A stretch of DNA of 64,000 bases from Planctomycetia bacterium. Its GTDB lineage: Bacteria > Planctomycetota > Brocadiia > Brocadiales > Brocadiaceae. The stretch's first letter is position 1, and each line of letters starts with the position of its first letter. Positions 1 to 64,000 of the stretch are shown here, one piece after another. The notes under the pieces were generated by a model. That model had not been told where the DNA came from and did not search any database. It saw only the letters and a list, made by a program, of their open reading frames with translations. The translations under genes and the position numbers were made by a program. The stretch lies in NCBI GenBank assembly GCA_015075005.1, contig JABTVC010000001.1, positions 744,001-808,000 on the forward strand, written 5' to 3'.

Positions 1-2089
1 GTATTGAAGAACCCTATGCTGAATCCTTTCTCCCTGACGTTTTTTTTCAACAGCCACGCGTCTGATATTATCTTAAGTTCTGGCAGTAAAGACGGTATTG
101 TAGTAGTTGGGATCAGCTCAAATGTATAACCCTCTTTCTCAATCCGATTATAGTGGCGTAACCCCTTTCGCGTGATCCTTCAAGAGAAAAAGTTGTTAAG
201 GGAACAAGAGCCTCTTCTCCAAGTTTAAGCAAAGTTAGTCCAACGTCGATATAAATATGGAGATTCCTCCGAGCGACTTCGTATAAGACCGTCCAACCGT
301 CATGACGGTCGCACATCTCACGAAATTTCCAGATCAGTTCAGGCATTTCTTCTTCTGGGCCGACAGGGTCACCCAGTGCCACACAACTTCTACCATTAAT
401 TGCATACATGATAAATGCATTCCTGCGTTCGCTCAATAGGAATAATTTGTCCCCAAGCAGGGCAAAGTTGGCATACGTATTTTTTGAACTTTTCACTATG
501 GCGTGGACTATTTCCAAGTCAATCGCTCGTGGAAGCGATGGCTTCGAGAATACTGGACGCAGGAGTTTTAACACGGCAAAAAAAAGAGCCACGGTTACAA
601 CTCCCACAGTAGCGCGGAGAAATCGTGGTGCATCACCCGACAGGCTGAAATGCCACCATAATTCATTGGAATACGCAACATGTTTGTGACAGAAGAATCC
701 CAGCCAGATTGAGCAAAGCATAACAATAATGATAGTTGCGATCCAGCGAGCAGTAAACGGCTCATTTATAAGAGATGTCTTGCGATAAAAATGACGACGT
801 GAAGGCAGGAACGCACCTAACATGATCGCCAAAATAATTGCCTCCTCGTAATCAAAACCTTTGAGCAGAGAAAAGACAATTCCTGCAATAAGAAGAGCTA
901 TAGCAAAAGGATATGCGGCATTAAGTCTGCGTCGCAGACCCCATGATAACAAGAGAAGCAAAACGCCGACAAGACTTCCAAAAAAGTGGGAGATTTCCAT
1001 GACCGGTAGGGGGAGTAAATCTCTGAGCCACATCATACGAATATTTATTGCAGGGGTTGCTCCGGAAAACAGAAGAATAGCGCCACCAACAAGAGAAGTA
1101 ATGGAGAGTACAGTTGGTATAATCTCCGTCGCCCATTGTCCAAAGATACGGGCAAACAATCGGAATGTCTCTTTTTTCTGAAGGAGTTCATGGGCACCAA
1201 GCAACACTGTGGCGAAACATATAGGCAGCAAATAGTATATTCCACGGAAGACTAGAAGCGATCCAAGGATAGAAGAAGCCGGTAGAGTGGGCGAGAGGAA
1301 GATAATGAATACTGTTTCAATAATCCCAAGTCCGCCGGGAACCTGGCTTACTAACGTTGCTATCTGGGATAGAACAAAGATACCAAGAATCTTGGGGTAA
1401 GACAATGTTTTAATAGAGGGAAGCAGGACATAGAGTACGCTTCCGTTCAGTATCACATCAAGGCATGCAATTACTGTCGAAAAAAGAGAGAACTTTAGAG
1501 AGGGAATAGAAAACTCCCATCTGAAAATTTTTAGAGGTTTCTTTTTCAGGGCGCTAAATAACAAGTATCCTGTAATAAAAACAAGGAAGAGTATCCCAAG
1601 ATGCGGTTCTGACACAAGGCGAAGGTGAATCAATGCAGGAATTTCTAATGGTTCTAAAAGAAAAACTACTCCACCTATGGTGAAGATGCCCAGCCAATAG
1701 CTTAGACCACAGAAGGCGACCATTTTTGTGACATCGATTGCAGAAAGCCCCCATGCCGAGTATAACCGGTAGCGGATTGCAGCGTGCATGGGTGTCCCGA
1801 CGCTATTGCTGAAGGCATAACCAATGAAACCTGCGGTGGCAATCTTGCCGTACCCTAGCGGATGGTGTACATAGTGGAGTGCGACGGAGTCATATCCTAT
1901 CAGTACTAAATAACTAAGCACGGTAAGCAAAAGAGCGATGAGAAGGTGGTAAACCGGGATTGCTTTCAGTTGACGTGAGATATCGTGATAATGATATTCC
2001 TTTAGTTCATAATGAAGCGCATACAGTGCAGCGGCGAAGAGTAAGATGCCAAATATGGAGCCGAGACTATGGAGAAGTTTATTTTTCAT
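1..2089 (-). CDS. mprF: MprF-like phosphatidylglycerol lysyltransferase family protein, partial and frameshifted
   Basis: Predicted integral membrane protein with a long hydrophobic N-terminal part (LPG-synthase/flippase type) followed by the start of a soluble DUF2156 acyl-tRNA-transferase-like domain (ALGDPVGPEEE, then GLTLLKLGEEALV and FSLEGS, all typical of the family). The protein would use aminoacyl-tRNA to modify membrane lipid head groups; substrate cannot be told. The main frame stops at 113, but the next frame from about 165 down to 1 continues the domain (LRHYNRIEKEGYTFEL, then LPELKIISDAWL). One G missing from the run at 162-165 (read as C on the plus strand) restores it, so this is probably one gene that continues left of the window. 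I take ATG at 2089 rather than the TTG six bases upstream. No good ribosome site is visible. Confidence 0.75.
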
Positions 2090-2562
2090 ATGCAAATACG
2101 TAATTCAGGTACTAATTTACAATAGCGAGACAAACCACTTTTGAACTCAACTACTCTGTAAATGTAATATAAACTATCTGAAACGTGCAAATAGATTTGC
2201 ATTGCTTGCTAATCTGCAGTGGTTGCATACTTGAGGTCGAAATTAGTATTGTCATAATAACTCCTGAGCGAAACTCCCAGCCACGCTGGGGAGAATGGCA
2301 AAAGCTATGCTGGCTACGCTGGTGGTACTGACTTATTATTTTTAACGGGGTTAAACACATAAAAGCCTTATCGACAATAATGTGTCGATGTTTAGGCGCT
2401 AAGCGCCTATAAGGAGTACAGCCGTAAAAAATATTAAGACAGAGAAGACAAGGAAAATCAATGAGAAAATTGTGTAAGTGGATAATTATTGACTTTGATA
2501 ATTAAGATTGTAAAATTGAATTTCTATTTTTCTCGACTTAACAGATTGGAGGTGCGGACGAT
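2090..2562. other. Intergenic region with several inverted repeats
   Basis: No convincing gene lies between the MprF-like gene and fbp. It holds three short palindromes: CCCAGC-CAC-GCTGGG at 2276-2290, TCGACA...TGTCGA at 2371-2388, and TAGGCGCT-A-AGCGCCTA at 2393-2409. None is followed by a clear T-tract, so they are not obvious terminators. The region must contain the promoters of both divergent genes, but I cannot place a convincing -35/-10 pair. Confidence 0.5.
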
Positions 2563-3576
2563 ATGCAAAAAACTAAAGTGGTTACCATACAAAGGCATAT
2601 TGTTGAACAAGAGAGATTGATCCCGAAGGCCACAGGAGATTTTACCGGGCTCTTATGGGATTTAGCGCTTGCCGCAAAGACCATCTCACGGGAAGTGAAC
2701 AAGGCTGGTCTTGCTGATATATTAGGCCTTACCGGTGAAACAAATATTCACGGCGACATCGTGAAAAAGTTAGATGTTTACGCCAATGAAAAAATTTGTA
2801 AATCCATGGAACATGGTGGCCACCTGTGCATTATGGCATCTGAGGAAAACGAAGAGGTTATTTCCATACCTGACGAATTTCCCAAAGGCAAATATGTACT
2901 CATGTTCGATCCATTAGATGGTTCATCTAATATCGATGCTAATGTCAGCGTAGGTACCATATTTTCTGTTTATCGGAGAAAAACAACGGGAACAGAAGCT
3001 GCCGTTGAAGATTGCCTGAGAAGAGGAACAGAACAGGTTGCCGCAGGATATGTTGTCTATGGCTCAAGCACGATGATGGTCTATACAACAGGGCAGGGCG
3101 TACATGGTTTTACGCTGGATCCCAGTATTGGAGAGTTTTTGCTTTCACATGAAAACATTAAGATTCCTTCCAAAGGTAAAATCTATAGTATTAACGAGGG
3201 GAATGCCAACTCATGGGATGAAGGGACAAAGAAATACACTGCCTATCTCAAGGAAAACGATACATCTACAGGCAGGCCTTACGCGTTGAGATATATCGGA
3301 TCCTTAGTAGCAGATTTCCACAGAAACCTGCTTTACGGTGGCATATTCTTGTATCCGGCTGATTATAGAGACCCAAAAAAACCGAAGCCAAAATTACGGT
3401 TACTGTACGAGGCTGCCCCGCTGGCATTTATTGTTGAACAGGCTGGTGGTAGGGCATCCACAGGGAAGGAACGCATTATGGATATCCAGGCCACAGAACT
3501 CCATCAAAAGGTGTCGCTTGTCATTGGGAGCAAAGAAGATGTATTGACTTATGAGAAATTTTTTAGCCACACGTGA
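2563..3576 (+). CDS. fbp: Fructose-1,6-bisphosphatase class I
   Basis: Hydrolyses fructose 1,6-bisphosphate to fructose 6-phosphate in gluconeogenesis or the Calvin cycle, in the cytoplasm. At 337 residues it has normal class I length. The metal-binding acidic residues are visible: SEENEE around residues 93-98 and [10 protein letters not shown] from 116, followed by [10 protein letters not shown]. The C-terminal sugar-phosphate region [19 protein letters not shown] is also typical. The ATG is preceded by GGAGGTG at good spacing, which fixes the start. The subtilase gene follows 40 bases later on the same strand, possibly co-transcribed though functionally unrelated. Confidence 0.95.
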
Positions 3577-3616
3577 AAGCGGTAATTCTTGCGGCTGCCA
3601 TTAAGGAAGGGTTTGA

Positions 3617-5575
3617 ATGGGAAGATGGCGTTTGATACAAAGAGCGGTTATTTTCGTAGCGATATCGTTTCTATTTTTTAATGTTGCTTTTTCTGCGATA
3701 AACGATTCCCCAATTTCACCTGAACTTCTTTTACAAGAAAAGAGTGAAACTGCCTGGGGCAACAGAATAGAAAAAAAGATTAGCGGCCAGTTGCGGTTAC
3801 ACATGCAATTAAGAACTAGCTATGTGAGTCATCCTACATCTGAGAGAGTACAAGCTATGCAAAAGATGGGTCTGAAGACTATAGCAACTGAGATGGACAG
3901 GCAGTTGATTTATATTCATGTAAAAAGAAAATTAAGCGCTTATCGGGTTAAATCGTTAAAGAAAACAGGGGTGGTTGTATATGAGGATTCATGGATACCA
4001 CCCTTAAAAAATCATCCTACGGGTTATGTGATGGCCAGCGTGCCTGTTAGCCGGTTGTATGACCTGGCAGCAAAAACCTATATTATCAAGCTTGAGACTG
4101 CAGAACGAGTATTGTTGCCAAAAAACGATGAGGCGTCAAAGAGTACCCATGCAGATGATGTCTGGAATGATTACGGATATGATGGCAGTGGTGTCAGAAT
4201 CGCGGTACTGGATTCTGGCTTAGACACAACGCATAAGGACATTCCTATACCCGTTGTAAGCAAGGATTACTCAGATTATCCCAATTTGGATAATACCATT
4301 GAAAATTTAGTAACGGAACATGGCACTCATGTATCGGGGAGTGCTGTGGGTCGTGGTATACAGTCGAACGGGAAATACAGAGGCATGGCATTTGGTGCTG
4401 ATTTAATTTTTTTAAAGGTTGGGGATGATAGTACTGGTGGCGCCTCAGAAGATGTCATTACGATGGCTATAAAAGATGCTGTGGATATATATAGTGCTGA
4501 TATTATAACGATGAGTTACGGTGGCTTTGCTGTTTATAACGATGGTTCTGAAGAAATATGCCAGGCAGCTGATTATGCATTTAGCAAAGGGGCATTGGTG
4601 TTTATGGCGGGAGGGAATGAGGCAGATGCTAAAACACATTATTCGGGAACGGTCGCCGCTCACAAGAAGACGAAGTTTATTCAGGTCAACGTGCAGGGGA
4701 CAGGAGCAATGCTTTATTTTTACCTCGATTGGTTTGACGGTAAGGGGATAAGTAATGATCTTCGTTTGAGTTTATATAATGCGAACAAGAGAAAGATATC
4801 CTCAAAGAAGATTACAAAGTATCGGGAAGGAGAAAGTACTAAGGGTACTGAGGCTGAATTGGTTTTCTACAATTCGTATGTCTCTGGACCTGCAACATAT
4901 TATTTGAAGGTAAAGAATAACTCCGTTAGCGATCAGTTTTTTCACATCTATTCTTTTGACTATACTACGACTTTTACAAAGGCAGATCCTAACTATACCG
5001 TTCTAACACCAGCGACAGCAGATAATGTTCTGGCTGTTGCATCGTATGTGACCAGGCCAATCTGGACCAACTATAAAGGATACACCTTCGGTTATATTAA
5101 GGATATAACTATTGGTGAAGTATCCTCTTTTAGCAGTCGTGGCCCAAGGATTGACGGTATTAAAAAACCTGACATTGCAGCACCGGGACAGGGAATAATT
5201 TCTGCAAGGGATAAGATTATTACTTGGCCAGGCGGATATGATGCCCTTGTAATTGACAACGATGGGATTAATAATGGTAATGGACCCGCGGATTATTTCT
5301 TACTTCAGGGAACAAGTATGGCTGCTCCTGTTGCGGCCGGGGCATCAGCACTGTTGATGCAGGCAAGCCCTTCATTAAAGGGAAAGCCAGGTATTGTAAG
5401 AGAAGCCTTATTGCAATCTGCAAGCAATGCAGGAGAACAATCAAATACGGATGGGTACGGTAAGATGGATGTGCTGGCTGCGTTGAATTTTCTAATAAGT
5501 ACAAAACCTCTTCCAATGTTTACACCAATAGTCACGCCGGCTCCAAATCTTACCCCTAGGCATGTTCGGTTCTGA
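3617..5575 (+). CDS. Exported S8 (subtilisin-like) serine protease
   Basis: Secreted or periplasmic peptidase of the S8 family, 652 residues. The N-terminus is a signal peptide (hydrophobic stretch about 8-26, likely cleavage after AFS-A). Residues 30-170 form a propeptide-like region. The catalytic triad is complete: Asp199 in AVLDSGLD, His235 in EHGTHVSGS and Ser567 in GTSMAAPVAAG; the oxyanion Asn334 is in MAGGNEAD. Between His and Ser is an inserted beta-rich stretch (about 355-450). The C-terminus ends with a proline-rich tail (about 630-650) that is short for an anchor. Substrate is unknown. Confidence 0.93.
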   Translation: MGRWRLIQRAVIFVAISFLFFNVAFSAINDSPISPELLLQEKSETAWGNRIEKKISGQLRLHMQLRTSYVSHPTSERVQAMQKMGLKTIATEMDRQLIYIHVKRKLSAYRVKSLKKTGVVVYEDSWIPPLKNHPTGYVMASVPVSRLYDLAAKTYIIKLETAERVLLPKNDEASKSTHADDVWNDYGYDGSGVRIAVLDSGLDTTHKDIPIPVVSKDYSDYPNLDNTIENLVTEHGTHVSGSAVGRGIQSNGKYRGMAFGADLIFLKVGDDSTGGASEDVITMAIKDAVDIYSADIITMSYGGFAVYNDGSEEICQAADYAFSKGALVFMAGGNEADAKTHYSGTVAAHKKTKFIQVNVQGTGAMLYFYLDWFDGKGISNDLRLSLYNANKRKISSKKITKYREGESTKGTEAELVFYNSYVSGPATYYLKVKNNSVSDQFFHIYSFDYTTTFTKADPNYTVLTPATADNVLAVASYVTRPIWTNYKGYTFGYIKDITIGEVSSFSSRGPRIDGIKKPDIAAPGQGIISARDKIITWPGGYDALVIDNDGINNGNGPADYFLLQGTSMAAPVAAGASALLMQASPSLKGKPGIVREALLQSASNAGEQSNTDGYGKMDVLAALNFLISTKPLPMFTPIVTPAPNLTPRHVRF

Positions 5576-5669
5576 TTTTATTAAGGACGAGGACAGATTT
5601 GTGTCATTGCCGTGCTTACAAGTTTAACAGAAATGCGTGATTAATAGGGGAAGAATTATTTCCGGGAGA

Positions 5670-6398
5670 TTAGAGAATTTTAAATTTTTCTCTGACCTCA
5701 TCTATTTTTCCACAGGCCATCTTTCCCTCAGGGCACCTTTCATTCACACAGCCAGGGCCTGCATCTCTGAATATCTGAGGGGATACTTGTTTTACCTGGC
5801 GGAGCATCTCTGTTGCCATGTCCCTTATCTCCCACTGTGCACGGTTACAGCAACGTACCCGGAAGAAGTGCAGAAGTTCCCGTGCGTTCATGGTTATAAT
5901 AATCTTTGTTTCCGCGGCATTGGGTAATAAAAAACGGGCATCCTCAAAGGTACCTTCACCATGATTTTCAAGTGCCTCTACAAGCTCGTCATACCATTTT
6001 TGAATGATATCCATCTTTTCAATAAACCACTGCTTTTTCCCTATTTCTTCAATATTTGGCGGAACAACAAAATTGAATCCTCCTCGCTTTTCACTCTGTT
6101 GTCCCACGTATCGCTGGCTTTGCTGGGAATAAGAGGCCAAGCGATGTCTTACTATTTGGTGAGAACAGGCACGGGAGATACCTTCTACACCAAAGGTAAA
6201 GGTAACGTGTTCAATAGGCGAGAGGTGTTGCATCTCGGTTAATTTTTCAATAAAGCTTGCCTGGTTCTTGGTTTCGATCTGTTTCTTCAGTTCATCAACA
6301 GAAGCGGGACTGTAGCATAACTTGGCCGCCTGAGCCACTATTTCCTCAGGGTTAGGCGTGTATCTCAATAGTAGTACCTTCAATTTGGATGCTGGCAT
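5670..6398 (-). CDS. thyX: FAD-dependent thymidylate synthase ThyX
   Basis: Makes dTMP from dUMP using methylenetetrahydrofolate, FAD and NADPH; the flavin-dependent alternative to ThyA. The signature RHRxxSxNxxSxR appears as RHRLASYSQQSQR at residues 84-96, with the usual Asn replaced by Ser. The C-terminal RELLHFFRVRCCNRAQWEIR is the conserved dUMP/FAD-binding helix region. At 242 residues the length is normal. It lies 56 bases downstream of cobO on the same strand, so the two may share a transcript. Confidence 0.95.
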   Translation of the reverse strand: MPASKLKVLLLRYTPNPEEIVAQAAKLCYSPASVDELKKQIETKNQASFIEKLTEMQHLSPIEHVTFTFGVEGISRACSHQIVRHRLASYSQQSQRYVGQQSEKRGGFNFVVPPNIEEIGKKQWFIEKMDIIQKWYDELVEALENHGEGTFEDARFLLPNAAETKIIITMNARELLHFFRVRCCNRAQWEIRDMATEMLRQVKQVSPQIFRDAGPGCVNERCPEGKMACGKIDEVREKFKIL

Positions 6399-6454
6399 AA
6401 ATTATTAGTTTGGGAATTTTAATGTAGGGATACGGTACACCATGTCACGATGGG

Positions 6455-6982
6455 CTAAAATTCAATGCCCTTTCGGGCATTGATTCCACTTTTGTAATGA
6501 TGTTTGATCTCACGCATTTCAGTGACCATATCTGCCATTTCAATGATCTTGTCGTGGGCATTACGTCCGGTAAGAATTACGGTGAGCCTTTTGGGCCGTT
6601 CTTTTAATACTGAAATTACCTCCTCAACAGTTAGGAGTCCGTGGTAGATCATATTATTGATTTCATCAAGTATGATGATATCGTATACATCAGAGAAAAT
6701 TTCATGTTTTGTATAATCCCAGGATAATCGGGCGTTTTCAATGGTTGCCTCAGCATGTTTCTCTTTCCTCGTTTTGATAAATCCCTGCCCTAGCTGAGTG
6801 ATTTTAAAATCAGGTTCAAGCCGTTGTATTGCAGAGAGTTCCCCCGTATGCCATGGCCCTTTGAAAAACTGGAGCATAAGCACCTTCATGCCATGCCCTA
6901 CTGCCCTAAGGCCAAGGCCTAATGCGGCTGTGGTCTTGCCCTTTCCGTCGCCCGTGTTTACCAGGAGCAATCCATCTCCCAT
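6455..6982 (-). CDS. cobO: Corrinoid (cob(I)alamin) adenosyltransferase, CobA/CobO type
   Basis: Transfers the 5'-deoxyadenosyl group of ATP to cob(I)alamin or corrinoid precursors to make adenosylcobalamin. At 175 residues it has family length. The P-loop GDGKGKTTAA is at residues 11-20, followed by VLMLQFFKG; the Walker-B-like DIIILDEINNMI and LTGRNAHDKIIEMAD, with C-terminal GINARKGIEF, are diagnostic of the CobA/CobO/BtuR family. The upstream gap of about 215 bases to the divergent antiporter operon shows no cobalamin riboswitch that I can recognise. CbiM at 57914 is a second cobalamin-related function in the window. Confidence 0.93.
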   Translation of the reverse strand: MGDGLLLVNTGDGKGKTTAALGLGLRAVGHGMKVLMLQFFKGPWHTGELSAIQRLEPDFKITQLGQGFIKTRKEKHAEATIENARLSWDYTKHEIFSDVYDIIILDEINNMIYHGLLTVEEVISVLKERPKRLTVILTGRNAHDKIIEMADMVTEMREIKHHYKSGINARKGIEF

Positions 6983-7093
6983 AGCGTTCTCCTTTTTGAA
7001 TTTATCTGTGAAGGATAAGAAAAGATTATATTAATCAACAATGAAAGTCAAGAATATTGGCGGAAGTTGATGTATGGCAAATCCTAAAATAAA

Positions 7094-7122
7094 TTGACAA
7101 CTGATTATAGAATGCGTAATAT
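7094..7122 (+). promoter_or_regulatory. Predicted sigma-70 promoter of the antiporter operon
   Basis: A perfect -35 hexamer TTGACA at 7094-7099 is followed after 17 bases by TAATAT at 7117-7122, which matches 4 of 6 positions of the -10 consensus. It lies about 75 bases before the chosen start of the RCK-C gene. Prediction by pattern only. Confidence 0.55.
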
Positions 7123-7197
7123 CAATTAATTTCGCGGATTGTTGCGGATGTTTTGTGTTTGTAAAAAGTGGTATTTGTCAAAAGAAAGGAGTTGGAT

Positions 7198-7707
7198 ATG
7201 TCAGAAATCAAGGAATGTGACTTGCCTGGCATCGGTAAAAAATTTACCTTAGAATTGGATTCAAATGATACATTGGTTGTAGTAATTCATTCCTCGGGAG
7301 AAAGGGAGGTGTTTAAATTTGTCAAAAATGATGATGAGCCTACCTCTGTAACTACCCTTACCGATAAGGAATCTCGTCAAATTGGCGCTATACTTTCCGG
7401 AACATACTTCAAGCCTGTTATTGAGGAAGAACAGAAACTGGCGATGAAAAATGTGACGATGGAATGGATAAAGATTGAATTTAATTCAATGTTAGCCAAT
7501 AAAACGATTGAAGAATTAGATATCCGGAAAAAGACGGGTGTAACTATCACCACAATTATCAGGGGTGAGACAGTGATACCAAATCCTCCTTCCACGGAAA
7601 TTATTAGACCACAAGATACGGTTATTATTGTAGGAAGTAATGAACAGGTCGAAAATTTTATATCTACGTATGAAATCAAGCACATGATAAAAAATGATTG
7701 TCAATGA
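7198..7707 (+). CDS. TrkA-C domain regulatory subunit of a cation/proton antiporter (KhtT-like)
   Basis: Cytoplasmic protein of 169 residues, resembling KhtT/YhaT, the regulatory partner of the K+/H+ antiporter KhtU in Bacillus. The C-terminal half is an RCK_C (TrkA-C) domain: IEELDIRKKTGVTITTIIRG, then IIRPQDTVIIVGSNEQVENF. The N-terminal half has the short beta-rich region found in KhtT homologues. I start at 7198 (MSEIKE) because an AAGGAG lies just upstream; an in-frame ATG 30 bases earlier has no such site. The stop overlaps the antiporter start by 14 bases, which supports translational coupling and a two-subunit transporter. Confidence 0.82.
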   Translation: MSEIKECDLPGIGKKFTLELDSNDTLVVVIHSSGEREVFKFVKNDDEPTSVTTLTDKESRQIGAILSGTYFKPVIEEEQKLAMKNVTMEWIKIEFNSMLANKTIEELDIRKKTGVTITTIIRGETVIPNPPSTEIIRPQDTVIIVGSNEQVENFISTYEIKHMIKNDCQ

Positions 7708-8860
7708 AAGCATAGTATCATTAGGTATTTCCCTTCTCGCCCTGTTTTTTGCTGGTTTTTTGGCTACAAAGATCAATCAATCCCTTACAGCCGTATTCAT
7801 CGTGGTAGGTATGATCCTCCAGAATTTTTTCCCCGTTACGATTATCACGGAATTTATCGCTACATTAGGTATTATTTTTATGTTGTTTATGTTTGGTTTG
7901 GAATTTTCGCTTGGGAGTCTGTTTAATAACAAGAAAAAAATATTCTATACGGGGACTTGCGATCTGCTCTTTAACTTTCCTCTTGGACTTTTTTTAGGGT
8001 GGTTATTAGGGTATGATTTAATGGAGACGCTTTTACTTGCGGGAATTATTTATGTGACTAGTTCCGTTATTGTGGCTAAATCGATCATTGACTTGAAACG
8101 TTCGGCAAACTCAGAAACAGGATATCTTCTTAATGTCCTGATATTTGAAGATATGTTTATTGCTACATTCCTTGCGTTTATTGTCGGGATCATTAATTAT
8201 GGTCACATAGACGCAAAGGGCACCTTCTTTGTTATGGTGAAAACCACCGCCTTTTTTCTGTTCTTTGTAATACTCTCAAAGGCATCAAAAAAATTAAAAT
8301 TTATTGATAAGCTTATTGATATTGAACATACGGAATTATTTGTAATCCTGATTCTTTCAATTATCGTACTATCTGCAGGCGCTGCTGCTCAAATAGGGCT
8401 TTCTGAAGCAATCGGGGCATTCCTTGCCGGACTCTTATTGTCAGAGACAAGGCAACGACATCGAATCGCAGAGGCAATAAAACCATTTCAGCAGTTCTCT
8501 ACGGCAATTTTTTTTGTCGCTTTTGGAATGTCGATTGATTATAAACATGTGATAAGCCTTATACCCATGGGAATATTTATCTTTATCATAACTTCTTTCA
8601 GCAAGGCCTTTGGGGGTTATTTCATTGGCAAAAGATATGCCTTGAGTAAACGGGCCAGTTTAAGGCTTGGGTTTAGTCTCATTCCAAGGGGTGAATTTTC
8701 AATTATCCTGGCTGGGGTTATTTCTATGAACCCCCATGTGCCGTATCCCCTCAAGGCCCTTACCGGAATATACGTATTGCTCTGTGCTGTTCTCGGCAGT
8801 ATAATTATGAAGGAGTCGGATCTGTTTACAAAATGGTTTATTGAAAAGAAAGACACGTGA
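7694..8860 (+). CDS. Cation/proton antiporter, CPA2 (KefB/KhtU) family membrane subunit
   Basis: Integral membrane antiporter of 388 residues with about 11-12 hydrophobic segments, resembling the Kef-type K+/H+ exchangers but without a fused RCK domain. Family-like features are LFMFGLEFSLGSL, TSSVIVAKSIID, LNVLIFEDMFIATFLAF (the ion-site region with acidic residues), GLSEAIGAFLAGLLLSET and LGFSLIPRGEFSIILAG. The regulatory domain is supplied by the overlapping upstream gene. It probably exports K+ or Na+ in exchange for protons; the ion cannot be told from sequence. Confidence 0.87.
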   Translation: MIVNESIVSLGISLLALFFAGFLATKINQSLTAVFIVVGMILQNFFPVTIITEFIATLGIIFMLFMFGLEFSLGSLFNNKKKIFYTGTCDLLFNFPLGLFLGWLLGYDLMETLLLAGIIYVTSSVIVAKSIIDLKRSANSETGYLLNVLIFEDMFIATFLAFIVGIINYGHIDAKGTFFVMVKTTAFFLFFVILSKASKKLKFIDKLIDIEHTELFVILILSIIVLSAGAAAQIGLSEAIGAFLAGLLLSETRQRHRIAEAIKPFQQFSTAIFFVAFGMSIDYKHVISLIPMGIFIFIITSFSKAFGGYFIGKRYALSKRASLRLGFSLIPRGEFSIILAGVISMNPHVPYPLKALTGIYVLLCAVLGSIIMKESDLFTKWFIEKKDT

Positions 8861-8929
8861 GTAGCTGCACTGCTCTGGATTAAAGTATATAAACATGAAG
8901 GGGGAAAAATATCCTGAATGTTGTAAGAC

Positions 8930-9952
8930 TTACCAGAGGGCATTCTTAGCTATTTTGCGTCTTAAAGACGTGAATAGTTCTCTTGCCATAAGCCATTTGT
9001 CTTCAAGTGCCCACAGAGTAAAAGGGAGCACACACCCGCATCGCAGGCAATCTGCCTGCGGACCCATCATGCATGGTTTTTTCAGTTGACCCTGCGGGTC
9101 AAGACAGAAGGACACTTCCTTAAAGATACAGTTTCTCGTGATCTCTTTGCATTTGTCAGACTTCATGAGTTTAAAGACAAGTCTGGGTACGCCTATAAAA
9201 TCGCCATATTTTTCATCTTTGAGTCTGAGAAGTTCATCCAGTATTTCATCACGTAATTTCCATCCCGGCCAGAGGTCGTCGTTTTTTAGTCCTTTTATGG
9301 GAGTATATATTTGAAATAAGCACCCCTTAACGCCAACGTCTTTCCATTCCTCAATAAAAGACTCGATATCCTGATAATTCATCTTATTAATGACCATCGA
9401 TACATGGACCTTGAGTTCCGGTCTGTTTGCGTGTTTTTTTATTTTATCATGACAGCCCTTTCCCCGAATGGCGTCGTGCATATCCTTCTTACCATCCACC
9501 GATATATAGAAATTCACATCAGGCCAGTTTGGCAATTCGATCGTACCGTTCGTAGCCACCAGGTTCGACTTGAAATATTTCATTCCACGTTCTATTAAGT
9601 CTTTTCTCAGGAGCGGTTCGCCACCAATCCAGGAGCATTGATAGAATGGGAAATCGGCTTCTTTTAAACTTTCGAGTTTTTCAATCCACTCGTCATCGGT
9701 GAGTTCGGGCTTTTCTTCATAGTCGTGTGCATAGAAGTAGCAATGTTTGCAGCGCAGGTTACAACGATTCGTAATGTCAATCGCACCAATGGCGCCTTTC
9801 GGCTTGCCAACGAGATCAAATTTGGCCAGATCGTATAGTTTAAAGAAAAACTTTGTCTTCTCCTTACCTATCTTTTGGGACGAATAATCAAATACTTTAT
9901 CCCGAAACGTCCGTTTTGGTCCTATGTGTTTGTTTTGAGAAGTGTTAATCAT
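8930..9952 (-). CDS. Radical SAM protein with a cysteine-rich C-terminus
   Basis: Radical S-adenosylmethionine enzyme, 340 residues. The [4Fe-4S] motif CNLRCKHC covers Cys64, Cys68 and Cys71 (CxxxCxxC), followed by an aromatic residue as usual. WIGGEPLL resembles the SAM-binding GGEP motif. The last 70 residues hold seven further cysteines (DKCKEITRNC, FCLDPQG, PCMMG, DCLRCGC), suggesting one or two auxiliary iron-sulfur clusters of the SPASM/twitch kind. Its ATG overlaps the stop of the preceding exported protein gene by four bases, so they are translated together. Substrate is unknown; the neighbours suggest maturation of an exported protein, but that is only inference. Confidence 0.85.
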   Translation of the reverse strand: MINTSQNKHIGPKRTFRDKVFDYSSQKIGKEKTKFFFKLYDLAKFDLVGKPKGAIGAIDITNRCNLRCKHCYFYAHDYEEKPELTDDEWIEKLESLKEADFPFYQCSWIGGEPLLRKDLIERGMKYFKSNLVATNGTIELPNWPDVNFYISVDGKKDMHDAIRGKGCHDKIKKHANRPELKVHVSMVINKMNYQDIESFIEEWKDVGVKGCLFQIYTPIKGLKNDDLWPGWKLRDEILDELLRLKDEKYGDFIGVPRLVFKLMKSDKCKEITRNCIFKEVSFCLDPQGQLKKPCMMGPQADCLRCGCVLPFTLWALEDKWLMARELFTSLRRKIAKNALW

Positions 9953-10515
9953 TTTACATCAGAAAAATCGATTTTATATTTTTCTTCACTTTTTTTGATT
10001 TTAACAAGAATCAATGTGTTTGCCCTGGCATTAATTTTATCGTATCGGAAAGTGCCAACGATACCTTGTCTTTTGTCCTTGTATTTCATTCCAAACTCTG
10101 TCTTTTGTGGCAGGATAGTGTTCGTTCCTTGCTTTAATATAATTTCAACATCTTCTGTGGTTTGAATACTTTCGTCAGAAATAGACACAACGACCTTAAA
10201 AGTCGTTGATTCAGTAATTTCTTTTATATCCTCGGGTGTGATGACCTTCTCCTGCAAGGTCTTCATGGCAGAAACAACGGTAATTTCAATATATTTACTC
10301 ATAATTAGCCCACCCCCTCCTTTTGGATATTCGCCAAAGCAGGCCGATTTTACGATAGGGCTTTCAAAAATCTCTTTCCCCTTGTATTTTGCACCATAGT
10401 TATTTGCCTCTTTTATTTGTTCTTGTGTTAGTTGAATGTCGAACGCATGAGACAGTGCAGGTGTTCCAAATATAGTAGCAAATATTATTCTCAGCCACCA
10501 TTTATTAAATTTCAT
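9949..10515 (-). CDS. Exported protein of unknown function, paralogue B
   Basis: Protein of 188 residues with a cleavable signal peptide (hydrophobic core about 8-22, cleavage likely at SHA-F). The mature part starts FDIQLTQEQIKEA, and the conserved block CFGEYPKGGGGLIM follows. I do not recognise a family. It is clearly a paralogue of the next gene upstream (10567-11130), with the first 80 mature residues most conserved. The start at 10515 is chosen because GGAGGAG lies seven bases upstream; an in-frame ATG eight codons earlier lacks this. Overlap with the radical SAM gene implies a shared job, possibly as its substrate or as a partner in the periplasm. Confidence 0.8.
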   Translation of the reverse strand: MKFNKWWLRIIFATIFGTPALSHAFDIQLTQEQIKEANNYGAKYKGKEIFESPIVKSACFGEYPKGGGGLIMSKYIEITVVSAMKTLQEKVITPEDIKEITESTTFKVVVSISDESIQTTEDVEIILKQGTNTILPQKTEFGMKYKDKRQGIVGTFRYDKINARANTLILVKIKKSEEKYKIDFSDVK

Positions 10516-10566
10516 ATGACAACTCCTCCGCATAAACAATATGTATAAATTTTTAAAGCGTTATAA

Positions 10567-11130
10567 TTATTTTATCGCAGAGAAATTGATTTTATATTTT
10601 CTCTGACGATCATTAGTCTTTATAATGATTTCTGTTTTTGCCTTAGGATTTAATTTCTCATATTGGAAAAAGCAAATAACATCCTGAACTATGCGTTTTT
10701 CTTTACCAAATTCGTACTTAAACGGCAATATATTGTTTGATTCTTGCACGAGAACAACTTCAATATCCTCAGGGTTTGCAATAGGTTCGGAAACGTCAAC
10801 AGCAACTTTAATAGCCGTACATTCCTCGATTTCTTTAAGCTCTCCTGGGGTTATAGGTATATCCTTCGTAGTCTGCATTGCTGAAATAACTGCAATTTCA
10901 ATATATTTGTTCATAATCAGCCCGCCGTCTCCTTTTGGATATTCACCAAAGCAGGCTGTTTTTACAATAGGACTTTCGAAGATGTCCTTCCCTTTATGTT
11001 TTGCGCCGTACTCTTTTGCCTCTTCAATCTGCCCTTGTGTTAACTGTATATCGAATGCATTTGATAGTCTAGGAATTCCTCCTAATGCAATTATGCAAAT
11101 GAATCCCAAATACCATTTACTGACCTTCAT
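10567..11130 (-). CDS. Exported protein of unknown function, paralogue A
   Basis: Protein of 187 residues with a signal peptide (hydrophobic about 7-21, cleavage likely at SNA-F). The mature N-terminus FDIQLTQGQIEEAKEYGAK is nearly the same as in paralogue B, as are IFESPIVK and CFGEYPKG, while the C-terminal halves have diverged. The single conserved cysteine in the CFGEYPKG block is the residue most worth attention. A GGAGGG ribosome site precedes the ATG. No known domain is recognised. The tandem duplication and a co-oriented radical SAM gene define a small cassette. Confidence 0.8.
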   Translation of the reverse strand: MKVSKWYLGFICIIALGGIPRLSNAFDIQLTQGQIEEAKEYGAKHKGKDIFESPIVKTACFGEYPKGDGGLIMNKYIEIAVISAMQTTKDIPITPGELKEIEECTAIKVAVDVSEPIANPEDIEVVLVQESNNILPFKYEFGKEKRIVQDVICFFQYEKLNPKAKTEIIIKTNDRQRKYKINFSAIK

Positions 11131-11203
11131 AAAACACCCTCCGGAGATAATATTTTGTATATTTCCAGTCCTTCGACCTTATTGACATATCCATCATGCA
11201 TCT

Positions 11204-11572
11204 TTAATCTTCACATAATTTAAGTTCTTTACCCGTTATTATGCTGATTTTTTTTCCGAGGTTTCTCATTTCCCTGACTCCCCCACGGTTGGACGATTCC
11301 CCGACTTCGTCAATTATTATTTTTTTCCCCTGCGCTAAATTTAACGATACTACGTATCTTACATAGTCATTTGGTATCGATTCTCTGATATCTTTTGCGA
11401 CTTCCACACACTTTATCTTAGAAAAAGGAAAACTATCCTCGTCATCGAAAAAAAGTGTCCTTCTCACCCTCGTCGTCACTTGTTCCGTTTTTCCATCAAT
11501 AGTAATTATCTTGAAAAAGGAACTTAAAACAAGTTTGTTGGTAACATTCTTCTTCGGTGCCATTGGTTTCAC
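11204..11572 (-). CDS. Small protein of unknown function
   Basis: Protein of up to 122 residues, basic at the N-terminus, with no signal peptide and no recognised domain. Predicted structure is mixed alpha/beta, with a short motif VEVAKDIRESIPNDYVRYVV in the middle. Either GTG at 11572 or ATG at 11563 could be the start: AGGAGG lies four bases before the GTG and about 13 before the ATG, so neither spacing is ideal. It is the first gene of the minus-strand cassette that runs into the paralogue pair and the radical SAM gene, but the 73-base gap leaves co-transcription uncertain. Confidence 0.6.
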   Translation of the reverse strand: MKPMAPKKNVTNKLVLSSFFKIITIDGKTEQVTTRVRRTLFFDDEDSFPFSKIKCVEVAKDIRESIPNDYVRYVVSLNLAQGKKIIIDEVGESSNRGGVREMRNLGKKISIITGKELKLCED

Positions 11573-11785
11573 AATACCTCCTTTTTCGATTGAATAGATT
11601 TATTTACCATGATCTGACCAAGCGAGAGGAAATATATCACATTCGATTTGGATAGTCAAAAGTATTATTTTTATCAACCTTATTCCATCTGCTTATATTT
11701 AAAGACCTTAAAAGCATGATACTCTACAGGTAAGATAATATACAGAGAATAAAAAATCAATGTAAATGTCTGAGAAATTAAAGCT

Positions 11786-11828
11786 ATAAAAAAAGCTTCC
11801 CACCAATGCAGAAAAAGGTGGGAAGCTT
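11786..11828 (-). terminator. Rho-independent terminator of the PpiC gene
   Basis: A perfect 12-bp stem (AAGCTTCCCACC at 11793-11804 paired with GGTGGGAAGCTT at 11817-11828) with a 12-base loop. On the minus strand it is followed by a run of seven T. It sits about 45 bases past the stop of the minus-strand PpiC gene. The rest of the 11573-11874 gap shows nothing else I can name. Confidence 0.85.
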
Positions 11829-11874
11829 AAATATGTGCCTATCAAGAAATGGATAATCGAGAAACAGTTGTCCG

Positions 11875-12954
11875 TTATGCCTTGATATCTATTTTGGCTT
11901 TTTGTCTCAATTCTGATATGAGAACCTGTGCCTTTTCTTGTAAAACATCCTGCTTGACAATCTGTTTTATGTCATCGAATTTAACATCCTTCCCTTGCTT
12001 TATTTCTGTAACCTTTATGATGTGATATCCAAAGTTTGTTTTTACCGGGTCACTTACCTGTCCTACTTTTAGTGCAAAAGCGGCGGCAGCAAATGGTTCA
12101 ACCATTTGTCCCTTCCTCTTGAAAAATCCTAAGTCCCCTCCTTTATCTTTGGAAGGGCAATCAGAGTATTGTTTTGCAATATCTGCAAAATCTTTTCCTG
12201 CCACTACTTCAGCCTTTGCTTTATCAATTTTATTCTTAGCCTGTGCCAATTCTTCATCAGTCTTCATTGATCTGGTATCTACGAGAACATGGCTGGCCTT
12301 TACCTCTGTATCGTCATAAACGGCCTTGTTTTGTTCAAAGTGAGCCTTTAATTTTTTATCGTCAAGGTCTTTGCCCAGATATTTTTCTAAAGATAGTGAT
12401 ATGGTGATATCCTTTTTTAAATCATCAATGCTGCTTCCGTGTGATTCTAATACCTGCTCGAGGGTTTGATTTGCCAAGGTCGGATTTGACTTGATTTCTT
12501 CCCGTACCTTGTTCAACTCTGCGTCTATGGTCGCCTTAGCTGGCTCGATCTTTTTGTCTCTGATAAATTGCATAATAAGCTTTTGGGTAATTAAACCATC
12601 AAGTATCTGTTTTGTAACTGACGGAAGTTGTTCCTCGCTTATTTGATTCCCAAATCTGGTGAGTATGAGATTAACATCTTTTTGATCGATATTCTCACCG
12701 TTTACCGTTGCTAAAATCTTATTTGAGTTTTCTTCTTTTTTGACGGGTACAGCTTCTTTTGGTTTGGGCTCATTGGCCACGGTCTTTGCTTCACTCTTGG
12801 CCTCAGCTTTTGGCGCAGTTTTCGCATTTTTCTGGGGCGATGTCTGAGGTGATGAAGGTTTTGGCGCATATGTTTCAGCAGCATAAGTACTGAGATGAAT
12901 GCATAATATTCCACCTAAAATAATCCCTAACGGCTTAACGCAACCTCTTAACAT
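11875..12954 (-). CDS. Exported PpiC-type peptidyl-prolyl isomerase (SurA/PrsA-like foldase)
   Basis: Periplasmic or envelope chaperone, 359 residues. The N-terminus is a signal peptide (hydrophobic about 8-25). Residues 30-80 are a linker rich in Lys, Pro and Ala. A SurA-N-like chaperone region follows ([18 protein letters not shown], then [13 protein letters not shown]). The C-terminal parvulin domain shows [32 protein letters not shown]-like residues, and FGYHIIKV. It probably helps fold outer-membrane or secreted proteins. It stands alone, with its own terminator downstream. Confidence 0.9.
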
Positions 12955-13126
12955 GGACTTCTCCTATCGTTAAAAAAATTAAAAAATAACAAAAATAATT
13001 TTAATACATTTTAACATAATGTCAAACTACTTCTTTTTTCCTTTACGGTCGAACCGGTTCTTTGGTCTTTATTATCTCTTCTGGAATTATTGTTTGTTTA
13101 AAAGCCATGAGGGTATGCATGTGCTG

Positions 13127-13753
13127 TCAGGAGGGGTTTTTCATGCATGATATCATATCAAATAAACCTCGTCTGATCATCATTACTGCAATCGCTGCCA
13201 GTAACAGGGCTGCAACCTTAGCAAAGGCCTTGGAACCCCCGTTTCCCATGAGCCGGTGGATAAATTCTGACTTCAGGAGCACGATCCATACAATGATAAG
13301 ATTGATCACCAGTGAAGTTATGGTAGGAACATAACCATACGTGTCCACGGTAATAATAATCGAGGTTAAAACAGCCGGGCCCACAATGAGTGGAATGCCT
13401 AGTGGAACAACGCCCATTGTTGCAGAGAATGTTCGCTTTCCTTTTTCTGCAAAGAGCAAGTCATTGATGGCGAATACCAGCAGCAGAAGTCCTCCGGCTA
13501 TTTTAAAATCATATATTTCGATTCCCAGTACAGAAAAATCAAATTTTCCAATGGCCAGAAAACCTATACTTACGGAAAGTGCGGTAATTACAGACTGATG
13601 AATAATTTTTGTCTTCTGTGGTTTTTCTGTTCCTTCCGCCAATGACATAAAAACAGGGAGTATTCCTATCACATCAATTGCTATAAAAAGAGGGATAAAG
13701 GCGAGGAGAAAATTGTGCCAATGTTCAATATACAGGAATGGTAATTCTTTCAT
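13127..13753 (-). CDS. MarC family integral membrane protein (UPF0056)
   Basis: 208-residue membrane protein with about six hydrophobic segments and the MarC-family features FIPLFIAIDVIGILPVF near the N-terminus and MGVVPLGIPLIVGPAVLT in the middle. The function of the family is not known; the old link to multiple antibiotic resistance was withdrawn. Its start lies only seven bases after the stop of the sigma-54 activator gene, so it is most likely the third gene of a kinase/regulator/MarC operon. Confidence 0.88.
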   Translation of the reverse strand: MKELPFLYIEHWHNFLLAFIPLFIAIDVIGILPVFMSLAEGTEKPQKTKIIHQSVITALSVSIGFLAIGKFDFSVLGIEIYDFKIAGGLLLLVFAINDLLFAEKGKRTFSATMGVVPLGIPLIVGPAVLTSIIITVDTYGYVPTITSLVINLIIVWIVLLKSEFIHRLMGNGGSKAFAKVAALLLAAIAVMMIRRGLFDMISCMKNPS

Positions 13754-13759
13754 AACATT

Positions 13760-15121
13760 TTACCACAGGAGTTCGGTGATCTTATGTTTAATGAGTTTAT
13801 TGTAAAAACTGGCGCGGGAGATTTGTAGTATTTTAGCAGCCTTTTCCTTGTCTGCGTTCGTCAATTCCAGGGTGTTGATGATTATTTGACGTTCAACCTG
13901 ATCCATTAGTACCTGAAGGGATTTCCCCGACAAGTCCTGGAGTGATCCGATTTTTTCCTGGTATAAAGGAGCATCCCCAGGTTCAATCATACTTCCCTTA
14001 CAAAGAATTACTGCACGTTCGACGACGTTCTCAAGTTCCCTGATATTTCCAGGCCAATTATAAGACATGAGCTTGGTTAAAGCCTCACGGGAAATCCCTT
14101 CTGCCTTTTTCCTGTTCTTCTTGTTATGAATAGAAAGAAAATGTGCAACAAGCATGGGGATGTCGTCTGTTCGCTCCCGTAAGGGTGGTAAAAGTATCCG
14201 GATGACATTAAGTCTGTAGAAAAGGTCCCTGCGGAACAGACCTTTTTCCACACGGTCATCAAGGTCTGCATTGGTTGCTGCAATGATGCGCACATTTACT
14301 TTTATAGATTCGTCGCTTCCAACCGCTTCAAACTCGCTATCTTGTAGTACCCGAAGCAATTTTGCCTGTACGGACAGAGAAATATTGCCAATTTCATCCA
14401 GAAATATCGTGCCGCGGTCGGCTGTTCTAAAGCGACCGATTCTATCTCTGGTAGCGCCGGTGAATGCCCCTTTTTCATGGCCAAATAGTTCGCTTTCCAA
14501 TAATGTTTCTACCAAAGCCGCACAGTCTACCTTTACAAACGGATAATCTTTACGAATGCTGTTATAGTGAATTGCCCGGGCCACCAATTCCTTACCTGTT
14601 CCTGTTTCCCCTTGAATCAAGATATTGGCTTCTGTGTTAGATACGTTCGATATAATTTCGTATATTTTTTTAATCTTTGGACTCTCGCCAATGATGTTGC
14701 CAAAGGTATATTTTTCTCCAAGCTCTGAACGCAGCCGGTCCACTTCGCCTTCCAGGCGTTGTAGTTGCAATATTTTTTCGATCACGATGATAAGCTCGTC
14801 GCGTTTAAATGGTTTCGTAATGTAGTCAGAGGCGCCAAGTTTCATGGCTTCCACAGCATTAGTGACTGTACCATAACTGGTCATCACGATCACATCTATG
14901 TTTGGATTGTGATGCTTGATCTTTTTCAAAACCTCTATGCCGTCCATATCTGGCATGACTAAGTCCGTAAGAACAATGGTGTACACACCGCTCATGGATA
15001 CCTTGTCAATGGCATCTTTGCCATGCGTGACGGCATCCGAAGCATACCCCTTACTTTTCAGGAGTTCCTTACACATCTCGCCCATGGCCGTATCATCATC
15101 TACTATCAATATCTTTTTCAA
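13760..15121 (-). CDS. Sigma-54-dependent response regulator (NtrC/AtoC family)
   Basis: 453-residue enhancer-binding protein. Receiver domain residues 1-120 with phospho-acceptor Asp53 and acidic pocket VDDD; AAA+ domain about 140-370 with Walker A GETGTGKE (171-178), the sigma-54 contact loop GAFTGA (218-223) and Walker B region TIFLDEIGN; Fis-type helix-turn-helix at the end (KAAKILQISRASFYNKL). All key motifs are intact. It follows the split histidine kinase by 30 bases and is followed by marC, so the cognate sensor is most likely the kinase at 15151-16286. Targets are unknown. Confidence 0.93.
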   Translation of the reverse strand: MKKILIVDDDTAMGEMCKELLKSKGYASDAVTHGKDAIDKVSMSGVYTIVLTDLVMPDMDGIEVLKKIKHHNPNIDVIVMTSYGTVTNAVEAMKLGASDYITKPFKRDELIIVIEKILQLQRLEGEVDRLRSELGEKYTFGNIIGESPKIKKIYEIISNVSNTEANILIQGETGTGKELVARAIHYNSIRKDYPFVKVDCAALVETLLESELFGHEKGAFTGATRDRIGRFRTADRGTIFLDEIGNISLSVQAKLLRVLQDSEFEAVGSDESIKVNVRIIAATNADLDDRVEKGLFRRDLFYRLNVIRILLPPLRERTDDIPMLVAHFLSIHNKKNRKKAEGISREALTKLMSYNWPGNIRELENVVERAVILCKGSMIEPGDAPLYQEKIGSLQDLSGKSLQVLMDQVERQIIINTLELTNADKEKAAKILQISRASFYNKLIKHKITELLW

Positions 15122-15150
15122 GACGCTTGTTCCTCAACGAAAAATAACTT

Positions 15151-16286
15151 TCATAGCGGTAATGATATCACAAATTTAGTGCCGCTGCCGGCACGGCTTT
15201 CTAAGGTTATTTTACCACTATGGGCAGAAATGATGTTTTTGCAAACCGATAAGCCCAATCCCGTCCCTTTACCAGGTTCTTTGGTGGTGAAGAAGGGTGA
15301 AAAGATATGCTTTCGTTTATCATGGGGTATGCCGGTCCCGTTGTCCTCAAAAATAATTTCAACGGACTGTGTTTCATGGTTCATCCGGGTTTCAACAAAG
15401 ATATCTCCTCCCTGGGGTAAGGCATCCACCGCATTATTAACAAGGTTTAAAATTACCTGTTGAATTTGATTTCCATCAACTAATAAAGACGGCGCCTGGT
15501 TATCGAATGCTGTGTGAAGTTTTATTTTATGAATGATCAGACGATGTTCAACAAGGGAAAAGATACTAGTGATCAAATTATGGATGTTGCATAATTTTCT
15601 TCACAATCGGATTTTCTTGAAAAATCCAGCAGACTTCGGGTAGTTTTTTGACACTTTATTACCTGTTCGGAAATGGTTTTGACGCGCCCTAACAAATTTT
15701 CATCCCGGATATCTTCTGCCAGTAATTCGCAATAGCCGGAAATGGTGGCGAGCGGTGTGTCCAATTCATGAGCAAGGCTCGAGGCAAGTATTCCGATGGA
15801 CGCCATTTTTTCCGATTGCAAAAGTTGATTTTGTAGAGATTTGAGTTCTTCGTAGGCATGCCTGAGTTCCCGTATTCGCTTGCCTAATTCTAGTCGTTGT
15901 TGTTCCCGTTCGCCTTCAAGTAGCTTTCTTTCCGTTATATCTCTGAAAATTTCTACCGTGTATTCCACCGTGCCTCCTTTTCCTGTAATGGGGAATACAA
16001 AATGTTCCATGAAGTACTCTCTCCCATCAGTCCCAACGGTACCTTTGATTATTTGTTGGGGTTTGCCAGTTTCAAAAACCTTTCCCGTTACACAATTTTC
16101 ACACGGCGTATTTTTCCCCCACAATTGTGCATAACACTTATTTCCCACCAGGGAACGCCAATTTTTTCCTGCTCGCTTGCTTGCGGCTTCATTTACAAAT
16201 ATAATTTGAAAGTTCCTGTCTACAATGCTAATACAATCATGAATGCCGTCCAGGGCTGTTTGGAGAAATCTTTCTGATACATCCAT
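15151..16286 (-). CDS. PAS-domain sensor histidine kinase, interrupted by a frameshift
   Basis: Cytoplasmic sensor kinase. First part (16286-15573, 237 residues): PAS domain with the C-containing stretch NKCYAQLWGKNTPCENC, a short coiled coil, and a HisKA domain with the phospho-acceptor His in SSLAHELDTPLATISGY. Second part (15576-15151, 141 residues): HATPase with N-box VILNLVNNAVDALP and G-boxes EDNGTGIPHD and GTGLGLSV. The join is a frameshift: the first frame stops at TGA (15575-15573), and the second can only start at an overlapping TTG. The cut falls between HisKA and the ATPase domain, and homologues have both in one chain. A sequencing error is likely, but a real split kinase is not excluded. 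Confidence 0.8.
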
Positions 16287-16545
16287 GGTATTTCCTCAAA
16301 AGATAAGATGTAGCATAAAAACATAAGTTAAACAGAAACTATTCCTAAAAAAATTACTATAGCATAAGTCTTAATATTACCGCAATATATAAAACTATTA
16401 CTATGCTTTTTTTGCTTGCCAATAGTTCGCAGATTCGGTAATATTTCTCCTCAGCATTTATGGTCATTCCCATATATTTCATATCACGCTTGGACGATCC
16501 GCGTATAAAAAGAAATCGTGTATCATCGTTGAGTTGTCATGCATT

Positions 16546-18066
16546 ATGATAAAAAATAATCTTTGGAAACGGATACTCTTTGGATATATTGCTATTGTGT
16601 TATTCATGCTGGCAATGAGTTTTTATTTAATCTTTCGTCTCAACTATCTCAATAAGGTTACTGACTCAATTATGAGGGCAGATATCCCCTTTGTGGAAAA
16701 GGGAGAAAAGCTGATGGATAGTCTTCTTGAACAGATTAGAAATGAAAAAAAATACATTATTACCAACGATAACGCCTTTTTAGATCTCTTTGGGCAGAAG
16801 AAGAGAGAGTTTCAGGAACGGCTTAAATACTTAGAGGAATCTGTAACGAATCGAGAAAAGGAGACGTTAATAAATCAGATAAAAGAACTGCATAAGAAAT
16901 ATCTTTTCATGATTTCTAAAGAAATCATCCTGGCAGGAAAGGAGGAGATTATTTCTCCCGACGCCCGATATGAGGATGAAAAGAAAATGATACTGGATCG
17001 GCTTACCGAATCTATCAATAAACTAATCCTTACCACTCAGGCAGAGTTAATTAAAAAAATTGGACTGTTTCAAGAAATTGGATACAAAGCCACAAAAATA
17101 TCCCTTGTTATAATCCTCTTTGCCGTTTTATTTGGGGCGTTTTTTGCCTACTTTTTTACGCGCAGCATATGCGCCCCCGTAAGAATTCTCAAGGATGCCA
17201 CGGAACGTATTGCACATGGGGATTTAGATTATCGGATTGAAGTAACATCAAACGACGAAATTGGCACTTTGGGAACGGCCTTTAATCAAATGTGTAATAA
17301 ACTCAAAGAAATGGACCAGATGAAAACAGATTTTGTCTCCAACATCTCTCACAACCTGAAAACCCCGTTAACGGTCATCCGTGAGGCGAACGATCTCCTG
17401 TTGGAAAAAATTGCTGGTCCGATATCCGGTTCGCAAGAGAAACTCCTGAATATTACCCGGGAGGAGGCCATTCGGCTTACCATAATGATTAATGACCTGC
17501 TTGACATTTCACGGATCGAAGCAGGGTTGATGCGTTACAATTTCCAGTATTCTGATATTCAGGATATTGTTCGAAAGAGCGCGGATGAGATACGTTTTTT
17601 GGCAGAAAGTAAACATATCCATGTCCAATGGACAAGCGGGGACTTTATGCAGAATATCTTACTGGATCGTGATAAAATTGCGCAGGTAATGGATAACCTT
17701 TTAAGTAATGCCATTAAATTTACTCCGTCTGGAGGTAGTATCACAATAACCTTGAGTGAGGTTGATTCCGAAAACGTGCCCCATTATTTTGCAGAGCAGA
17801 ATCGGCTGAATAACATCCATTCTTTTGTGAGAGTCAGCATATCAGACACAGGAATTGGGATACCCGTCGAATGTCATAAAATGATCTTTGACAAATTCCA
17901 GCAGGTTAATAACAAAGGAAAGGGCGGAATGAGAGGAACTGGGCTGGGCCTTTCTATCGCAAAACATATTGTGCTTGACCATGGGGGTGATATTTGGTTA
18001 GAAAACAATAATGAGAAGGGGAGCACCTTCCATTTTACCCTTCCTTTCAGATATGATTACAGTTAA
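16546..18066 (+). CDS. Membrane sensor histidine kinase with HAMP domain
   Basis: About 506 residues. Two transmembrane segments (about 10-32 and 182-204) enclose a periplasmic, helix-rich sensor region of 150 residues. A HAMP domain follows (about 205-260), then HisKA with the His in FVSNISHNLKTPLTVIRE, and HATPase with VMDNLLSNAIKFTP, DTGIGIPVE and GTGLGLSIAKH. The upstream TTG at 16534 would add four residues; I prefer ATG 16546. It precedes a lipoprotein gene and a decayed sigma-54 activator, which together form a sensor-regulator operon. Confidence 0.88.
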   Translation: MIKNNLWKRILFGYIAIVLFMLAMSFYLIFRLNYLNKVTDSIMRADIPFVEKGEKLMDSLLEQIRNEKKYIITNDNAFLDLFGQKKREFQERLKYLEESVTNREKETLINQIKELHKKYLFMISKEIILAGKEEIISPDARYEDEKKMILDRLTESINKLILTTQAELIKKIGLFQEIGYKATKISLVIILFAVLFGAFFAYFFTRSICAPVRILKDATERIAHGDLDYRIEVTSNDEIGTLGTAFNQMCNKLKEMDQMKTDFVSNISHNLKTPLTVIREANDLLLEKIAGPISGSQEKLLNITREEAIRLTIMINDLLDISRIEAGLMRYNFQYSDIQDIVRKSADEIRFLAESKHIHVQWTSGDFMQNILLDRDKIAQVMDNLLSNAIKFTPSGGSITITLSEVDSENVPHYFAEQNRLNNIHSFVRVSISDTGIGIPVECHKMIFDKFQQVNNKGKGGMRGTGLGLSIAKHIVLDHGGDIWLENNNEKGSTFHFTLPFRYDYS

Positions 18067-18103
18067 AGGCACAGTATTGAAAAAATCTACTAAAAGCAAA
18101 ATA

Positions 18104-18520
18104 ATGAATATTTTATCTATGAAAAAAAAATACCTTCTTCCGTTTTTTGTCTTTTCCATACTCATTCATGATGCCGGCTGTGTTTGCGCAACCCATAAGG
18201 AGTTAAGTGCCAGGAATGAAGAAATCAAAAGCGTCAGGCTCGACCTTCAACTCAAGGAAAAAACCATTGACGGGCTATTAGATCGTCTTTCTTTGAAGGA
18301 TCAGGAGATCGGGAGGCTTACTGACGAACTCCATGCTGCGAAGATGACCATTGAAGATCTTAAAAGCGATATAGAAAAACTCAGGGAAGTTGATGTGCAG
18401 ATGGAAGAAAAGAAGAAGGAGGTTGACACAGGTATCGAGGAAACAATTTCTGTGAGTGTTCCTGAAGCAACTCCTGGGATTGAACCGACAACGTACGGGG
18501 AAGAATCAAAAACAGAATAA
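18104..18520 (+). CDS. Probable lipoprotein with coiled coil
   Basis: About 139 residues. A short basic N-terminus and hydrophobic core end in a lipobox-like DAGC, after which the protein is strongly charged and helical (residues about 35-110) with heptad-like Leu/Ile spacing, then an acidic, Thr/Pro-containing tail. It sits between a kinase and its response regulator, so a role in signal input at the membrane is possible. The start is uncertain: ATG 18104 and ATG 18119 are both in frame and neither has a clear ribosome site. Confidence 0.6.
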   Translation: MNILSMKKKYLLPFFVFSILIHDAGCVCATHKELSARNEEIKSVRLDLQLKEKTIDGLLDRLSLKDQEIGRLTDELHAAKMTIEDLKSDIEKLREVDVQMEEKKKEVDTGIEETISVSVPEATPGIEPTTYGEESKTE

Positions 18521-18539
18521 TTTCGAGGTAAGTTAATCC

Positions 18540-19932
18540 ATGTCAGGTGAAAAGATACTCGTTATAGACGATGATGCAAATATCCTGGAGGTCATCCGTA
18601 TGCGTTTAAAAGCATGGGGTTATTATGTCACGATTGCAAAAGACGGCCTTGAGGCAAAGGCAGCCTTATCGAATAACGCCTTCAATCTTGCCATCGTTGA
18701 TTTGCGATTATCCGAAGAAAATGGCATTGAACTTATGGAAGAAATCATACGATGTCATCCTCATCTTCCGTTATTATTCTGACGGCTCACGGCACTATTG
18801 AAAGTGCTGTCAAAGCCATGACAAAGGGGGCGTACAGCTACATTACCAAACCATTTCATAATGAAGATCTGCTGCTCCATATTAAAAATGCCCTGGAAAA
18901 GCACTATCTCACCAGAGAAATTGAGCAGCTCAGGAGTCAGCTCGATGACCGGCACGACTTTAAGCAAATCATCGGTAAAGATAAACGAATGCAGGAAATT
19001 TTTGAGCGAGTTTCCAGAATAGCAAAAACTGATTGCACCGTTTCTCTCTCTGGTGAAAGCGGTACAGGCAAAGAACTCCTTGCGGGTGCTGTCCATCGCA
19101 ACAGTAATCGGTCGAAAAAACCTTTTATTGTTGCAAATTGCAGTGTTGCCTCAGAGGAATTATTGAAGATGAACTATTTGGACGTGTACGAGCTGCCCGG
19201 GTTGATATCACGGACAAAAAGAAGGACTTTTCGTACAAGCGGATGGAGGTACCATTTTTTTTTGAATGAGATTGGTAATATTTCACCGTCTTTACAGATA
19301 AAGCTTTTGAGGTTATTACAAGAAGGGGTAATTACGCCAATCGGCGGTGTAAAGAGTGTTAAGGTCAATGTGCGGGTTATTGTTGCTTCAAATATGGATT
19401 TGCAAAAGGCCGTGAATGACGGCACATTTCGTAAAGATTTGTTTTATAAAATCAATATCGTACCCATGTATATTCCGCCTTTACGGGAAAGGAGGACGAT
19501 ATCCCGTTACTGGCTGCTTACTTTATGACAGGATTTTGTAAGGTGCTGAAAAAAGATATCATCGGTTTTACCCCTGCAGCCATTCAGAGAATGCTTGTTT
19601 ATGATTGGCCTGACAATGTGCGTGAATTACAGAATAAGGTTGAACATGCCGTTATTATGGCCAATAAGAATGTCATTGCCACGGATGACATCTTTGCGGG
19701 CGCAAATACCCTTAAAAGTACCTTCAATTCTTATAAAGACGCAAAGGAAAGATTTGAACGAGAATACATAGAAAATCTTCTGAAAATAACCAAAGGGAAT
19801 GTTTCTTCGGCTTCAAAGATGGCAAAACGTTATAGGGCGGATATCTACAAGTTGATTAAAAAATATCATATCGATCCAGAGAATTATAAAAACGGGCTGA
19901 TTACGGTAAATACGGAAAAGGTTTGTTCGTGA
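18540..19932 (+). pseudogene. Decayed sigma-54-type response regulator
   Basis: Reads as an NtrC-family regulator broken in several places. The receiver (from 18540, Asp54 present) shifts frame near 18770; the next frame carries TAHGTIESAVKAMTKGA and Walker A GESGTGKE; further shifts are needed near 19164, 19230, in the T-run at 19255-19263 and near 19492; the last part (19525-19932) has the end of the AAA+ domain (YDWPDNVRELQNKVEHAV) and a Fis-type helix. The loop that should read GAFTGA is replaced by RAARVDIT in the best reading frame, so it could not contact sigma-54 in the usual way even if the frame were restored. The many lesions plus the lost motif favour true decay. Confidence 0.8.
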
Positions 19933-20193
19933 CCAAAGTAAAGTCCGTTATTTGAAACTCCAGTGGGTTATTCATGTTTGAAAAAATGGCAAAGTATGCC
20001 CTTTAAATATCATTCGGTCAAAGGTTGAAATTGCACCAGTAATTTTCGGATTCTCCAGTATTAGAGGTGATTAAATGTTTTCTAAATGGTTTTAGCGACT
20101 TTCTATTCGGAAACTGTCACGATAGTAATAAAATCATTAATTTGGATTTTGCTGCAGTATAAGGGGTATTTCTAAATAAGGGGAAGTAACGTC

Positions 20194-21963
20194 GTGGCAA
20201 AAATTTTTATAAATCCCGCAGTAAAAAAATTTCTTTCTTACGTAAAGCCATACCGTAGGTTGATTATCATAGCTACCTTTTGCGGGCTATTGAAATACAA
20301 CATTCCTTTGATCTTTCCGTGGATTTTTAAAGACGTGATTGATCATTTGTTGTCACCGTCTTTGTATGATGCCACGAAAGTACATTACACTATGCTGGCC
20401 ATGATTGTGCTTTATTTGTTCTGGGCAGTGGTTACTTATTTTAGATCCTCTTATGCTGACCAGGCTGGTCAAAGGCTTGTCTTTGATTTGCGGCATGAGT
20501 TGTATGTCCATCTTCAGCGGATGTCGCTGAGTTTCTACGAAAAACGTCAGGTAGGATCGGTTGCATCGCGTTTGCTGGGAGATATCGCGGTTGCGCAGAA
20601 CTTTGTTGGAGCCGCATTCACCAATACGGTTATGGATGCGAGCTCTCTATTTTTAATTGCGGTTCTCCTTTTTCACATGAATTGGCGGTTGGCGCTGGTA
20701 TCCATTGCTATTTTCCCTTTTTATGTGATGTTGAATAAGTATTTCAAATCTGAAATTGTGAAAACCAGCAAGCTGGCAAGGCAAAAGATGGAAGAAATTT
20801 CTGGAAATGTTCACGAAAAACTCGGTGGCATTTCCATCATACAATCGTATACACGGGAGAAAGCGGAGGAAAAGCACTTCTTTCAGGATAACCGGAAATA
20901 TTTACTCTATCAATTGAGACATATACAGCATAACGCTACGGCCCAATCGGTAATTGGTTTTTTGACTTCCATTGCACCGATTCTTGTGGTCTGGTTTGGA
21001 GCTATGCAGGTCATCCATGGCCATCTTACGGTTGGTGAGTTGACGGCATTTTATGCCTACCTGGGTATGTTTTACAACCCCTTGAACCGACTTACTGAAC
21101 TTAATGTCCTTTTAGCCAACTCTCAATCAGCGATGGAAAGAATATTTGAAGTATTTAACACTTCTTCAGAGATCGTGGATTGTCCAGATTCTAAGGAACT
21201 CGGGCCTATCAGGGGCGATATCAAATTCTTACATGTATATTTTGCCTATGAAATGTCAAAAACTGTCCTGAAGGATATCAATTTACACATACCGGCTGGT
21301 AACACGGTGGCGTTGGTAGGGCCAAGTGGTGCTGGTAAATCTACTTTCGTCAAGCTCATTCCAAGATTTTACGATATATCAGAAGGAAGGATTATTATCG
21401 ATGGCTGGGACATCAGGGACTTTAAGCTTAGTTGGTTAAGAAGACACATTGCTACCGTGCCCCAGGAACCCATTTTGTTTTCTGGTACGGTTTATGAGAA
21501 TATTCTCTTCGGCAAGCCTAATGCTTCCGAGGAAGAGGTACAGGCGGCAATTATTTCTGCAAACGCTCATGACTTTATTAGCAGATTGCCGAAGGGTCAT
21601 CAAACGGAAATTGGAGAAGGGGGGATGAAACTTTCAGGCGGGCAGAGGCAGCGTATCGCGCTGGCGCGGGCCTTTTTAAAAAATGCGCCTATTTTAATTT
21701 TAGATGAAGCGACTTCCTCGTTGGATTCTAAAGCTGAAAACCTGATCCAGGAGGCGTTGAAGAGATTAATGAAGGGACGTACGACCGTAATCATTGCTCA
21801 CCGGCTTTCTACGATTCAATCAGCAGATATGATTGTGGTCTTTCATAACGGGGAGATTGTGGAGAAAGGTAATCATCAAGAATTGCTGCAACATTCATGT
21901 GGTCTTTACCGGGAACTGTATGAGGAGCAATTCAATAAGAAATTTGCAATGACTATTGAATAA
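20194..21963 (+). CDS. ABC exporter, fused permease and ATPase (MsbA-like)
   Basis: Half-transporter of 589 residues that works as a homodimer. Six transmembrane helices (about 20-310) are followed by an ATPase with Walker A GPSGAGKST, Q-loop TVPQEPILFSGTV, signature LSGGQRQRIALARA, Walker B ILILDEATSSLD and H-loop IIAHRLSTI. The closest known type is MsbA/lipid-multidrug exporters; substrate cannot be told. The start is GTG with AGGGGAAG upstream. The ERCC4 nuclease gene starts 25 bases after its stop. Confidence 0.9.
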   Translation: MAKIFINPAVKKFLSYVKPYRRLIIIATFCGLLKYNIPLIFPWIFKDVIDHLLSPSLYDATKVHYTMLAMIVLYLFWAVVTYFRSSYADQAGQRLVFDLRHELYVHLQRMSLSFYEKRQVGSVASRLLGDIAVAQNFVGAAFTNTVMDASSLFLIAVLLFHMNWRLALVSIAIFPFYVMLNKYFKSEIVKTSKLARQKMEEISGNVHEKLGGISIIQSYTREKAEEKHFFQDNRKYLLYQLRHIQHNATAQSVIGFLTSIAPILVVWFGAMQVIHGHLTVGELTAFYAYLGMFYNPLNRLTELNVLLANSQSAMERIFEVFNTSSEIVDCPDSKELGPIRGDIKFLHVYFAYEMSKTVLKDINLHIPAGNTVALVGPSGAGKSTFVKLIPRFYDISEGRIIIDGWDIRDFKLSWLRRHIATVPQEPILFSGTVYENILFGKPNASEEEVQAAIISANAHDFISRLPKGHQTEIGEGGMKLSGGQRQRIALARAFLKNAPILILDEATSSLDSKAENLIQEALKRLMKGRTTVIIAHRLSTIQSADMIVVFHNGEIVEKGNHQELLQHSCGLYRELYEEQFNKKFAMTIE

Positions 21964-21988
21964 GTGAGAGTATTGAGGGTTTTTTGCC

Positions 21989-22621
21989 ATGGGTATCATC
22001 ATCGAAGTTGACCATCGCGAAAAGGATGTTGGGATTATAGAGGCACTCCGTGCTCACGAGAATATTGTTGTCGAAGAAAAGTGTCTGTCCTTTGGTGATT
22101 ATCTTATCAATAAACGCATTGCTGTCGAACGAAAGACGACAAAAGACTTTGTCTTGTCCATCATTGACGGACGGTTATTTTCCCAAGCGTCCCGTTTAAA
22201 AAGGTATGCAGAAATACAGTTTATGGTAATAGAAGGAATAGGTTTATTTCATACTGGTTGCCAAATTGATTCACAGGCGATCAAGGGCGCGATCGTCTCG
22301 TTGTCTATTTCCTGGCAAATACCCTTGATCTTTTCAAAGACTCCACAGGGTACAGCAGAGATATTGATAATAGCAGGGATTCATGATGTCAAATACGGAA
22401 ATGATATTTTAAAAAGAATGGGTAGAAAACCCAAACGTGTCTATTCAAAGAAGCTGTATTTAATCCAGGGATTGCCGGGTATTGGGCCAAGGATGGCAAA
22501 AAGGATGTTAGAATATTTTGGGAGTGTAGAAAGGATATTTGCTGCCAATGAGCATGAACTTGTATGCGTGGAAGGTATCGGGAAAAAGAAGGCAGCAAAA
22601 ATTCGTGCAATTATTGCCTGA
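21989..22621 (+). CDS. ERCC4 (XPF/Hef-type) nuclease with helix-hairpin-helix
   Basis: 210-residue structure-specific endonuclease. The ERCC4 nuclease domain has the catalytic signature GDY (36-38) ... VERKTTKDF (46-54) and the following region IIDGRLFSQASRLKRY. The C-terminal (HhH)2 domain (about 158-210) has LPGIGPRMAKRMLEYFGSV and VEGIGKKKAAKI, which bind DNA. There is no helicase domain. Such nucleases cut branched DNA in repair in eukaryotes and archaea; bacterial copies are less usual. It likely shares a transcript with the ABC exporter by spacing, though no functional link is evident. Confidence 0.85.
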   Translation: MGIIIEVDHREKDVGIIEALRAHENIVVEEKCLSFGDYLINKRIAVERKTTKDFVLSIIDGRLFSQASRLKRYAEIQFMVIEGIGLFHTGCQIDSQAIKGAIVSLSISWQIPLIFSKTPQGTAEILIIAGIHDVKYGNDILKRMGRKPKRVYSKKLYLIQGLPGIGPRMAKRMLEYFGSVERIFAANEHELVCVEGIGKKKAAKIRAIIA

Positions 22622-22845
22622 GATTGTTTTTCTATCTGACTTACTATATTTTTATTGCAAAATAAATGGAGTAGATGTATAAAAATTATGCGTTGGTCCA
22701 TTTTGGAATTATGATAATTAAGTTAAGTGTAGAAATAAGTTTGGGGGGACATTCTCATGGTTTTACTTTATTGTTCTAATTTCATTCCAGAATCTGATTA
22801 TACGTTCGAAATTCCTGGGATTCATAAACATGAAACGAACTTAAT

Positions 22846-25353
22846 ATGACAAGCGAAATAATTCAGAAAAGCGATACAGAGCGAACGATAAAAAGAATGG
22901 AGCTGGAACGAGAGACCATCCTCAATATAAACCATTTGGTGCTCTCTCACGTGAGTTATAAAGATTTTTGTAATGCGTTATGCTTAGAACTGAGAAAGAT
23001 CATAAACTTTGATTATTTTAGTTTGGTATCAAGGATTGACCCTTCGGGTGAATATTATACCTATTTGTTGGACTTGGGGAAAGATATACATAACCTCAAT
23101 AGAAGCAATGAGCTTAAAACTATTTTGGAAAAGTTCCTTTACCACGAGGTATCACAATCCAATAATATTATTGTAAGGAATGACTTGTATCAAAATGGGA
23201 ATGATAATGAAAAAAAACTGTTGAATAGCGGTATTACATCATACATGGTTTATCCACTCTTTATTAATAAAGCCCTGGTTGGTTGTATAAATATTCTTAG
23301 TAAAAATTGTACCTGTTTTACCGAAGCCCATAGCAATCTTATAGGTCAGGTGTCTGCACAAATAACCGTTACCTTGATGAACGCTATGCTCTTAGACAGT
23401 CTTACCGCCTCTGAAGAAAAATACAGGGACCTGGTTGAAAATGCGCCAGAGATTATCTTTAAGCTGGATAGCCATGGAAGGTTTCTGCATGTAAATAAAA
23501 TGGGATTAGAGATGCTTGGATATAGTGCAAGGGAAATGACCTCTATGTATTTATTTGATCTTGTAGCTGACGACAATGGGACTAGTATTAAGAAACAGTA
23601 TGATACATCCGTTAACTCACGGAAGGATAATAAGTTAGCCATGACTTTATTAGCAAAAGACGGTAAACGGTTAGATGCGGAAATAATGTGCTCAATTCAA
23701 TATGATACAATTTTAAATGATTATATGGCCAGGGTATTTGTTCGTGATGTGACAGAGCGACGGACATTAGAAAAAAGAATATTTGAATATCAGGAACGTT
23801 TAAAAGGTCTGTTAAAAGAAAAAACGCTGAAGTTGAGTGAAGCCGAAAAAGAAATGTATAATCAACGGAAATTCCTCGATGCCTTGATACAAAACACAAA
23901 TGTATATGTAGTTACGATAACACCTAAGGGAGAAATTGTGTTCGTGAATCGCGCAATAGAGAAGCGGTTTGGCTATACATTGTCAGAGATGATTGGAAAA
24001 TCAGTAATTGATGTTTTTATTCCACAAGATAAACTGGAAGAATTATTTGATGACATACAAATGCTCTTGAGTGGTAAGAAGGGAGAACAGATAGAAATTC
24101 CCTTTATTTCTCGGGATCATCAGGTACGTGATATTTTATGGATTGTAACATATTTCAAAGATGAGTGGAACACTATTTCAAACATTAATCTGTTTGGCTA
24201 TGATGTTACAGAGCAGAAGATATTAAAAGAGCAACTTATTCAGGCTGAAAAGATGAGTAGTGTTGGGACAATGATTTCTGGGGTTGCTCATGAGCTGAAT
24301 AACCCTCTGTCAATTATTATGAATTTCAGTGAACTTATGTTGCTGTGTGATAATCTGTCAAAAAGCGCCGCGAATCGATTAAGGCATATTATTGATGCAT
24401 CCCAGCGTTGTACCCGTATCGTGGAAAATCTTCTTACCTTTGCAACAAAACGAAAAACTGTCAGGAAGGGGCAGTATGTTTGTATTAACGACGTTATAAA
24501 GGATGCACTAGAATTAAAAATCAATGACCTCCGAGTCAATAATATCGTGGTAGAGCAGTCACTTTCCCAAACCATACCTAAGACAATGGCCGATCGTGTG
24601 CAACTCATGCAAGTCTTTATTAACCTCATTAATAATGCCCATGATTCCATGAAAGTTGCGCATGGTAGGGGAATACTAACTCTTCGTACATACCAAATAG
24701 ATGATAAAATTGTCGTTGAATTTGAGGACGATGGGAAGGGTATTCAGGAGCAGGAAAAATTGTTTACCCCTTTTTATACAACTAAAGAGGTGGGGAAGGG
24801 GACAGGGTTGGGTTTGGCGGTAAGTTATGGCATTATAAAAGAACACGGTGGTATGATTGTCGGTAAAAATTGTCAGAGAGGAGCCATTTTTACGGTTACG
24901 CTTCCCATCAAAGCGCAGGCAATGAAAGAGATTAAATTGTCTGTCAAAAGAGAGTATGACTTGAAAGGGTTGCGTTTATTACTCGTAGAAGATGAGGCGG
25001 GGATTGCAGAATCATGCAATGAGTTGTTGACGGCAAAAGGTTGCCGTGTGACGTCTGTGTCCAGTACAAGAGCTGCGATGCAGGCTGTTCAGGCAGATCA
25101 GTTTGATATCGTAATTATGGATTTGAAAATGCCTGGAGAAATAACTGGAATCCAATTTTACGAATGGATGTTGAGTTATATGCCTGTCATTAAGGAAAAA
25201 GTAATTTTAATGACAGGAGATACCCTTTCTCCTGAATATAGGACATTTATCGAAAAGAGCAATGTTCCTGTTATTACGAAGCCTTTCCGATTTAATACCT
25301 TCCTGGAAAGGATAGGTATAACGGCAAAAAAGGCAGGGTTGATTCAAGTGTAA
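22846..25353 (+). CDS. Hybrid sensor histidine kinase (GAF-PAS-PAS-HisKA-HATPase-REC)
   Basis: 835-residue cytoplasmic sensor. A GAF-type domain covers about 20-190, two PAS domains cover about 190-305 and 345-460, HisKA has His482 in SGVAHELNNPLSIIM, and HATPase has VFINLINNAHDSM, EDDGKGI and KGTGLGLAVSYG. A C-terminal receiver (about 708-825) has acidic VEDE and phospho-acceptor Asp759. No transmembrane segments. It is the only hybrid kinase in the window. The 225-base gap upstream holds no gene. Confidence 0.9.
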   Translation: MTSEIIQKSDTERTIKRMELERETILNINHLVLSHVSYKDFCNALCLELRKIINFDYFSLVSRIDPSGEYYTYLLDLGKDIHNLNRSNELKTILEKFLYHEVSQSNNIIVRNDLYQNGNDNEKKLLNSGITSYMVYPLFINKALVGCINILSKNCTCFTEAHSNLIGQVSAQITVTLMNAMLLDSLTASEEKYRDLVENAPEIIFKLDSHGRFLHVNKMGLEMLGYSAREMTSMYLFDLVADDNGTSIKKQYDTSVNSRKDNKLAMTLLAKDGKRLDAEIMCSIQYDTILNDYMARVFVRDVTERRTLEKRIFEYQERLKGLLKEKTLKLSEAEKEMYNQRKFLDALIQNTNVYVVTITPKGEIVFVNRAIEKRFGYTLSEMIGKSVIDVFIPQDKLEELFDDIQMLLSGKKGEQIEIPFISRDHQVRDILWIVTYFKDEWNTISNINLFGYDVTEQKILKEQLIQAEKMSSVGTMISGVAHELNNPLSIIMNFSELMLLCDNLSKSAANRLRHIIDASQRCTRIVENLLTFATKRKTVRKGQYVCINDVIKDALELKINDLRVNNIVVEQSLSQTIPKTMADRVQLMQVFINLINNAHDSMKVAHGRGILTLRTYQIDDKIVVEFEDDGKGIQEQEKLFTPFYTTKEVGKGTGLGLAVSYGIIKEHGGMIVGKNCQRGAIFTVTLPIKAQAMKEIKLSVKREYDLKGLRLLLVEDEAGIAESCNELLTAKGCRVTSVSSTRAAMQAVQADQFDIVIMDLKMPGEITGIQFYEWMLSYMPVIKEKVILMTGDTLSPEYRTFIEKSNVPVITKPFRFNTFLERIGITAKKAGLIQV

Positions 25354-26058
25354 TATTCAAAATATAATCTCTATGAAAAGGGTATAGTGATTTAAGAGAT
25401 AGCGATGAAACTTCTTTTTCTGAAAAGAGGACGTGGCGAATGCCTATCAGAGAAAGGGTTTTTACCGTTGAATGTTCAATGACATGGGCAATATGGGACG
25501 ACAAAAAGTGCTATTCCGAAAATTCCGGTGGTTGTAACGGAAAGTCCTAAATGTTTGGTTGCGTAGAATTATGAAGCCATTAGCCTTTACTTAACCATGG
25601 ATTTTAGTGAAGAGCCATAATATGTGTGTCTAACTCAATGATTGAATGTAAAAAAGATTAAAATTGTTTAAGAATATACCGATATATTAAAACGGAACAC
25701 TGGATAGCGTTTATCATCGGGCAGGGGTGTTTTATCCGGATGTATTTTATTGTGAGTTCCCTAAGCGCAGTATAGCTGCAACTAAAATGAACCATCCCAT
25801 TTTTCCTCCTTTGCAAGGAGAGGACTTCGTCGTGAGCTCAGTCGAACGATGAAGGGGAGATAAAAAACTTACAAAAAAAGAAGTTTTTACAGAGTAATAC
25901 TATAGATTTCTTTCTGAGAAAAAGTTCTTTGTTGCAAAGTAAATAATCAGTATATACTAGTACCTGTGAAGAGATAACTTGGAAATAAGTTGACTGATTT
26001 TATAGTACAATTTATTATCTATACAGGCGAATCAATTTAATTATTTAGGAGATTTAAA
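25354..26058 (+). other. Intergenic region with a small possible ORF and an interspersed inverted repeat
   Basis: No gene of normal size. At 25440-25550 a 36-codon frame has an upstream AGAGGA and encodes four cysteines (VECSMTWAIWDD, then KKCY and GGCNG); it may be a real small protein, but I cannot support it further. At 25806-25850 there is a hairpin CTCCTT-TGC-AAGGAG, then a second, longer imperfect inverted repeat centred on the palindrome TGAGCTCA, of a type common as dispersed repeats. The region also contains the promoter of flgM, which I cannot place. Confidence 0.4.
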
Positions 26059-26384
26059 ATGACAATAGAACATGTTTCCAATACTTCCTCCCATGCGATA
26101 ATTTCTAATTCGAGTCATGTTGAAGGAAATCAATCACATATAAAATGAAAAAGGAAGAACGTTCTGTGGATGAAAAAATTGACTCAGTCAATATCTCCAA
26201 TGAAGCAAGGAACCTTGAACAGACAATTGCAAATCTAAAGAATCGTATGGATGAAATGCCAGATGTTAGAGTTGCAAAAATGGAAGAAGTTAGAGCAAAA
26301 TTACGAGATTGTTTCTATGACAGGCCTGAAGTGATTGAACAGGTAGCAGAAAAGATCATAGGTGCCTTTACTATAAAAAAATAG
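26059..26384 (+). CDS. flgM: Anti-sigma-28 factor FlgM, probably frameshifted near its start
   Basis: Binds and holds FliA (sigma-28) until the hook is complete, when it is exported through the flagellum. The C-terminal part (26145-26384) is typical: VDEKIDSVNISNEARNLEQ, then RVAKMEEVRAKLRD and EVIEQVAEKIIGAF. The preceding frame begins at 26059 with an AGGAG ribosome site and ends in an overlapping ATGA at 26145; it contains a short Ser/Asn-rich, FlgM-like N-terminus (MTIEHVSN). The two parts make a normal-size FlgM (about 108 residues) if one base in the A-run at about 26142-26150 is added. It could also be two genes. Confidence 0.75.
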
Positions 26385-26395
26385 AGTGCTAGTTT

Positions 26396-26620
26396 ATGTT
26401 TGATAACAAAGCAACGGATATTCCAAAAGCACGTAAACGGTTTATAGGGGTTAAGTTTGATTGTTGTCAAGTATACACAAGGATTTATGCTAACAAAGAT
26501 GAAACCTCTTTCGAGGGTAGATGTCCAAAATGCTTGAGAAAAGTATCTATTAAAACACATAAAAAGGGTGTGAATCTTAAATGGTTTTCAGCATTTAATA
26601 TGTGGTTTTATTTGAAATAA
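26396..26620 (+). CDS. Small protein with a possible zinc ribbon
   Basis: 74 residues, basic. Two pairs of cysteines (KFDCCQVY and GRCPKCLRKV) about 20 residues apart suggest a zinc ribbon. The function is unknown. It starts 12 bases after flgM on the same strand, so may be co-transcribed. The ribosome site is weak. Confidence 0.6.
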   Translation: MFDNKATDIPKARKRFIGVKFDCCQVYTRIYANKDETSFEGRCPKCLRKVSIKTHKKGVNLKWFSAFNMWFYLK

Positions 26621-26643
26621 TTGGGCGGCTATGAAAACTATAG

Positions 26644-26693
26644 AGCCTGTTGATTTGTATGACGTTGAAATACAGATTAACAGGCTTTTTTTA
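26644..26693 (+). terminator. Possible long-loop terminator after the zinc-ribbon gene
   Basis: AGCCTGTT at 26644-26651 pairs with AACAGGCT at 26679-26686 and runs straight into a T-run. The 27-base loop is long for a terminator. The same bases also lie in a possible 28-residue ORF (26631-26717, MKTIEPVDLYDV), so the reading is uncertain. Confidence 0.4.
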
Positions 26694-26723
26694 TCTTTTA
26701 AAGACTTTCCTGAATAAATAATT

Positions 26724-27917
26724 ATGGCAGAGATACTTATACGCTGGAAAATATATCGTCAATTGCTGACAGTATTAGTTCTCTTTTTAGTTATTAATGT
26801 AAGTGCTATTTACGGAAATAGCAGAAAAAGTACGGTCGTTATTTTCCCTTTTAAATACAATTGCGATTCAAATATTCTCATTCGGGGAATTGAAGATGTA
26901 ATGCAGGGCGAATTAATTCGTTCTGGGTATTTTACAGTCGAAGGGCAAGGGCGCACCTATGAGTTTATGAGAGAGGCCGTGCTTTATAATTTTATGAAAA
27001 TTGAAAATGTTGACGTAGAAGCTGTACTGCCTAAGGCAAATATTGTTGATTTATTTGCTAGGATTGACCCGAAGATAATCATTCAAACTGCAGAAAAATT
27101 GAAGGTAGATTTTGCTGTTAAAGGGGCTCTTAACCAGTTTGGCCATAGGTTTCGTATCGACATAGAAGTTGTTTACGTAAAAGGAAAAAAGACACTAAGC
27201 GCTTTCGTGGGAGAGTGTGAATCTGAGGAGAAAATTCCAGAGGTGGTGGAACAACTTTCGGATCAAATTGTGAACATTTGTAAGGGTGTGAATATACAAA
27301 AGGAAATTGACTATATACAAAACAGTTATCAACAAGGAGATTTGACCTATGAAGAAATGACGGACAGATTAAGAAATATTTCTTCTGAGATGCCGAAATC
27401 GCTTCCAATTCATTGTGCCTTATTTTTGCACTATTTGGGACGTCAAGAAATGAGAGATAGTTTGATAGAAGAAGGCGAAGAGATAATAAAATTGTTTCCT
27501 AGTGATAATGAAGGTCTCCGATATTTGTCATTGTTGGGGATAGATCCTTTTTATGAACTGGCGCATGTTTATCGTGAAGTGGGGATGCTGCATAATGCAA
27601 TAGATGTTTATAATAGGGCAATCATGTTTTATCCCATGAATCATATAAAATATTATAAGGAACTAGGTGAATTATATAAAATCGAAGGTAAAGGAGAATT
27701 GGCTATTCGTGCATTTAAACAGGTATTGAGTCTGAATCAAGCTGATTATGAGGTACGCCTGAATCTCGCCTCTGTATATGAAATTAATGATGATTTATCA
27801 AGTGCTATTGAGCAATATCAGTGCTGCCTGAAATACGCCAAGAATATAAACGAGAGTTCGAGACTAAAAGCGTTGATTGATCGTTTGCAGTCTAAAAGAG
27901 GCATTAAAAAGAAATAA
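26724..27917 (+). CDS. Exported TPR protein with a FlgO/CsgG-like N-terminal region
   Basis: 397 residues. A hydrophobic N-terminal segment (about 12-30) is a signal peptide or membrane anchor. The region about 35-185 begins VVIFPFKYNC and looks like the nucleotide-independent beta-alpha fold of FlgO/TolB/CsgG-type envelope proteins. The C-terminal third contains TPR repeats (YELAHVYREVGMLHNAIDVY, then ELGELYKIEGKGELAIRAF). A role in the envelope next to the flagellum is possible from the neighbouring flgM. It stands between flgM and a sigma-54 activator gene. Confidence 0.7.
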   Translation: MAEILIRWKIYRQLLTVLVLFLVINVSAIYGNSRKSTVVIFPFKYNCDSNILIRGIEDVMQGELIRSGYFTVEGQGRTYEFMREAVLYNFMKIENVDVEAVLPKANIVDLFARIDPKIIIQTAEKLKVDFAVKGALNQFGHRFRIDIEVVYVKGKKTLSAFVGECESEEKIPEVVEQLSDQIVNICKGVNIQKEIDYIQNSYQQGDLTYEEMTDRLRNISSEMPKSLPIHCALFLHYLGRQEMRDSLIEEGEEIIKLFPSDNEGLRYLSLLGIDPFYELAHVYREVGMLHNAIDVYNRAIMFYPMNHIKYYKELGELYKIEGKGELAIRAFKQVLSLNQADYEVRLNLASVYEINDDLSSAIEQYQCCLKYAKNINESSRLKALIDRLQSKRGIKKK

Positions 27918-28077
27918 AAGAGATGGAATATCGTTTGCTTTTAACACTAAAGCCTCTATATCACCTAGAAAATGTTGAATTATTCAACGAATTGTGATAA
28001 CCTTTTAAGTGTTTGTTTAAATATTGAACAGTAATTTGGAATATCAGGCCGGTTATTTTCGGTAAAAGGGGGAATAA

Positions 28078-29485
28078 ATGTCGTCGAAGGCAGTAATTCT
28101 TATTGTAGACGATGAAGAAACAATTCGATTTTCAATAAAAGAGTTTTTGAGCGGACAAGGGTACGAGGTGATCGTTGCAGAAACTTGCGAACAGGCATTG
28201 GAGAAGATAAATGAATTCTTGCCAGACCTAGTATTACTGGATTTAAGGTTGCCTAATATGGGGGGTATAGAACTTCTTGAAAAAATAAAAACAAAAGATC
28301 CTAATGCTTTAATAGTTGTTATGACAGGGTTTGGCAGTATTGACACTGCGGTAGAGGCTATGAAGATTGGTGCGTATGACTACTTGGAAAAACCTTTCAA
28401 GACTGAACATTTAAAATTAATTGTTGAAAAGGCTCTGGGTACGCAGGCACTAAGGAGAGAAGTGCTTGAATTACGCGCACAGCACTGGACTTTTACTGAT
28501 GAACCTGGTGGTGTAATCATTGGGAATAGTCAGCAGGTGAAAGAGGTTTATAACCTTATTAAACAGGTGGCAAAAAGTCCGTCAACGACAGTACTAATAC
28601 AAGGGGAAAGTGGGACAGGAAAGGAGCTAGTTGCTCGGGCTATTCATCATTTAAGTTCACGGAAAGGTGGGCGTTTTGTTGATATCAATTGTGCGGCTTT
28701 AACAGAGAGTCTTCTTGAAGCGGAATTGTTTGGATATGAAAAGGGCTCTTTTACTGGAGCAGCCACAACAGGCAAGCCTGGTTTGTTTGAAGTGGCAGAT
28801 AAAGGGACAATATTTTTAGATGAAATAGGAGAGATGGGTGTTACTTTACAAGCAAAACTTTTAAGAATCTTACAGGAAAGGCAATTTAAGCGAGTAGGTG
28901 GAATTAATGACATCAAAATCGACGTTAGAGTTATTGCGTCAACCAACCGGAATTTAGAAGAAGAGGTGGAATCGGGTAATTACAGGAAAGATCTTTATTA
29001 TAGATTGAAAGTGTTGCCAATCTATGTTCCGCCATTGAGAGAGAGAAAAGATGACATTATGCTTTTAGTAAAACATTTTGTTCATAAATTTAATAATGAA
29101 CTTAAGAAGAATATTCATCACATACCGCCAGAGACAGAAAGGTTACTTTTGGAATACACATGGCCTGAAATATTCGCGAGTTAAAGAATGTAATAGAGCG
29201 AGCTGTTTTGATTGCTAACGACGGCACATTGCATGCAGAATTAGGTGTTACCCTTAATTCAAGAAAGAAAGATACCATAAATGAAAATGATATGAATGAC
29301 ACGAGTTTTAACGAAGAAAAAATGGAAAAATGAACATCCGTTCATTGGCTAATATTGAAAGGCAACATATTCAGAGGGTTCTCAACGAGACTTCATGGCG
29401 GAGGACTGAAGCAGCTAGGATACTTGGTATTAATAGAACAACGTTATATAATAAGATAAAAGAATATGGTATTAGTCCATCATAA
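28078..29485 (+). CDS. Sigma-54-dependent response regulator, frameshifted near the C-terminus
   Basis: NtrC-family regulator. Receiver with Asp55 and VDDEE; AAA+ with Walker A GESGTGKE (176-183) and the sigma-54 loop as GSFTGA (Ala to Ser, 223-228); Walker B TIFLDEIGE. The main frame stops at 29184 in the middle of the conserved WPGNIREL stretch. One G restored in CCTGAAAT (about 29165) gives WPGNIRELKNVIERAVLI, and one A restored near 29327 continues to the Fis-type helix (RTEAARILGINRTTLYNKI) ending at 29485. These are single-base losses, so a complete gene is likely. The ATG follows GGGGGAATAA. Confidence 0.82.
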
Positions 29486-29583
29486 TAGGATTACTTAAAT
29501 AAGGATATTTGGGTGATTATGTTGAAAATTATGGGGAATGTCTACGTTTGTTGCATTTTCACTTTTAATAATACAAAATAGGC

Positions 29584-31116
29584 ATGGGGAAAAAAATTTT
29601 ATTAGTGGATGACGAAGAGACACTGCGATGGGCTTTGCACGAAGCCCTGACAGAGGAAGGTTACGACGTAGAGAATACCAGTGATGGTGTTAAGGCTTTG
29701 GAATTTGCCAGAAAGGCAAATTGCGATTTGGTGATTAGTGATTTGAGAATGCCCACAATGGGTGGATTACAATTGATTTCCGAGATAAAAAAAATACGTC
29801 CAAACGCTAAGTCTATTATTATTACTGCTTATGGTTCAATAGAGACAGTTATCGAGGCCATGCATATCGGTACGTCAGATTTCGTTACAAAACCATTTAA
29901 AATCGAACATATAAAAAATGTTATTCATAGGGTGTTGAATGAATCTTCAATGTCAAACGAGAATATTGGAGATACGAATAATAACGAAGTATTTAAAACC
30001 GCGGATGCTAATCCATACAGAGAAACGAAGACATATTTTCTTTCGAAGGATACGACTGGAAATGCAAACCATACATTTCATGACTTTATTAGATTGGGAA
30101 AATTAAGTGTGTTTCTATTTGGAAGCGTTCCAAATGAGGTAGAACAGGATAATTTAGCTGTTATGGTTAAGACGATTTTCCGCTATATCTATATGACGGA
30201 AAAGGACAAAACTCCTGCTTCTTTGTTGAGAGATATTAATCGGTATCTTTGTAAGAATATTTTACAACGTTTTCCTGTTACATTTATTTGTGCTGTTTTA
30301 GATAAACAAAGACAAGTTCTTTGCTACTCAATATATGGGGAAGAACTTACAGGTCTTTTAGGCATGCCTAACAAAGAGATATGGGTGTTGGAATCACACA
30401 CTTGTTCGCTAAACATGTTTCCTGGGACAATGATCAGAGAAAGTAGCGTATCTTTTGTGCCCGGTAGCAAATTAGTATTGATACAGAGCAGTTCGTTGTT
30501 AAAAGCTCTTGAAAACGGGAAGGTTGGTGTTGACAAGGTAAAGGGTGTGGTAGCTGATGCGAGTAGTGACAGTTGCGACGATATGGCTAAAGGTGTTAAA
30601 TTTCAGCTAGAAAGGTTGGTAGAAGTAACTGATAAAGAAAAAGGTTTTGTGGTGATGGTTTCAAATCTTACGTGTGAGATAGATGATGCATGGGAGGAAG
30701 TAATATCTCTTGTAATGCCGATTAATAATTACGGGAAGATTTTAGAACAATTTGATAAAAAGTTATCGTCTGTTGTGACAGATAATTCCAAGCGACATCA
30801 AATTGTTACTTCTATCAATGAAGCTGTCTTGAATACTGTATCTTTTGCGTATAACAGAGATGAAAAAGGGGAGATACTCTTAAAGTTTTTAAAATTGGGA
30901 GACGAAATTATTATAGAGATATATGATCATGGGTGTGGATTTGACATACGGAACCACAAAAAACCAGGTATAAAGCTGTATAAAGATTTGACAAATAAGT
31001 CGGGTAGGGGGATTTTTCTTATGATGCAATTGATGGATAGAGTAATGATACAATCATCCAAAGAGAATGGAACTATTGTGCACATGGCAAAGCGAGTAAC
31101 TTGTAATGAAAATTGA
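29584..31116 (+). CDS. Receiver / degenerate PP2C (SpoIIE) / RsbW-like kinase fusion
   Basis: 510 residues in three parts. Receiver domain 1-120 with phospho-acceptor Asp53 and acidic VDDEE. Residues about 165-365 have the SpoIIE/PP2C outline but lack the catalytic acids: the GDVSGHG position is FGSVPNEV, the TDG position is QSSS, and the last DD is replaced by EKG. Residues about 385-505 are an anti-sigma HATPase with EAVLN (N-box), DHGCGFD and SGRGIFLMMQLMD, all intact. This predicts a regulated anti-sigma/anti-antagonist kinase whose phosphatase domain is catalytically dead. The STAS gene overlaps its end by 11 bases. Confidence 0.85.
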   Translation: MGKKILLVDDEETLRWALHEALTEEGYDVENTSDGVKALEFARKANCDLVISDLRMPTMGGLQLISEIKKIRPNAKSIIITAYGSIETVIEAMHIGTSDFVTKPFKIEHIKNVIHRVLNESSMSNENIGDTNNNEVFKTADANPYRETKTYFLSKDTTGNANHTFHDFIRLGKLSVFLFGSVPNEVEQDNLAVMVKTIFRYIYMTEKDKTPASLLRDINRYLCKNILQRFPVTFICAVLDKQRQVLCYSIYGEELTGLLGMPNKEIWVLESHTCSLNMFPGTMIRESSVSFVPGSKLVLIQSSSLLKALENGKVGVDKVKGVVADASSDSCDDMAKGVKFQLERLVEVTDKEKGFVVMVSNLTCEIDDAWEEVISLVMPINNYGKILEQFDKKLSSVVTDNSKRHQIVTSINEAVLNTVSFAYNRDEKGEILLKFLKLGDEIIIEIYDHGCGFDIRNHKKPGIKLYKDLTNKSGRGIFLMMQLMDRVMIQSSKENGTIVHMAKRVTCNEN

Positions 31117-31513
31117 GAGACAAGAAAAATGGAAGGCTATTATATTATCACCAAAAGGCGACTTAGTTTATGAAGGAATAGATGATCTCGAAACCCTTTT
31201 TCATGTATTGGGTGATGATGCACGTTATGTAATACTCGATCTTACGTATGCAAAATATTTATCAGCAAGGGCATTAGGCGTAATAGTTTATTACGTGAAA
31301 CTTTTTCGTGAAAAAACAAAGGGATTTGAAATTAATTAATGTGAATGAAAATATTAAAAACTGTTGGATATTACAGACATTATCAAAATAATCTCAATAT
31401 TTGAAAACGAGGGCGCAGCTTTGGCTAGTATTGGTCCACAAGTTGGCAAGCTAGAGAAGACGCTTTATGGTCTAAAGAACGTTTTGTTTAAATATCTGAG
31501 TAATTTAAGATAG
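31106..31513 (+). CDS. STAS-domain anti-sigma factor antagonist (RsbV-like), frameshifted
   Basis: Partner of the preceding RsbW-like fusion. The STAS core is visible: VILDLTYAKYLSARALGVIV, with a candidate phospho-acceptor Ser53 at the expected place. The first frame stops at 31339. A one-base insertion in the run of five A at about 31354-31360 continues to a normal end of the STAS domain (LLDITDIIKIISIFENEGAA) and stops at 31513. Binding of this protein to a target is expected to depend on phosphorylation by the HATPase domain. The target is unknown. Confidence 0.75.
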
Positions 31514-31521
31514 GTATAACC

Positions 31522-32412
31522 ATGTCGGATTTGATTAAACTTGATGAATCACAAGATACGATGAATATTCCCGGAAAAACTATGGAGACATTGAGTAATG
31601 ATGTCAGTGAGAAATTTGAGAGTAAAAAATCTTCAGTATTGAGGTTAAATATTTCTCGCGTTGGTTTATTGTTTCAACGCAATATGGACTTGCAATAGCC
31701 GTTATTTTTCTAATATTAGGGGCAGTTTGTTTTATATTTTACTCCAAATGAAGTGGATAAAAAGGGAAATCAGGATATTGGGCGTATTGTGGAAGAAAAG
31801 GTTATAGAGTCCATTAAAAAAAACATGTTCTCAGATAATAGCGTGAATAATATTGCAAGAGAAAACAATAAGGATAAGGAGTTAAAACACGATAAAAATG
31901 ATACAGATGTTTCAGATATAAAAAATGGATCGCAAGAAATACAAATTGATAACACGAAATATGTAATAGAGGCGAACAGATTATATGAGCAAGGGTGCTA
32001 TGAAAGCGCTGCAGCTTTTTATGAAGAAAGTTTAAATAAATCAATGCCTTTTTTAAATGAAGACTTCGTAATGTATCGGTTGGGGGATTCTTATTTCTTG
32101 TCTGAGCGATACGATAATGCATTAAAGGTATTTCAGTCGCTAAATAGTGATTACATTAACAGTTCGTATCAATTTAAAAGCCGATTGAAAACAGGTGAGT
32201 GTTACGCAAGGATGGGGGAATTTAAAAAGGCCAGAAAAGCGCTTTATGCTGTTATGGCACAAGAGGGAAAATGTTGTTCAAATGACGATAAGTTAACGGT
32301 TGTTGACTCTTATTTTAAAATAGCCGATTATTATATGGAAGAAGCGAAGCGGCTTCGTGAAGCAGGAGTTTGCGGAACTACTGCCACAGTTCTGTCGTTG
32401 GCCTCGAAATAA
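31522..32412 (+). CDS. Membrane-anchored TPR protein, frameshifted
   Basis: Starts at ATG 31522, nine bases after the STAS stop. The N-terminal 55 residues are hydrophilic; a transmembrane segment follows after a frameshift (about 31673), reading YGLAIAVIFLILGAVCFIF; a second shift near 31750 joins the frame that carries the periplasmic TPR region ending at 32412 (EANRLYEQGCYESAAAFYEE, FVMYRLGDSYFLSERYDNAL). The protein resembles the next gene in its TPR region. Its C-terminus ends soon after the last repeat, so further loss is possible. Confidence 0.65.
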
Positions 32413-32444
32413 GTGCGTTAATTTAAAATCGAATCAATAAGAAA

Positions 32445-34271
32445 ATGAAGAGAATTGTATCCATTAAAATACAATTAATATTATATGTATTCTTAATGAC
32501 ATTTACTTTTTCTTACGTGCAAGGAGAGCAAATTAATCACAATGTATTCAATATACATGAACTAAATGTTGAGAAGGATAATTTAGAAAAGCTTCAGGCG
32601 CAATTACAGATACTCGAAACAAAAGAAGACGTAGGAATACAGAATCAAAAAACGAGTTTTCAAGTTCATGGTCAAAATAATAGCATGCAGGCTAACAAAC
32701 CGCCGATTGTGATTAATCCGAATGAGAACATTGTGCTAAAAAAAGAAATGGGCGATTATGATGTGCACGTGTATTCAATTGATGCAACTCAAGTAACGGT
32801 AGCAGATGTATTACAAGCATTATCTGCAAGTTTTGGGAAAAGTATTATTGTTGATGATGAAGTAGACCCCGCCTATTTAGTTTCTTACATAAATATTTCC
32901 ATTCATAAAAGTCCTTTACAGGATATATTAGAAGTGGTACTAGGAATGCGTGGTTTAGAATTTGTCCAAAATGAAGATTCCATTTTTGTTACATCCTTGG
33001 CGAAACTTAATATCGACACAGCCTTTGAATATTATCGGGACAAGAGCATCCATCTGTACCAAAAGGCGCAAATAAAATATCCTAATGATAAGAGAATTGT
33101 AAAGGCGTATTTCGAGTTAGGAAATTATTATTTTGATCTAGGTTTTAATTTTCTCGCATTACAAGAATATCAAATAATTGTGGGAAAATACAAAGGCAGC
33201 CCACAAGCGAAAGAGTCGTTATTCAAAATAGGCCGTTGCTATGATAAACTAAACGATTCGGAAAGTGCAATACGAGCGTACTTTCAATTCCTGTCTAGTT
33301 ATCCAAAAGATCCACTAGTTGCTGACGCGCTATTGTCAATAGGTGACTCATTGATGGATCAAGGCCTTTACAGCAAGGCAATAGATATTTACGAAAAGAT
33401 CATTCGTGATTTTGCTAATGATGATTCCGGAGATGCGTCCAAGGCACAATTTAAAATTGCAAAAACTTACATGAAAATGGGGGATTATAGGCACGCCATA
33501 CAGGTATTCTTGAAAGCGAGATGGAAATGTTGTTCTGATCAAATGAGGGCGGAGATTGAATATCAAATTGGTAACTGCTTGTATTTGTTAGATGAATATC
33601 AAGATGCCGCGAATGTTTTGGGAAATTATTTAGTGAATGAGCAGGATGGAGAATTTGGTGAAAATGCCAGTTTTTTACTTGGTAATTGTTTTTATAAACT
33701 GAATAATTATCTAGGAGCGTTTCAAGTATTTAGACGAGCAATTGAGCGCTATCCGAAAAGCAATAAGGTTCCTGGCGAAATTTATTCTATGGGAAAAAGC
33801 CTAAGAGCCATGAATATGTTCGAGTCGGCAGTAAAGGTATTACGTGAAGGAATACAGGCATTTCCTGTTGATGATAATGCTAGCAAGATGGCATTTGAGA
33901 TAGGGATGTGCTATTTTGACAAGGGTGATTCTTGGTTAGCATATAACGCATTTGATAGTTTTGTAAAGCAGTATCCTGATGATGAACTCGTAGGCGAAGC
34001 AATGACTGGGATGGCTGATGCACTTCTTAACGATAAAAAATACATAGAGGCGATTAATAGTTATCTTGAATTAATAAAAACAATTAATGGTGAAGAAATA
34101 AGACGATATGCATTTAATCGCATCGGTGAGTGTTACAAATATATGGGAAAACTACAACATGCAGTAAAGGCATATCAGATAGGTTTACGCAATACTACGG
34201 ATACCGTTCAGGTAACGTGGCCCACAGAAGATTCCTTGGGTACGACAACTAGTGTTATAAAAAACAGGTAA
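32445..34271 (+). CDS. Exported TPR protein with STN-like domain
   Basis: 608 residues. A signal peptide (about 5-25) is followed by a coiled coil, then a region from about 108 to 190 that looks like an STN (secretin/TonB short N-terminal) domain (VTVADVLQALSASFGKSIIV, SPLQDILEVVLGMRGLEFV). Residues 195-590 are TPR repeats (IVKAYFELGNYYFDLGFNF; ELGNYYF/ESLFKIGRCYDKL and so on). STN plus TPR suggests a periplasmic/outer-membrane assembly protein. A 1-base A insertion near 34268 would add 18 residues (QVNQENKLAAEQNPLKYVLV) to a stop at 34327. Confidence 0.78.
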   Translation: MKRIVSIKIQLILYVFLMTFTFSYVQGEQINHNVFNIHELNVEKDNLEKLQAQLQILETKEDVGIQNQKTSFQVHGQNNSMQANKPPIVINPNENIVLKKEMGDYDVHVYSIDATQVTVADVLQALSASFGKSIIVDDEVDPAYLVSYINISIHKSPLQDILEVVLGMRGLEFVQNEDSIFVTSLAKLNIDTAFEYYRDKSIHLYQKAQIKYPNDKRIVKAYFELGNYYFDLGFNFLALQEYQIIVGKYKGSPQAKESLFKIGRCYDKLNDSESAIRAYFQFLSSYPKDPLVADALLSIGDSLMDQGLYSKAIDIYEKIIRDFANDDSGDASKAQFKIAKTYMKMGDYRHAIQVFLKARWKCCSDQMRAEIEYQIGNCLYLLDEYQDAANVLGNYLVNEQDGEFGENASFLLGNCFYKLNNYLGAFQVFRRAIERYPKSNKVPGEIYSMGKSLRAMNMFESAVKVLREGIQAFPVDDNASKMAFEIGMCYFDKGDSWLAYNAFDSFVKQYPDDELVGEAMTGMADALLNDKKYIEAINSYLELIKTINGEEIRRYAFNRIGECYKYMGKLQHAVKAYQIGLRNTTDTVQVTWPTEDSLGTTTSVIKNR

Positions 34272-34588
34272 ACCAAGAAAATAAACTTGCAGCAGAACAG
34301 AATCCTCTTAAATACGTCCTCGTTTGATACTCGTATTCTGAGCAATACATGTTGTTTGCTTTCGTCTGAATAATCAACTTAAGGTTCTAATGAATGTCGT
34401 TATTTTATTGTTCCTGTTATATGAAATAATCATTCTTTATTGAAGAATACGACAAAGTACACTGCAATATATTTTATGGCATTTCAAAGATGCATAGGCT
34501 TAACACTTCTTTTGTTAATTAGTTAAGACTATGTAGTCCTTCGTATAACCCATTCAGATTTGTTTGTTTAAGCAGCAATCTTATATGG

Positions 34589-34604
34589 TGGCACAATAAT
34601 TGCG
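34589..34604 (+). promoter_or_regulatory. Strong predicted sigma-54 promoter
   Basis: TGGCAC-AATAA-TTGC at 34589-34603, matching the -24/-12 consensus TGGCAC-N5-TTGC exactly. It lies about 65 bases before the TPR gene at 34667, which leads the kinase/regulator operon. The rest of the 34272-34666 gap shows no gene. Confidence 0.85.
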
Positions 34605-34666
34605 TATTGCCATGCAACGAGATATTATTTTAAAATTAATTATTTCACGAAGATTGTGGTAATTAT

Positions 34667-35617
34667 ATGATAATGAAGAAATCAGTTATATATAGCTTGA
34701 TTGTATTAGGATGGGTTACTTCCGTTTTTGGCGATGAGCACATTGATACTCAAAAAATTGATAACTTGTCTTCAGCAATATCACATAATATGCCTGTGAA
34801 GACAGAATTAAGTAATGATATAGAAAGACCATTACTAAGACCAATTGAATTAGAAAAGGACCATGCGATTACAAATGATCAGAGACTGCCAAAACCTGCC
34901 CCTGATTCTAAAAAAGAGCAGTGTATAGAAAATATAAGAGCAATTCTCTGTGCGGAAAGGAAGAAACTACAGGAACTCGAAAATGAATATAAAAGATTAG
35001 AAAAAAAGGCAATGGGAAAAGGTAATGAAATAAACTCTGGAACAGGCGCGATGAATGAGGCCGAACCGAAGATTACCTCAGTTGGTAACAACCAAATAAA
35101 ATCCAGCAAACTATCTGAAGTGGTTGACACGGCATCTATGATGATAAAGTCAAGCCCCGGAAAAGATGTGACTATGCAGGTTGGTAGTACGACCGGCGAA
35201 CGACATATAATGAAAAACAATCAGAAGTCAGAGGTATTTATGACTAATGAATTAAATCGTCGGTTGTCGAAAGTAGTTGGTGATATGAGTTTTATTGATC
35301 TTGCAGAATGTTTTTATAAATTATGTGAGTATGAGAATGCATTGCAAATGTATAAATCAATTACTCAGACAGATATTTCATCAGATCAATATACATGGGC
35401 GCAATATCAGATTGCAAACTGTTATAGGAATTTAAAAGAGTATGACCTTGCTTTTGATGCATATCAACGATTTGTTAATCAATATCCGAGTAGTGACTTA
35501 ATTGAACAAGCAAAGTGGTATTTAGAAGATATTAATTGGTGGAAGTCTTGGTACGAGAAAAATACAATTGCAAACAATCTGTTGCTTGCAGTATCAAACA
35601 GCAACGAATCAAAATAG
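34667..35617 (+). CDS. Exported coiled-coil TPR protein
   Basis: 316 residues with a signal peptide (about 5-22, cleavage near VFG-D). Residues about 85-120 form a strongly predicted coiled coil (CAERKKLQELENEYKRLEKK). The C-terminal part has two TPR-like repeats (IDLAECFYKLCEYENALQMY, YQIANCYRNLKEYDLAFDAY). The overall plan resembles CpoB/YbgF-type envelope proteins, but identity is unproven. It is the first gene after the strong sigma-54 promoter, and the kinase gene starts 19 bases after it. Confidence 0.75.
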   Translation: MIMKKSVIYSLIVLGWVTSVFGDEHIDTQKIDNLSSAISHNMPVKTELSNDIERPLLRPIELEKDHAITNDQRLPKPAPDSKKEQCIENIRAILCAERKKLQELENEYKRLEKKAMGKGNEINSGTGAMNEAEPKITSVGNNQIKSSKLSEVVDTASMMIKSSPGKDVTMQVGSTTGERHIMKNNQKSEVFMTNELNRRLSKVVGDMSFIDLAECFYKLCEYENALQMYKSITQTDISSDQYTWAQYQIANCYRNLKEYDLAFDAYQRFVNQYPSSDLIEQAKWYLEDINWWKSWYEKNTIANNLLLAVSNSNESK

Positions 35618-35636
35618 ATAAATTCGTGGGATTAAA

Positions 35637-36956
35637 ATGATAGAAAATATGTCAAAAAATACCTTTGCCAAAAATTGGGATACCGAGCTTGCTGATGCCT
35701 TCCACATATTTAACCAGTATACCCAGCGTCTTGAAGAATCCTATAATCAGCTTCAAGATAGAGTTGAAGATATTGACAGGGAGATGGCACATACAAATGC
35801 CCGATTAAAAGACAAGGTACTTGAGTTAGACAATGTAACAAAATATTTAAATAGCCTTTTATGGAGTATTCACAGTGGTGTAATTGCAGTGAATTTAAAA
35901 GGTGAGGTTACTACTATGAATAAGGCGGCGGAGAAAATACTAAAATTACTCGCAGCGGAAGTAATTGGGAAAAGAGTGGAGATGATTTTAAAAGATCGCG
36001 ACGGTAGTACTCCATTGCTATTAGCGCTCGAAAGCGGGAAAAACTGTATAGATGTGGAACGAAAGATAGAAACAAATCAAGGGACATTGAAGTGGATTGA
36101 AAGTAGTGTTTCTTTAATTAAAGATGCAAATGAAAATACAATAGGCGCAGTGGAAGTATTTAGAGATTTGTCTGAAATCAGGGAATTAGAGACACGATTG
36201 AGAAATGCAGATAAATTGGCTGCCATTGGTGCTATGGCTGCATGTATTGCCCACGAAATTCGCAATCCACTTAACGGAATAGAAGGGTTCTCGGCTTTGC
36301 TCGCACGAGATTTTGAAGATTCAGATCCCAGAAAAAAATTAGTAAAAAATATACTACAAGGCACAAAGAATTTAAATAAAGCGGTGACTGAACTACTTGT
36401 ATTTGCGCGCCCGCTTAGACTGAAATTAAAGAATAGCCGTATTTCGGAGATAGTGGATAAGACGTTATTCTTTGTTGTAGAGGATATGAAATTAAAAGGT
36501 GTTAATAATATTCGTGTCCACAAGGATTGCAAGTTGGATACTGATGTTTTAAGGTGTGACCCTGAAAAATTACAGCAGGCCTTTTTGAACCTTTGTTTGA
36601 ATGCAATCCAGTCGATGATGTATGGGGGAGATTTAACACTGTCTACACGTCTGCAAGGGAGTGGTGGACTTGGCAATATACAAGTAGCAATAAGAGATAC
36701 AGGAATGGGTATCAAAAAAGAAGTCATTCATAAAATATTTGATCCATTTTTTACGACAAAACAAGAAGGGTCAGGTCTGGGTTTGGCAATCGTGAATAAA
36801 ATCATTGAAGCGCATAACGGCAAGATATTTATCGAGAGCGTGGAAGGCAAAGGAACAACGTTTTATATTAATTTACCAAGAAATTCCAATGTCGATGCCG
36901 ATGTCTTTGCTAATGAGTGGGAAAATAATATAGCCATGATTCCGCATTATTTGTAA
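35637..36956 (+). CDS. Cytoplasmic PAS sensor histidine kinase, likely flagellar (FlgS-like role)
   Basis: 439 residues with no transmembrane segment. A long N-terminal coiled coil (about 30-70) is followed by a PAS domain (about 70-190), HisKA with His206 in CIAHEIRNPLNGIEGF, and HATPase with QAFLNLCLNAIQSM, DTGMGIKKE and GSGLGLAIVNK. The position between a sigma-54-driven operon and the activator before flgB suggests a role like FlgS of epsilonproteobacteria or FleS of Pseudomonas. That equation is inference from place and domain plan. Confidence 0.85.
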   Translation: MIENMSKNTFAKNWDTELADAFHIFNQYTQRLEESYNQLQDRVEDIDREMAHTNARLKDKVLELDNVTKYLNSLLWSIHSGVIAVNLKGEVTTMNKAAEKILKLLAAEVIGKRVEMILKDRDGSTPLLLALESGKNCIDVERKIETNQGTLKWIESSVSLIKDANENTIGAVEVFRDLSEIRELETRLRNADKLAAIGAMAACIAHEIRNPLNGIEGFSALLARDFEDSDPRKKLVKNILQGTKNLNKAVTELLVFARPLRLKLKNSRISEIVDKTLFFVVEDMKLKGVNNIRVHKDCKLDTDVLRCDPEKLQQAFLNLCLNAIQSMMYGGDLTLSTRLQGSGGLGNIQVAIRDTGMGIKKEVIHKIFDPFFTTKQEGSGLGLAIVNKIIEAHNGKIFIESVEGKGTTFYINLPRNSNVDADVFANEWENNIAMIPHYL

Positions 36957-37031
36957 AAGAAGTGTCTTCCGTTGAATTAAAAATAATCCATGTCCAAGTT
37001 TATGGTTTTGTTATCTGCAGGGGAATAAAAA

Positions 37032-38426
37032 ATGAGTGTAGAGAAGATATTGGTAGTTGATGATGACATATTAGGGCGAGAATATCTAGGTGAAACGTTG
37101 ACGAGATGTGGATACGAAGTAGTATCTGCTAGTGATGGGATGCAAGCACTTGCCAAAGTCATGAAAGAAGGATACGATTTAATTTTTCTGGACATGAAGA
37201 TGCCGAAGATGTGTGGTATGGAGGTTCTTGAAAAGGTAAAGGCTGTTTCACCGGAAACGATGATTGTGTTAATGACAGCTTATGGGACGATAGAGACCGC
37301 CGTAGAGGCTATGAAGAAAGGTGCGTATGATTATATTATAAAACCATGTTCTCCAGATCAGATAGAGCTTTTGATTGCAAGAATTAATGAGCGACAAAAG
37401 TTGATCTTAGAGAACAGGTATTGGAGATTGAATTCGAATATTGATGGAAAAATGAATCCTGTTTTTAGCAAAAATTCTAAAATGTTTCAAATATATGAAC
37501 AGATTAAAAGAATTGCGCAGAGCAAGGCAAGTGTACTCATTCAAGGGGAAAGTGGTACAGGAAAGGAACTCGTTGCGCGTGCGATACATTTTCATAGCCA
37601 TCGATGTGAAAAGCCTTTTATTCGGGTTAATTGTGCTGCATTGGCGGAAACCCTTTTGGAAAGCGAACTGTTTGGACACGAACGGGGGGCATATACCGGG
37701 GCAATTTCTAAACATGTGGGGCGTTTTGAATTAGCGAATGAAGGCACATTGCTGCTTGACGAGATTAGCGAAATATCGCCAAATATACAGGCTAAATTAC
37801 TCAGGGTCATTGAAGAGGAAGAGTTTGAGCGGGTAGGAGGTGAAAAAACAATAAAGATTGATGTGAGGATTGTGGCAACAACAAATAGGAATTTGATGGA
37901 AGAAATTCATAAAGGTACATTTCGCGAAGACCTTTTTTATCGTCTGAATGTTGTACCTATATATTTGCCACCTTTACGTGAAAGACGTGAAGATATCTCT
38001 CTCCTGATAGACTATTATCTCAAAAAATATAGCCTTGAAAATGATGCAATAGTTAAATCGATAGATAAAGAGGCCTTGGATTATTTGTGTCAGTACAATT
38101 GGCCAGGGAATGTGAGAGAATTAAAGAATGTTATACAGAGAGCCGTGGTTATGGGTTTTTCAGAAGTGCTTAAGCTAGAGCAGTTTACCAGTCTTTTTAT
38201 TCTTCAAGATATGAAAAGGCCAGACACCACATTAACTGCTGGGAAGGCTATTGAGGATGTAGAGAGAGACTTGATTTATAGTACACTGGAAAAAACAGGT
38301 GGTAATAAAACCAGGGCTGCGGAATTACTTAGAATTACGACAAGGACATTACGAAACAAGCTCAATAAATATGATACAGAATGTAATTCTTCGTTTGAAA
38401 GGGAAATAATTTCCTGCGTGAAATAA
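37032..38426 (+). CDS. Sigma-54-dependent response regulator, likely flagellar activator (FlgR/FleR-like role)
   Basis: 464 residues with all motifs intact: receiver with Asp54, Walker A GESGTGKE (172-179), sigma-54 loop GAYTGA (219-224), Walker B TLLLDEISE, and a Fis-type helix at the C-terminus (TRAAELLRITTRTLRNKL). It directly precedes flgB and follows its likely kinase. Predicted to activate the sigma-54 promoters at flgB, fliF and fliO. The known flagellar activators FlgR, FleR and FlbD have the same domain plan. Confidence 0.9.
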   Translation: MSVEKILVVDDDILGREYLGETLTRCGYEVVSASDGMQALAKVMKEGYDLIFLDMKMPKMCGMEVLEKVKAVSPETMIVLMTAYGTIETAVEAMKKGAYDYIIKPCSPDQIELLIARINERQKLILENRYWRLNSNIDGKMNPVFSKNSKMFQIYEQIKRIAQSKASVLIQGESGTGKELVARAIHFHSHRCEKPFIRVNCAALAETLLESELFGHERGAYTGAISKHVGRFELANEGTLLLDEISEISPNIQAKLLRVIEEEEFERVGGEKTIKIDVRIVATTNRNLMEEIHKGTFREDLFYRLNVVPIYLPPLRERREDISLLIDYYLKKYSLENDAIVKSIDKEALDYLCQYNWPGNVRELKNVIQRAVVMGFSEVLKLEQFTSLFILQDMKRPDTTLTAGKAIEDVERDLIYSTLEKTGGNKTRAAELLRITTRTLRNKLNKYDTECNSSFEREIISCVK

Positions 38427-38529
38427 ATCTTTTCCTGCGACCTTACAATAATCGCTTTGGGTATGATAGTAAAAGTAGATATTATCAATAGTTAAACAAG
38501 ATATTTTATTGTGGGGCTACTTTGTTTTA

Positions 38530-38545
38530 TGGTATTCAGTTTGCT
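38530..38545 (+). promoter_or_regulatory. Predicted sigma-54 promoter of flgBC-fliE
   Basis: TGG at 38530-38532 and TTGC at 38541-38544 are separated by eight bases, fitting the -24/-12 spacing. The expected start of transcription falls only about 12 bases before the flgB ATG, which would leave just the ribosome site (AAAGGAGG) in the leader. That is unusually tight, so the call is moderate. Confidence 0.6.
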
Positions 38546-38566
38546 CTACCATAAAGGAGGATTTTT

Positions 38567-38944
38567 ATGATTACTGGGATAGATAAGAGTATGAATTTGT
38601 TAGAAAAAATGTTAGACGTTTCTGCCACGAAACACAAAGTTATTGCGAATAACATTGCAAATATTAATACTCCTGGCTACAAAAAAATGGAAGTGAGCTT
38701 TGCCGAACAGCTCGAAAAGGTTATAAAAGATACATCTGCGAGCAAATTTGATGCTTTCCAACCAAAGATTGTTGTATCGAAAGAAGATACAAATGTAGCC
38801 GTACGAAATGATGGTAATAATGTCGATATGGATAAAGAAGTGTCTGCTTTGATGAAAAACACTCTTTCGTATAATGTTTATACCCAATTGCTTTCAAAAA
38901 AAATGGATTTAGTAAAGTCAGCGATTGAGAACTCAAGAGTTTAA
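38567..38944 (+). CDS. flgB: Flagellar basal-body rod protein FlgB
   Basis: Proximal rod subunit, exported through the flagellar type III apparatus, 125 residues (usual length). The N-terminal rod signature is VIANNIANINTPGYKK. The ATG follows AAAGGAGG by six bases. It begins the rod/MS-ring gene run flgB-flgC-fliE, followed after a gap by fliF. Confidence 0.95.
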   Translation: MITGIDKSMNLLEKMLDVSATKHKVIANNIANINTPGYKKMEVSFAEQLEKVIKDTSASKFDAFQPKIVVSKEDTNVAVRNDGNNVDMDKEVSALMKNTLSYNVYTQLLSKKMDLVKSAIENSRV

Positions 38945-38957
38945 AAGGAGTGATAAA

Positions 38958-39401
38958 ATGGGAATAGATAGCATGCTTTCTGTTTTTGATATTAGTGGTT
39001 CCGGACTATCTGCTGAACGCATACGGATGAATGTAATTGCAAATAATATTGCAAACGCAAATGCTACTGAAACTCCGGAAGGTGGGCCATATCGTCGGGA
39101 GCAAGTGGAATTTTCTTCTGTGCTCAACAAAACGATGAAGGGTGGCAACGTCAGCGGTCTGGAGAGATTGGGCGGTGTTAAAGTTCAAAGAGTTGTTAAA
39201 AGTACAGAACCGTTCAATAGGGTTTATATTCCAGGACATCCAAAGGCGGATACAAAAGGTTTTGTGAATATGCCCAATGTGAGCGTAATGATGGAAATGG
39301 TGGATCTTGTTACAGCAACACGGTCATATGAAGCAAACCTTGCAGTAATAAATTCATCAAAAGATATGAGCAATAGGGCATTGTCTATTATTGGGAAATA
39401 G
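38958..39401 (+). CDS. flgC: Flagellar basal-body rod protein FlgC
   Basis: Proximal rod subunit, 147 residues. N-terminal rod motif NVIANNIANANATETPEGGP and C-terminal LVTATRSYEANLAVINSSKD, typical of FlgC. The start at 38958 is set by AAAGGAG eight bases upstream; in-frame codons before it lie inside flgB. Adjacent to flgB (14-base gap) and fliE (12-base gap), so one operon. Confidence 0.95.
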   Translation: MGIDSMLSVFDISGSGLSAERIRMNVIANNIANANATETPEGGPYRREQVEFSSVLNKTMKGGNVSGLERLGGVKVQRVVKSTEPFNRVYIPGHPKADTKGFVNMPNVSVMMEMVDLVTATRSYEANLAVINSSKDMSNRALSIIGK

Positions 39402-39412
39402 GAGATACATCT

Positions 39413-39715
39413 ATGGATATTTTATCTATTAAAAATAAAGAAACCAGTTTGGCAAAAACAGAGATTGCTACTTCAATAGAGGAACAAGGTCAATATCCCT
39501 CATTTCAAAAAACCTTAACTGGGTTTCTTGGTGAAGTAAACGACCTTCAAACAAAAGCGAATGAAAGTATTGAAAATCTTGCAACGGGAAAAGTTGAAAA
39601 TGTACATGAAGTCATGATAGCTATGGCAAAGGCTGAAGTCAGTTTTAAATTTATGATGGAGGCGCGAAACAAGCTCGTAGAGACTTACAAAGAAGTTATG
39701 CGTATGCAGATGTAG
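39413..39715 (+). CDS. fliE: Flagellar hook-basal body protein FliE
   Basis: Connects the MS-ring to the rod, 100 residues. The C-terminal half has the conserved VHEVMIAMAKAEVSFKFMMEARNK region, split here as VHEVMIAMAKAEVSF and FMMEARNKLVETY. Last gene of the short flgBC-fliE group. Confidence 0.93.
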   Translation: MDILSIKNKETSLAKTEIATSIEEQGQYPSFQKTLTGFLGEVNDLQTKANESIENLATGKVENVHEVMIAMAKAEVSFKFMMEARNKLVETYKEVMRMQM

Positions 39716-40053
39716 CATTTATAAAGTTTGAGACTATAACAAATATAAAGACTTCTTCTGATAAATCCCTCGCCTTCAAAACTTCTTTTATTACTAAAAA
39801 AACAATCCCAATCGTATTGTTCCAGTCTTATATCCTTCATAAAGAATCATCCAGTCCTTTTTGATAATCCAAAATTGCATGTAGCGTGACTGTTAAAATA
39901 ATGTACAGAGAATATCATGTTATAGTGGAATTATAGACTCCCATAATTTTTAATGGATATTATTATACACTGTATTATGTAAAATATAGCTGAAATATCA
40001 GTTTATGCAAAGAGTTAAGACTAGTATTGTTTGAATAATATTATAGATTTTCT

Positions 40054-40069
40054 TGGTACTATAATTGCT
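40054..40069 (+). promoter_or_regulatory. Predicted sigma-54 promoter of the fliF operon
   Basis: TGG at 40054-40056 and TTGC at 40065-40068 are separated by eight bases, with T after TTGC as in the consensus. Transcription would start near 40079, about 48 bases before the chosen fliF ATG. The rest of the 39716-40126 gap is AT-rich and holds no gene I can support. Confidence 0.7.
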
Positions 40070-40126
40070 TTAGTTCATAGTAAACACTAAATACCATGAG
40101 TGATTCAAAAATGGGGACTGATCATT

Positions 40127-41770
40127 ATGAATTTTGATTTCAAAAATGTAGCAAATCAATTTGGGACTATATGGAACGGAATCAGCTTTTCGCATAAATT
40201 TATTATGATTATGCTGACTATGGGGTTTATAGGGGGTATTATTGGAGTAACCCAATGGGCAAGGAAGCCTGATCTCGGATTACTATATGGAGAATTGAAT
40301 GCAAAAGAAAGTGGGGAGATTATAGAATTGCTTAAAGATGAAAGTATTCCCTATCAAATTAGTAGTAATGGATCTGCAATCTTGATTCCCACTGAAAAAA
40401 TATATGAGATGAGATTGAGGCTTGCAAGTAAAGGATTACCAAGAGAAGAATCAGGATATGAGTTGCTTGACAAAGTGGGTTTTGGTATGTCCGATTTTGT
40501 ACAACGAGTAAATTATCGCAGGGCAATTCAGGGGGAACTTGCAAAGACAATCAGACACCTAGACTATGTAGAATGGGCGCAGGTGCATCTTGCTATGCCA
40601 GAGGCTTCTCTTTTCGTTGAAGATGAAAAACCGTCTACGGCATCTGTTATTTTAAAAATGAAGGGTAAAGGTAGCGGTGTTTTAAAGCCTGAGCAGGTTG
40701 CTAGTATTACTCATCTCGTGAGTTCAAGTATTGAAGGACTTAAGCCTGAGAATGTAACCATTGCTGATACCCGTGGAAATTTACTTTCTAAAAAGGAATC
40801 ATCTTCATCGAATGCGGGCGTGAGTAACGATCAGCTTGATGTTAAGAAAAAAATTGAGGAATATTATGTGGCGAAAGCTCAGGACTTGTTGGAACGGATA
40901 GTTGGGATTGGTAAATCTGTTGTGCGTGTTACTGCCGACTTGGACTTTAAGCATGTAGATGAAAAGCTGGTTGAGTTTGATCCGGAACGCCGGGTTCCAA
41001 AAGTACAAACAGTGACAACAAGAGTAACAGGCGGTGCACCTTTTTCAGGAGGGGGCATGCCAGGAATGCAGGCTAATCTTAATCTTTCGCAGTCGGGAAT
41101 TATTCAATCTGTAGGGTCATCAGAAGAAGAAGAAACAGCGCAAACCCAGTATGAATTGAGTAAGACCGAACGTGTTATTGCTACCCATGGCGCAAGTTTA
41201 AAGAGAATGTCTGTTGCCGTTCTTGTTGACGGCACGTATGAGGAAAACAAATCTGCTGACGGGAAAATTCAAAAAGTTTATATTCCCAGAAATAAGGATG
41301 ATATATCACGAATTGCTGCACTTGTAAAACAGGCAATTGGAATAGATGAATCTGGCAATCGTAACGATGGCTTTGAAATACAAAACGTACAATTTTATGA
41401 ACCATCGTATGAAGAGGAAGAGGAATCAATAAAAAAGGAGCAACGAAATGAATTTATGTTGAAGATGGCAAAGAATGGTTCACTTGCATTTACTGCATTA
41501 ATATTTTTAATGTTTGTTCTGAGAAGCATGAAAAAACTGAAAAAAGAAAAAAGGATAGAAGTACAGAAAACCAATATACAAACTCATATCTCGAGTGAGA
41601 ATATACCGACAGGAGAAAAAAAATACGACGACACGGAAAATAAGAAGAGTGATACAAATAATAAAGAATTACGTATGCATGTTATTAAGAATATCAAGAA
41701 AGATCCAAGTTTGACCGCCAATTCATTAAAAAAATGGATGAATGAGGATATAGCAACTGAAAATAAATGA
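40127..41770 (+). CDS. fliF: Flagellar MS-ring protein FliF
   Basis: Forms the membrane ring that holds the export gate and rotor, 547 residues from this start. Transmembrane helix at about 23-42 and a second near 440-460, with the FliF ring motifs between (GLLYGELNAKESGEIIELL, IPYQISSNGSAILIP, YRRAIQGELAKTIRHLDYVE). The C-terminal cytoplasmic part that binds FliG is acidic/lysine rich. I choose ATG 40127 because GGGGA lies nine bases upstream; an in-frame ATG nine codons earlier has none. Its stop overlaps the fliG start (ATGA). Confidence 0.95.
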   Translation: MNFDFKNVANQFGTIWNGISFSHKFIMIMLTMGFIGGIIGVTQWARKPDLGLLYGELNAKESGEIIELLKDESIPYQISSNGSAILIPTEKIYEMRLRLASKGLPREESGYELLDKVGFGMSDFVQRVNYRRAIQGELAKTIRHLDYVEWAQVHLAMPEASLFVEDEKPSTASVILKMKGKGSGVLKPEQVASITHLVSSSIEGLKPENVTIADTRGNLLSKKESSSSNAGVSNDQLDVKKKIEEYYVAKAQDLLERIVGIGKSVVRVTADLDFKHVDEKLVEFDPERRVPKVQTVTTRVTGGAPFSGGGMPGMQANLNLSQSGIIQSVGSSEEEETAQTQYELSKTERVIATHGASLKRMSVAVLVDGTYEENKSADGKIQKVYIPRNKDDISRIAALVKQAIGIDESGNRNDGFEIQNVQFYEPSYEEEEESIKKEQRNEFMLKMAKNGSLAFTALIFLMFVLRSMKKLKKEKRIEVQKTNIQTHISSENIPTGEKKYDDTENKKSDTNNKELRMHVIKNIKKDPSLTANSLKKWMNEDIATENK

Positions 41771-42789
41771 GTATGAAAAGCTTGACTGGAATACAAAAAG
41801 TGGCGATCTTATTATCAACCCTTGACGCCGATACTGCAACAGAAGTGATTAAGGAATTTGATGATGAACAAATTGCAGCAATTACTGCTGCTATGGCGAA
41901 CATTGAACGTATTGATAAAGATATTGTTGAAAAAGTACTCTGCGATTTATCTAATGAATTAAAATCAACCGAAAAGGTTGTAAAATACGATAACAATTCT
42001 TTCAAAAAACTCCTTGAAAAAGCAATAGGTGTACAAAAATATGAAGAAATTATAACTAGTGTTGAAGAGGGGGCTTTGTTTCCTGCACCTTTTTCTGCAC
42101 TGAGGGGGTCAAATGATGAAGAAGTACTGCGCATACTTGTAGGAGAACACCCACAAACAATCGCACTTGTATTGTCATATATTCATTCGCAACGCGCAGC
42201 AAAAATTCTATCTCAATTTTCAATGGAACTTCAGTCTGAGATTATTATGAGGATAGCTACTATGGAGCCACCTCCTATAAAGTTGTTGATTCAAGTAAAT
42301 GAGGTTATTGTATCAAAGATAAAAAGTGGAGACAAACGCCGGAAAACGCCTGCAAAGAAAAAATATAAATTTGCTTCTGAAATCATTGGTAATATGGAAG
42401 GATCTGCCGATAAAAGTGTGATTGATCAGATAAGTTACAAGAATCCGGAACTTGCTGATGAAATCAAAAAATTATTGTTTACATTCGATGATATTGTCGA
42501 TGTCCAGGACGAAGCACTGAGAAAAGTCCTTACTGAGATTGATAACAATGTGATTGCCCTTGCACTAAATACTGGTAATGCAGAGGTTGAGAAGAAATTG
42601 TTTAGTAACATGTCTAAGCGAGTTGGGGATTCTGTGAAAGAGGTAAAGGATCTGTTGGGCCCCCGGCTTTTGTCAGAAGTGGAATCAGCACAACAACAGA
42701 TTGTTGATGCAATAAAACGACTCGAAGCAAATGGAGAAACAGTATTGAAAAAGAAAGGTGCAAAGGGGAGTGTTGATAAATTTGTATGA
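41767..42789 (+). CDS. fliG: Flagellar motor switch protein FliG
   Basis: Rotor/C-ring protein that contacts the stator and binds FliF and FliM, 340 residues (normal). The N-terminal TGIQKVAILLSTLDADTATE, the middle EHPQTIALVLSYIHSQRAAKIL (the EHPQ motif) and C-terminal charged helix region are all visible. Overlaps fliF and fliH by four bases each, so translation is coupled. Confidence 0.95.
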   Translation: MSMKSLTGIQKVAILLSTLDADTATEVIKEFDDEQIAAITAAMANIERIDKDIVEKVLCDLSNELKSTEKVVKYDNNSFKKLLEKAIGVQKYEEIITSVEEGALFPAPFSALRGSNDEEVLRILVGEHPQTIALVLSYIHSQRAAKILSQFSMELQSEIIMRIATMEPPPIKLLIQVNEVIVSKIKSGDKRRKTPAKKKYKFASEIIGNMEGSADKSVIDQISYKNPELADEIKKLLFTFDDIVDVQDEALRKVLTEIDNNVIALALNTGNAEVEKKLFSNMSKRVGDSVKEVKDLLGPRLLSEVESAQQQIVDAIKRLEANGETVLKKKGAKGSVDKFV

Positions 42790-43463
42790 AAAATCAAAAA
42801 GTGTATATTTCGCCTGATGTTCAAGGTATTTATATTTTACAGTCTGTTAAGTATCACGGTAGTTCTTCTCAGCAAGATTTTGATATCAAACAGGAGTCCG
42901 AAAAAGAAGAAAGAGAATCAGAAGAAAAAAGAATAAAAGAGTTTCAGTCGGCAATGGATGAGGCGTATAGACAGGGGAAGCTGGATGCAGAGGAAATTTA
43001 TAAATCGGAAATTGAAAGATTAAGAAACGAATATGCATCACTGATAACTCTGCTCCAAAGTGCTGTTAAAGACCTAACAGATAAACGAGAGACAATATGG
43101 CAAGAAAGTGAGTCTGAAATTATCAGACTGATCTTAAACATCTCCAAAAAGATAGTAGGATATGAGATTAGTAATGATTCTATACATGTTCTAAAGCACA
43201 TAGTCAAGGATGCGATCTCTTACGCAAGTGATAAAAAGATTATTGCGATAAGGATATCACCTCATGATGTGCAGAAAATTGAATCACAGGAAGTTGCAAT
43301 ACTGTCTGACCAGAACATAAGTTTTGTGGAAGACAAAACAGTAGATTCCGGTGGATGTATCGTTGAAACGGATTTTGGGAGTGTAGATAGCATGATAGAA
43401 ACGCGATGTGATGAAATTCTGAAGACCTTGCAGTGTAAAAAAAATGAGTCAACAGTACATTAA
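42786..43463 (+). CDS. fliH: Flagellar assembly protein FliH
   Basis: Regulates the FliI ATPase and brings it to the export gate, 225 residues. A central coiled coil (about 40-120) with Glu/Lys/Arg-rich sequence is followed by a FliH/YscL-like domain containing SESEIIRLILNISKKIVGYE and DFGSVDSMIETRCDEI. Gene order and overlap with fliI by 20 bases support the assignment. Confidence 0.9.
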   Translation: MKNQKVYISPDVQGIYILQSVKYHGSSSQQDFDIKQESEKEERESEEKRIKEFQSAMDEAYRQGKLDAEEIYKSEIERLRNEYASLITLLQSAVKDLTDKRETIWQESESEIIRLILNISKKIVGYEISNDSIHVLKHIVKDAISYASDKKIIAIRISPHDVQKIESQEVAILSDQNISFVEDKTVDSGGCIVETDFGSVDSMIETRCDEILKTLQCKKNESTVH

Positions 43464-44775
43464 TTTTGAATGGTATCAAAAAAGATTATCTAATACAGCT
43501 CCGATACGACACACAGGGCAGGTAGATCATGTTGCAGGGCTGGTGATTGAATCAAATGGTCCGTCCGTGCCCATAGGAGATTTATGCTATGTTCATGTTA
43601 GTGATGGGCATGCACCTGTTCCTGCCGAGGTCGTTGGTTTTAAAGATAAAAAAATACTTCTGATGCCTATTGGTGAATTAGATAGAATTAGTCCAGGAAC
43701 GAAGGTTACTACATCGGGATCGCCTTTTGAAATAAAAGTTGGCATGGATCTTATGGGGCGAGTTATTGGCGGACTTGGTGAACCAATAGACGAAAAGGGG
43801 CCAATAAAAGGTGAAGGGTATCGCTCGATTTATAATTCTCCACCAGATCCCTTAAAAAGAGATAGGATAAAGGAGCCTTTAATGACCGGAATACGTGTGA
43901 TGGACGGATTATTCTCGTGTGGAAAAGGGCAGAGGTTGGGTATATTTGCAGGTAGTGGGGTGGGAAAAAGCACATTGATGGGAATGATTGCAAGAAATTC
44001 TGGGGCGGATGTAAATGTAATTGCCCTTATTGGTGAGAGAGGTAGAGAGGTTCGTGAATTTGTTGAAAAAGAACTCGGTCAAGGAGGACTTAAAAAATCT
44101 GTGGTAGTTTCTGTTACTTCTGATAAACCAGCTTTGTTACGAGTAAAAGGAGCGTATATAGCCTCTACTGTTGCGGAGTATTTTAGAGATCACGGATTGC
44201 AGGTACTGTTATTGGTGGATTCTGTAACGCGATTTGCCAATGCCCAAAGAGAAATTGGTTTGGCGATTGGAGAACCTCCCACATCGAAAGGTTATACACC
44301 TTCTGTGTTTGCCATGCTACCGAAACTTTTGGAAAGATCTGGAAGCAGTTCAAAGGGGAGCATTACTGGTTTGTATACTGTGCTGGTGGACGGTGATGAC
44401 ATGAATGAACCGATTGCAGATGCGGTTAGAGGTATTCTCGATGGCCATGTTGTTTTGTCAAGAGCGCTAGCCAATCAAAACCATTTTCCTGCAGTTGATA
44501 TCTTGGGGAGTGTTAGCAGGTGTATGAATGATATCGTTACGGTAGAACATAAGAAAGCCGCACATGAACTGAAAATGGTATATGCCACATATAAAGAATC
44601 AGAGGACTTGATTAATATAGGAGCCTACGTAAAAGGAAGTAATTCCAAAATTGATTTCGCTATATCAATGATTGACCGGATAAAGGATTTTGTTAAACAA
44701 GAGGTAACGGAAGATAGCAAGTACGATGATACTGTTGTGAGGCTGATAAATATATTTGCAAAAATGAAGGGCTAA
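43444..44775 (+). CDS. fliI: Flagellum-specific ATPase FliI
   Basis: ATPase of the flagellar export apparatus, 443 residues. Walker A GSGVGKST at 170-177, Walker B LLLVDSVTRFANAQREIG, and GEPPTSKGYTPSVFAMLPKL typical of the FliI/F1-beta family. The gene begins within the end of fliH. Confidence 0.96.
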   Translation: MSQQYINFEWYQKRLSNTAPIRHTGQVDHVAGLVIESNGPSVPIGDLCYVHVSDGHAPVPAEVVGFKDKKILLMPIGELDRISPGTKVTTSGSPFEIKVGMDLMGRVIGGLGEPIDEKGPIKGEGYRSIYNSPPDPLKRDRIKEPLMTGIRVMDGLFSCGKGQRLGIFAGSGVGKSTLMGMIARNSGADVNVIALIGERGREVREFVEKELGQGGLKKSVVVSVTSDKPALLRVKGAYIASTVAEYFRDHGLQVLLLVDSVTRFANAQREIGLAIGEPPTSKGYTPSVFAMLPKLLERSGSSSKGSITGLYTVLVDGDDMNEPIADAVRGILDGHVVLSRALANQNHFPAVDILGSVSRCMNDIVTVEHKKAAHELKMVYATYKESEDLINIGAYVKGSNSKIDFAISMIDRIKDFVKQEVTEDSKYDDTVVRLINIFAKMKG

Positions 44776-44824
44776 AAAAGAATCCTGACACAAAGTCGAG
44801 AAACATATCGAATATTATACTATT

Positions 44825-45283
44825 ATGGGGTTCCATTATAAATTTCAAAAATTACTGGAAATTGAGAAATGCAGGGAAGAAGATATCGCAAAAGACTTAA
44901 AAATATTACAACGAAAATTGTATGATGAAGAGAAATTGCTGGTATTTTTACAGTCAGTGGTATCACTACAACAATCGGAGATGGAAAAAAAAATGCATAT
45001 ACAATCAGAGGCTAACGTGTTTGTGATGTATGAGTCTTATTTTTCAAAATTGCATAAGGATATTGCAACACAATCATCCAAAGTAAAAGATGTGTACAAA
45101 AAAGTGGATCACATGCGGGAAATTCTTTTAAAAATATTTAAAAAGAGAAAAATGCTTGAGAAATTGCGCGAACGTTACGAAAAAGAATATAAAGAGCAGG
45201 CATTGCAGCTGGGAAACGAAAATTTTGATGAGATTGCAACATCGAGATTCTATTATAAACGCAAGAAAGAAAATAGCCATTAA
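44825..45283 (+). CDS. fliJ: Flagellar export protein FliJ
   Basis: Export chaperone escort, 152 residues, almost wholly coiled coil. It begins MGFHYKFQKLLEIEKCREED, the FliJ N-terminal pattern. Identity rests on position directly after fliI, on length and on coiled-coil character, since the family is poorly conserved. Confidence 0.85.
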   Translation: MGFHYKFQKLLEIEKCREEDIAKDLKILQRKLYDEEKLLVFLQSVVSLQQSEMEKKMHIQSEANVFVMYESYFSKLHKDIATQSSKVKDVYKKVDHMREILLKIFKKRKMLEKLRERYEKEYKEQALQLGNENFDEIATSRFYYKRKKENSH

Positions 45284-45304
45284 TCATTCCAGGAGAATGG
45301 AATA

Positions 45305-46054
45305 ATGAAGCTTCCAATAAACAAAAAAATGATAATGCTCCCTGGAATAGGGATTGTCGTCTTTGGTATTTCAGTAATTGGTATGTTTTTAATGAAAGGT
45401 TCAAATAATCCACCGCCAGACCAAATGATTCAAACAGCATCTCCGGATGCGAAGGAAGATGACGAAACGACTATGAAACAGTTTGGTACATCCACTGACA
45501 GGATTGCAAAGACAAGTAACGCAAAGAAAGAAAAATTAACAACAAGATTGCCTGATGTATATAAGCAAAATGCAATAACAATATTTAAACCTCTTTCTGT
45601 AAATGAAATAGCTAATATGGTTAAAGAAATAGAGTTAGAAAAGCATGAGTATGAGAAAAAAAATGAATTGTTAAATTATAAGGAGAAGGTAGTTGAATCA
45701 GTACGCACCGATCTGGAAACTGAAAGGAAGGAACTCGATGCCCTCAAACAGGAATTAAACAGGCTTCTTAGTGTTGTATTAACAAAAAAGGGAGAACTAA
45801 AGAAGGAATCTGTTCAGCTTGACGAGGTGGAATTAAAGAACATTAAAAAATTAGCAGCCGTCTATAGTGGTATGAGACCGGAAAAAGCGGCGATGATCAT
45901 AAAAGAAATGAATGAGGAAACAGCCGTTAAATTATTATCAATGATGGATGGTAAAGGTTCGGCTAAAATATTGGAATCAGTCGATCTTGGCCTTGCCGTT
46001 AAATTGAGTGAAAAGTTAAAATTATTAAAAAGCGATTTTGAAAATGGCAAATGA
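45305..46054 (+). CDS. MotE-like flagellar protein (MgtE-N domain)
   Basis: 249 residues. Transmembrane segment about 10-30, a disordered stretch, a periplasmic coiled coil (about 110-170) and a C-terminal MgtE-N-type domain (IKKLAAVYSGMRPEKAAMII, EETAVKLLSMMDGKGSAKIL). This plan is that of MotE, the chaperone of MotC in some flagella, and of related fliJ-to-fliL intervening proteins. No motC is in the window. Confidence 0.78.
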   Translation: MKLPINKKMIMLPGIGIVVFGISVIGMFLMKGSNNPPPDQMIQTASPDAKEDDETTMKQFGTSTDRIAKTSNAKKEKLTTRLPDVYKQNAITIFKPLSVNEIANMVKEIELEKHEYEKKNELLNYKEKVVESVRTDLETERKELDALKQELNRLLSVVLTKKGELKKESVQLDEVELKNIKKLAAVYSGMRPEKAAMIIKEMNEETAVKLLSMMDGKGSAKILESVDLGLAVKLSEKLKLLKSDFENGK

Positions 46055-46103
46055 TAGGTCTAAATTATTTATAAAACCTGATAGAAAGTAGAGGTATAAG
46101 TTT

Positions 46104-46742
46104 ATGGCAGATAAAACAGTAAAAAACGAAATGGAAAAGACGCAAACAAATGAGGTATCTGATCAGCCGTCCAATCGAAAGAAAGGCAATAAAACTATCG
46201 TGATGATAGGCGGTGTGGTCTTTATATCGGTTGGATGTGCATTTTTATTTGTTTCAAAGGTGTACCCATCCTTAACAGGAGACGCTCAGCTTAATACCGT
46301 GGGACATGAAAAGGAAGTAGCCGAAGATGTTTCAGAGGTACAAACGGTGAGCCATGCTGAAGCAGAGAAGTTGCCATTGTCAACATCTAAAAAGAAAAAT
46401 GAAAATGGAAAAGAGGATAAAAATAATATAATTGAAGAAAGTTTAATTATATCTGTAGATCCCGTTATTGTTAATCTGAGTGGCTCTGGTGGCAGGAGAT
46501 ATCTCAAGGCAACGATAAACCTTGAGGCAAAGGATGGAGACATTAAAAAGAAAATGGAGGCCAAGACGGTTCAAATAAAAGATCGGTTGATTTTTGTTCT
46601 TTCATCAAAAACATTAGAAGATATTGAAGGACCAGAAGGACAAGAAATCCTTCGAAGAGAAATACAAGACGCGGTAGATGTTGTGATAAAGAAAGAGGAT
46701 GGCGTACTACAGGTTTATTTTACAGAGTTTGTTGTTCAATAA
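46104..46742 (+). CDS. fliL: Flagellar basal-body associated protein FliL
   Basis: Membrane protein near the stator, 212 residues. Transmembrane helix at about 29-51, an acidic/lysine-rich linker, and the FliL C-terminal fold with DPVIVNLSGSGGRRYLKATI, and IQDAVDVVIKKEDGVLQVYFTEFVVQ split as REIQDAVDVVIKKEDG and VYFTEFVVQ. It is longer than the usual 150-180 owing to the linker. Confidence 0.9.
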   Translation: MADKTVKNEMEKTQTNEVSDQPSNRKKGNKTIVMIGGVVFISVGCAFLFVSKVYPSLTGDAQLNTVGHEKEVAEDVSEVQTVSHAEAEKLPLSTSKKKNENGKEDKNNIIEESLIISVDPVIVNLSGSGGRRYLKATINLEAKDGDIKKKMEAKTVQIKDRLIFVLSSKTLEDIEGPEGQEILRREIQDAVDVVIKKEDGVLQVYFTEFVVQ

Positions 46743-46765
46743 TCAGGTAAGTCGAGGGCGAATGG

Positions 46766-47722
46766 ATGCCAAATCCGATATTAACTAACCAGGAAGTAGA
46801 AGCGCTGCTGTCAGCAATTGAGAGTGGGCAAGTATTAGTAGGACAAAAGATTGAGCCGAAAAAGGAAAAAAAAATTCAGCACCATGATTTTAGACGTCCC
46901 GATAGGTTTCCGAGAGAACAAAAGCGTCGATTACAAAAGATTAGTGAAGATATGGCGAAATCAATAGGTGGTACACTATCTCGTTTTTTGAGAGTCTCGG
47001 TAAATGTTGAACTTATTGCTATAGAGGAATTCAGTTACGAAGTATTTTTGAACTCTTTTACTGATATTGTATGTGCTAATGTTGTGAACTTAAAACCTCT
47101 CAATGGATTGGGATGTTTGACCATTGACGTGGGTTTCTGTCTTGCTGTTCTCGATAGAGGATTAGGCGGTCCAGGAAAAATACCTCAGAAGATAAGGCCT
47201 CTTACACTTATTGAAGAATCTGTAATCAGTGTAGTACTATCAGAGATTATAGAAGAGATGAAGCCCTGTTGGACAAAATTAGCACAGCCTGAATGGAAGA
47301 TTGAAAAAATGGATATGGATATAAAATCATTACAAATAGCTCCAGCTACAGAACTTGTGATAGCGATCAATTTTGCGGCAAATGGAGAGTTAGGTAACGG
47401 AACAATTATTTTATGTGTACCGGTTCCAAGCCTTGAAACGGTAATGATAAAGTCAAAGGCGAAAATAGTTGAGCGAAAAGACGAGATTACAATTATTAGT
47501 GATGTCATTCGAGAGACAGAAGTGACCGCTTCGGTGGTTCTGGGTACGACTCAATTGATATTAAATGAACTCATTAATCTAAAAGTCGGTGATGTCATAA
47601 GATTAGATAATAAAATTAACGATGATATACCTATGGAAATTGATGAAAAAATAAAATATTATGGCAAACCAGGTGTGATCGGTAAGAAATTAGCGCTTCA
47701 GGTATCTTCTGTAGTTATTTAA
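46766..47722 (+). CDS. fliM: Flagellar motor switch protein FliM
   Basis: C-ring protein that binds CheY-P, 318 residues. The N-terminal ILTNQEVEALLSAIESGQV is the EALLS-type CheY/FliM segment, followed by a CheC-like domain (GLGCLTIDVGFCLAVLDRGLGG) and a C-terminal SpoA/FliN-like domain (LNELINLKVGDVIRLD). No CheY is in the window. Confidence 0.95.
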   Translation: MPNPILTNQEVEALLSAIESGQVLVGQKIEPKKEKKIQHHDFRRPDRFPREQKRRLQKISEDMAKSIGGTLSRFLRVSVNVELIAIEEFSYEVFLNSFTDIVCANVVNLKPLNGLGCLTIDVGFCLAVLDRGLGGPGKIPQKIRPLTLIEESVISVVLSEIIEEMKPCWTKLAQPEWKIEKMDMDIKSLQIAPATELVIAINFAANGELGNGTIILCVPVPSLETVMIKSKAKIVERKDEITIISDVIRETEVTASVVLGTTQLILNELINLKVGDVIRLDNKINDDIPMEIDEKIKYYGKPGVIGKKLALQVSSVVI

Positions 47723-47748
47723 TTGGTTCACTGAGAGAGGAGCAAAAC

Positions 47749-48123
47749 ATGGAAGGTGTAAAAGAAATTGATACGAACGAAACAACGGGAGCGGATGCCA
47801 AGATACAAGCTGTTCAATTTAGTCAATTAAACCCCGTTAATGAGAGTGCCAAAGATGAAGGTAAGCGTAATTTTGATTTAGTTCTAGACATTCCTGTACC
47901 TGTTTCTGTTGAGTTAGGGAATACAACCATGCTTGTAAAAGATATCCTTGCCTTATCGCAGGGGTCTATCGTGGAATTAGACAAAATGGCAGGTACACCT
48001 GTCGACTTGCTCGTTCGAGGTAAACTATTAGCTCAAGGAGAGGTTGTAGTTGTTGATGATAACTTTGGTTTGAAGATTACAAATATTTGTGGTTCAGAAG
48101 AAAGAATTAGAAATCTTGTATAG
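47749..48123 (+). CDS. fliN: Flagellar motor switch protein FliN
   Basis: C-ring subunit, 124 residues. The SpoA domain is at the C-terminus: LDIPVPVSVELGNTTMLVKD, GSIVELDKMAGTPVDLLVRG and VVDDNFGLKITNI. The ATG has GAGAGGAGC upstream. Ends the fliF-fliN run. Confidence 0.95.
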   Translation: MEGVKEIDTNETTGADAKIQAVQFSQLNPVNESAKDEGKRNFDLVLDIPVPVSVELGNTTMLVKDILALSQGSIVELDKMAGTPVDLLVRGKLLAQGEVVVVDDNFGLKITNICGSEERIRNLV

Positions 48124-48756
48124 TGTATTCCGTACAATAAGTAAAAATATCATGAAATTGATTTCGAAATGTAATGCATTGTTACCATGTCAAAATTTCC
48201 TCATTGAAAAAGTTTTCAATAGTGTCTTTCACCTGAAAATGAAGCCGGTTGTCTAAAAGATAAACATTTTCATGACCCCTTGTGACCGTCAGGTCATGGA
48301 TGTTTCATTTTCAGATGATCTCAGATATCATCCAACTTCATTTTCCAACAATCCTTTTTTGCATTATCCTGTATTTTACTTAAACAATGTTTAAAGTATT
48401 TGTAAGAGGTGGATTAGCAGAACTTTGTTTAAAATTCCCACGGTAAGTACAAAAAGTCCGCGATAAATGATATCTACCAAAAAGCCCTCATAACGGCATA
48501 TTTTGAATAGTTTGCAAGTAGTTAAATAACGATTAAATGGTTGAACTGTATACATAGCAAAAGCATATATGTTTATTTCTTTAAGAGGTCTTGATGTATT
48601 GTTTATAGGAAATTATTAGAGATACAGAGGAGGCATCTTATTTGCTCAATTTAAAATAATATCAGGAAGAAAAATCTTGTAGGTTTTTGATTAGAAAGGG
48701 ACCTGCCCTGTTTATATATTTTCTCAATCAACTATTATTTTAAAGGGCACAATAAG
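48124..48756 (+). other. Long intergenic region with inverted repeats and a sigma-54 promoter
   Basis: 633 bases without a supported gene between fliN and fliO. A nested inverted repeat has outer arms CTGAAAATGAA (48233-48243) and TTCATTTTCAG (48304-48314) and inner arms CATGACC (48271-48277) and GGTCATG (48292-48298). A smaller hairpin GATGAT...ATCATC follows at about 48315-48333. No T-run follows the larger element. The fliO promoter is listed separately. Confidence 0.5.
48631..48646 (+). promoter_or_regulatory. Predicted sigma-54 promoter of the fliO operon
   Basis: AGG-CATCTTAT-TTGC at 48631-48645 followed by T: eight-base spacing between AGG and TTGC and the CA of TGGCA after the GG. 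Transcription would begin near 48657, 100 bases before fliO. The first base is A in place of T. Confidence 0.7.
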
Positions 48757-49242
48757 ATGGGGAAGAAGTGTTTGTTGATAATATTCCTTTTGTTACTTGT
48801 TACCGGTGACCATGGATATTGTGCAACAGAAGTTGTTGAAAAGGAAGAAATACAGGGGAGTTCAACTACAGAAGTAGACACTATAGGTGTCGTGTCACCG
48901 ATTACTTATCCAAGGATTACAACGGTGTTAGAATCGCTTGCACTTGTAATTGTAATTATTGTTGTTACATTTTTATTCTTACGAAATAAATTGGGAATTC
49001 AAACGCGCATGATCGGGAAAAAGAGGTATGTTCATATTGTTGATACGGTATCGTTGGGTTCAAAGAAGTATATTCATTTGGTAAAAGTACCAGGAAAGGT
49101 ATTGATAATAAGTGCTACTCATGAGCGAATTCAATCGCTCTCTGAAATAACAGAAAAAGATATTGTTGATTCTATTGAAACAGAATCAAAAAGCAGGGAA
49201 TTTATGAGTTATTTTAAGCGTGCTTGTACAGAACGAACATAA
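48757..49242 (+). CDS. fliO: Flagellar biosynthesis protein FliO
   Basis: Helps assemble the FliPQR export gate, 161 residues. A signal-anchor segment at the N-terminus and a second hydrophobic segment (about 57-75) are followed by the FliO cytoplasmic domain (RMIGKKRYVHIVDTVSLGSKKYI, read here as KKRYVHIVDTVSLGSKKYI). The assignment depends on position before fliP and the LGSKKYI-type motif. Confidence 0.85.
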   Translation: MGKKCLLIIFLLLLVTGDHGYCATEVVEKEEIQGSSTTEVDTIGVVSPITYPRITTVLESLALVIVIIVVTFLFLRNKLGIQTRMIGKKRYVHIVDTVSLGSKKYIHLVKVPGKVLIISATHERIQSLSEITEKDIVDSIETESKSREFMSYFKRACTERT

Positions 49243-49270
49243 TCTCTTATGGTTACACAAGGATAATGTT

Positions 49271-50038
49271 ATGAAAAGATGGTTAATGATTTCAATATTT
49301 TGTTGCAGCGTAGCAATATTGAGTTGTATGGGCATAGTTGAAGCTGCCAGCGAATCCGCAGTTCCATTAAAACTAACGATGAGTATCGACAATATTGGGA
49401 AGCCAAAAGAGATTGCCAGCACCTTAAAAATTGTACTATTTTTAACGGCACTATCTTTATTACCCGGATTATTATTAACAATGACCGCGTTTACGAGAAT
49501 CATCATTGTCCTTTCCTTTGTACGGAAGGCTCTGTCGTTTCAAACACTTCCTCCAAACCAAATACTTATCGGTATTTCACTATTTTTGACAGTATTTGTA
49601 ATGGCGCCCGTATGGAAACAGGTAAATACGGATGCACTTCAACCTTATATTAAAGAAGAGATCAGTCAGAATGAGGCATTGTTAAGAGGACTTGTGCCGC
49701 TTCAGAAATTTATGTTAAAGCAGACCAGGGAGAAGGATATTGCTCTATTTGTAAATATTGCAAAAATTGAGAGGCCAAAGTCGGCGAAGGATGTTCCGAT
49801 GCACATATTAATTCCGGCATTCATTACCAGTGAACTCAAGACCTCTTTTCAGATGGGTTTTCTCCTGTTTCTCCCTTTTCTGGTAATCGATATGGTAGTT
49901 GCATGTGTGCTTACAGCTATGGGGATGGTTATGCTCCCCCCAGCCATGATTTCAATGCCTTTTAAATTAATTCTTTTTGTGTTGGTGGATGGCTGGCAAT
50001 TAATTATTCAATCTTTGATTTCGAGTGTGGCATCATAA
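49271..50038 (+). CDS. fliP: Flagellar export gate protein FliP
   Basis: Core of the type III export gate, 255 residues. Signal peptide (about 5-25), then FLTALSLLPGLLLTMTAFTR, IIIVLSFVRKALSFQTLPPN and the C-terminal VLVDGWQLIIQSL, diagnostic of FliP. I start at MKRWL (49271), where AAGGA lies upstream; the longer frame starting inside fliO is less likely. Confidence 0.95.
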   Translation: MKRWLMISIFCCSVAILSCMGIVEAASESAVPLKLTMSIDNIGKPKEIASTLKIVLFLTALSLLPGLLLTMTAFTRIIIVLSFVRKALSFQTLPPNQILIGISLFLTVFVMAPVWKQVNTDALQPYIKEEISQNEALLRGLVPLQKFMLKQTREKDIALFVNIAKIERPKSAKDVPMHILIPAFITSELKTSFQMGFLLFLPFLVIDMVVACVLTAMGMVMLPPAMISMPFKLILFVLVDGWQLIIQSLISSVAS

Positions 50039-50103
50039 AGCAGCAGTGGATATTGAGTGCTTAATCAATATTGTTTCATAAAAGATTTCTCACGGAGTCT
50101 CCT

Positions 50104-50373
50104 GTGACACCTGAAATAGTTACAAACATTGGAAAAGACTTATTACAAATAACAATTATCCTTATGGCGCCATTGCTTGTCGTAGCAATGGTGGTTGGCT
50201 TAGTTATCGGAATATTTCAGACAGTTACAAGTATTCATGAGCAGACGATCACTTTTTTACCAAAGGTATTTGCCGTCATGGGGGTGTTTTTATTTTGTTT
50301 GCCCTGGATGCTGCGCATGATAACCTCTTATACGGTAAATTTGTTGGGAAATTTAGCCCGATATTGTCAATAA
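50104..50373 (+). CDS. fliQ: Flagellar export gate protein FliQ
   Basis: 89-residue, two-helix membrane protein of the export gate, the normal length. The sequence PEIVTNIGKDLLQITIILMA and IFQTVTSIHEQTITFLPKVF match the family. The GTG at 50104 has GGAG five bases upstream and gives the family N-terminus; an in-frame start at 50071 would add 11 odd residues. Confidence 0.92.
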   Translation: MTPEIVTNIGKDLLQITIILMAPLLVVAMVVGLVIGIFQTVTSIHEQTITFLPKVFAVMGVFLFCLPWMLRMITSYTVNLLGNLARYCQ

Positions 50374-50377
50374 ATTT

Positions 50378-51164
50378 ATGGAATATCTTTTAACTATTGT
50401 TAATAACTTGCCAGTCTTTATGGTCATCTTTTCCCGCGTGGGAGGGATGCTTCTTTTTGCACCGGTATTTGGTAACGCAAGTGTCCCTTTACAAGTACGG
50501 GTTGCCATTGCCTTAATGTTTACCTTTATTCTCTATCCCGGCGTTGATAAAACACTGTTTACGCTTCCGTCTAATATTATTCTCTATACGTTTGTTGTCC
50601 TTAAAGAAATTGCGATTGGCGCTGTAGTTGGTTTTGCTGCCTCGATTATATTTGGGGCATTTACAGCGGCTGGATATTTAATAAGTAATCAAATGGGACT
50701 TGATACTGCATCAATTGTTGATCCAACATCGGAAGCAGGAGAGGAGGAACAGACAATATCAATATTTTATAACATGATTGCCATTCTCATTTTCCTCGCG
50801 ATTAATGGACATCATTGGTTTATTAAATCAACGGCACAAAGTCTCGAGATGATTCCACTGGGAAGTTTCAAGTACACCTCGATGACATTTACGAAGATAA
50901 TCACACTGTTTAAATCATTTCTTGTGATGGAATTAAGATATCTGCCCCCGCACTAGTGGTTTTATTGTTAACCGTTGTTGTGCTTGGACTGATGACGAAG
51001 GCAGTAGCACAAGAAATTAACGTGTTTATAATTGCTTTTCAGTAAAATGTTAGTCGGGTTTTGATGCTCACCATAGCCCTTCCATTTGTCATTAATGCAA
51101 TGAAATCTCATCTGATTCCTTTCGAAAAGATATGGTTTCATTATTGTTTACTATGCGGGAATAA
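50378..51164 (+). CDS. fliR: Flagellar export gate protein FliR, multiply frameshifted
   Basis: Completes the FliPQR gate. The first frame (50378-50956) is typical: VFMVIFSRVGGMLLFAPVFG and ISNQMGLDTASIVDP. From 50936 on, five one-base additions, each in a short A or T run (near 50936, 51040, 51045, 51059 and 51126), restore a normal C-terminus: SAPALVVLLLTVVVLGLMTK, then AQEINVFIIAFSVKMLVGF, then LMLTIALPFVINAMK, ending at a TAA at 51162-51164 just before flhB. Every repair is a run shortened by one base, so this is probably an intact gene read with errors. Confidence 0.85.
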
Positions 51165-51167
51165 AGA

Positions 51168-52247
51168 ATGGGATTTAGTTCAGATACGGAAAAAACGGAA
51201 CAACCTACCAGTAAACGTTTGGGTGATGCACGCAGTAAAGGGAACGTTGCGTTAAGCCCGGATTTAAACACTGCCGCAAGCTTATTGTTTGGTTTTGTGT
51301 TGTTATATGCTATAGGTGTAAATATTTACAATAGTATTTATAAGACAATGAAATTATCGCTTGGAAATTTGCTTTGTAATGATTTTACACAAGATTCTGT
51401 TTTGTATCTCATGTCATCTCAAATTTATGAATTAATGAAGATACTTTCTCCTATTTTTAGTGGATTCATACTGATTGGACTGACAACATCCTATCTGCAA
51501 ACAGGGTTTATGTTTAATTTTGGAATGCTAAAGCCTGATATGAGTAAATTAAATATTATATCAGGTATAAAACGATTGTTTTCCACAAAATCGCTTGTAA
51601 AACTTGTTTTTTCCTCGATGAAGCTTATTGTGGTCGGCGTTGTCTCCTTTTTTTATATCAAAAAAGAATTTAGCGTCGTAAATGTCACTAGCATAATAGA
51701 TCTCAGTCTCGTTGAAATATTTGGGATGAGCACAAAATTAATGTATGGACTAGCTTTACGGGTATCGACGGTTTTATTGATACTGGCTGTAATAGATTTA
51801 TTTTATCAGAAATGGCAGTTTAAACACAATTTGCGGATGACTAAGGGAGAAATTAAGGAAGAAAGAAAGCAGCAGGATGGAGATCCATTAATTAAATCAA
51901 AGATCAGGTCAATACAGCGCCAAATGGCAATGAAGCGTATGATGTCATCAATACCCACGGCGGATGTCGTTGTAACAAACCCGACACATTATGCCGTTGC
52001 GTTGAAATATGATGGTGTTGCAATGAAAGCACCTACCGTGGTAGCAAAAGGTGCAGATCTCATCGCAAAGCGTATCAAAGAGATTGCAAAAAAACATAAG
52101 ATACCCTTGGTGGAAGATAAACCCCTTGCACAAACACTTTATAAAACTGTTGAAATTGGAAGAGAGGTACCACAAAAATTGTATCATGCAGTCGCAAAAG
52201 TGCTGTCCTATGTATATCAACTGAAAAAAAGAAATACAGGAATATAG
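51168..52247 (+). CDS. flhB: Flagellar export switch protein FlhB
   Basis: Controls the change from rod/hook to filament export, 359 residues. Four transmembrane segments (about 35-55, 95-115, 145-165, 195-215). The autocleavage motif NPTH is at 271-274 within VVVTNPTHYAVALKYD. The start ATG is three bases after the restored fliR stop. Confidence 0.95.
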   Translation: MGFSSDTEKTEQPTSKRLGDARSKGNVALSPDLNTAASLLFGFVLLYAIGVNIYNSIYKTMKLSLGNLLCNDFTQDSVLYLMSSQIYELMKILSPIFSGFILIGLTTSYLQTGFMFNFGMLKPDMSKLNIISGIKRLFSTKSLVKLVFSSMKLIVVGVVSFFYIKKEFSVVNVTSIIDLSLVEIFGMSTKLMYGLALRVSTVLLILAVIDLFYQKWQFKHNLRMTKGEIKEERKQQDGDPLIKSKIRSIQRQMAMKRMMSSIPTADVVVTNPTHYAVALKYDGVAMKAPTVVAKGADLIAKRIKEIAKKHKIPLVEDKPLAQTLYKTVEIGREVPQKLYHAVAKVLSYVYQLKKRNTGI

Positions 52248-52307
52248 ATTGGAAAGAGACAATGTTCGTGAGGATTAAATACGGTATCAGATAAGGGAAA
52301 ATTGTTG

Positions 52308-54362
52308 ATGAAAAATCATGTTGGTAATATTGCTTCAAAAGGGGAAATAGCGCTGATTGTTGGAGTAATAGGCATTTTCGTTGTGCTTATTATACCGATT
52401 CCGCCAGTTTTACTTGATTTGCTTATTACCATAAACATTTCTACCACCCTTTTGTTGTTATTAGTTACTTTGCATGCAAAGGGACCGCTAGATTTATCAA
52501 CATTTCCTTCTATATTGCTATTTTTAACACTGTTCCGGTTATCACTTAACGTGGCGTCCACCAGACAGATTTTGTTACAGGGATACGGAGGACAAGTAAT
52601 AGCATCGTTTGGCGACTTTGTTGTGGGTGGAAATATTGTTGTAGGAATGGTGGTTTTTTTAATTATTATTGTTATTCAATTTATTGTTATAACAAAAGGA
52701 ACAACGAGAATTTCCGAAGTGGCTGCCAGGTTTACGCTCGATGCTATGCCTGGGAAGCAAATGAGTATTGACGCTGATCTGAATGCTGGTCTCATTACAG
52801 AGGAACAGGCTCGAAACCGGCGGGAATTGATTTCGAAAGAGGCAGAATTTCATGGGGCTATGGATGGTGCTAGTAAATTCGTAAGCGGAGATGCTATTGC
52901 GGGTATCATTATCGTATTGATTAATATTGTAGGTGGAATTGTTATGGGTATGCGTCAGGGGATGTCTGCAGCTGATGCACTCCAGCATTATGTGATTTTA
53001 ACAGTGGGTGACGGACTTGTATCACAAATTCCATCTTTTATTATTGCTACTTCTTCAGCCGTTATTATTACCAAAACATCGTCGAGTGAGAATCTTGGCA
53101 AGGACTTGTCCGGACAAATGTTAAATCAGCCTAATGCAGTAGCTTTTGCAGGGGGAATTCTTGCCATATTCAGCATAATTCCAGGCTTGCCTAAATTGCC
53201 ATTCATAATTCTTGCAGGCTTTTTTTGGGTTTTGTTTTTTCTCCTTAAAAGATCCAGTGCAAAATTTGCAGTGGAAGAAATGAGCAAAGAGAGAAAAAAT
53301 AACGTACAAGAACCACAATCTGAAGAAGGAGTCGAAAAGTTGTTTCATGTAGATCGCATGGGGATTGAGGTGGGGTATAAGATAGTGCCACTGGTCGATC
53401 CACAGAAGAATGGGGGTATTCTGGAGAGAATTAATGCATTACGAAGGCAGATGGCAAGAGATATGGGCATGATTGTTCCTCCAATCAGGGTACGTGACAA
53501 TTTGCAATTGGGAGCAAATCAATATGTAATCAAAATACGGGGACAGGATGTTGCAAAGGGAGATATATTTCCGGATTGCTATCTTGCCATAGATTCAGGC
53601 ACAACTACGAAATCGGTTGAAGGAACGAAAACATTTGATCCCGCATATGGTTTACCTGCCCTGTGGATATCCGGAGCAGGAAAAGAGGATGCTGAGGCTT
53701 CAGGTTATACAATTGTTGACCCGGTCTCTGTCATGATTACCCATCTTACCGAAATCATAAGTAATTATGCACACGAAATTCTGTGTCGTGAGGATGTTCA
53801 GAAGCTTATAGAGAATTTAAAAAAAGAATCACCGACAGTTGTTGACGAACTGACACCCGGTATCATGCCTCTCGGCAACGTACAGGAGGTACTGAAAAAT
53901 TTACTAAAAGAGCACGTGCCGATTCGTGATATGGCAACTATTCTTGAAACAATTGCAGACCATGTTCCGTCGACCAAGGATACTGAGTTATTGACAGAGT
54001 ATGTGAGACAGAGACTTTCCAGGACAATTTGCCAGAGATACCAGAATGGGGAAGGTAAGATAGGAGTTGTCTCTTTTGATCCTCAACTTGAGCAGACTAT
54101 CGCAAATGCGATTCATAAAACAGAGAGGGGAAATGTATTAGCTTTGGAGCCAAATATGGCACAAAAATTGATAGATAAATTAATAGAGGTTGTAAGGGGC
54201 ACCCTAGCCTCTGGATATGAGGTCGTTCTGCTAACTTCTTCTCATGTAAGAAGTCATGTCCGCCGACTCATTGAAAATACTTTACCTCAGGTGGCGGTAT
54301 TATCGTATAAAGAAATCTCGTCAGGAGTTAAGATCGATTCGATTGGGATAGTTAAACTGTAA
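52308..54362 (+). CDS. flhA: Flagellar export protein FlhA
   Basis: Large export gate protein, about 684 residues. Seven to eight N-terminal transmembrane segments, FHIPEP-type motifs (RFTLDAMPGKQMSIDADLNA; STRQILLQGYGGQVIASFGD) and a long cytoplasmic domain. I take ATG 52308, with AAGGG upstream, over the TTG two codons before. FlhA is the end of the export-gate run; there is no flhF before flhG, which is unusual. Confidence 0.95.
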   Translation: MKNHVGNIASKGEIALIVGVIGIFVVLIIPIPPVLLDLLITINISTTLLLLLVTLHAKGPLDLSTFPSILLFLTLFRLSLNVASTRQILLQGYGGQVIASFGDFVVGGNIVVGMVVFLIIIVIQFIVITKGTTRISEVAARFTLDAMPGKQMSIDADLNAGLITEEQARNRRELISKEAEFHGAMDGASKFVSGDAIAGIIIVLINIVGGIVMGMRQGMSAADALQHYVILTVGDGLVSQIPSFIIATSSAVIITKTSSSENLGKDLSGQMLNQPNAVAFAGGILAIFSIIPGLPKLPFIILAGFFWVLFFLLKRSSAKFAVEEMSKERKNNVQEPQSEEGVEKLFHVDRMGIEVGYKIVPLVDPQKNGGILERINALRRQMARDMGMIVPPIRVRDNLQLGANQYVIKIRGQDVAKGDIFPDCYLAIDSGTTTKSVEGTKTFDPAYGLPALWISGAGKEDAEASGYTIVDPVSVMITHLTEIISNYAHEILCREDVQKLIENLKKESPTVVDELTPGIMPLGNVQEVLKNLLKEHVPIRDMATILETIADHVPSTKDTELLTEYVRQRLSRTICQRYQNGEGKIGVVSFDPQLEQTIANAIHKTERGNVLALEPNMAQKLIDKLIEVVRGTLASGYEVVLLTSSHVRSHVRRLIENTLPQVAVLSYKEISSGVKIDSIGIVKL

Positions 54363-54519
54363 ATAAAATAAATTATATGTGTTAGTTACCAGCAAGAAAT
54401 ATTATTTTTGAAATATCTTGCATGAATATGATTTATAGCAATATTTTCCTGGATGGGAAAATTTAAGCATGTGCCGTTAGATTCAAGCGTTGTAAGGCAT
54501 TGTTGGAGATAGATATAAA

Positions 54520-55361
54520 ATGGCAGCAGGATTTTCTAAAGTAAGGACGATTGCAGTAACTAGCGGCAAAGGTGGTGTAGGAAAAACGAATATTGCCACA
54601 AATCTGGCAATGATCTTTCGAAGATACAAAAAGAGGGTTTTATTAGTAGACCTCGATTTAGGGCTTGCAAATGTTGATGTATTACTTGGTTTTCATGCTG
54701 AATACACTTTATATGACGTTATTGTTGGCCGTAAAAAAGTGAAAGACATTATTCTTCATGGTCCGGATGGAATTATGATTGTGCCCGCTAGTTCGGGTAT
54801 AGAAGAACTTACTCACTTAAATGAAATACAAAAAGAACAGCTTTTGAAGGGCTTTAGCGGATTGGACGAAGAAGTAGATATTGTTATTGCAGATACAGGC
54901 GCAGGGATATCGTCGAATGTGTTGAGTTTTGTACTTGCATCGAATGAGGTATTGTTAGTAACAACACCTGAACCCACGGCTATAACAGATGCGTATGCCA
55001 TGATTAAAGTCCTTTCTAAAAGGAGGAAAGATTTAAATATAAAACTCCTTGTTAATCTCGCCTGTAGTAGAGAAGAAGCCGAGTTGACTATGAATAAAAT
55101 CAGATCAGTAACCTGGAGGTTTTGGATGTAAATGTAGAATATTTTGGACATATCTTACAGGATCAAAACGTGCCCATTGCTGCGCGGCTTCAAAAGTCCT
55201 TTGTAAAAGAATATCCCAATACGATAGCAACCAGCTGTCTGAGTAACATTGCTTCTTCATTTTTGAAAAATGATGACGAAACGCTTGCTTTAGGAATTGA
55301 GGGTTATTTAAGAAGAATTGTTAATGAAAGATATTCAAACACGGTAAATTCAAATGCTTGA
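54520..55361 (+). CDS. flhG: MinD/ParA-type ATPase FlhG, frameshifted
   Basis: Controls flagellar number or placement. Deviant Walker A SGKGGVGKTN (residues about 15-24), LLVDLDLGLANVDVLLG, and DIVIADTGAGISS are typical. The first frame ends at 55131 (VTWRFWM). One T added to the TTTT run at about 55120 joins LDVNVEYFGHILQD and the rest to 55361, giving about 280 residues, normal for FlhG. FlhF, its usual partner, is missing from the window. Confidence 0.88.
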
Positions 55362-55401
55362 CTCTTTAGACAATCATATTTAAGCGATAGAGGTATTTGA
55401 G

Positions 55402-55667
55402 ATGGAGAATATGTTAGCTGGTGCACGTATATACCTTATGGTGATTGTGTTTTGTTTTCTTGTATTCTGGGGTTGCTGTCAGATGTCTCCCTTCCGATCC
55501 TGGCTTTTAGAAGTATTGTTATTGTAAGTGTCGTTGGTGTTTTGAGCCATATATTTATTAAGTATATTGCAGGTGTGGCAAAAACGGTAACACCTGCAGA
55601 ACTCAGTAAAACGGATTGCTCGGCTAATCAGGAAGTCGATCATGCAATAGATCGAAACAATAAATAA
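55402..55667 (+). CDS. Small membrane protein, likely frameshifted
   Basis: From ATG 55402 (AGAGG upstream) the frame gives a hydrophobic N-terminus MENMLAGARIYLMVIVFCFL and stops early. One G added to the GGGG run at about 55470 joins the second frame (VSLPILAFRSIVIVSVVGVL), with another membrane segment and a hydrophilic tail (to 55667). The joined product would be about 88 residues with two transmembrane segments. Position between flhG and fliA suggests a flagellum-linked role; family not recognised. Confidence 0.6.
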
Positions 55668-55693
55668 AGTATTTTATGTGAAGGAAAAGGAAA

Positions 55694-56431
55694 ATGGGTA
55701 AATCAAATACAGTTAAGATGGCTTATACAAATGAAAATATAACGAAACGTGATAAATTAATTACTGATAACATTTCGTTGGTTAAGTATGTGGTAGGTAA
55801 AATTATGGTGTATTTGCCTTCGTTTGTTGACAAGGAAGACCTCATAGAATACGGTATTCTTGGTCTGATAGAATCAGCGGAGAAGTATGATCCGAAGAAT
55901 AATACAAAGTTTGGGACATATGCCATTTCTCGTATCCGTGGGGCAATTTTAGATTATTTGCGATCGCAGGATTGGTTGCCACGTTCCATGCGAGATAAGG
56001 CAACGATAGTGAGAGATACCTGCATTTCATTGGAACAAAAGCTGAACAGACCGCCGTGTTCGGAAGAGATTGCAGCGGCACTAAAAATGAATCCGGAAGA
56101 ATGGGAAAAATTACTGACAGATATCAGCGCCGGTGCGTTTATTTCATTGGAGGAGTTCTATCAAAAATCAGAAAATACAACAGAAGGAAATAGACGTCAG
56201 GAAATCAGAGACCCCAAAATTCATGATCCTTTACGTGATCTAGAAACTAAAGAAGAAAAGGCTTTATTGGCAAATGCCATTTCAGAACTACCGAAAAGGG
56301 AAAGGTTAGTAATTACGCTATATTACTACGAGGATCTCATGTTAAGAGAAATAAGCGAATTAATGGGTATCTCAGAATCAAGAATATCGCAACTACACCA
56401 TAAGGCTTTGTTCATACTTCAATCAAAATGA
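55694..56431 (+). CDS. fliA: Sigma-28 (FliA/WhiG family) RNA polymerase sigma factor
   Basis: Directs transcription of late flagellar genes; held inactive by FlgM. 245 residues. Region 2 has YLPSFVDKEDLIEYGILGLI and FGTYAISRIRGAILDYLRSQ; region 3/4 ends LMGISESRISQLHHKALFIL, a typical DNA-binding helix. It follows flhG and the small membrane protein, in the common flhA-(flhF)-flhG-fliA order. Confidence 0.94.
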   Translation: MGKSNTVKMAYTNENITKRDKLITDNISLVKYVVGKIMVYLPSFVDKEDLIEYGILGLIESAEKYDPKNNTKFGTYAISRIRGAILDYLRSQDWLPRSMRDKATIVRDTCISLEQKLNRPPCSEEIAAALKMNPEEWEKLLTDISAGAFISLEEFYQKSENTTEGNRRQEIRDPKIHDPLRDLETKEEKALLANAISELPKRERLVITLYYYEDLMLREISELMGISESRISQLHHKALFILQSK

Positions 56432-56489
56432 GTAAGACGTCGCTGAATACTTGTTAAATACTGTAAAGTGTTATACAAAGAGGTGTATC

Positions 56490-56753
56490 ATGGAAGAAAT
56501 TGAACGGATACAAGGAGATCAGTCATTTCGATGTGTTTCTGTAAAGCACGTTGTTAATGAGAGAAAGCACGATGCCTCCTATGATTTCGGTAAAAATAAG
56601 AAGGGCAAAAAAGACGAAAAAACGCAAGAGAAACAGGTTATAGACACAGACCAGGAAACAACCGCTGGCTTGCAAGGAACAGAACAAAAAGAGCACGATA
56701 AACTGCCTCCCGAAGAAAATCAATGTGGGAATATAATTGATATAGAGGCATAA
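56490..56753 (+). CDS. Small hydrophilic protein of unknown function
   Basis: 87 residues, almost wholly charged and polar (Glu, Lys, Gln rich), probably disordered. No domain recognised. ATG 56490 is preferred because AGAGGTG lies six bases upstream; the longer frame starting at 56451 lacks a ribosome site. It lies between fliA and the HD-GYP gene, whose ATG follows six bases after its stop, so all three likely share one transcript. Confidence 0.6.
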   Translation: MEEIERIQGDQSFRCVSVKHVVNERKHDASYDFGKNKKGKKDEKTQEKQVIDTDQETTAGLQGTEQKEHDKLPPEENQCGNIIDIEA

Positions 56754-56759
56754 ACAAAA

Positions 56760-57728
56760 ATGAATATATCAGATGATTATATACCGGTATTATTGGATAC
56801 GATTTGGGTGGATACCATTGTAGGGTGTGATCTTTATTTACCTAATTGCGCACAGGGTGAAATAAAATATATATTATATTGCAATGGAACAAAAACGATT
56901 AGTTCGGAGAAAATTAATGAGTTACAGAATCACAAGATAGAGAGGTTGTTTATACATAAGGAAGATCAAGATAAATATTTAAAGTATGTAGAATCCTGCT
57001 TTAAGAATATTATTAATGATAGCAAAATAAATATTTCAGATAAAGCACAGTTGGTGTACCATGTTGCTAAGAACATCATGATGGATATTTTTGCTGATCC
57101 TCGTTCAGGTAAACAGGTGAAACGCGCTAAGAATTGGGTAGGTACTACGATAGATATGATTGTAAATAATAAAAGCGCCACAGGGGCAATGATAAACATA
57201 CTTTCATTTGATTACTATACGTATACGCACTCGGTGAATGTGGCTGTATTAGGTTTATTATTTTCGAGGTATTTGGGTCTTAAATACGATGAATTACATT
57301 TGCTTGGGACGGGATTGTTGTTACACGATATTGGTAAAACCCAGATTGAATCTGAAATAATTAATAAAAAGGGAAAGCTGAACGAAAAAGAATATATGAG
57401 GGTCAAAATGCATGTAGAATTGGGTGCCAATATACTTACGCAGGTAGACGGTTTTGATGGCGTATCTCTTCTCCCCTTGAGACAACATCATGAAAAATGT
57501 AACGGAAAAGGTTATCCTGGTGGATTAAAGAGTGACGATATCCATAAATTCGGTAAGATAGCAAGTATTCTTGATGTGTATGATGCCTTAACTACCAGAA
57601 GGCCATACGCTGATGCACGAAAACCATTTTCAGCATTAAAAATTATGAAAGATGAGATGGAAGGTAGTTTTGACAGTAAATTATTTACTGATTTCATATT
57701 GTTTCTCAGTCAGCAAAGTGAAAAATAA
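56760..57728 (+). CDS. HD-GYP domain protein, probable cyclic-di-GMP phosphodiesterase
   Basis: 322 residues. N-terminal 100 residues of unknown fold, then an HD-GYP domain: HSVN (157), LLLHDIGKTQIES with HD at 189-190, MHVELG, and HHEKCNGKGYPGGL from 243. All metal ligands of the family appear present; the usual Asp before G in HHExxDGxGYP is Asn, as in many active members. Likely lowers cyclic-di-GMP, linking it with motility control. A diguanylate cyclase lies at 63450. Confidence 0.9.
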   Translation: MNISDDYIPVLLDTIWVDTIVGCDLYLPNCAQGEIKYILYCNGTKTISSEKINELQNHKIERLFIHKEDQDKYLKYVESCFKNIINDSKINISDKAQLVYHVAKNIMMDIFADPRSGKQVKRAKNWVGTTIDMIVNNKSATGAMINILSFDYYTYTHSVNVAVLGLLFSRYLGLKYDELHLLGTGLLLHDIGKTQIESEIINKKGKLNEKEYMRVKMHVELGANILTQVDGFDGVSLLPLRQHHEKCNGKGYPGGLKSDDIHKFGKIASILDVYDALTTRRPYADARKPFSALKIMKDEMEGSFDSKLFTDFILFLSQQSEK

Positions 57729-57913
57729 TATTGAACCCTCTGTTACTTTCACATAAGGATTATATTGCAAGTATTTCACAGTCTTTGTAATTAAGCTATC
57801 AAACCTATATGAAAGTTTTTGTTGTATCTGTTGTTCTATTTTGCTATATACGTTCTTGTAATTATGTTGTTTTTTGCCAGAAAGGTGTTTTCCTTTTAAA
57901 AAAAAGTGATTGC

Positions 57914-58549
57914 ATGCATATCCCCGACGGATTCCTGGACACAAAGATGTGGGTTGGAATGGGCTGTATTTCCAGCGCGTTTGTTACCGTTGCCGTACGA
58001 AAGGCAAACAAAAAAATATCAGAGAAACACATCCCGCTCTTTGGTGTTATGGCGGCCTTTGTCTTTGCCGCACAGTTGTTTAATTTTCCCGTAGGCGGAG
58101 GGACGAGTGGCCACTTTATGGGTGCAACTCTGATTGCCATTTTGCTTGGTCCCTGGGCTGCCGTGCTCATCATGACCACGGTACTTACCGTCCAATGTCT
58201 CGTTTTCCAGGACGGCGGACTTTCCGCTTTAGGGGCAAATATCTTCAACATGGGGATTATGGGGGGATTTTTCGGATACTATGTAAACACGGCGATCCGG
58301 TTGCTCGTTCGGAACAAAAAAGGCATGTTTATTGGTGGTTTTACAGCGGCATGGTGCTCAATTGCACTGTCAGCAGTCTGTTGTGCATTCGAATTAGGTA
58401 TGTCAGGCACGGTGCCTTTGAAGATTGTTGTACCCGCAATGGCCGGTATTCACGTAGTTATTGGTGTTGGTGAAGGACTCATTACCGTGGCGACACTAAG
58501 TCTGCTTTTACGGGTAAGGCCAGATTTGTTACACTTGCAAAAAATATAG
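57914..58549 (+). CDS. cbiM: Cobalt/nickel ECF transporter substrate-binding membrane protein CbiM
   Basis: S-component of the energy-coupling factor transporter for Co2+ (or Ni2+), 211 residues. The MHIPDGFLD N-terminus, with Met1 and His2 as metal ligands, and FPVGGGTSGHFMGATLIAIL, are diagnostic and fix the start at 57914. No CbiQ/CbiO ATPase genes are in the window. The 57729-57913 upstream gap has no clear cobalamin riboswitch. Confidence 0.92.
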   Translation: MHIPDGFLDTKMWVGMGCISSAFVTVAVRKANKKISEKHIPLFGVMAAFVFAAQLFNFPVGGGTSGHFMGATLIAILLGPWAAVLIMTTVLTVQCLVFQDGGLSALGANIFNMGIMGGFFGYYVNTAIRLLVRNKKGMFIGGFTAAWCSIALSAVCCAFELGMSGTVPLKIVVPAMAGIHVVIGVGEGLITVATLSLLLRVRPDLLHLQKI

Positions 58550-58567
58550 TGGAGCATTACTGCTTTT

Positions 58568-58882
58568 ATGAAGGTATCAAAAAATAATATCATATTGTTT
58601 ATCATCTTTGGTTTATCTTTCATAATCGGGCTTATCTTCCTTATCATGCCTTTTATATCTGAGATGCCTGATGGTCTTGAAAAAGTCGCGAAAGATACGA
58701 TGGGATTTTTAAAAAAAGATGATTTCCTGCCCGTACTGAAAGCTCCTATGCCAGATTACACACTACCCAACATAAAACAGAGATTCAACAAACAGTATGC
58801 CGGCATTATCGGGGTATTTGTTGTATTTGGAATAACGGTATTTATAGGGTATTTATTGACAAAGCGGCGCAAAAATTTATAG
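58568..58882 (+). CDS. PDGLE-domain protein, CbiN-like partner
   Basis: 104 residues with two transmembrane segments (about 8-28 and 76-95) and the PDGLE motif (MPDGLEKVAK) in the exported loop, as in the CbiN-like part of ECF metal transporters. It follows cbiM by 19 bases, so the two form the membrane part of a cobalt/nickel carrier. Confidence 0.85.
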   Translation: MKVSKNNIILFIIFGLSFIIGLIFLIMPFISEMPDGLEKVAKDTMGFLKKDDFLPVLKAPMPDYTLPNIKQRFNKQYAGIIGVFVVFGITVFIGYLLTKRRKNL

Positions 58883-58891
58883 AACCAGGCT

Positions 58892-59839
58892 TTAGCAAGT
58901 CAACATGACGAACTTTAAATAGGGTTCTATGAGATGTATTCCATCGACGGGAAAGTCTAAACCTTGTGATGAAACATCGATAAGCTTGTAGTGCTTTTGT
59001 GTGAAGTATTTTACCTTAGGTAATACCTGGAAGAATTTCGAGAAGTTTATTTTTGCTATGTTCGTGGAAAAGGCGAGAATCCCGTCCTTACGGAGGAGAT
59101 TGAGTCCCTGTCCGATTAACTGTGGAATGTCCTTTTCTACGGTAAATATGGCTGTTTTACTTGTTGAAAAACTCGGGGGATCGATAATGATCATATCGAA
59201 CGTCCGGTCTTTTTTTTGAAATCTTTTGACCCAATCCCATACATCTCCTGTGATGAACTCGTGTTGTGAGGTGTCAAGCTGATTTAACAGGAAATTCTTT
59301 TTGCTCCATTCGATTGCCTTCTTAGACAAGTCCACATTGGTCGTCCGGACTGCTCCCCCAAGGCTTGCATAAATTGAAAAGGAGGAGGTATAGCAAAAAC
59401 AATTTAATATTTCCTTACCTTTGGCCAGGGTCTGCACCTTCTTCCTGTTATCCCGCTGATCGAGAAATAGTCCCGTTCCGCCACCTTCACAAAAAGATGC
59501 ATTGAATTTTATACCGTTTTCACGTACTACAAAATCCTTAGGAATAGCTGTGCCTGAAATTGAGTGCGTTTGAATATCTTTGCCCTTCAATCGTATTTTT
59601 TCAGTAATGGTTTCTGGCAGGAATGTTTCATTAAGGGAACGGCAAATACCTTCCTTTATGGTATTATCATACGATTTAAAATATTGCAGAAGGATATTTT
59701 TATCGTAGACGTCTATGGTTACCTCAGGTAGGGCATCTCCGTAAGAATTTACCAGCCGGTACACGTTTGTGCTGGCATGGCTTATATATTTATTCCTTAA
59801 AGACCATGCATTACCAATGATATGGTTATAGGATAACAT
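58892..59839 (-). CDS. Class I SAM-dependent rRNA methyltransferase (RlmI/RlmK-like)
   Basis: Probable 23S rRNA cytosine-C5 methyltransferase, about 315 residues. RFQKKDRTFDMIIIDPPSFS gives the catalytic DPPSFS motif; FLDQRDNRKKVQTLAKGKEI and LNCFCYTSSFSIYA are the usual SAM-binding region. The PUA domain found in E. coli RlmI is not seen. ATG 59839 is preferred over TTG 59854. Confidence 0.85.
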   Translation of the reverse strand: MLSYNHIIGNAWSLRNKYISHASTNVYRLVNSYGDALPEVTIDVYDKNILLQYFKSYDNTIKEGICRSLNETFLPETITEKIRLKGKDIQTHSISGTAIPKDFVVRENGIKFNASFCEGGGTGLFLDQRDNRKKVQTLAKGKEILNCFCYTSSFSIYASLGGAVRTTNVDLSKKAIEWSKKNFLLNQLDTSQHEFITGDVWDWVKRFQKKDRTFDMIIIDPPSFSTSKTAIFTVEKDIPQLIGQGLNLLRKDGILAFSTNIAKINFSKFFQVLPKVKYFTQKHYKLIDVSSQGLDFPVDGIHLIEPYLKFVMLTC

Positions 59840-59927
59840 AGTTATTTGGAACAAAATAATGTGGTGTCATGTTTATGAACAGGGAAATTTCGGACTAATT
59901 GTTGTTACGGTAAAGGAGGTTATCTGC

Positions 59928-59966
59928 ATGATAGCAAAAACATTCCTTTCTCGTTTCCAAAGGTAG
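59928..59966 (+). other. Twelve-codon ORF with a very strong ribosome site
   Basis: TAAAGGAGGTTATCTGC precedes an ATG that encodes only MIAKTFLSRFQR before a stop. The SD sequence is as good as any in the window, yet the frame is tiny and no gene follows on that strand. It may be a leader peptide or the remnant of a lost gene. I see no homologue. Confidence 0.35.
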
Positions 59967-59994
59967 CACCTTTGCGCGGGCACAATAATATTTT

Positions 59995-60878
59995 TCATGG
60001 CGTAGAAACCTTACAATCGTGGGTCATCTCGGTAGGATCGATATGAACAAAGGCCTTATGGATACTTTCCAGCGATTCTACCGCACGTTGAACGTTTTTC
60101 CCGATAGTATGTGCCTTTGTTAACGTTAAACCCTGATCTAGTGATATATGGATTTCAACATGGATGTAATTGCCTACATAATGCGCACGGACGTCGTGAA
60201 TTCCCACAACACCTGCAACGGCACATGCCTCCCTTTTTATCTCCTCCATGATACTTGTTTCTGGTTGTCTGCCCATAAGGTAATCGATATTTTGAACGCC
60301 GATCTTATAGCCTGAATAAATAATCCAAAAACTAATAAGCGTCGCTGCAATATCGTCCATTTGCGCATATCCGAAGAGTCCACAACCAACCCCGACAAGA
60401 GCAGTAGCCGATATGCAGACATCGTTTCTGCTGTCGATAGAGCTTGCCAGTAAGGCAGGGCTGTTGATTTTGATGCTTACCTTTTTAAAGTAATTAGACA
60501 TGATTAATTTCATGCCTATCGATATCAGAAGTGTTATAATTGCAGGAATACCAATCTTATGTACATGAGGCTCCATGAGCTTAAAACAGACATGTGCAGG
60601 ATTTCAAATCCTAAAATACCTGCCAAAATTGCCACTATCAAACCTGCTATCGGCTCTGCCCTATGGTGACCGAAAGGATGTCCCTCATCTGCCTGTTTTG
60701 ATGAGGTCCTTACTGCAATAAAGATAATTATTGAAGAAATAGTATCGGTAAGGGAGTTAATGGCATCCGAAATAATGGCCAGACTGTTTGACATGATACC
60801 GGCACTGATCTTGATAGCGAACAGAAAGGTATTGCAAATAATCAGAATAATCGTTGCCTGGCGGCCTTTATTTTTCAT
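59995..60878 (-). CDS. Cation diffusion facilitator (CDF) transporter, frameshifted
   Basis: Metal/proton antiporter for Zn2+, Fe2+ or similar. First frame (60878-60534): SNSLAIISDAINSLTDTISS with the CDF HxxxD-like acidic site, and ADEGHPFGHHRAEPIAGLIV. Second frame (60576-59995): INSPALLASSIDSRNDVCIS and a C-terminal cytoplasmic domain with VVGIHDVRAHYVGNYIHVEI. One base added in the A-run near 60581 joins them into about 294 residues, the normal size. So a single gene with an error is likely. Confidence 0.85.
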
Positions 60879-61014
60879 GTATATCCACTACGTTTCTTCC
60901 TGAAATATGTGAGTTTTACTCAATAGTTTCGTAATATTTACTAGATTCTGGCGGCAAATACAACGAAATACTTTTCTCCTTTACTCATGAATCGTTAAAT
61001 TGTAAATTATAAGC

Positions 61015-61525
61015 ATGAAGATTGAATTCTTTGGTGCAATCAGAACCGTCACCGGATCCTGTTATTATATCCAGTCTTGTTCCAAAACTTATCAAGAACG
61101 GTTTTGACGGTAAGATACTTGCTACTCGCGCAACGGTTGACTTGTGTGGTGTCGTATTGTTGGATTCAGCCCACATACAGGAGTCAGTCGAAGAATCAAT
61201 GGAAATAAATAAGATTCAACGTCATACAGTAATTATCTCTGCCAGTGGCATGTGTGAGGCAAGTCGCATTCGGCACCACCTGAAGCATAACCTGTGGCGC
61301 TCTGAATGCAGTGTTGTATGTATGGGATTTCAGGCCGATGGTACTTTAGGTCGCAGGATTATAGAAGGAGCTAAAAAGGTGAGGATATTTGGTGAAGAGA
61401 TTGCCGTGAATGCTTCTATTTATACCATTGGCGGCCTTTTGGCACATGCTGACCGTGAAGAACTTCTGGATTGGCTCAGTTTCGACAGTTGCCATAACTC
61501 TGATTGTGATGAGTTGTTAAAATAA
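61015..61525 (+). pseudogene. Remnant of a beta-CASP metallo-beta-lactamase (RNase-like)
   Basis: Family proteins start MKIEFFGAIRTVTGSCY; that start is here at 61015, but the frame breaks after the Gln-Ser at about 61077. The next frame resumes at VPKLIKNGFDGKILATRATV and LLDSAHIQES, then jumps straight to VEESMEINKIQRHTVIISAS and the C-terminal SGMCEASRIRHHLKHNL / GGLLAHADREELLDWL. The stretch that should hold HxHxDH (about 50 residues) and about 250 residues of the middle are absent. It cannot be an active hydrolase. Confidence 0.8.
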
Positions 61526-61540
61526 AAGGAAAATAATTTT

Positions 61541-62206
61541 ATGCGTATCCCACTGACTAAATATGGAATCAGAGAGTTAATTATCTTAGGCATTCCTTGC
61601 ATTGCTGGAATGGGATTTTCCATTTTACTAATCCCCTGGATTGTTCCTATCCCAATATTTTTTCTGGCTTTTTTGTTTAATTTTTTCCGAGATCCTAATA
61701 GGTCCACACCACAAGATGCCGGGCTCATCATTGCCCCTGCGGATGGGACGGTATCTCATATCGTACCGGTCTTTGAAGATAATTACTTGAAATGTGACAC
61801 GACCAAGGTCAGTATCTTTATGTCTGTGCTGAATGTACATGTGAACCGGGTACCGGTACATGGGCGTGTTGAGTTTATAAAACACACAAAAGGTAAATTC
61901 CTGGATGCCAGGGACGATGAATGTTTCAGCAGTAATGAAAACAATCTGATGGGTTTGTCTATTATGGGAAGGAGTACAAGGATTGCAGTAAAACAGATTG
62001 CAGGCAAGATCGCCAAACGCATCGTATGCGCCTGCAAGGTAGGAGATATCTTTGAACAAGGGCAGCGGTTTGGTATGATAAAGTTTGGCTCACGGGTGGA
62101 GGTCTTTGTTCCACAATCGGTTAGATTTGAGGTAATGGTCAAGGTGGGTGAAAAGGTGGTTGCGGGAAAAACTATATTGGGTAGAATACATAATAATGAT
62201 CTATAG
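61541..62206 (+). CDS. psd: Phosphatidylserine decarboxylase (short form)
   Basis: Makes phosphatidylethanolamine, 221 residues. N-terminal hydrophobic segments (about 12-48), NFFRDPNRSTPQDAGLIIAP, ADGTVSH and the autocleavage GS at residues 183-184 in IKFGSRVEVFVP. Self-cleavage at Gly-Ser gives the pyruvoyl subunit. Confidence 0.92.
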   Translation: MRIPLTKYGIRELIILGIPCIAGMGFSILLIPWIVPIPIFFLAFLFNFFRDPNRSTPQDAGLIIAPADGTVSHIVPVFEDNYLKCDTTKVSIFMSVLNVHVNRVPVHGRVEFIKHTKGKFLDARDDECFSSNENNLMGLSIMGRSTRIAVKQIAGKIAKRIVCACKVGDIFEQGQRFGMIKFGSRVEVFVPQSVRFEVMVKVGEKVVAGKTILGRIHNNDL

Positions 62207-62595
62207 AGACTATAATAGCTCAAGGTTTCTATTTCTTTATTATACTATTGGCAAGGAATTGAGATTTACCATTTGTGACTTCAGATTAAATCAAAAAATC
62301 ACAAATCACAAATCTAAAATTATTGTAACACTTTAGTCTTTTGAAAAACGTATCACCGATAAGCTCCGTAGGAGCAGCCTGTTTGTAGTAAGATAGGACA
62401 CCATATAGCACATATGAGCTCCGTCAGGAGCGACCTGTCTCCCTGTCACTCGTATACAGGCCGCTCCTACGGAGATATTTACCCTATTGAATTTTATTGT
62501 GCTACAAACAGACCGCCCCTAAACGGGGTTACATTGTTTTTTATGTTTTCCATGAATTTTTCAAAAAACTAAAGCATTACAAATTATTATCATTT
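62207..62595. repeat. Intergenic repeat cluster: four GCTCC-GGAGC elements, two inverted
   Basis: Units: GCTCCGTAGGAGCAGCCTGT at 62363; GCTCCGTCAGGAGCGACCTG at 62409; the inverse ACAGGCCGCTCCTACGGAG at about 62456; and a fourth, inverted, diverged copy CTACAAACAGACCGCCCCT at about 62501. Forward and inverted copies can form a long hairpin. Each unit begins with a short internal hairpin (GCTCC...GGAGC). No FMN riboswitch pattern is seen before ribE. Confidence 0.7.
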
Positions 62596-63240
62596 ATGTT
62601 CACAGGTATAATTGAGCATGTAGTATCAGTAAAAAAGTTGTCGCTGAAGGCAGGGGGGGGAGAATTGTTTTTAGATTTTTCAGGCTTTTACGACGATCTT
62701 ACATTAGGAGAGAGTATTGCCATTAATGGGACATGTCTCACGATAAGAGAGATTTCCGGCCAGGTCATTGGCTTTGACGTCTCCGGTGAAACCCTGAAAA
62801 AAACCACACTGGGAAAATTACGCTATGGTGAAAATGTCAATATTGAAAGGGCGTTAAGGGTAGGCGACAGATTGGGAGGCCACTTTGTTACCGGCCATGT
62901 GGATGGCATAGGTACCGTTAAAGGGAGGAAGCAATCGGCCAATCAATGTACCATGTCCATTTCGGTCGAAAAAAGACTTGCCGGCATGTTGATTGAAAAG
63001 GGTTCTGTTGCCATAGACGGTATCAGCCTCACGATTGTCGATCTTACGGACGTCACTTTTTCCGTGGCATTGATCCCCTATACATTAGCCGCGACTACAC
63101 TGGCATTCAAGAAAATAGGGGATCAGGTGAATATCGAAATCGACATGATGGGGAAGTGGATTAAAAAACTTTTGGCAAATACTCAAGAGGAAAAGAGCGG
63201 TATTACCAAAGAGCAATTGATAGAACAAGGGTTTCTATAA
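62596..63240 (+). CDS. ribE: Riboflavin synthase, alpha subunit
   Basis: Converts two 6,7-dimethyl-8-ribityllumazine to riboflavin, 214 residues. Two lumazine-binding repeats: residues 1-90 from MFTGIIEHV and residues about 97-190 with GHFVTGHVDGIGTV and IDGISLTIVDLT. The MFTGIIE start is canonical and sets the start at 62596, not further upstream. Confidence 0.94.
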   Translation: MFTGIIEHVVSVKKLSLKAGGGELFLDFSGFYDDLTLGESIAINGTCLTIREISGQVIGFDVSGETLKKTTLGKLRYGENVNIERALRVGDRLGGHFVTGHVDGIGTVKGRKQSANQCTMSISVEKRLAGMLIEKGSVAIDGISLTIVDLTDVTFSVALIPYTLAATTLAFKKIGDQVNIEIDMMGKWIKKLLANTQEEKSGITKEQLIEQGFL

Positions 63241-63326
63241 GTACAGGTATCACACATAAAAAGGGTAAAGACGCATTGCAATACGTTTCTATTGGTTTAA
63301 TAAATTGTATAAGCAGGGCTGGGTGG

Positions 63327-63350
63327 CACGGACAAACTTGTTTGTCCGTG
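63327..63350. repeat. Perfect 24-base palindrome in a GGTGGCACGGACA-type repeat
   Basis: CACGGACAAAC-TT-GTTTGTCCGTG forms an 11-bp perfect stem with a two-base loop. It is preceded by GGGCTGGGTGG and followed by TGAAATAAAA, not a T-run, so it is not a clear terminator. It is probably one copy of a dispersed palindromic repeat. Confidence 0.6.
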
Positions 63351-63449
63351 TGAAATAAAAACAAAGCTATCATAATATGTGTTCGGCTTAAAACGAATGG
63401 TTCAGTCTACAAGATTGAACCAGCGGAAAAAAGTTACTGAGAGAAAACG

Positions 63450-64000
63450 ATGATTCTTAGATTTTTAGAAGGTCAATCTCAGCGCATTATATTTCTCATT
63501 TGCCTTGTTTTTACCGCGATCGTGGGCATTACGGACTATTTGACAGGCGCAGAGATTTCGTTTTCAATATTCTACGTAGCACCAATAGCAGTCGCTGTAT
63601 GGTATGGAACTAAACGTATTGGTATATCAATGTCAATCGTAGCGACGTTAATATGGCTTATTGCGGAAAAAACATTTGGAGGTCAATATTCTAATGCTGC
63701 TATACTTTACTGGAATATGCTTGTAAGATTAAGTACATTTCTGATTATAGCGTATTTATTATCTAATTTGCGTCACAGACTTAGGAAAGAGGAGGAACTT
63801 GCGGATACTGACCCATTGACGGGCGCTTTCAATTGCCGGGCATTCTATGAGCTGGTCGAGAAAGAGATCCAGAGGTTACGCAGATACAACCATCCCTTTA
63901 CCATCGCGTATATTGATCTCGATAATTTTAAAATGGTTAACGATAGGTACGGACATTCAGTAGGCGATGAGTTGCTTCAACAAATAGTACTGATTATAAA
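63450..64000 (+). CDS. Membrane diguanylate cyclase (GGDEF), truncated by the window edge
   Basis: Starts at ATG 63450. About four transmembrane segments (residues 12-110, rich in Ile/Leu/Val) are followed by the start of a GGDEF domain: DTDPLTGAFNCRAF and DLDNFKMVNDRYGHSVGDEL. The GGDEF signature itself lies beyond the edge, so activity cannot be judged. Likely makes cyclic-di-GMP, opposite to the HD-GYP protein at 56760. Confidence 0.85.
   Translation, partial: MILRFLEGQSQRIIFLICLVFTAIVGITDYLTGAEISFSIFYVAPIAVAVWYGTKRIGISMSIVATLIWLIAEKTFGGQYSNAAILYWNMLVRLSTFLIIAYLLSNLRHRLRKEEELADTDPLTGAFNCRAFYELVEKEIQRLRRYNHPFTIAYIDLDNFKMVNDRYGHSVGDELLQQIVLII

Follow-up and report, generated by a model that had tools for sequence, protein, structure and literature searches.

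How a partner switch could operate once its phosphatase has lost the catalytic residues is the question raised by a three-domain gene and its overlapping STAS neighbour in the stretch of 64,000 nucleotides analysed here (the window). Partner switches are defined by the phosphorylation of a serine on the STAS protein; a conserved lineage in which the canonical serine and the phosphatase ligands are both gone, with kinase fold, receiver, and STAS retained, would mean that the logic of binding can survive the loss of the chemistry. The source genome (3.9 Mb, 93% complete) is that of a Brocadia-like anammox planctomycete, its nearest named match being a MAG of Candidatus Brocadia sp. at 83% identity; Candidatus Brocadia (Planctomycetota, Candidatus Brocadiales) follows the anammox way of life. 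Among the matches listed in a literature search, which covered titles and the openings of abstracts and left subscription papers mostly outside, no such anammox module was described. In these bacteria, the module would be a candidate control of the late flagellar genes.

The Fusion Protein and Its Domains

The gene at 29584..31116 (+ strand) encodes a protein of 510 amino acids, in which a receiver, a phosphatase-like domain, and an RsbW/SpoIIAB-type HATPase are joined; orthologues are present in 17 other genomes. All three domains, which had been proposed in the sequence-only reading, are matched above the Pfam cut-offs, namely Response_reg at residues 5-114 (E 3e-29), SpoIIE at residues 192-300 (35.8 bits versus a cut-off of 25), and HATPase_c_2 at residues 392-503 (E 2.8e-16). 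An AlphaFold model of the fusion protein (window protein with L038) has a mean pLDDT of 32.

In the receiver (29596..29925, + strand), residues D9, D10, D53, and K103 are invariant in 18/18 fusion proteins. The HATPase domain (30757..31092, + strand) is best matched by SpoIIAB and RsbW and has the marks of these kinases, that is, the Glu and Asn of the N-box, the DxGxG motif, and the G2 box. Residues E413, N417, D448, G450, G452, G474, and G476 are kept throughout the 18 proteins, E413 being presumably the counterpart of the catalytic base of the kinase fold. By these residues, the kinase-like domain retains its ATP pocket, in line with what had been read from the window alone.

Loss of the PP2C Metal Ligands

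The phosphatase-like domain (approximately residues 161-365; 30064..30678, + strand) was aligned in the 18 fusion proteins, in seven shorter relatives from family f4, and in 18 SpoIIE-type domains of other planctomycetes. Searching solved structures with a PP2C-only profile gave no significant match, the best plausible one being RssB of Pseudomonas aeruginosa (E 0.28), and, for this reason, the ligand columns were assigned from the 18 ligand-intact planctomycete domains together with the residues named as metal ligands in SpoIIE, where the source lists D628, D746, and D795 (PMC5468089). Four Asp columns, those of the motifs GGD, ADV, TDG, and DDxT, were taken as metal ligands. The first of them, column 164, corresponds to the first Asp of GGDxxD, which we take to be a metal ligand as well. 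In the outgroup, whose rows were chosen by filtering for the motif of the GGDxxD region, a filter that 18/18 of the PP2C matches listed passed, each of the four columns holds Asp in 18/18 rows. In the fusion proteins, Asp is found in 0/18, 0/18, 2/18, and 0/18 at columns 164, 181, 302, and 353, respectively, the two occurrences at column 302 being those of L012 and L015; in the shorter f4 relatives the corresponding counts are 0/7, 0/7, 0/7, and 6/7. The window protein has Thr164, Ser181 (FGSVPNEV), Ser302 (QSSS), and Lys353 (EKG) at these positions, so that the three acidic sites which had been recognized as missing map to columns 181, 302, and 353, and column 164 is added as a fourth. GGDxxD keeps its second Asp, D167, in 18/18 fusion proteins. 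Judged by these ligand losses, the domain is a predicted pseudophosphatase.

That the losses stem from sequencing error was considered and is ruled out by the agreement of 18 genomes, from which it follows that the loss is inherited. Ligand-intact homologues do occur within the same order, all four ligand motifs being present in a receiver-PP2C protein of G036, in a PP2C-HATPase fusion of G058, and in sensor-PP2C proteins of G011 and G030; in both G036 and G058 a STAS gene with Ser at the phosphosite lies nearby. These are other modules, which likely show the ancestral state and leave the conclusion on sequencing errors unchanged.

The STAS Partner and Its Phosphosite

The STAS gene (31106..31513, + strand) overlaps the stop of the fusion gene by 11 nt, an overlap already noticed in the earlier reading and now found in 16/16 family-f1 loci that cover the junction, with the second ATG being used in L016. 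In the window, the frame is open from 31106 to 31336 and then continues in other frames; it is open in the 16 other loci of an alignment of the relatives (A2) and also in G003 and G031, while the copy of G034 ends slightly before the end of the profile (one stop counted).

The phosphosite column was set by STAS profile alignment to SpoIIAA, RsbV, and TM1442, which is free of gaps around the site. In the Ser53-Ala54 pair of the window protein (31262..31267, + strand), Ala54 is located at the SpoIIAA phosphosite, given as Ser58 (PMC8256260), and Ser53 aligns with the Asp just preceding it. The partner STAS proteins, 20 rows including one duplicate (L103 = L025), have the Ser-Ala pair with Ala at the canonical site in 19/19 sequences. 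Among the other STAS sequences, counted after two window fragments without the site and one duplicate (L092 = L096) had been dropped, Ser occupies the canonical site in 29/30, seven of these being from the same order; the exception is L102 (24.9 bits), which has Gly. Both forms coexist in G030, where the STAS gene of the Ser form has a strongly matching SpoIIE domain and an RsbW-like gene beside it.

Ala at the canonical site is a second loss, which was absent from the sequence-only reading; together with the loss of the PP2C ligands, it leaves one and the same module with neither the canonical phosphoacceptor nor the phosphatase ligands. Both states are inherited and amount to one or a few events. 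As the residue that would be the canonical substrate is lacking, the earlier proposal that the receiver controls the activity of the kinase has become uncertain.

Distribution among Relatives and Other Switch Components

The same three-domain order was sought in 59 genomes, consisting of the window's own and 58 relatives, with family f1 comprising 33 genomes including the own one. It was found in 17/58 relatives, of which 16 belong to f1 and one (G034) to family f3; the copy of G003 is cut by a contig end, and L038, which is evidently the same record as G003, was counted once. STAS orthologues (>150 bits) accompany the fusion in 18/18 genomes and are otherwise present in G031, whose contig begins 28 nt before the STAS gene, and in 0/40 other genomes. 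In a sample of 392 genomes of the phylum, no full-length fusion was found outside the window's family; a match spanning PP2C and HATPase occurred in 13/392, all of them from f1 (E up to 1e-10).

The own genome shows no obvious replacement for the lost parts: the fusion supplies the only SpoIIE match and the only HATPase_c_2 match over the cut-off, with C1:854817 lying just under it (26.6 versus 27.4 bits), and its partner is the only PF01740 STAS protein. A SpoIIE match of more than 100 bits is present elsewhere in three of the 18 fusion genomes (G008, G028, and G030), and some others have weak matches to the C-terminal half of SpoIIE in proteins of about 250 amino acids.

The Flagellar Neighbourhood

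The earlier reading had seen in the flagellar/sigma-54 surroundings a hint of control over FliA or FlgM, and the case for this now appears stronger than claimed. A gene for a FlgM-like anti-sigma factor (26145..26384, + strand; PF04316 match at 26181-26360) is located 3.2 kb upstream of the fusion gene; at 27.5 bits, it passes the Pfam cut-off of 25 and misses the NCBIfam FlgM cut-off of 40.75. FliA (sigma-28) is encoded within the window as well (55694..56431, + strand), and FlgB, FliF, and FliJ are located between the fusion and FliA. The upstream neighbour of the fusion gene encodes an NtrC-like sigma-54 activator (28078..29184, + strand), which is frame-broken near its 3' end and open in relatives. 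Candidate inputs to the fusion receiver would be a GAF-PAS-PAS hybrid histidine kinase with a receiver (22846..25353, + strand) and a PAS histidine kinase (35637..36956, + strand).

FlgM is encoded 3.2-3.5 kb upstream of the fusion on the same strand in 12/18 fusion genomes. In G012, G025, G028, and G034 it is found on another contig, in G020 at a distance of 149 kb, and in fusion genome G019 it was not found; its distant position or absence from the findings in 6/18 genomes counts against an output through FlgM. Within family f1, FlgM is present in 16/17 genomes with the fusion (two of them below the curated cut-off) versus 1/16 without it, a co-occurrence that may only mirror the possession of flagella. 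Gene proximity and co-occurrence are what points to a possible action of the STAS protein on FlgM and FliA.

Four genes of the window look frame-broken, namely the start of flgM (26059-26384), the ntrC-like gene (28078-29485), the STAS gene (31106-31513), and a membrane-TPR gene (31523-32412). Most relatives have open frames for these four genes, although L010 and L015 also have a TPR gene that is short or split. As the breaks affect the NtrC neighbour and apparently the flgM start too, they point to errors of assembly rather than to decay, which suggests assembly indels. Between the STAS gene and the flagellar operon (31523-35617), successive genes encode TPR proteins, among them one with a single membrane segment, as judged by eye, and one at 32445-34271 with weak secretin-like STN/N0 matches. 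A second FliA-like gene on another contig (G000:C21:594-1268), similar to the family model to about the same degree as the FliA of the window, is either a duplicate or an assembly leftover.

Comparison with Known Partner Switches

The order of receiver, PP2C, and kinase/anti-sigma domain is common to the fusion, HsbR-HsbA of P. aeruginosa, and CrsR-CrsA of Shewanella, as these are described. Likeness to both systems extends to a separate STAS partner, encoded here by the adjacent single-domain STAS gene, and to flgM in the same gene region, the known output being FlgM-FliA (PMC6482189, PMC5085249). According to the same accounts, HsbR sets the phosphorylation of HsbA, and unphosphorylated HsbA binds FlgM, by which FliA is freed (PMC6482189, PMC5085249); swarming is reported to be lowered by overexpressed HsbA-S56A, while HsbA-S56D may still bind FlgM (PMC5085249). 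By description, HsbR-HsbA has a working phosphatase and a phosphorylated Ser56, whereas the module of the fusion is without the ligands and without the canonical serine. Homologous domains are also found in SpoIIE-SpoIIAB-SpoIIAA and RsbU-RsbW-RsbV, the partner STAS protein being best matched by SpoIIAA; these systems differ from the fusion in consisting of separate proteins with an active phosphatase and a phosphorylated serine.

An active PP2C had been stated to be the rule in known switches, and this agrees with the descriptions of HsbR and RsbU; overlooked was RssB of Escherichia coli, in which a receiver is joined to an inactive PP2C that lacks the active-site residues. RssB is described as binding sigma-S, which gives the domain pair a protein-binding role, and the mechanics of its linker and switch helix are reported to be common to RsbU (PMC12143880, PMC7226468). 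It differs from the fusion in being free of an HATPase domain, in the C-terminal truncation of its PP2C, and in its client, sigma-S. We know of no STAS partner of E. coli RssB. A further mark of RssB is the delivery of a sigma factor to ClpXP. RssB-RssC of P. aeruginosa likewise has a receiver-PP2C protein, whose operon includes an rsbV-like gene, yet it is described as catalytically active and, in that description, has no HATPase domain (PMC12143880).

Possible Modes of Action

The PP2C metal ligands and the usual STAS serine are missing, yet the genes persist; this suggests that the switch possibly works without the usual on-off phosphorylation. Our preferred reading, held tentatively and a little short of an even chance, is that of an HsbR/HsbA-type flagellar partner switch that would be driven by the receiver and in which the serine phospho-cycle would have been dismantled. 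A histidine kinase would phosphorylate D53 of the receiver; the state of the receiver would be relayed to the HATPase by the dead PP2C, similar to the linker and switch helices in RsbU and RssB; and the relayed state would alter the hold of the nucleotide-bound HATPase on the STAS protein. Release of the STAS protein would draw FlgM off FliA, because the STAS protein would stay unphosphorylated, which is the FlgM-binding form in the logic of HsbA, and the late flagellar genes would be switched on. With a STAS protein that is unphosphorylated throughout, the choice of partner would be set by the receiver and the nucleotide state instead of by STAS phosphorylation. It is possible, and a bolder claim, that the system of the Brocadiales had become a phosphorylation-free partner switch with both losses already in its ancestor, where the receiver would set the choice of partner, acting through a pseudophosphatase as allosteric relay and through an HATPase with bound nucleotide, and would so control FlgM-FliA. 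The module would then be a natural test of the HATPase and PP2C folds as allosteric parts.

Invariance of both Ser53 and E413 counts against a dismantled cycle, as it is what would be expected if phosphotransfer continued. Also weighing against the preferred reading are the NCBIfam score of the window's FlgM, the swarming and binding results with HsbA-S56A and HsbA-S56D, the second HATPase_c_2 match just under its cut-off, and the small number of events behind the two losses. In the partner STAS protein, no Ser/Thr is invariant except Ser53, which had been proposed as the phosphorylated residue, and E413 and N417 of the HATPase are invariant as well; an active kinase might accordingly phosphorylate a phosphosite shifted to Ser53, with turnover or another phosphatase, for example, the single PP2C_2 (PF13672) protein of the own genome (C12:1301472), resetting the switch and the dead PP2C serving as relay. 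We consider this, the main rival, somewhat unlikely. The canonical site is Ala54, Ser53 aligns with the residue that precedes the SpoIIAA phosphosite, and Ser is found in the column of Ser53 in 26/33 non-partner STAS rows, in addition to the canonical site, so that its conservation may be structural. Furthermore, the His of the NxxxHxY motif has become Phe421 in 18/18 fusion proteins, whereas it is His in 20/21 outgroup HATPases. Ser53 may cap a helix, or it may be a phosphosite that has shifted.

Less probable still is an adaptor of the RssB kind, in which receiver and pseudo-PP2C would bind FliA or another client directly and the HATPase and the STAS protein would be accessories that can be lost. 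Precedents are E. coli RssB itself and family f4 of the same order, in which seven genomes have receiver and pseudo-PP2C but neither HATPase nor STAS; in six of them, FlgM is found at a distance of 4.1-5.8 kb. Domain conservation in the fusion proteins speaks against it, as the HATPase (mean pairwise identity 0.58; receiver 0.73) is better conserved than the pseudo-PP2C (0.46), and so does the STAS gene, which overlaps the fusion gene and is never missing from the 18 fusion genomes. The NCBIfam RssB models, moreover, match the receiver only and score far under their cut-offs (87.9 bits against 700, and 72.1 bits against 329). The f4 loci (L026-L032) show the RssB-like layout in the same setting; in L027, the gene for receiver and pseudo-PP2C adjoins a small gene that encodes HisKA alone, and also a TPR gene. 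In three f4 genomes (L033, L034, and L035), this position is occupied by the receiver part alone, with 131-145 amino acids, which looks like a loss of the pseudo-PP2C as well.

In seven pairs of fusion genes, some of which share members, dN/dS is 0-0.13 for the receiver, 0.17-0.35 for the pseudo-PP2C, and 0.06-0.28 for the HATPase, and the pseudo-PP2C is by this measure under purifying selection. That the protein is a decaying, non-functional relic of HsbR, to which the pseudo-PP2C as the least conserved folded domain might point, is very improbable given these ratios for pseudo-PP2C and HATPase, a fusion gene free of internal stops in 18/18 genomes (one copy being cut by a contig end), and the conserved gene order.

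As to the origin of the fused module, two loci could represent possible sources. One is the gene row L093 of G036, from the same order, in which receiver-PP2C, HATPase, and STAS, the kinds of parts found in the fusion module, are encoded side by side, differing from it in that they are separate genes with all four ligand motifs and with Ser at the STAS phosphosite; the other, also from this order, is L090 of G058, a ligand-intact PP2C-HATPase fusion with another N-terminus.
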